Both the position numbers and the translations under genes were made by a program. The notes below the pieces were generated by a model that saw only the letters and a list, made by a program, of their open reading frames with translations, ran no database searches and had not been told where the DNA came from. Of a stretch of 20,604 nt of DNA, positions 1 to 20,604 are shown one piece after another; position 1 is the stretch's first letter; every line of letters begins with the position of its first letter. Source of the DNA: a virus; the IMG/VR virus record IMGVR_UViG_3300030090_002389, positions 1 through 20,604 of that record, one strand, 5' to 3'.

Positions 1-147
1 AAAAAGACAGGTCTTTCTCCTAGACAGAAAGCAAGAAGAAAATCTTTTTGTGCAAGAATGTCGAAGGTAAAAGGACCATTAAAAAAAGATGGTAAGTTAA
101 CTCGCAAGGCTCTTGCATTACGCAAGTGGAATTGTGGGTCAGTATAA
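1..147 (+). CDS. Short Lys/Arg-rich phage protein, C-terminal part only
   Basis: The reading frame is open from the first base and stops at TAA 145-147, giving 48 residues that are the end of a protein starting to the left of the window. It is very basic and carries the motif SPRQKARRKSFCARM near its start and ends in LRKWNCGSV. I recognise the pattern FCARM...LRKWNC as a small module repeated across marine phages, sometimes free-standing and sometimes at the end of a larger protein; its function is not known to me. In T7 the scaffold gene lies directly upstream of the capsid gene, so this could be the C-terminus of a scaffold protein, but T7 gp9 has no such tail that I recall. A separate small gene is equally possible. 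Confidence 0.6.
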   Translation, partial: KKTGLSPRQKARRKSFCARMSKVKGPLKKDGKLTRKALALRKWNCGSV

Positions 148-269
148 AATCTTGAGACATATAGCTTATATAACATGAGTGCCTGTTGCGACAGATAACA
201 CTTATGAAATATGTGCGACAGTTTAGGAAGTTTGTACGCTAATCAAATTATTAATCCAAGGAGAACAAA
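148..269 (+). promoter_or_regulatory. Leader upstream of capsid gene with octamer direct repeat
   Basis: This 122-base gap has no reading frame of note. The octamer TGCGACAG occurs twice, at 187-194 and 214-221, 27 bases apart, so roughly on the same face after two and a half turns. I find no well-spaced sigma-70 promoter: TTGAGA at 152-157 and TATAAC at 169-174 are only 11 bases apart. In T7 the strong phi-10 promoter occupies the equivalent place, so a phage polymerase promoter here is a reasonable inference but not shown. Confidence 0.35.
258..263 (+). promoter_or_regulatory. Strong ribosome binding site fixing a GTG start
   Basis: AAGGAG is followed after 6 bases by GTG at 270. It is one of the two best Shine-Dalgarno sequences in the window (the other is at 16470-16474), which suits the most abundant protein of the virion. 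It supports GTG rather than a later ATG as start. Confidence 0.8.
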
Positions 270-1256
270 GTGGCTAATGCTACCGTATCTCGCCTTGGTT
301 TGGTTAACAACACAGGTACATCATTTGATGCCCTGTTTTTAAAAATCTTCAGTGGCGAGGTCCTAACTTCGTTTGCTGAAAATAACATTTTTAATGAGCA
401 ACTCCATTCAGTTCGTACTATTTCAAGTGGTAAGTCTGCACAGTTTCCAGTATTAGGAACTGCAACAGCCGCTTATCATACCGTAGGAACTCCTTTGGTA
501 GGAGCAAACCAAATCAAAGCGAATGAAAAGATTATCAACATTGATGATCTTCTAATTGCACAGAGTTTCATTACTAATCTTGATGAACTCAAGAATCATT
601 ATGATGTAAGGTCTACCTACGCATCTGAATTAGGAAAGGCTTTAGCCAGAACCTATGACCAGAACGTAGCGAAGGTTATTGCTAATGCTTCCAGAGCTTC
701 TGCTACTATCAGTGGTGGCAATGGTGGTCTTGTACTAACACTTGCTAATGGTAATACAGCTTCAGCTAACGTCACAGGTGACGAGATAGCAGCAGCTATC
801 TATGACATTGCACAGACATTTGATGAAAGAGACATTCCTCCAACTGATCGTTTCTGTGTACTACCCCCTGCTGAGTACTACAAGCTTGCTGAATCAGCTA
901 CAAGAACTGTAGACGTTGACTTCAACCCACAGGGTAATGGTTCGTTTGCTTCTGGTAGAGTTCAACAGGTTGCTGGCATACCAATAATGATGTCTAACAA
1001 CGTACCTCAGAGTAACGTAGGTTCTAACCCAAGTGGTGCGAACAACACTTACTCAGGTGACGATAGTAAGACTATTGGTTTAGTATTCCATAAGTCTGCT
1101 GTTGGTACAGTAAAACTAATGGATATGACTACTGAAATCTCAGGTCAAGATTACGGTATAATGTATCAAGGAACCTTAATGGTTGCTAAATATGCGTTAG
1201 GTCATGGAATCTTAAGACCAGAATGTGCAGCAACAATTAAATTGTCTGCTTCATAA
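270..1256 (+). CDS. Major capsid protein, T7 gp10 family
   Basis: This protein builds the icosahedral shell of the head. The 328 residues are close to the roughly 345 of T7 gp10A. Conserved landmarks are LFLKIFSGEVLTSF near residue 22, SGKSAQFPVLG at 53-63 and NHYDVRS at 109-115, all of which align with the T7 capsid sequence. The start is GTG at 270, chosen for the strong ribosome binding site at 258-263. It is set off from its neighbours by a 122-base leader on the left and by a terminator on the right, as in T7, which allows expression higher than that of the tail genes. I see no slippery sequence and extension that would make a T7-like minor 10B form: after the stop comes the terminator. 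There is no added Ig-like decoration domain. Confidence 0.97.
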   Translation: MANATVSRLGLVNNTGTSFDALFLKIFSGEVLTSFAENNIFNEQLHSVRTISSGKSAQFPVLGTATAAYHTVGTPLVGANQIKANEKIINIDDLLIAQSFITNLDELKNHYDVRSTYASELGKALARTYDQNVAKVIANASRASATISGGNGGLVLTLANGNTASANVTGDEIAAAIYDIAQTFDERDIPPTDRFCVLPPAEYYKLAESATRTVDVDFNPQGNGSFASGRVQQVAGIPIMMSNNVPQSNVGSNPSGANNTYSGDDSKTIGLVFHKSAVGTVKLMDMTTEISGQDYGIMYQGTLMVAKYALGHGILRPECAATIKLSAS

Positions 1257-1277
1257 TCTACCTAAATTCATAAAATA

Positions 1278-1310
1278 GGGTATCTTATTATTAGGTACCC
1301 TTTTTTTTTT
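1278..1310 (+). terminator. Rho-independent terminator after capsid gene
   Basis: A 7-bp stem (1278-1284 GGGTATC with 1294-1300 GGTACCC, one G-U pair) has a 9-base loop and is followed by ten T. It starts 22 bases after the capsid stop, the position of T-phi between T7 genes 10 and 11. It would cut down transcription of the tail genes relative to capsid. Confidence 0.85.
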
Positions 1311-1313
1311 ATC

Positions 1314-1421
1314 ATGCCCGAAGGAAAAGCTTACAATATTAAAAAGAACAAAAAGAAAAAGAAATCTAAAATGAGTTCTGACTCAAGAAATTCTTTGATG
1401 ATTACAAAAAAAAAGTATTAA
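1314..1421 (+). CDS. Tiny Lys-rich protein of unknown function
   Basis: An ATG frame of 35 codons begins 4 bases after the T tract of the terminator and stops at TAA 1419-1421, 3 bases before the next gene. The product starts MPEGKAYNIKKN, contains a run of six Lys in seven residues, and ends ITKKKY. The snug fit against the next gene supports it as real; the lack of any Shine-Dalgarno sequence and its place right behind a terminator speak against it. A-rich sequence makes Lys-rich frames by chance, so this is a tentative call. Small Lys-rich proteins of this sort are common in marine phages, and I have no function to offer. Confidence 0.4.
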   Translation: MPEGKAYNIKKNKKKKKSKMSSDSRNSLMITKKKY

Positions 1422-1424
1422 AAA

Positions 1425-2033
1425 ATGGCTGTAGCTGCAACCACTGAATTAGAAGCAATCAACATAATGCTTGCTGCTATAGGAGAAGCACCTGTTTCAT
1501 CACTGACAGGTTTACTTCCAGCAGATGTAGCGATTGCACAATCAACTTTAGTAGAAACAAACAGAGCTGTTCAATCTGAAGGGTGGTCGTTCAATACTGA
1601 AATAGATGTAACTCTTACTCGTAATGCAGCTAATGAGATTGATATACCTGTAGATGTTTTAAGAGTTGATGCTAATATTCATCAACACCCAACCATAGAC
1701 CCAATACAAAGAGAATTAAAATTATATGACAGATTAAATAATACTTATACTTTTGAAGAAGACTTGATATGTACTGTAGTTTATTTTCGAGAATATAAAG
1801 AAATACCAGAACCAGCTAGAAGGTATATAAATATTAGGTCTGCAAGAATATTTGTAGATAGACTTGTAAGTGATGATGGATTGAGAACCTATACACAACA
1901 AGACGAAATAAGAGCAAGAGCTGTTTTGATGGAGACAGATTTAAATAATGGAGATCATAATTTACTAAGAGGGGACCCTTCTTTAACAAATGTATTCAGT
2001 ACATTTAGTCCAGCCAACGGATTGATAAGGTAA
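1425..2033 (+). CDS. Tail tubular protein A, T7 gp11 family
   Basis: Twelve copies of T7 gp11 form the gatekeeper ring between portal and nozzle; this 202-residue protein (T7: 196) should do the same. The N-terminus AATTELEAINIMLAAIGEAP is the family signature, and the body has the usual RxDANIHQHP and EIPEPARRYINIRSARIF elements, the latter a helix conserved in the family. The start at ATG 1425 has only A-rich sequence ahead and no clear Shine-Dalgarno motif. It is the first gene of the packed virion block; the next gene starts 2 bases after its stop. Confidence 0.96.
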   Translation: MAVAATTELEAINIMLAAIGEAPVSSLTGLLPADVAIAQSTLVETNRAVQSEGWSFNTEIDVTLTRNAANEIDIPVDVLRVDANIHQHPTIDPIQRELKLYDRLNNTYTFEEDLICTVVYFREYKEIPEPARRYINIRSARIFVDRLVSDDGLRTYTQQDEIRARAVLMETDLNNGDHNLLRGDPSLTNVFSTFSPANGLIR

Positions 2034-2035
2034 CT

Positions 2036-4489
2036 ATGGGAGTTGTATCAAGAGCTATACCTACTTTATTAAGGGGTGTATCGCAATCTTCTGATGCTTT
2101 GAAGCAGCCAGATCATGCAGACATACAAGACAATGCAGACAGCAATCCAGTTCTAGGTCTTACAAAACGATCTGGATTAAATTTTCTTACAACCTTATCT
2201 AATAGCACTTTAGGTAATGTTCATATACAAACTATAAATAGAGATACAACTGAACAGTATGTAGCGATATTTAGTAATGGCAATGTAAAAGTATATGAGT
2301 TAGATGGTACAGAGAAAACTGTAAACAAGCCTGATGGTACTACCTACTTAAATACTTCGTCACCTAGAAGTGTAATAAAAACTGTTACTATTGCTGATTT
2401 TACTTTTGTAGTTAATACAAGCATTGTATCAGCTATGGATTCTACTTTGTCTGCTGGTACAGATACAAAAGCTATTGTCTTTATAAACCAAGCCACAGCA
2501 AATACAACTTACACTGTAACCGTAGATGGGGTGACAGTTACAGATAACACCTCTGGCGATAATCCACTTTCTACAGATACCATAGCTGCTGATATAAAGT
2601 CAGGTCTTGATTCTGGTCTTACTGGTTTTACCATACAAAGAAATGGGCCAGTATTATATATCAGAAAAAATGATGGTTCTAATTTTTCTATAGATGGTAG
2701 TGATACACAAGGCGATACAAAGATGACAATAATAAAAGATTCAGTTCAAAGGTTTACAGACCTACCTACTGTTTCTCCTAATGGTTATGTTGTAGAAATA
2801 AAAGGTGATGAAGATACAAACTTTGATAATTACTATGTAAAATTTGTCACTAATAATGGTGGTACTTTTGAAGAAGGACAGTGGGAAGAAACTGTTAAGG
2901 CTGGTATAAATTTTAAATTTGACTATGCAACAATGCCACACGTTTTAGTACGTCAGGCAGATGGTAATTTTAGGTTTGCAAAAGTAGATGGAGATTCATA
3001 TACAATAAGTGGTCAAACATATACATTACCTAAGTGGGGTGAACGTACTGCTGGCGATCTTGAATCTGCACCCAACCCATCTTTTATAGGTAGAAACATA
3101 AACAATGTTTTCTTCTTTAGAAACAGATTAGGTTTTCTTGCTGGTGATAATGTTATTTTGTCAGCAGTATCAGAGTTTTTTAATTTCTTTCCAGAAACAG
3201 TTATATCTGTTTTAGATAGTGAACCTATAGATGTTGCTGCTTCACATACAAAAGTTGCTATCTTAAAACACGCAGTAACTATGGGAGAAAAATTAATACT
3301 ATTCTCAGAACAAACACAATTCACTTTAACCAGTTCAGCCGATAACCTTACACCGAAATCAGCTAACGTGCTGGTAACAACTGAATTTGAAAGTAGTGCT
3401 GATGCCGCACCTGTTGGCTCTGGTAGTTCTATATATTTTCTAACAAAGAAAGGTTCTTTTGCAGGTGTAAGAGAATATATTATTAGTTTGGGAGGAGAGT
3501 CTCAGGTTCGTGACGCTGCAAATACAACAGTTCATGTACCAAGACTTATACCAAGTAACATTTATAAGATGGCTGTATCTAACAACCAAGATGTATTGGT
3601 CTTATTAGGTACAGATAATCAAAATAAATTGTATTTAAACAGATGGTTATATGGAGAAAACTTTACTAAAGTTTTAAATGCTTGGTTTACTTTTACAATA
3701 AATCCTAATAGAAAGTTTTTAAATATTGATTTTATTGGTACTGATTTGTTTGCAGTAATTGAAGAAGCTAATAAAGTCACTCTTGAAAAAATACCGTTTG
3801 AAACAGACTTCAAAGAACCTAACTCTGAATTTGAATTTTATTTAGATCACAAAGTAACTGAAGCAACTACAGGTGTATCGGTAGCATATAACTCTGGTTC
3901 TGATTTAACCACATTTACTGTGCCATATAGATTAAGAAAAAAGATGACAGTGGTAGGTAGATACTTAGCATCTAATGAAACAAGTACTTTTGTAGATACT
4001 CAGGGCAATACAAAATCATTAAAGTCTGGACAGGTTTTACAAACTACTAATGCTACAGATGGCAGTACAAGCACCATAACTATCAATGGTGATTACAGGA
4101 ATAGTAAGTTTATTATTGGTGAACCCTACGAAATGCACTATAGATTTAGCAAGCAAAGGATTACAGAGCAACAAGGTCAAAGTGAATTGTTAAGTGGCAG
4201 ATTGCAGATACATCATTTTTATATCAAGTATGAAAATTCATCTTTCTTTCAAGTAGAAGTAACTCCTCAAAATAGAACTACAAGTATTCATAAGTTTAGT
4301 GGTAGGTTACTAGGTTCTAACTCTAGTGTTATTGGTCAAATTAATTTAGATACTGGAACCTTCAAAGTACCTGTTATGAGTAAATCAGATAGAGTTGATA
4401 TTGATATTAAAAACGAAAGTTACTTACCTACTAGAATAGCTAGTGCAGAATACGAAGGTGTATTTCACATGAAGAGTAGAAGATTTTAA
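2036..4489 (+). CDS. Tail tubular protein B, T7 gp12 family (nozzle)
   Basis: T7 gp12 forms the hexameric tail nozzle through which DNA leaves. The 817 residues compare with 794 in T7. The first 50 residues, with IPTLLRGVSQSSDALKQPDH and NPVLGLTKRSGL, are the family hallmark. A mid-protein stretch near 440-490 (TTEFESSADAAPVGSGSSIY) and a C-terminal region with YEMHYRFSKQRI also fit. AAGG at 2027-2030 sits 5 bases before ATG 2036. The stop overlaps the next start by one base (TAATG). Together with gp11 it makes the tail, to which the fibre encoded at 13481 should bind by its N-terminal domain. Confidence 0.96.
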   Translation: MGVVSRAIPTLLRGVSQSSDALKQPDHADIQDNADSNPVLGLTKRSGLNFLTTLSNSTLGNVHIQTINRDTTEQYVAIFSNGNVKVYELDGTEKTVNKPDGTTYLNTSSPRSVIKTVTIADFTFVVNTSIVSAMDSTLSAGTDTKAIVFINQATANTTYTVTVDGVTVTDNTSGDNPLSTDTIAADIKSGLDSGLTGFTIQRNGPVLYIRKNDGSNFSIDGSDTQGDTKMTIIKDSVQRFTDLPTVSPNGYVVEIKGDEDTNFDNYYVKFVTNNGGTFEEGQWEETVKAGINFKFDYATMPHVLVRQADGNFRFAKVDGDSYTISGQTYTLPKWGERTAGDLESAPNPSFIGRNINNVFFFRNRLGFLAGDNVILSAVSEFFNFFPETVISVLDSEPIDVAASHTKVAILKHAVTMGEKLILFSEQTQFTLTSSADNLTPKSANVLVTTEFESSADAAPVGSGSSIYFLTKKGSFAGVREYIISLGGESQVRDAANTTVHVPRLIPSNIYKMAVSNNQDVLVLLGTDNQNKLYLNRWLYGENFTKVLNAWFTFTINPNRKFLNIDFIGTDLFAVIEEANKVTLEKIPFETDFKEPNSEFEFYLDHKVTEATTGVSVAYNSGSDLTTFTVPYRLRKKMTVVGRYLASNETSTFVDTQGNTKSLKSGQVLQTTNATDGSTSTITINGDYRNSKFIIGEPYEMHYRFSKQRITEQQGQSELLSGRLQIHHFYIKYENSSFFQVEVTPQNRTTSIHKFSGRLLGSNSSVIGQINLDTGTFKVPVMSKSDRVDIDIKNESYLPTRIASAEYEGVFHMKSRRF

Positions 4490-4941
4490 TGGGTCATTTA
4501 AGAAAAGCAACATTGAAAGATTTTAAATATGTAGTAAACAACATGAGAGTTATGGACAAAATAGAAGCACATTATCAAACAGGTATGAAACCAGAAGATG
4601 CACTAAGTTTTACTTATATGGGCAGTGAAGTAAATATGGCAATAGCAAATGATAATGATGAACCAATAGGACTTTGTGGAGTTCAAAATGATGGTTGTAT
4701 ATGGTGTGTTGCTACTGATGATTTATATAGTAATAAAAAATATCGCATACAATTAATAAGACAGGGCAGAGAGTGGGTTGATAATTTACTAGGCTCTTAT
4801 AAAATACTTTATAATTATGTATATGCAGAAAACACTTCTGCTATAAAATGGTTAAAAAGTCTTGGCTTTACTTTTGTGAATTACCACAAAGAGTTTGGTC
4901 TACAACAAAAACCCTTCTACGAATTTTTGAGGATTGCCTAG
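4489..4941 (+). CDS. T7 gp13-like protein with acetyltransferase-like fold
   Basis: The place between gp12 and gp14, the length of 150 residues (T7 gp13: 138) and the sequence fit the T7 gp13 family (DUF2833), which resembles GNAT acetyltransferases. The pattern seen is GNAT-like: strands at about 47-78 (VNMAIANDN, PIGLCGVQ, CIWCVAT), then a helix at 84-100, then YNYVYAENTSAIKWLKSLGF at 109-128, the usual N..AI..L...GF ending. The acetyl-CoA loop of true GNATs (Q/R-x-x-G-x-G/A) is degenerate here, with RIQLIRQGREW at 86-96, so catalysis is doubtful and a role in head assembly, as for T7 gp13, is more likely. ATG overlaps the gp12 stop; the gp14 gene follows without a gap. Confidence 0.85.
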   Translation: MGHLRKATLKDFKYVVNNMRVMDKIEAHYQTGMKPEDALSFTYMGSEVNMAIANDNDEPIGLCGVQNDGCIWCVATDDLYSNKKYRIQLIRQGREWVDNLLGSYKILYNYVYAENTSAIKWLKSLGFTFVNYHKEFGLQQKPFYEFLRIA

Positions 4942-5529
4942 ATGTGTGTTGGTGCTGCGTTAGGTTTAGGAACAAAAGCTGTCGGTGGTGCCTTAATTTC
5001 TCAGGCAACAGCTTTTAATATTGGTTTAGGTCTAACGGTTGCTAACTCTTTTATGCAGAGGGCAGCAGCTCAAGACTCAGCAGATCAAACTTTTCAAACA
5101 GGTCTTCAAGCTAACCTATCAGCAGAAGATGATAAGAGACAAAAACAGTTAGCTTTATCAGAAAAAAAAGATGAAGAAGAAAAAGCAGCAGCTCAAGATA
5201 AATTTGCTAGAACTATAGAAACAATGAATCTTCAAGAAAGTCTTATTGCTTCAGAACGATCTGGTTTAACAACTGGTTTATTACTAAGAGACTTTGGTTT
5301 ACAAGGAGCTAATTATAGAGAGTCTGTAAATCAAAGTTTAGAATCTATGCAAAGACAATATCTATTTAATATACAAGCGACAGAGTCAGAATATTTAAAT
5401 AGAAGAAATAAAATACAAAGTAATATAAACACAGCATATAGCAATATACCTTCTCTTGGTGAAACTTTAGTCAATATTGGTGTAGGTGCTTTAGGTAACT
5501 ATACTTCTGCACTGTCAATTCCAGCTTAA
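4942..5529 (+). CDS. Internal virion protein, T7 gp14 family
   Basis: T7 gp14 is part of the inner core and is ejected to form a pore in the outer membrane. This protein has 195 residues (T7: 196) and, like T7 gp14, starts with MC. Residues 3-37 are a Gly/Ala-rich hydrophobic helix (GAALGLGTKAVGGALIS onwards), a candidate membrane segment. Residues 55-100 are charged and helical. The family stretch SERSGLTTGLLLRDFG-QGANYRESVN covers 104-130. ATG 4942 abuts the stop of the preceding gene, with TTGAGGATT as a weak Shine-Dalgarno site. It should act with the next two proteins in forming the channel for DNA entry. Confidence 0.92.
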   Translation: MCVGAALGLGTKAVGGALISQATAFNIGLGLTVANSFMQRAAAQDSADQTFQTGLQANLSAEDDKRQKQLALSEKKDEEEKAAAQDKFARTIETMNLQESLIASERSGLTTGLLLRDFGLQGANYRESVNQSLESMQRQYLFNIQATESEYLNRRNKIQSNINTAYSNIPSLGETLVNIGVGALGNYTSALSIPA

Positions 5530-5532
5530 ATT

Positions 5533-8130
5533 ATGGCAATTCAAGATTACAAATTTCAAAGCACAGCAGGGAAAAGTTTTAGAACTCCTGTTGAAACTGC
5601 TGTTGAACCTGTAATACCTCCAAAGACAGGCACAATGGCACTGGCAGAAACTCTTTCAAATGTTAATCCAACCTTACAAAAATTTTTAGGTAATGAAATC
5701 AATAGACAAAAACCATATTTAATACAAGAAGGTATGAATGAGGTTTTAGCTGCCCAAGGTGATGAACTAAGAGAGTTAGTTAAAAAAGTACAAAAACGTG
5801 ATGGCAGTAGAGCTGCAAGAGATTTAATAGGAAATAATGTTTTTACTCAATATGGAGTAGAGAAAGCGTTGGCTATGAATTTAGGTAATGCTATAGAAGC
5901 TAAAACAAACAAATTTTTTAAAAATTATGTAGTAACTAGAGAAATAAATGGACAGACAGTTAGCTTACCATTAAGTGATTTTGATATAAACTCGTCAGCT
6001 TGGAAAGATGCAGTTGCAGAATTTCAAACACAACAACTACCAGATACAAAAGGAATAAGACCTGAGTTATTAAGTTTGCATTTCTTACCAAAACAGGGAG
6101 CTGCTTTAACAAAAGTATTTAATGACCAAGTATCAAGCAAAGCTGAAAGAACAATTAGCAATGCGACAATGGGCTTTGAGCAACTTGTATTTGGTACTTA
6201 TCTAAGTATTGATGATTACCAGAAAAATATTGATTTAAATATTATTGATAATGATGGTTTTATAGATGGTAATTCTTATGCTTTTAATCAAATACAAAAC
6301 GCTACCAAGCTTATGGTTAGTCAAGGTTTATCACAAGCGGTATCACCTGATAAACTTCTTACACTTATAGAAAATACTGGTTATAAAATTGTTGATTACT
6401 ATTTAGATGAAGGTCTTACTTTAGAAGAAGCTTTTAATGAGTTTGAAGATTTTACTGAATTTCTTAGACCTTTAGAAGTTGGTCAAGGTAACACTCTAGG
6501 TAGTTATTATCCAAATAAACTATCAGGTATTAAAGCTAACATTATAAAAAAAGTAGAAGAAGAAAAAAAGAATGAAGAAGATTTAGTAAAAATAGCTGAT
6601 GAAAATGCTATTAATAAAGCGTTAGATGGATTGGATTTTTCAAGTAGCGACCCTAAGGTTATTGAACAAACTTATGCAAGTCTTGGTAAATTAAAAGCAC
6701 AATACGGAGATAGAATAGATTTTATAAACCAACGAGTAGACGCATTAAATATAAATGTAGATCAATGGTTTGATAACTTTGAACTTAGTTGGTATAAAGG
6801 AGAGTTTGTAGGAAAAAAAGAAGAAGCAATAACACTTCTAGGTAATTTTTATGCTGGTCTAGGTTCAGCTAGAACTGAGAAAGACTATCAAAGGTTTGAT
6901 GATTTGATGAAAACTATTAAAGGCACTACTGGCAATAGTTACATGGAAGACTATCCAATGATTCAAGATAGTCTTAACTTTGCACAAGACTTGTTAAAAG
7001 AAACAGACTCGTCAGGGCAAGTTTTTATACCCCCTGCAAGAGTAGATGCTTTATATAGATTAGATAAACAATTAAAAGAAGATATATTTGATATTAGAAA
7101 AGATACGAAGTTAGATAGTGTAGGGAAAAGAGAAGCTATTAGACAAAGACTAAATCAATATGAAGATGATGTTCGCAAGTTGGCTGGCAATAATAATTTA
7201 TTTGATAAAAATAAATTCAATAATATGTTTAACAACAATAATCAACAGAATAATAACAACAATAATCAACAAAATAATAACAACAACAACTTTCAAAAGA
7301 ATGAAACAGAAACAAATCTTGAAGGATTAGGTTTAAGTTATAATCCAGAAGATGTAGTAAGTGATGTAAATACTAATCCGTTTCAGTTTAGTGATGGGGA
7401 TTTGATAGCAGCTAATTTCACACCTATAAATAAAGAAAATAATAATTCACAACAAAATGTAGAACAGGAAGAAAATAATTTTGTTCAAAACATAGCGGCT
7501 GTAGCTCAAGATTTTATTCAAAATCCTAAAGATTTTACTTTTGATAAGGTGGCAGAAGTAACAAAAGTAGAATCATCTAAAAACTTTGTAGATTTTTTCC
7601 TTGATGAATTTATAAATAACAATGCAGAACAAGGTCAAGATTTAACTAATTTACTTACACAAGATGACCAAACATTTTTAAAAGAAGAAACTTTAGGAAT
7701 ATTAAATAGTAATATTGGTAAGACATTACTTGCAGCAAAAGATTACCAAGCAGTACAAGATTATGTACGAGAACAATTAATAATGGGATTTAATTACAAC
7801 AATCGTATAGGGTTACAAAACTCACTTGGTAATGGAAACTATTTAGATGTAGAAGCTTATGTTAATAACAACGAGATTATATATAACAATACATATTTAT
7901 TCCAAAGTGTTGATACAGAAACTCAAGGTAGTGATTTGTTGATTAGGTTGCCAATGTCTTTAATTAAGAAAGTAATGATGTTGCCTTTACCAAAAGGAAT
8001 AAATAGAAGAATAATAGAAATAATTAATAATGCTCCAAGAAAATATGTTATAGATAAAATTGGTGAAGAAAATGTCAATAAAATACTAGATAACCCATAC
8101 CGCTATACCATAAACTTAGGTAAGGTTTAA
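5533..8130 (+). CDS. Internal virion protein, T7 gp15 family
   Basis: Position and size identify this as the gp15-type core protein, which in T7 is ejected into the periplasm and forms a hexameric tube with gp16. The 865 residues exceed T7's 747. It is largely helical and charged, with few aromatic clusters, beginning MAIQDYKFQSTAGKSFRTP. The excess length lies partly in a low-complexity linker: residues 567-586 consist only of Asn (16) and Gln (4), and a second Asn/Gln-rich patch spans about 634-655. These probably separate a helical N-terminal body (1-550) from a C-terminal domain (about 660-865). The start is 3 bases after the gp14 stop, without a clear Shine-Dalgarno site, suggesting coupled translation. 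Sequence identity to T7 itself is low, so the call rests on synteny and size. Confidence 0.85.
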   Translation: MAIQDYKFQSTAGKSFRTPVETAVEPVIPPKTGTMALAETLSNVNPTLQKFLGNEINRQKPYLIQEGMNEVLAAQGDELRELVKKVQKRDGSRAARDLIGNNVFTQYGVEKALAMNLGNAIEAKTNKFFKNYVVTREINGQTVSLPLSDFDINSSAWKDAVAEFQTQQLPDTKGIRPELLSLHFLPKQGAALTKVFNDQVSSKAERTISNATMGFEQLVFGTYLSIDDYQKNIDLNIIDNDGFIDGNSYAFNQIQNATKLMVSQGLSQAVSPDKLLTLIENTGYKIVDYYLDEGLTLEEAFNEFEDFTEFLRPLEVGQGNTLGSYYPNKLSGIKANIIKKVEEEKKNEEDLVKIADENAINKALDGLDFSSSDPKVIEQTYASLGKLKAQYGDRIDFINQRVDALNINVDQWFDNFELSWYKGEFVGKKEEAITLLGNFYAGLGSARTEKDYQRFDDLMKTIKGTTGNSYMEDYPMIQDSLNFAQDLLKETDSSGQVFIPPARVDALYRLDKQLKEDIFDIRKDTKLDSVGKREAIRQRLNQYEDDVRKLAGNNNLFDKNKFNNMFNNNNQQNNNNNNQQNNNNNNFQKNETETNLEGLGLSYNPEDVVSDVNTNPFQFSDGDLIAANFTPINKENNNSQQNVEQEENNFVQNIAAVAQDFIQNPKDFTFDKVAEVTKVESSKNFVDFFLDEFINNNAEQGQDLTNLLTQDDQTFLKEETLGILNSNIGKTLLAAKDYQAVQDYVREQLIMGFNYNNRIGLQNSLGNGNYLDVEAYVNNNEIIYNNTYLFQSVDTETQGSDLLIRLPMSLIKKVMMLPLPKGINRRIIEIINNAPRKYVIDKIGEENVNKILDNPYRYTINLGKV
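7237..7284 (+). repeat. 24-bp in-frame tandem repeat, poly-Asn/Gln linker
   Basis: Two copies, 7237-7260 and 7261-7284, differ at one base (CAG against CAA). Each encodes NNQQNNNN within the gp15-like protein. A in-frame slippage or duplication event is the simplest origin. Confidence 0.9.
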
Positions 8131-8132
8131 AC

Positions 8133-11100
8133 ATGACGGATTCTAATTTAAACAACAATTCTTTATTGAACAATGAAGAAGAAGAGAACACTAATACTAT
8201 TGACCAAAATAATGAAGTTGTTGAAACAAATAACCAACAAACAGTAAATAATTTTGACATAAACATAGATAATCAGAATCTAGGTTTTCAAAACAAAAAC
8301 ATTTTTACAAAAAATATTTTTAAAAGCGATTTAAGTTTTATAGATTTTAATACTGAATTTAATTTAAATAATTCTATTAATAGTTTTTATATGAACGAAA
8401 GTGATACCTTTGAATTTGCAAGTGATGAATATAATTTAGGTAGAAAACTTTTTTCACAGCTAACAAACGAAGATAAGTCAGATGTAAACGACAACGAAAA
8501 ATTTATACAAATTTCAGACCCTCTTTTAAAATATCTTGGTTTTGTAAATTTCTTTGATAAATACAAAAATGATAATACACCTATAAAAACATTTAAAGAC
8601 AGACGAATAATAAATAAATTATTTAAAGAAAGTACAGGTTATCAGTTTCAAGAATTATTAAATAACGATATACCTTTAGATGTTATTGAAAGTGATGAAT
8701 TTCAAACAGGTGTTGACAGAGTAATTGATTATTACGAAAGAAACGGATATACCATAACAATTCCAGACAGACAAAACCTTACACCTTTTCAACAAACTTT
8801 GAAAGGGTTAGGTCTTGAAATTGGTGGTGGTTTAAGTCTTGATGTAGCAACAGCCAAACTATTAGGTATGGGTCCATACGGAATAATGGCTTACGTTCTT
8901 ATCAATACAACTGGTGGTGTCATTTTAAATTATGAAGCACAAGAAAAAAGATTTGGACAGGCTGGATTCTTAGGAAGAAAAGGCGAACTTAATTATGGTG
9001 AATTAATTAACTCTGGTCTTTTACAGACAATACCTTTTGGAGTAGAAGCTAAAGGTTGGAAAGGAATATTAAAATCATTTGGTTTTGGTGGAACGATAGG
9101 TGCTTATGATGTAATTTCAAGAAGTTTAATTGACGAAAAAAGATTTCCTACATTTAATGAGTTTTTAACTTCAGTTGGTTTAGGTGGTACTTTTGCCGCA
9201 ACTTTAAAAAGCGGTATGGAATTGTACTCTGGTCTTGTTACAAAATTCAAAGGTAAAAGTGTAGAAGAAATTAATGCAGCTTTATCAGATAAAGACAAAG
9301 TAGGATTAAAAGAATTTTTTGAAAATGGTTTAGTTCTTCAAAAACAATTACAACAACAACCTCAAGCTGGTAATACAGATGGTTTTGACGAGACAATAGA
9401 AGCAGTAACTATAATGATTAATAATGTAACTGACAGAAATACAGACGCAAATGGAGTTTTAAAGTTTAAGAATAAAGACGAAGAATTATTATTTAGCGAT
9501 CTTGTAGACCAAAGAAGAAAGCTAATGAAGGCTAAAGAGTTGAGTAGCCAAATAGATTCCAAGAACGAAAATAAAGTAAAAGTTAATAATAAATCTTTAG
9601 AAGACGCATCAAAGAAAGTTAATAATAAATCTTTAGAAGATACATCAAAGATAGATAATACAACAAAAGCAAATACTGCTGAAACTGGTCTAGGAAAAGA
9701 AAACGTAAGAGTTTATAAAATGCCGCCAAACTTTAAAAATAGTAAGGGTAGGTATGGTCAAGCACCTGTTGTCTTTGAATCTGATTTTGACAAAATGGCT
9801 TGGTCTTTAAGGTTTGGTAGAAAAACTAAAGCACAAAGAGATAGTGAAATCTTGGCATCATTTATTAATCAAGGTTTTACAGAAAAAGAAATTAGACAGC
9901 ATGGAGCTAAACTTCATCAAATAATAAAAAATATAGTTATAGATAAAACAGGTACAGCTCAAGCTGGTAATAACACAGCAGGTTTAACAATAAAAGTAAA
10001 AGCACAAAATCAGATTTTATCTGGCAAAACTAAACCAAATAACACTACAAAGAATAATTTTGTAATTGATGAAGACACAGGAGTAATTAAAGGTGATGGT
10101 AATTTTGTATTAGGAGGAAAAGTAAAAGCTTCAGATAGAGGTAATACTGGTATCATTACAGGTTTCAATGAATCTACAGGAGAGATTTCAGTTTTATTTA
10201 CTAATAAAAAAACAGGTGCTACGTTAACTAAAAAATTTAACCCAGACCAATTAACTTCTGTTGGCAGACGAGGTAGACCAAAGAAAGAACCTGTTATAGA
10301 TACAAAAGGAGAAACAATAAAAAGTACAAAAGATGGTAATGAAGTTATTGAACCTCTTGAAACTAAATTAAATAACAGAAATAAAAACCCACAACAGATA
10401 GCCTTTCTTGAGTCTTTGAAACCAAATCAAAGAACAATGATAAAAAAAATAGTAGCAGTTTTACAAGATGGAAATATTTTTAAAGGAAGCAAGAGTCAAG
10501 TACAAACAAAATTAGAAGGCTTGGGAATGTTTGATGAAGGAATACTTGATTTAGCTAATACAAAACAAATAAAAGAATATGCACTGATGTATTCAAAACT
10601 ATATGATCTTGTACCTTCTGACTCTTTAAACTATGCACTGGCTCAAGTTATAACTTTAGCGTCAGATAACGTAGCACTTGTAAACAAAAAATTTATGAAA
10701 GCTATTAAAGATAAAGATATTAATGCTATTAGAAAATCAATCAATGAATTGTCAGATGCTTTATTAGAAGTTGAAGAATGGTTAACACTAGGTATTCCTT
10801 TAAGAACACAGGCTGCTAGAACTGTAGCTTCATTCAACATGAAACCAGAATCAGGATTACTTGGTAAGACAGTAGATGAAGTTATTAATATGACTCCTAA
10901 TCAAAAGAAAGAGTGGGAAATGATACAGCCTGATTTAGAAAAAAGCATATCTGAAAAAATACAAATCAATTCAGCTTTCAGAGCTGATTTAAATTTAGCT
11001 GCAAACTTAGCAGAAGAAACAGGTGATTACAGCAGACTAGCAAAATTAGCTACACAAATAGATGGTACTGATGGTCAAGTAGAAAAAGTTGTAGCTATGG

Positions 11101-13478
11101 CACAAGCTGATAAGTTTAATCTTGGTAAAAAATTTAACAACCTAATGAGAACATATAACGAGATTGGAATAAATGCTTTACTGTCAGCTCCTACCACACA
11201 AGAAATCAATTTATTTTCTGGTATTGCTATGAGCTATTTAAAAGCTGCTAACTTGGCAGCAGGTTCAAGTAACCTTCCAGAGCTACAAGCTGCTATGAAA
11301 CATCTTTTTGCTTTACATGGCAACTTTAATTTTGCAAGAAAAGCGTGGAAGAGATCATGGGATATGGAAGATAACTTTATAAACCTTGGCAACGTAAAAG
11401 GTGAAGTAAGTCAAAGATATATGATTTCGTCAGACAGTAGTTTCTTTCCTTTAGTTGCCTATGACAAATTTGGAAAATTTATAAGACTACCAAGTAGATT
11501 GATGATGGCAAATGACGCATTGATTCAAGCACCAAACTTAATAGCAGCTTCTACTTACGAAGCTTTTATGGAAGGTTACGGTCTAGGTAAAAGGGGTGAT
11601 GAACTAAATGAATTTATTAAAGGTCATGTTGACGCAATTATTACTTATATATTGAATAATTCAAAAGGTGATTTACCAGATACAATAACAGAAAGAATCT
11701 TATCAAGATCAAGAGATTTTGCTAAGTCTGTTACGTTTACACAAGATATAAGAACAGAAGATTTATTTGGTAAAGCTGCTAATCAAGTTAATAAGTTAGC
11801 TGCTTCAAATCCATATATGAGATTCTTGTTTACATTCACTAAAGCACCTACGAATATTATTAAAGAAGTAAATAGATATATACCTTTAGTTAATCACCCT
11901 TGGATTAAAGAATACCCAGACGGTTCAACAGCTAATTTAAATCTTGTTAATCGTGCTGTTTTGAATGAAATGTATCACGATCTGTTAAACCCTGACCCAC
12001 TTGTTCGTAATAATGCTTTAGGTCAAATAAGAATTTCAATGGCAGTTGGCACTATGTTATTTGCTATGGCAATGAAAGATCATCTTATGCCAAACACAGG
12101 ACTTGATGACACTCCACAAGAAGTAGTCTTATCAGGTGGTGGTCCTAACTTCTTTACAAAAGAAGGTGCTGCAAAATGGAAAGCATTGAAACTAGACGGT
12201 TGGCTACCTTATGCTAGAGGTGTTTTAAAACGTGATCAAGATGGCGAGATAGTATATAAAAACGGTGAACCTGTAAGAGTTTGGCACTCTTATGAAGATT
12301 TACCAGAACCTATAGTGGGATTTGTTAGGTTAATGGTTGACTTTGCTAAAGGTTCTCCTTTTGTAAAAGAAAAAGAATATCAAGAATTTACTTGTGGTTG
12401 GGTTTGTGCATTTAGCAGAAATACTTTTAACAGAAGTTTTACTTCACAAATAGATGAAGCTATGAAATTGTTTACAGATTTACCAGATATAGGTGATGAT
12501 ATAGAGCCAGATCAAGATATAAATTATAAACAAAAAGCAATAGCAGAATTTGTAGGTAGACAGATTGCAGGTAGAACAGTTCCGTATTCTAGTTTTCTAA
12601 AGAAGCTTTGGACATTACCTAAAGACATATTAGAGATAGTTGGATTTAATGAACAAGAAGCTATACAGCTAAAAGAATCAAAAGGTGATTACAGTAAACT
12701 TAAATGGTTTATGAAAGGAGATATAAAAGTTAGAGCTGGTGACGCTGCAAGAACAGATGTACCTATTGATGACCCTAATTATAATAAGACCAGTGCAATG
12801 ATGAAGTGGTTAGAGTCTAGTTTGCAGAAGATGAATGAAACAGCAATACCTATTGATATAGGTGGTATGGTTCCTAATCAGGTAGAACATATAACAAATG
12901 ACGTAATTCTTTTACCCAATAAAGGTTTGATGCCTGATTTGTTTTCACTGGCAAAACAAAGTACGAGTAAGAATCACCCAATCTATAAAGCTTATGAATT
13001 GATAGGAAGAACATTACCACTTCCTCCTGAGATAATACGAGGTTCAAAATTTAAATTTAAGAGTGATGAATTTGTACCTAAAAAATTAAATAGTTTTGAA
13101 TATAATGTTTTAAAAGTTTTTGTTAATACTAAGACTTTAAAATTCTTTGGTAAAGATTTAAATATTAATGAAGCTATGAACGCTTATTTATCAGGTGCAT
13201 ATCTTCCTCAACATTACGAATTTAATAAATCACGAATAGAAGAGTACGGTTTGAGTTCGCCAGAAGGTAAACTAGCAGCAGAAGAAATATATCAAGTACT
13301 ATATACAATTAACAATAAATATATTACAAATGGAATACAACAATATACTTTAGAATATATGGGTGAAGAAGAATTTAATGCAAGAAGAAATGCCAAAACA
13401 AAAATCAAAGAAAATCACTTTGAAGCTTTCACCAAACAATTAGATACAATGAACTTAGGAACATTTGATAACTTCTAA
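8133..13478 (+). CDS. Giant internal virion protein, T7 gp16 position
   Basis: This is the largest gene of the window, 1781 codons against 1318 in T7 gp16, in the gp16 position directly before the fibre. T7 gp16 is ejected, opens the cell wall with an N-terminal lytic transglycosylase and helps pull in DNA. Here the first 220 residues are acidic and Asn-rich and show no transglycosylase motif. Glycine-rich hydrophobic segments follow at about 224-268 and 310-345. Residues about 526-606 (YGQAPVVFESDFDKM, then basic helix) resemble a module I associate with large virion proteins of marine phages. At 657-710 is a small beta-rich KOW/SH3-like stretch (GNTGIITGFNESTGEISVLF), followed by an AT-hook-like RRGRPKK at 712-718. 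A 12-residue tandem repeat lies at 483-506. The rest is helical up to the C-terminus. AAGG lies before ATG 8133, 2 bases after the gp15 stop. Confidence 0.85.
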   Translation: MTDSNLNNNSLLNNEEEENTNTIDQNNEVVETNNQQTVNNFDINIDNQNLGFQNKNIFTKNIFKSDLSFIDFNTEFNLNNSINSFYMNESDTFEFASDEYNLGRKLFSQLTNEDKSDVNDNEKFIQISDPLLKYLGFVNFFDKYKNDNTPIKTFKDRRIINKLFKESTGYQFQELLNNDIPLDVIESDEFQTGVDRVIDYYERNGYTITIPDRQNLTPFQQTLKGLGLEIGGGLSLDVATAKLLGMGPYGIMAYVLINTTGGVILNYEAQEKRFGQAGFLGRKGELNYGELINSGLLQTIPFGVEAKGWKGILKSFGFGGTIGAYDVISRSLIDEKRFPTFNEFLTSVGLGGTFAATLKSGMELYSGLVTKFKGKSVEEINAALSDKDKVGLKEFFENGLVLQKQLQQQPQAGNTDGFDETIEAVTIMINNVTDRNTDANGVLKFKNKDEELLFSDLVDQRRKLMKAKELSSQIDSKNENKVKVNNKSLEDASKKVNNKSLEDTSKIDNTTKANTAETGLGKENVRVYKMPPNFKNSKGRYGQAPVVFESDFDKMAWSLRFGRKTKAQRDSEILASFINQGFTEKEIRQHGAKLHQIIKNIVIDKTGTAQAGNNTAGLTIKVKAQNQILSGKTKPNNTTKNNFVIDEDTGVIKGDGNFVLGGKVKASDRGNTGIITGFNESTGEISVLFTNKKTGATLTKKFNPDQLTSVGRRGRPKKEPVIDTKGETIKSTKDGNEVIEPLETKLNNRNKNPQQIAFLESLKPNQRTMIKKIVAVLQDGNIFKGSKSQVQTKLEGLGMFDEGILDLANTKQIKEYALMYSKLYDLVPSDSLNYALAQVITLASDNVALVNKKFMKAIKDKDINAIRKSINELSDALLEVEEWLTLGIPLRTQAARTVASFNMKPESGLLGKTVDEVINMTPNQKKEWEMIQPDLEKSISEKIQINSAFRADLNLAANLAEETGDYSRLAKLATQIDGTDGQVEKVVAMAQADKFNLGKKFNNLMRTYNEIGINALLSAPTTQEINLFSGIAMSYLKAANLAAGSSNLPELQAAMKHLFALHGNFNFARKAWKRSWDMEDNFINLGNVKGEVSQRYMISSDSSFFPLVAYDKFGKFIRLPSRLMMANDALIQAPNLIAASTYEAFMEGYGLGKRGDELNEFIKGHVDAIITYILNNSKGDLPDTITERILSRSRDFAKSVTFTQDIRTEDLFGKAANQVNKLAASNPYMRFLFTFTKAPTNIIKEVNRYIPLVNHPWIKEYPDGSTANLNLVNRAVLNEMYHDLLNPDPLVRNNALGQIRISMAVGTMLFAMAMKDHLMPNTGLDDTPQEVVLSGGGPNFFTKEGAAKWKALKLDGWLPYARGVLKRDQDGEIVYKNGEPVRVWHSYEDLPEPIVGFVRLMVDFAKGSPFVKEKEYQEFTCGWVCAFSRNTFNRSFTSQIDEAMKLFTDLPDIGDDIEPDQDINYKQKAIAEFVGRQIAGRTVPYSSFLKKLWTLPKDILEIVGFNEQEAIQLKESKGDYSKLKWFMKGDIKVRAGDAARTDVPIDDPNYNKTSAMMKWLESSLQKMNETAIPIDIGGMVPNQVEHITNDVILLPNKGLMPDLFSLAKQSTSKNHPIYKAYELIGRTLPLPPEIIRGSKFKFKSDEFVPKKLNSFEYNVLKVFVNTKTLKFFGKDLNINEAMNAYLSGAYLPQHYEFNKSRIEEYGLSSPEGKLAAEEIYQVLYTINNKYITNGIQQYTLEYMGEEEFNARRNAKTKIKENHFEAFTKQLDTMNLGTFDNF
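9579..9650 (+). repeat. 36-bp in-frame tandem repeat in gp16-like gene
   Basis: The copies 9579-9614 and 9615-9650 differ at two bases. Each encodes KVNNKSLEDxSK, with x Ala or Thr, at residues 483-494 and 495-506, inside a charged, probably unstructured linker. Confidence 0.92.
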
Positions 13479-13480
13479 TC

Positions 13481-16471
13481 ATGCCTACCAATACGACAGC
13501 TACTTCACAAACTCATAACGGTAATGGCAGTACCGCTACTTTTGCTATATCATTTTCTTTCTTAGAAAATTCTGAAGTTGATGTTACTGTTGGCGGTGTT
13601 CTTAAAACACTAGGCACTCACTACAATATTAGTGGTTCGTCAGTTACTTTTACTTCTGGCAATATTCCTCCTTCTGGTACTGCTAATATAAAATTTACTA
13701 GAGATACAAATATAAGTACAAAAAGAGTTGATTTTGAAGATGGTAGCGTTTTAACAGAAACAGATTTAGATACAAACACAGATCAAATATTATTTGCTCA
13801 ACAGGAAATTACAGATAAATTAAATGGAATTGAAGAAGGAGCTACAGCAGATCAAACAAACGCAGAGATAAGGGCAGCAGTAGAAGCAGCTAGTGATAGC
13901 AACGTGTTTACTGACGAAGATCATACAAAATTAAATAATATTGAAGACAATGCAACCGCAGATCAGACGGTAACAGAAATAAAAAGTCTTATAGCTGGTA
14001 GTCCTCTTGATGCTAGTCATCTTGCGGCAAACTCAGTTGATAGTAGTGAACTAGTAGATGGTAGTGTAGATACCTCACATTTATCTGCTGATTGCGTTAC
14101 TACAGATAAAATAGCAGACAACGCAGTTACTTCAGCTAAAATAGCAAACGGTACTATACAAGCTACAGATTTAGCAACTAATGCAGTAGCTACAGATAGA
14201 CTTCAAGATGGTGCTGTTACCACAGTTAAGATAGCAGACTCTAATGTTACAACAGGAAAGATAGCAACAGATGCAGTTACAAACGCAAAGATAGCTGACG
14301 GAGCGGTAGATACAGCACAGCTAAATGACACAGCAGTTACACAAGCTAAAATACAAGATGCTGCTATTACCGAAGCTAAAATTGCATCACAACAGGTAAC
14401 AGGCTCAAGAATAGCAAACCTAGCTGTAGGTACACCACAGATAAATAATAGTGCAGTTACAACAGATAAACTTGCAAACGGTGCGGTTACAAATGCCAAA
14501 CTAGCAGATGCAGAACTACAAACTTTAGCAGGTATGCAATCAGGTACAGCTTCTAAATTAGCTGACAGTACAGCTTTGACATCTGATATAGCAGACCTTA
14601 ACCAGTTAGATGGTATGCAAAAGGCAACAACTATAACTGATGACGATACTAAGTTTCCTACTAGTGGTGCAATCGTAGATTATGTAGCTGCACAATTAGC
14701 TCCTATTGGTGGTTTAGAAGCTATTGCAAATGAAAATTCTTTTCCTAATACACAACCACAATCAGGTGTAGTTATAAGTATTGCAGATGCAGGTGGGTTA
14801 GCAGTTAGCAGTACTGGTACTGCATCTGGTCAAACAGTAGGTGGTACGACAGTAAATATATCTGGTATTGCTACAAACTTTCGTGGTTCTAGTATTTCAG
14901 CAGGTGTTAGATTACTTGTTGTTTCTACAGGTGCAGGTCAAAACTATACATACCACAAAGCAACTTTAAAAGAAGATGATCTTGTAGCTTTAAGTGGAGA
15001 TATAAATGATTTTGGAGAAAGGTATAGGGTAGGTTCTAGTTTTCCTACAACTAATAATGACTCAGGAGATTTATTCTGGCATACAGGTTTAGGTAAGTTA
15101 TATGTTTATAACGGAACTACAAGTGCATTTGAAGAAACACAAAGTATTGGTAACTTCTTTATATCTACACTTAGCCCTGCATTTGATGGCAGTACTCAAA
15201 ACTTTACCATTACAAATGCACCTACAAATGCACAACAAATATTATTAATAATAGAAGGTGTCTTACAAAAACCTAATAGTGGTACATCTACACCAACAGA
15301 AGGTTTTGCGTTAGATGGCAGTACAGTTAAACTGGCTGCTGCACCTGCGGTTGGTGCAAGTTATCACGCAGTAGTAATGGGTTCTGCTGTAAACATTGGA
15401 ACTCCAAGCGACAACACAGTAACAACAGCAATCTTACAAAACAACTCTGTTTCGTCAGCAAAAATACAAGATGATGCAGTAACAACAGCTAAGATAGCTA
15501 GTGGTGCTGTAAATACCTCTGAACTAGCAGATGGTGGTATAACTTCAGCTAAGTTAGCTACAAACTCTGTTACTACAGCTAAGATTTCAGATGGTAATGT
15601 TACTACAGCTAAGTTAGCAAATGATGCAGTAACTGGAGCTAAGATAGCTGATGATGCTATAAATTCAGAACATATAGCTGCTGGTGCATTAGATTCAGAA
15701 CATATTGCATCTGGCACTGGGTTTCAAGTAGGTAGTAATAATATTGAAAACAATGCAGTAGTTACATCTAAAATTCAAGATGGTGCAGTTACAGGAGCAA
15801 AGATTGGAAATGGTGAAATTGACGCAGATTCAAAGCTAGTTAATAATTCAATTCTTGCAGGTAAGATTGCAAATAACGCAATAGAAACAGCAAAGATACA
15901 AAATAGTGCGGTTACTAATGATAAGATTGCATCTGGTATATCTTCTTCAAAACTTACAGGAGCTTTACCTGCCATAGATGGTTCTGCCTTAACTGGTTTA
16001 TCTGGCGGTATAACAATGGCACAAAATTGGAGATTAACGTCATCTTCACAGGGCAACCAAACACCTCTGACAAATTGGGAAGCTATTGATACATACGGAG
16101 AAGGAAATGTAGGTAGTTCTATGAGTGTAAGTAATGGAGTATTTACTTATCCCACTACAGGTAGATATTTAGTTATCTTTTTCTTAGTTGGTTATTCAGA
16201 TAGTTCTAGTCAAAATGTCATGGGTTATATAGAACATACTACTAATAATTCTAATTTCAACAATGTTGCAAATGGTCTAAATGGAATATATGATTTTAGT
16301 AACTCTTATCCGTCTTGGGCGAATACAGCAACAATGTATATGTTTAATATATCTGCTACTGGACAACAAAAAACAAGATTTATATATGGTGCTGGTCAAG
16401 GTAATGAATATGTACTAGGTAGTAGTAGTACTTCTCATACAACAGTATCATTTATTAGGTTAGCTGATTAG
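13481..16471 (+). CDS. Tail fibre: T7 gp17-type N-terminus, decapeptide repeats, C1q-like tip
   Basis: This 996-residue fibre should bind the tail by its N-terminus and the host by its tip. Residues 1-113 match the T7 fibre N-terminal domain (ATFAISFSFLENSEVDV, LTETDLDTNTDQILFAQQE). Two linker repeats of the form LN-IE--ATADQT-EI lie at 114-130 and 151-167. Residues 183-342 are sixteen decapeptides with consensus DxAVTTAKIA, and further copies fill about 642-745 and 756-820. Between them, residues about 410-640 form a module (FGERYRVGSSFPTTN, SIGNFFISTLSPAFDG) that I recall from many cyanophage and pelagiphage fibres. Residues 845-996 look like a C1q/TNF-type jelly roll: NWEAIDTYGEG, VFTYPTTGRYLVIFF and the final VSFIRLAD. 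ATG is 2 bases after the gp16 stop. T7 gp17 is shorter (553) and has a different tip. Confidence 0.93.
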   Translation: MPTNTTATSQTHNGNGSTATFAISFSFLENSEVDVTVGGVLKTLGTHYNISGSSVTFTSGNIPPSGTANIKFTRDTNISTKRVDFEDGSVLTETDLDTNTDQILFAQQEITDKLNGIEEGATADQTNAEIRAAVEAASDSNVFTDEDHTKLNNIEDNATADQTVTEIKSLIAGSPLDASHLAANSVDSSELVDGSVDTSHLSADCVTTDKIADNAVTSAKIANGTIQATDLATNAVATDRLQDGAVTTVKIADSNVTTGKIATDAVTNAKIADGAVDTAQLNDTAVTQAKIQDAAITEAKIASQQVTGSRIANLAVGTPQINNSAVTTDKLANGAVTNAKLADAELQTLAGMQSGTASKLADSTALTSDIADLNQLDGMQKATTITDDDTKFPTSGAIVDYVAAQLAPIGGLEAIANENSFPNTQPQSGVVISIADAGGLAVSSTGTASGQTVGGTTVNISGIATNFRGSSISAGVRLLVVSTGAGQNYTYHKATLKEDDLVALSGDINDFGERYRVGSSFPTTNNDSGDLFWHTGLGKLYVYNGTTSAFEETQSIGNFFISTLSPAFDGSTQNFTITNAPTNAQQILLIIEGVLQKPNSGTSTPTEGFALDGSTVKLAAAPAVGASYHAVVMGSAVNIGTPSDNTVTTAILQNNSVSSAKIQDDAVTTAKIASGAVNTSELADGGITSAKLATNSVTTAKISDGNVTTAKLANDAVTGAKIADDAINSEHIAAGALDSEHIASGTGFQVGSNNIENNAVVTSKIQDGAVTGAKIGNGEIDADSKLVNNSILAGKIANNAIETAKIQNSAVTNDKIASGISSSKLTGALPAIDGSALTGLSGGITMAQNWRLTSSSQGNQTPLTNWEAIDTYGEGNVGSSMSVSNGVFTYPTTGRYLVIFFLVGYSDSSSQNVMGYIEHTTNNSNFNNVANGLNGIYDFSNSYPSWANTATMYMFNISATGQQKTRFIYGAGQGNEYVLGSSSTSHTTVSFIRLAD
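14027..14506 (+). repeat. Fibre decapeptide array, 16 units of 30 bp
   Basis: Residues 183-342 of the fibre read as sixteen uninterrupted ten-residue units with consensus DxAVTTAKIA; the Val/Ile at position 4 and the K-I/L at positions 8-9 are nearly invariant. The DNA units of 30 bases are diverged, so the array is old or under selection at protein level. Such arrays are expected to form a trimeric shaft. Confidence 0.88.
15404..15940 (+). repeat. Second fibre decapeptide array, interrupted once
   Basis: Residues about 642-745 and 756-820 carry the same ten-residue pattern, broken by a short insert (GTGFQVGSNN) near 745-754. The array leads into SSSKLTGALPAIDGSALTGL and then the C1q-like tip. 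Confidence 0.82.
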
Positions 16472-16474
16472 GAG
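16470..16474 (+). promoter_or_regulatory. Strong ribosome binding site overlapping fibre stop
   Basis: AGGAG shares bases with the TAG stop of the fibre gene and lies 6 bases before ATG 16481. Most starts in this block lack such a site, so the following small gene may be translated at its own rate. Confidence 0.7.
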
Positions 16475-16480
16475 TAAATT

Positions 16481-16855
16481 ATGGATTTAAACACAGGCAG
16501 ACCAGACCATATAGAAGATGCACTTATTAGAATGCACACTGGTTCTTGGTTCTATTGGACAGATAGCAAAAATAAAATTTTTGACAATCTTAAATTACAT
16601 AAAAAAGTTTGGAACTCAGATGGTACTGCATTAATAGATAATCCTGTTTTTCATCTTCCAACAGAAGTAGAAGTTAATAATAAACTTGCAGAATTACAAG
16701 CAGCTTGGGATTTAGAATATAATTCTTATAAATCTAAAAGAAGAGCCGAATATCCAAAATTTGAAGATCAATTTGACCAAATATATAATGAAGGAATAGA
16801 TGCTTGGAAAACATCTATCAAAGCAATCAAAGACAAATACCCAAAACCTAGTTAA
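16481..16855 (+). CDS. Small protein with phage tail assembly chaperone-type C-terminus
   Basis: The 124-residue protein ends in a stretch at 80-123 that matches the pattern of the Phage_tail_APC family: YNSYKSKRRAEYPKFEDQFD, then IYNEGIDAWK, then IKAIKDKYPKPS. The N-terminal half is aromatic-rich (GSWFYWTDSKNKIF at 21-34) and has no match that I know. Members of this family are often found next to fibre genes in marine phages of every tail type, so a role in folding or assembling a fibre is more likely here than one in a long tail, which this phage lacks. It lies between the two fibre-like genes, preceded by a good ribosome binding site, and its stop is 2 bases from the next ATG. Confidence 0.75.
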   Translation: MDLNTGRPDHIEDALIRMHTGSWFYWTDSKNKIFDNLKLHKKVWNSDGTALIDNPVFHLPTEVEVNNKLAELQAAWDLEYNSYKSKRRAEYPKFEDQFDQIYNEGIDAWKTSIKAIKDKYPKPS

Positions 16856-16857
16856 CT

Positions 16858-18027
16858 ATGCCTTTAACACAAGTTTCATCAAGACTCATAGAGGACACTC
16901 TTAGATATGTTTTAGGTGCTAGTGGTACAAACCACTATACTTTTACAGGTAAAGGTCTTACAGGTGCAGTAAATGACCCTACGTTAACTCTTAGCAGAGG
17001 TCATACTTATATCTTTGAGAATAGATCAGGTGGACACCCTTTCTATATAAAAACCAGTATTGCTAATGGTGGTACGAATGATGCCTATAACACAGGAGTA
17101 ACAAATAATGGTGGAGGTAATGGTACGGAAATAGTATTTACAGTACCGCATGATGCACCTGATTTGTTGTACTACCAATGCAGTAGTCACAGCAGTATGG
17201 CAGGGCAGTTAAATATAGTAGGTGCTGTAACAGATGGAAGTATAACAACAGCTAAAATTGCTGATAGTGCAGTAACAAATGGTAAATTAGCTGCTGATGC
17301 TGTTACCACAGCTAAAGTTGCTAATAGTGCTATAACTAACTCAAAATTAGGTGATGATTGCGTAACAGGTTCAAGAATAGCTGATGATGCTATAAATTCA
17401 GAACACTATGTAGATGGTTCTATAGACACAGCACACATAGCTGATAGTGCAGTTACTAACGCTAAGATTGCATCTGGTATATCTTCTTCAAAGCTAACAG
17501 GAGATTTACCTGCTATTAGCGGTGCAAACCTAACAGGCATACAAGGAATACCTAGCGGTGTAATAATGCTTTGGTCTGGTGCAGCAAACGCTATACCTAC
17601 TGGATTTGTACTATGTAATGGTCAAAATGGCACTCCTAACTTAATAGACAGATTTGTTGTTGGTGCAGCTAGTGTTTATTCAGTAGGAGATACAGGTGGT
17701 TCGGCTACACATACGCTAACTGCATCTGAAATGCCATCACATAGTCATACCACACCTAACCATAATCACTCATTTAGTGGGTCTGGTAGTTCTAGCCACA
17801 CTCATGGTATTACAACTTATAGCAGTGGTAACTATAGTAGTCGTGAAATGGGTTTTCATGGTCAAGGACAAAACACTACGAATTACCCAACTAACAGTGC
17901 TACTGTAAGTCTTACAATTAGCGGTAATACAGGGTATCATTCTGGCACAACAACCAATACTGGTAGTGGCGGTTCACACAATAACTTACCTCCTTACTAT
18001 GCACTTTGCTACATAATGAAAACTTAA
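16858..18027 (+). CDS. Second fibre-like protein: cupredoxin-like head, repeat shaft, His-rich collar tip
   Basis: The 389 residues read as three parts. Residues 25-121 look like a cupredoxin: RGHTYIFENRSGGHPFYIK, then VFTVPHDAPDLLYYQCSS, with H60, C108, H111 and M114 placed as the ligands of a type 1 copper site (C-x2-H-x2-M, as in amicyanin). Residues 125-216 are the decapeptide shaft also seen in the main fibre (GSITTAKIADSAVTNGKLAA). Residues 230-389 fit a phage tail collar domain: GIPSGVIMLWSG, IPTGFVLCNGQNGTPNLIDRF, then HxH motifs at 295-297, 302-304 and 314-316, and the usual ending NLPPYYALCYIMKT. HxH motifs bind iron in the T4 gp37 tip. It should be a receptor-binding or tip protein; there is no T7 fibre N-terminal domain, so attachment must differ. 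Confidence 0.87.
   Translation: MPLTQVSSRLIEDTLRYVLGASGTNHYTFTGKGLTGAVNDPTLTLSRGHTYIFENRSGGHPFYIKTSIANGGTNDAYNTGVTNNGGGNGTEIVFTVPHDAPDLLYYQCSSHSSMAGQLNIVGAVTDGSITTAKIADSAVTNGKLAADAVTTAKVANSAITNSKLGDDCVTGSRIADDAINSEHYVDGSIDTAHIADSAVTNAKIASGISSSKLTGDLPAISGANLTGIQGIPSGVIMLWSGAANAIPTGFVLCNGQNGTPNLIDRFVVGAASVYSVGDTGGSATHTLTASEMPSHSHTTPNHNHSFSGSGSSSHTHGITTYSSGNYSSREMGFHGQGQNTTNYPTNSATVSLTISGNTGYHSGTTTNTGSGGSHNNLPPYYALCYIMKT
17377..17492 (+). repeat. Two exact DNA segments shared with the main fibre gene
   Basis: Bases 17377-17405 are identical to 15644-15672 (29 bp) and 17463-17492 to 15922-15951 (30 bp). They encode IADDAINSEH and KIASGISSSK. The order is the same in both genes but the spacing differs (278 against 86 bases), so the shaft of one gene seems to derive from the other by recombination and deletion, or the segments are kept alike by gene conversion. 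Confidence 0.9.
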
Positions 18028-18029
18028 TT

Positions 18030-18173
18030 ATGATGTTATCAAAGACATTTATTATGAAATTTTTAATCACATTTATACTGTTAACTTCAGTATCTTCTGT
18101 ATTAGCACACCCCAAGCATCATATACATGAACATGAATCTACTGACGATAAAGGTTTAGTTATTCAAGAATAG
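18030..18173 (+). CDS. Small exported His-rich peptide
   Basis: The 47 residues start MMLSKTFIMKFL and have a textbook signal peptide: positive Lys residues, the hydrophobic run FLITFILLTSVSS and a VLA|HP cleavage site after residue 26. The mature part would be only 21 residues and opens HPKHHIHEHE, five His in nine positions. No Cys follows, so it is not a lipoprotein. An inner ATG at 18054 (MKFLITF) gives an equally good signal peptide and may be the true start; neither has a Shine-Dalgarno site. The TAG stop shares one base with the GTG start of the next gene, which argues for a real gene. Function unknown: metal binding in the periplasm, or a role at lysis, are guesses. Confidence 0.6.
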   Translation: MMLSKTFIMKFLITFILLTSVSSVLAHPKHHIHEHESTDDKGLVIQE

Positions 18174-18652
18174 TGGACATACCAGAAATTAATCTGCCTG
18201 ATACAGATTATTTCTTAATACCTCCTAAAACAATTTTTTATCCGCCTGTGGCAGAGGAACCATATCTTGACCCAATTCTTCTACCGAGTCTGGAACAGGT
18301 AGAGTCGGGTTTGGGAGGTCAGGAATCTTCTTCTGAAGAAGAAACAACATCTTCAAAGGAGGAAGGGTTAGAAGTAAAACCAGAGACAATACCGACAAAC
18401 CTGCCAAACACCAAAGAAACTTTATCAACTGAAGAACCTGTAGCTACATTCAATATACCATTTATAAACTATGAATTTCCAGTACCCTCGCCAGAGGTGA
18501 TTGCATCAAGTGTCATAGCTAGTGGTGTATCAGCTACAGCAGCAGTAACAGGTTCTATAATTTTACAAAGCGTTGTTAATCAACTAAAAAAAGTAATGAC
18601 AAAGATATTTAAGAAGGTACTTAAGAAAGAGATTGCAGATAAAAAGAAATAA
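18173..18652 (+). CDS. Pro- and acid-rich protein with C-terminal membrane anchor
   Basis: The 159-residue product begins IPEINLPDTDYFLIPPKT, is rich in Pro and aromatic residues to 45, then Ser/Glu-rich and surely unstructured (50-90). Residues 95-107 are again Pro-rich; 108-135 (VIASSVIASGVSATAAVTG and on) form one hydrophobic Ala/Ser/Val-rich segment, followed by a tail with 10 Lys in the last 21 residues. That fits an anchor with the basic tail in the cytoplasm, or an amphipathic DNA- or lipid-binding end. I recall similar proteins (DIPEIDLPxTDYFVIPP...) near fibre genes of marine cyanophages, without known function. The start is GTG 18173, overlapping the previous stop. Last plus-strand gene before the convergent gap. 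Confidence 0.75.
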   Translation: MDIPEINLPDTDYFLIPPKTIFYPPVAEEPYLDPILLPSLEQVESGLGGQESSSEEETTSSKEEGLEVKPETIPTNLPNTKETLSTEEPVATFNIPFINYEFPVPSPEVIASSVIASGVSATAAVTGSIILQSVVNQLKKVMTKIFKKVLKKEIADKKK

Positions 18653-18670
18653 GGTATAGTATATTTACAA

Positions 18671-18902
18671 GTCTTTCTGCCGATCTCACGTTTAGGTTAA
18701 CTAACCTCTGACCTAAATTAAGTGTGCTACGAAAGACAAGGGGTTGTAGGAACCAGACCTGCTTGATCTCTCTTAAATATTGTGGGAACTTTCTTTAAGA
18801 TGAACTCAAGAATCCGTCAATGCAAAGCAACGGATTTATGAAATGCCAAATGTAAGCGGAAGCTTCAGCTCCATACCTCCTCTACAGAACGTCAGTTCCT
18901 AC
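18671..18902 (+). ncRNA. Candidate structured RNA between convergent genes
   Basis: The gap 18653-18898 has no credible gene but is dense in helices found by hand. A: 18671-18677 with 18731-18737 (7 bp). B, inside A: 18691-18697 with 18711-18717 (7 bp). C: 18762-18766 with 18806-18810, continued after a small internal loop by 18771-18777 with 18794-18800 (5+7 bp). D: 18811-18817 with 18830-18836 (7 bp), directly abutting C. F: 18858-18863 with 18868-18872 (bulged hairpin). E: 18746-18753 GTAGGAAC with 18895-18902 GTTCCTAC (8 bp), enclosing C, D and F. All are mutually compatible. The apical loop of C also holds GTGGGAAC (18782-18789), which can pair with the same 18895-18902 in place of E. 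That pairing needs a G-U on the plus strand, mildly favouring plus. I match it to no known RNA family. Confidence 0.5.
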
Positions 18903-19426
18903 TTAAATTTTTCGGGATTAGCTTTAACATAACTTCGTATATTGATTACATCATTACAGATATATGCGAACTTAGACTTAGGATTTATCATGTAACCGCT
19001 TGCGTGAAGCTGCCCACACTTCAAGATACGAACTAGCTGCTTATCATGCACTTGCTTGTCTAGTTCTTCTTTGGCTAACTCTAGCTTTACTTTTGCTAAG
19101 TCGTTACAAGTTTTATTATCTCCCAGAGGTATCATAAAACTCATTTGTAATCCCCAACCTTCGTTTATAGAATATGTTTCTTCGCCCTGTGCATCATTTC
19201 CTGTATAAAAAGGAGTTACAGCCAAAGTAGGTTGACTACAAATTAAGTTTCCAAACTGCTGTTTACCTGTCATTCCATTATTAATATTCATATTCTGGTT
19301 AATAATACTGGAATTACCAACAGCATTAGGTTGAGCCTGTACGTTTGTATCGCCTTCGGCTCTAGCTTTATTACTGACTAAAGACAGACAAAGAAGTAAT
19401 AACGCTAGTAGTGTTGATCGTGTCAT
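18899..19426 (-). CDS. Exported four-Cys protein of a marine phage family
   Basis: Starting from ATG 19426 the product has 175 residues with signal peptide MTRSTLLALLLLCLSLVSNK and cleavage after ARA (residue 23). A TTG at 19444 would add six residues but weakens the signal peptide. The mature part has an Asn/Gln-rich stretch (to about 55), then NLICSQPTLAVTPFYTGN, GWGLQMSFMIPLG near 91-103, a helical charged region, and a C-terminal LVRILKCGQL...YICNDV. Cys at 63, 107, 137 and 157 could form two disulfides after export. I recall the same layout (C...TLxxTPF.xGN, WGxQLxFMVPLD, NCxEL, CSDVV) in uncharacterised proteins of cyanophages. It overlaps the preceding gene by 56 bases in another frame. 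Function unknown; a surface or periplasmic role is implied by export. Confidence 0.8.
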   Translation of the reverse strand: MTRSTLLALLLLCLSLVSNKARAEGDTNVQAQPNAVGNSSIINQNMNINNGMTGKQQFGNLICSQPTLAVTPFYTGNDAQGEETYSINEGWGLQMSFMIPLGDNKTCNDLAKVKLELAKEELDKQVHDKQLVRILKCGQLHASGYMINPKSKFAYICNDVINIRSYVKANPEKFK

Positions 19427-19730
19427 TCTGTGTGATCTTTTCAATCATTAAACCTGATGCTCTTGAAGTCACATTTAATGACCAATCTTTTGAAGTATCT
19501 GCAACTGTAAATACTGCATCACCGCCAGAAATACCAGCAGATGCAGCTACGCTTATATTAGAACCTTCCCAAGTATTTATAGTAGACCCATATTTTTCTG
19601 TGACTACGCTGCGAGTTATGGTTTGAGTAGTGTTTTCAGTTCTATTACTTGAACCAGTAGTCCACGTTGGCACTCCGTTTGCATAACAGGGTGCAGCTAG
19701 AAACAAACCTAGTAAGAGTAGCTTTTTCAT
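19371..19730 (-). CDS. Small exported Thr/Ser-rich protein of a marine phage family
   Basis: The 119 residues start MKKLLLLGLFLAAPCYANG, a signal peptide with probable cleavage after CYA (residue 17). AAPC is a poor lipobox because of Pro before Cys. The mature part is rich in Thr, Ser and Asn and looks all-beta: TTQTITRSVVTEKYGSTI, WSLNVTSRASGLM, and a C-terminus TTSVITSLSVFSQ. I recall cyanophage proteins with the same plan (PxWTTG...TxTxT...YGxxxNxW... ending TSLSVFxQ), always next to the four-Cys exported protein encoded just downstream. Its ATG overlaps the upstream stop as ATGA (19727-19730), and its last 56 coding bases also encode the signal peptide of the next gene. Confidence 0.82.
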   Translation of the reverse strand: MKKLLLLGLFLAAPCYANGVPTWTTGSSNRTENTTQTITRSVVTEKYGSTINTWEGSNISVAASAGISGGDAVFTVADTSKDWSLNVTSRASGLMIEKITQNDTINTTSVITSLSVFSQ

Positions 19731-19966
19731 TTGATGCCTACTTTAGAGTTCTTATTATCTACTATAGTATCTTTTTTCTTTTTTATCGAGAACCCAAGTG
19801 ACGCAGTGGAAGCACTGAAAATACTTGCAATAAATGTCGGGTCAAAATCTACAATCTTTTTACCAGATGGCGGTTCATAGTATGAAAGGGATAAAAGTGT
19901 TGCCGACCACAAAAGAACGCAAACTTTAACAATGGTTTCAACTTTACTTGGTTCTTGATCTTCCAT
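19727..19966 (-). CDS. Small two-helix membrane protein, holin-like
   Basis: The 79 residues have an acidic, short N-terminus, a first membrane segment at about 12-29 (IVKVCVLLWSATLLSLSY), a short loop with PPSGKKIVDFDP, a second weaker hydrophobic segment at about 43-61 (PTFIASIFSASTASLGFSI) and a highly charged tail (KKKKDTIVDNKNSK). Size and topology match class II holins, but many small phage membrane proteins look like this and no endolysin lies near. First gene of the three-gene minus-strand group, coupled by ATGA to the next. Its ATG directly follows the T tract of a terminator hairpin, leaving no room for a Shine-Dalgarno site, which hints at leaderless translation or hairpin-controlled expression. 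Confidence 0.75.
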   Translation of the reverse strand: MEDQEPSKVETIVKVCVLLWSATLLSLSYYEPPSGKKIVDFDPTFIASIFSASTASLGFSIKKKKDTIVDNKNSKVGIK

Positions 19967-20021
19967 AAAAAAAGCTGTTTGGGGGTATCTCTAAGCATTT
20001 GACCACTGCTTAACAAACAGC
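19967..20021 (-). terminator. Minus-strand terminator hairpin ahead of holin-like gene
   Basis: Read on the minus strand, GCTGTTT (20021-20015) pairs with AAACAGC (19980-19974), followed at once by seven T (19973-19967). Inside the loop TAAGCA/TGCTTA (20012-20007 with 19997-19992) forms a second 6-bp hairpin. The T tract ends where the ATG at 19966 begins. It may end a short upstream minus-strand transcript, or act as an attenuator for the three genes downstream. Confidence 0.65.
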
Positions 20022-20083
20022 CATGTGCCAAATGTAGCAAATACTGTTATGTTTGGAAAGTAACACAAGATTATTATGCTCAA
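19991..20083 (-). CDS. Possible mini-gene for a single-span membrane peptide
   Basis: A minus-strand frame ending at TAG 19991-19993 reads SIIILCYFPNITVFATFG followed by TWLFVKQWSNA, which looks like one membrane helix with an aromatic border and a polar end. Its stop lies inside the terminator hairpin, as for a gene with its own terminator. There is no ATG close by: TTG at 20083 gives 30 residues; ATG at 20182 gives 63 but runs antisense through the plus-strand gene at 20076-20240. No Shine-Dalgarno site is visible. Tentative: the protein-like composition and the terminator are the only support. Confidence 0.3.
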   Translation of the reverse strand: MSIIILCYFPNITVFATFGTWLFVKQWSNA

Positions 20084-20240
20084 ACTCTTAAAACCGATAC
20101 TACTAAAATTCTTTACTACTACTGCTGTAAAGAGATTAGTCGTTGATTTGCTTCGTGCAATCTGCAAGCAAACTACCAACACACTAGATGATCGTGCTGT
20201 TGATATGTTGGAGCAACAGTTGTTTCCTAAAATGAACTGA
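20076..20240 (+). CDS. Small conserved marine phage protein (VDLLRAICKQT...LDDRAV type)
   Basis: The 54 residues read MLKLLKPILLKFFTTTAV, then KRLVVDLLRAICKQTTNTLDD, then AVDMLEQQLFP. I know close relatives as tiny open frames in many cyanophages and pelagiphages (pattern: hydrophobic/basic start, VDLLRxLxKQTDNTLDDxAV, final LFP). They are helical, amphipathic and uncharacterised; a membrane-associated N-terminus is possible. The stop TGA is one base from the next ATG, so the two genes form a pair. No good Shine-Dalgarno motif precedes the ATG. It restarts the plus strand after the minus-strand group. Confidence 0.8.
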   Translation: MLKLLKPILLKFFTTTAVKRLVVDLLRAICKQTTNTLDDRAVDMLEQQLFPKMN

Positions 20241-20241
20241 T

Positions 20242-20550
20242 ATGAACCATAAAGAGTTTTTTAAAATCCTTGTTGGTAATCCTCCGCCAGAAATAGAGTT
20301 TGAGATTGAAGTTAAACAACGTGAGACAGAACAAATGCCTGATGAAGCTGTAAGAGCATACTGTTTAGACTTAGTTAAATACACCAAGCTACAAGATTTA
20401 CTTTTAACTTCAGCAATAATGCGTATATCAGATATAGAAACCAAACTATATCGCTATGAAAAAGGTATGAGACTATACAAGAAAGTTAGAAAGCTAGGTT
20501 TTTTTGGTAAAATAAAGTATCTTCTATCTGGCAATACAGGTGAGAAGTGA
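20242..20550 (+). CDS. Conserved phage protein of unknown function, helical
   Basis: The 102 residues contain a helical core at about 33-70, PDEAVRAYCLDLVKYTKLQD followed by LLLTSAIMRISDIETKLY, and a basic tail with KKVRKLGFFGKIKYLL. The core pattern (YCxxLVKYxxxQDxLLxxAxxRIxxLE) is one I recall from small proteins of marine podoviruses and myoviruses encoded next to the preceding type of gene. The function is unknown. The negative N-terminal third (PPPEIEFEIEVKQRETEQ) contrasts with the basic end. The start is ATG 20242, one base after the previous stop. Confidence 0.78.
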   Translation: MNHKEFFKILVGNPPPEIEFEIEVKQRETEQMPDEAVRAYCLDLVKYTKLQDLLLTSAIMRISDIETKLYRYEKGMRLYKKVRKLGFFGKIKYLLSGNTGEK

Positions 20551-20577
20551 TTATATTATTTAAAAACAAGACTAATC

Positions 20578-20604
20578 ATGGATAAAAGTTTAAAAGTTTT
20601 AGAG
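20578..20604 (+). CDS. Start of a further gene, cut by the window edge
   Basis: An open frame begins at ATG 20578 with MDKSLKVLE and runs off the end. It follows the previous stop by 27 bases with no clear ribosome binding site. Nine residues are too few to name it; DNA packaging genes lie in about this place in T7. Confidence 0.4.

Follow-up and report, generated by a model that had tools for sequence, protein, structure and literature searches.

Rusticyanin of Acidithiobacillus ferrooxidans is a free periplasmic electron carrier with a C-x4-H-x4-M loop, whose copper ligands are H85, C138, H143, and M148. Amicyanin of Paracoccus is an exported electron carrier encoded together with methylamine dehydrogenase, and in the Hyphomicrobium copper nitrite reductase 2dv6 the N-terminal cupredoxin is part of an enzyme and not a virion protein. 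In known type 1 copper sites, the residue following the first histidine is usually, but not universally, Asn or Ser (Ser in rusticyanin and Asn in amicyanin), and its backbone NH bonds the sulphur of the cysteine. Metal sites of another kind are described in phage tail fibres, where paired histidines (HxH motifs) serve for iron, as in T4 gp37 and alterophage R22Y (PMC11705849). The protein reported here likewise has a putative metal site in a tail fibre, but in this case the predicted ligands are those of type 1 copper and belong to a cupredoxin. Our preferred reading, which we advance tentatively, is that a cupredoxin whose type-1-copper-like site is intact forms the conserved base of the fibre and would act as a metal-clamped connector and not as an electron carrier.

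The stretch of DNA that we analysed, hereafter the window, is a viral contig of 20,604 bases. The virus infects the ocean cyanobacterium Prochlorococcus, and among isolates it comes nearest to phage P-SCSP2 (43% covered, 87% identity), an MPP-C cyanopodovirus (PMC9860041). About 870 bases on the minus strand (18899-19765) are 83% identical to P-SCSP1 phages, and no megablast match shared with these phages was found in the rest of the window. A tail fibre with a T7 gp17-type N-terminus (13481-16471, plus strand; PF03906, E 7.7e-15), which is devoid of the cupredoxin domain, is followed by a small gene of unknown function and then by a second fibre-like protein of 389 residues (16858-18027, plus strand). 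The latter consists of a cupredoxin domain (residues 14-122; 16897-17223, plus strand), a shaft of TAKIADSAV-type repeats matching PHROG tail-fibre repeat families (residues 123-225; 17224-17532, plus strand), and a collar-type receptor-binding tip (residues 226-389; 17533-18024, plus strand) assigned from PHROG tail-fibre matches and weak matches to PF07484 and PF21939. It is 92% identical to ULF50196.1 of P-SCSP2 across the cupredoxin domain. This is the single cupredoxin match in the whole record, and the gene that bears it sits among phage structural genes. Just downstream of it, positions 18054-18173 (plus strand) encode an ORF of 39 residues that begins like a signal peptide and whose mature part is rich in His (HPKHHIHEHE...). 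We considered this ORF as a second copper gene and rejected it, as no conserved homologue was found in the fetched loci.

The sequence-only reading of this DNA had proposed a cupredoxin pattern for the N-terminal domain, and structure prediction bears this out. AlphaFold, supplied with 47 aligned sequences from the window, viral contigs, and bacterial genomes, modelled residues 14-122 with a mean pLDDT of 90.5 and a pTM of 0.84, and the model is a Greek-key beta sandwich that matches solved cupredoxins. The top PDB matches identified with Foldseek are blue-copper proteins, the further hits include multicopper oxidases and a subunit of cytochrome oxidase, and all 50 structural matches listed are copper proteins of the cupredoxin superfamily. 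The best structural match is the N-terminal cupredoxin domain of 2dv6 (VIA-align Z 11.1, rmsd 2.1 over 95 residues), and other matches include rusticyanin (Z 9.3) and auracyanin A (Z 8.8). A single-sequence search of PDB sequences returned chance matches only, nearly all of them antibody chains. The search was therefore run with the family profile, which placed amicyanin, plastocyanin, and copper nitrite reductase first (E ~0.0004-0.002). The window fibre protein had no match to PF00127 (Copper-bind) in the Pfam search, and a second copy of the domain, in phage P-SSM2, passes the cut-off of that family (23.3 vs 21.2 bits). Repeated weak matches to PF25489, all below the cut-off, were observed for the window domain and for L065, L171, L176, L180, and L186; this plant At5g54830-like domain may be a distant relative of cupredoxins. 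The domain model also matched three BFVD entries named beta-sandwich protein (A0A481YVH3, A0A481Z6J5, and A0A481YWX9), which belong to Marseillevirus- and Pithovirus-like giant viruses.

The four candidate ligands H60, C108, H111, and M114, claimed earlier with C-x2-H-x2-M spacing, lie exactly at 17035-17199 on the plus strand (YYQCSSHSSMAG). The predicted first histidine ligand, H60 (17035-17037), stands in the context SGGHPFYI immediately ahead of strand 62-65, as in cupredoxins. C108 (17179-17181), the predicted cysteine ligand and the sole Cys of the domain, closes strand 103-108; the predicted second histidine, H111 (17188-17190), and axial methionine, M114 (17197-17199), follow in the next loop, with M114 directly before strand 115-121. 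The domain thus has the type 1 copper order His, Cys, His, Met, with the cysteine at a strand end and the other two ligands in the next loop, and the spacing has the loop length of amicyanin, as had been suggested. HHalign pairs H60, C108, H111, and M114 with rusticyanin H85, C138, H143, and M148 (the rusticyanin sequence used is identical to PDB 1cur), which puts the complete ligand set recognised earlier in register with that of a solved protein; M114 and rusticyanin M148 are each seven residues before the end of the structurally matched range. Beyond the fold, the domain's GHPFYI and LYYQC align with GHSFDI and YYYVC of rusticyanin. HMMER gave a register with amicyanin in which the first histidine is shifted by two residues because Pro is matched to Pro, and the rusticyanin alignment was preferred. 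From this alignment we infer that the four ligands would lie within bonding distance of one point, and the profile alignment together with the predicted strand order speak against an arrangement in which H60 would be far from the other three.

The residue following the first histidine is Pro61 (17038-17040, plus strand) instead of Asn or Ser. This proline is invariant in our alignments of 22 and 47 sequences and present in 97% of the ligand-agnostic set described below, in which H60 reaches 93%. Since Pro61 cannot supply the backbone NH, the spectrum and potential of the site may differ, and the predicted copper-type site is atypical for this reason.

The domain was found in 344 of 50,697 phage records, nearly all of them marine Synechococcus or Prochlorococcus phages, in line with the earlier impression that similar domains are common in marine phages. 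One Pelagibacter phage carries it at lower identity, and neither phage P-SCSP1u nor plasmids gave a match to the domain. In cyanomyoviruses it forms the C-terminus of gp9-like proteins whose N-terminus is a T4 gp9/10 domain; in other phages it is located near the N-terminus of tail fibres. Accordingly, the C-terminal domain of PHROG 677 ('baseplate wedge tail fiber protein connector', cyanomyoviruses) is the same as ours (E 3.8e-34), but there it follows a T4 gp9/10-type N-terminus, whereas the window domain starts a podovirus fibre and the T4 gp9/10 N-terminal domain (PF07880) is absent from the window fibre protein in the Pfam search. These tail-fibre and baseplate contexts support the original placement of the protein at the tail. 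In phage S-SZBM1, the domain carrier of 498 residues, which keeps all four ligands, matches in length and name S-SZBM1_206, a 498-residue protein detected in S-SZBM1 virions by mass spectrometry with nine peptides (PMC9146016); by this match to the published proteome, S-SZBM1 is a virion-proven case of a domain carrier. Cellular relatives come from marine and other bacteria and include small one-domain proteins and CHRD lipoproteins. Apparent signal peptides or lipoprotein signals, judged by eye, were found in L186, L208, and L176, and one bacterial-genome match (L188) is itself a phage gp9-type protein. The distribution suggests that many ocean phages may carry bound copper on their tails.

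In the alignments of 22 and 47 sequences, H60, C108, H111, and M114 are invariant, but these sequences were partly retrieved through the C..H..M pattern, so that these first alignments cannot answer whether the ligands are kept as a set; statistics from the pattern-retrieved loci were set aside as biased. We therefore assembled a ligand-agnostic sample by masking the four ligand columns in searches of 13 isolate genomes and by adding viral contigs drawn by the DNA of the ligand-free motif TGVTNNG. All four ligands are present in 83 of the 89 different complete copies; clustering at 70% identity gives 46 clusters, 40 intact and six with lost ligands. The remaining six copies present YSSL, SSDM, FCQL, FAVM, YATM, and AS-- at the four ligand places, the alignment of the last one ending before the final two places (the sequence that follows, LYYSSPSGTGK, holds neither His nor Met). 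Both histidines are gone in all six, the Cys in five, and the Met in three, and no copy among the 89 has lost only one histidine. The joint loss is imperfect, as one copy kept the Cys and three kept the Met. On the tree, the six losses need six changes, at least two of which are forced by well-supported branches, and the naive probability of such joint loss, with relatedness ignored, is ~1e-7. The ligand-free copies (L237, L259, L266, L310, L312, and L316) are phage proteins on long branches, and L266 has intact and ligand-free copies within one protein. Divergent partial copies (L143, L156, and L161) keep the first histidine and have no C-H-M, so that the rule of set retention applies to this family and does not extend to all distant relatives.

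These counts bear on a rather unlikely alternative in which only the fold matters, the H, C, H, and M being retained through inertia or because they pack well, and the domain holds no metal in the virion. Ligand-free copies do exist and persist in phages, the non-ligand residues Y106, P101, and P61 are equally conserved (taken singly, the ligand columns show a degree of conservation similar to, and no higher than, that of several other columns), and P61 is unusual for a copper site. On the other hand, a passive fold does not sit well with histidines that vanish together in every loss, with ligand-free copies lying on long branches as if constraint had been relaxed, or with cellular relatives some of which are stand-alone, apparently secreted cupredoxins. 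Chance is also a poor source of the pattern: shuffling the domain produces H-x35..60-C-x2-H-x2-M in ~2/10,000 trials, and homology is the stronger argument. Rare loss of ligands and joint loss of histidines are more in keeping with a single metal site than with a passive fold. The caution in the sequence-only reading that the domain may be just a fold is thus weakened. The predicted site likely binds a metal, and copper is the most likely candidate.

We then compared domain and tip across 42 orthologues. The median identity is 89% for the domain, and tips reach 23% vs 21% for a shuffled control. Because the orthologues were found through the domain, its similarity is expected, and the news lies in the unrelated tips. 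The orthologues L002-L050 range in fibre length from 348 to 685 residues, with the tip swapped and the base conserved. Fibres usually keep their virion end and vary their receptor end. Since the domain is conserved and the tips are unrelated, the domain most likely represents the attachment base of the fibre, and a metal, if present, would most likely stabilise this base. The layout of conserved base and variable tip speaks for structure or docking rather than for the sensing of redox state.

A redox use of the site is possible, if unsupported. In its specific form, copper reduced or oxidised near the host envelope would alter the fibre base and help to trigger ejection. Copper held by all four type 1 ligands is able to alternate between Cu(I) and Cu(II), and the domain probably lies at the fibre base, but nothing that we found requires a redox change and we know of no redox partner or electron path; we regard such a trigger as very unlikely, although movement of the fibre base has been proposed to open the tail in T7-like phages (PMC10575957). 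The tip offers an observation of its own, namely three HxH motifs (residues 295, 302, and 314; 17740-17805, plus strand) of the kind proposed for iron binding in tail fibres. It is conceivable that tail copper helps the phage to meet a copper-uptake protein on the host surface, as a counterpart of Trojan Horse iron, but this is the most doubtful of the explanations considered. The three motifs in the tip would agree with such a bait, yet the predicted copper site is in the conserved base and not in the variable tip, the part expected to contact the receptor, and we are aware of no such copper receptor in the host. The precedent for a bait is the Trojan Horse hypothesis itself, under which iron-binding HxH tail fibres have been proposed for marine phages (PMC11705849). 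Broader still is the notion that the tails of marine phage virions bear redox-active type 1 copper centres, some three to each fibre trimer, which would serve as a trigger at the host surface or for copper exploitation and would make ocean phages a small pool of protein-bound copper; we judge this quite improbable.

The position of the site in the conserved base, and not in the tip, also agrees with a purely structural site that would take up zinc, or some other metal, in the cytoplasm of the host, an account that we consider somewhat improbable. Virions assemble in the bacterial cytoplasm, where copper is scarce and tightly buffered, which counts against the metal-clamped copper connector as well as for zinc, and azurin produced in E. 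coli takes up zinc. Against zinc, Met is a poor zinc ligand, a His2-Cys-Met combination is the hallmark of type 1 copper, and some relatives are apparently exported to where copper is the usual metal. Under the connector that we tentatively prefer, the fibre protein would be apo or zinc-bound in the host cytoplasm and would pick up copper following lysis. The bound metal would then stiffen the loop between the final two strands and lend stability to the module, which would link the fibre to the tail or, in gp9-like proteins, the baseplate to the fibre.

In the open-access literature, we found no paper that connects cupredoxins or blue copper to phage tails, and this widespread cupredoxin of marine phage tails, with its full set of type 1 copper ligands, is apparently undescribed. 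The closest concept is the binding of iron by HxH motifs of tail fibres (PMC11705849). Viral nirK (PMC8115048) was considered as a precedent and rejected, since it is a metabolic gene and not a virion part. Our results offer a testable function for a domain whose gene annotations go no further than tail fibre, baseplate connector, or hypothetical protein. Nearly half of the cyanopodovirus reads from the surface ocean belong to the MPP-C clade (PMC9860041). Marine biogeochemistry is actively concerned with metal in phage tails, where attention has so far gone to iron (PMC11705849), and the copper-type site in the conserved fibre base, if true, would add a second metal in the very abundant phages of Prochlorococcus and Synechococcus.
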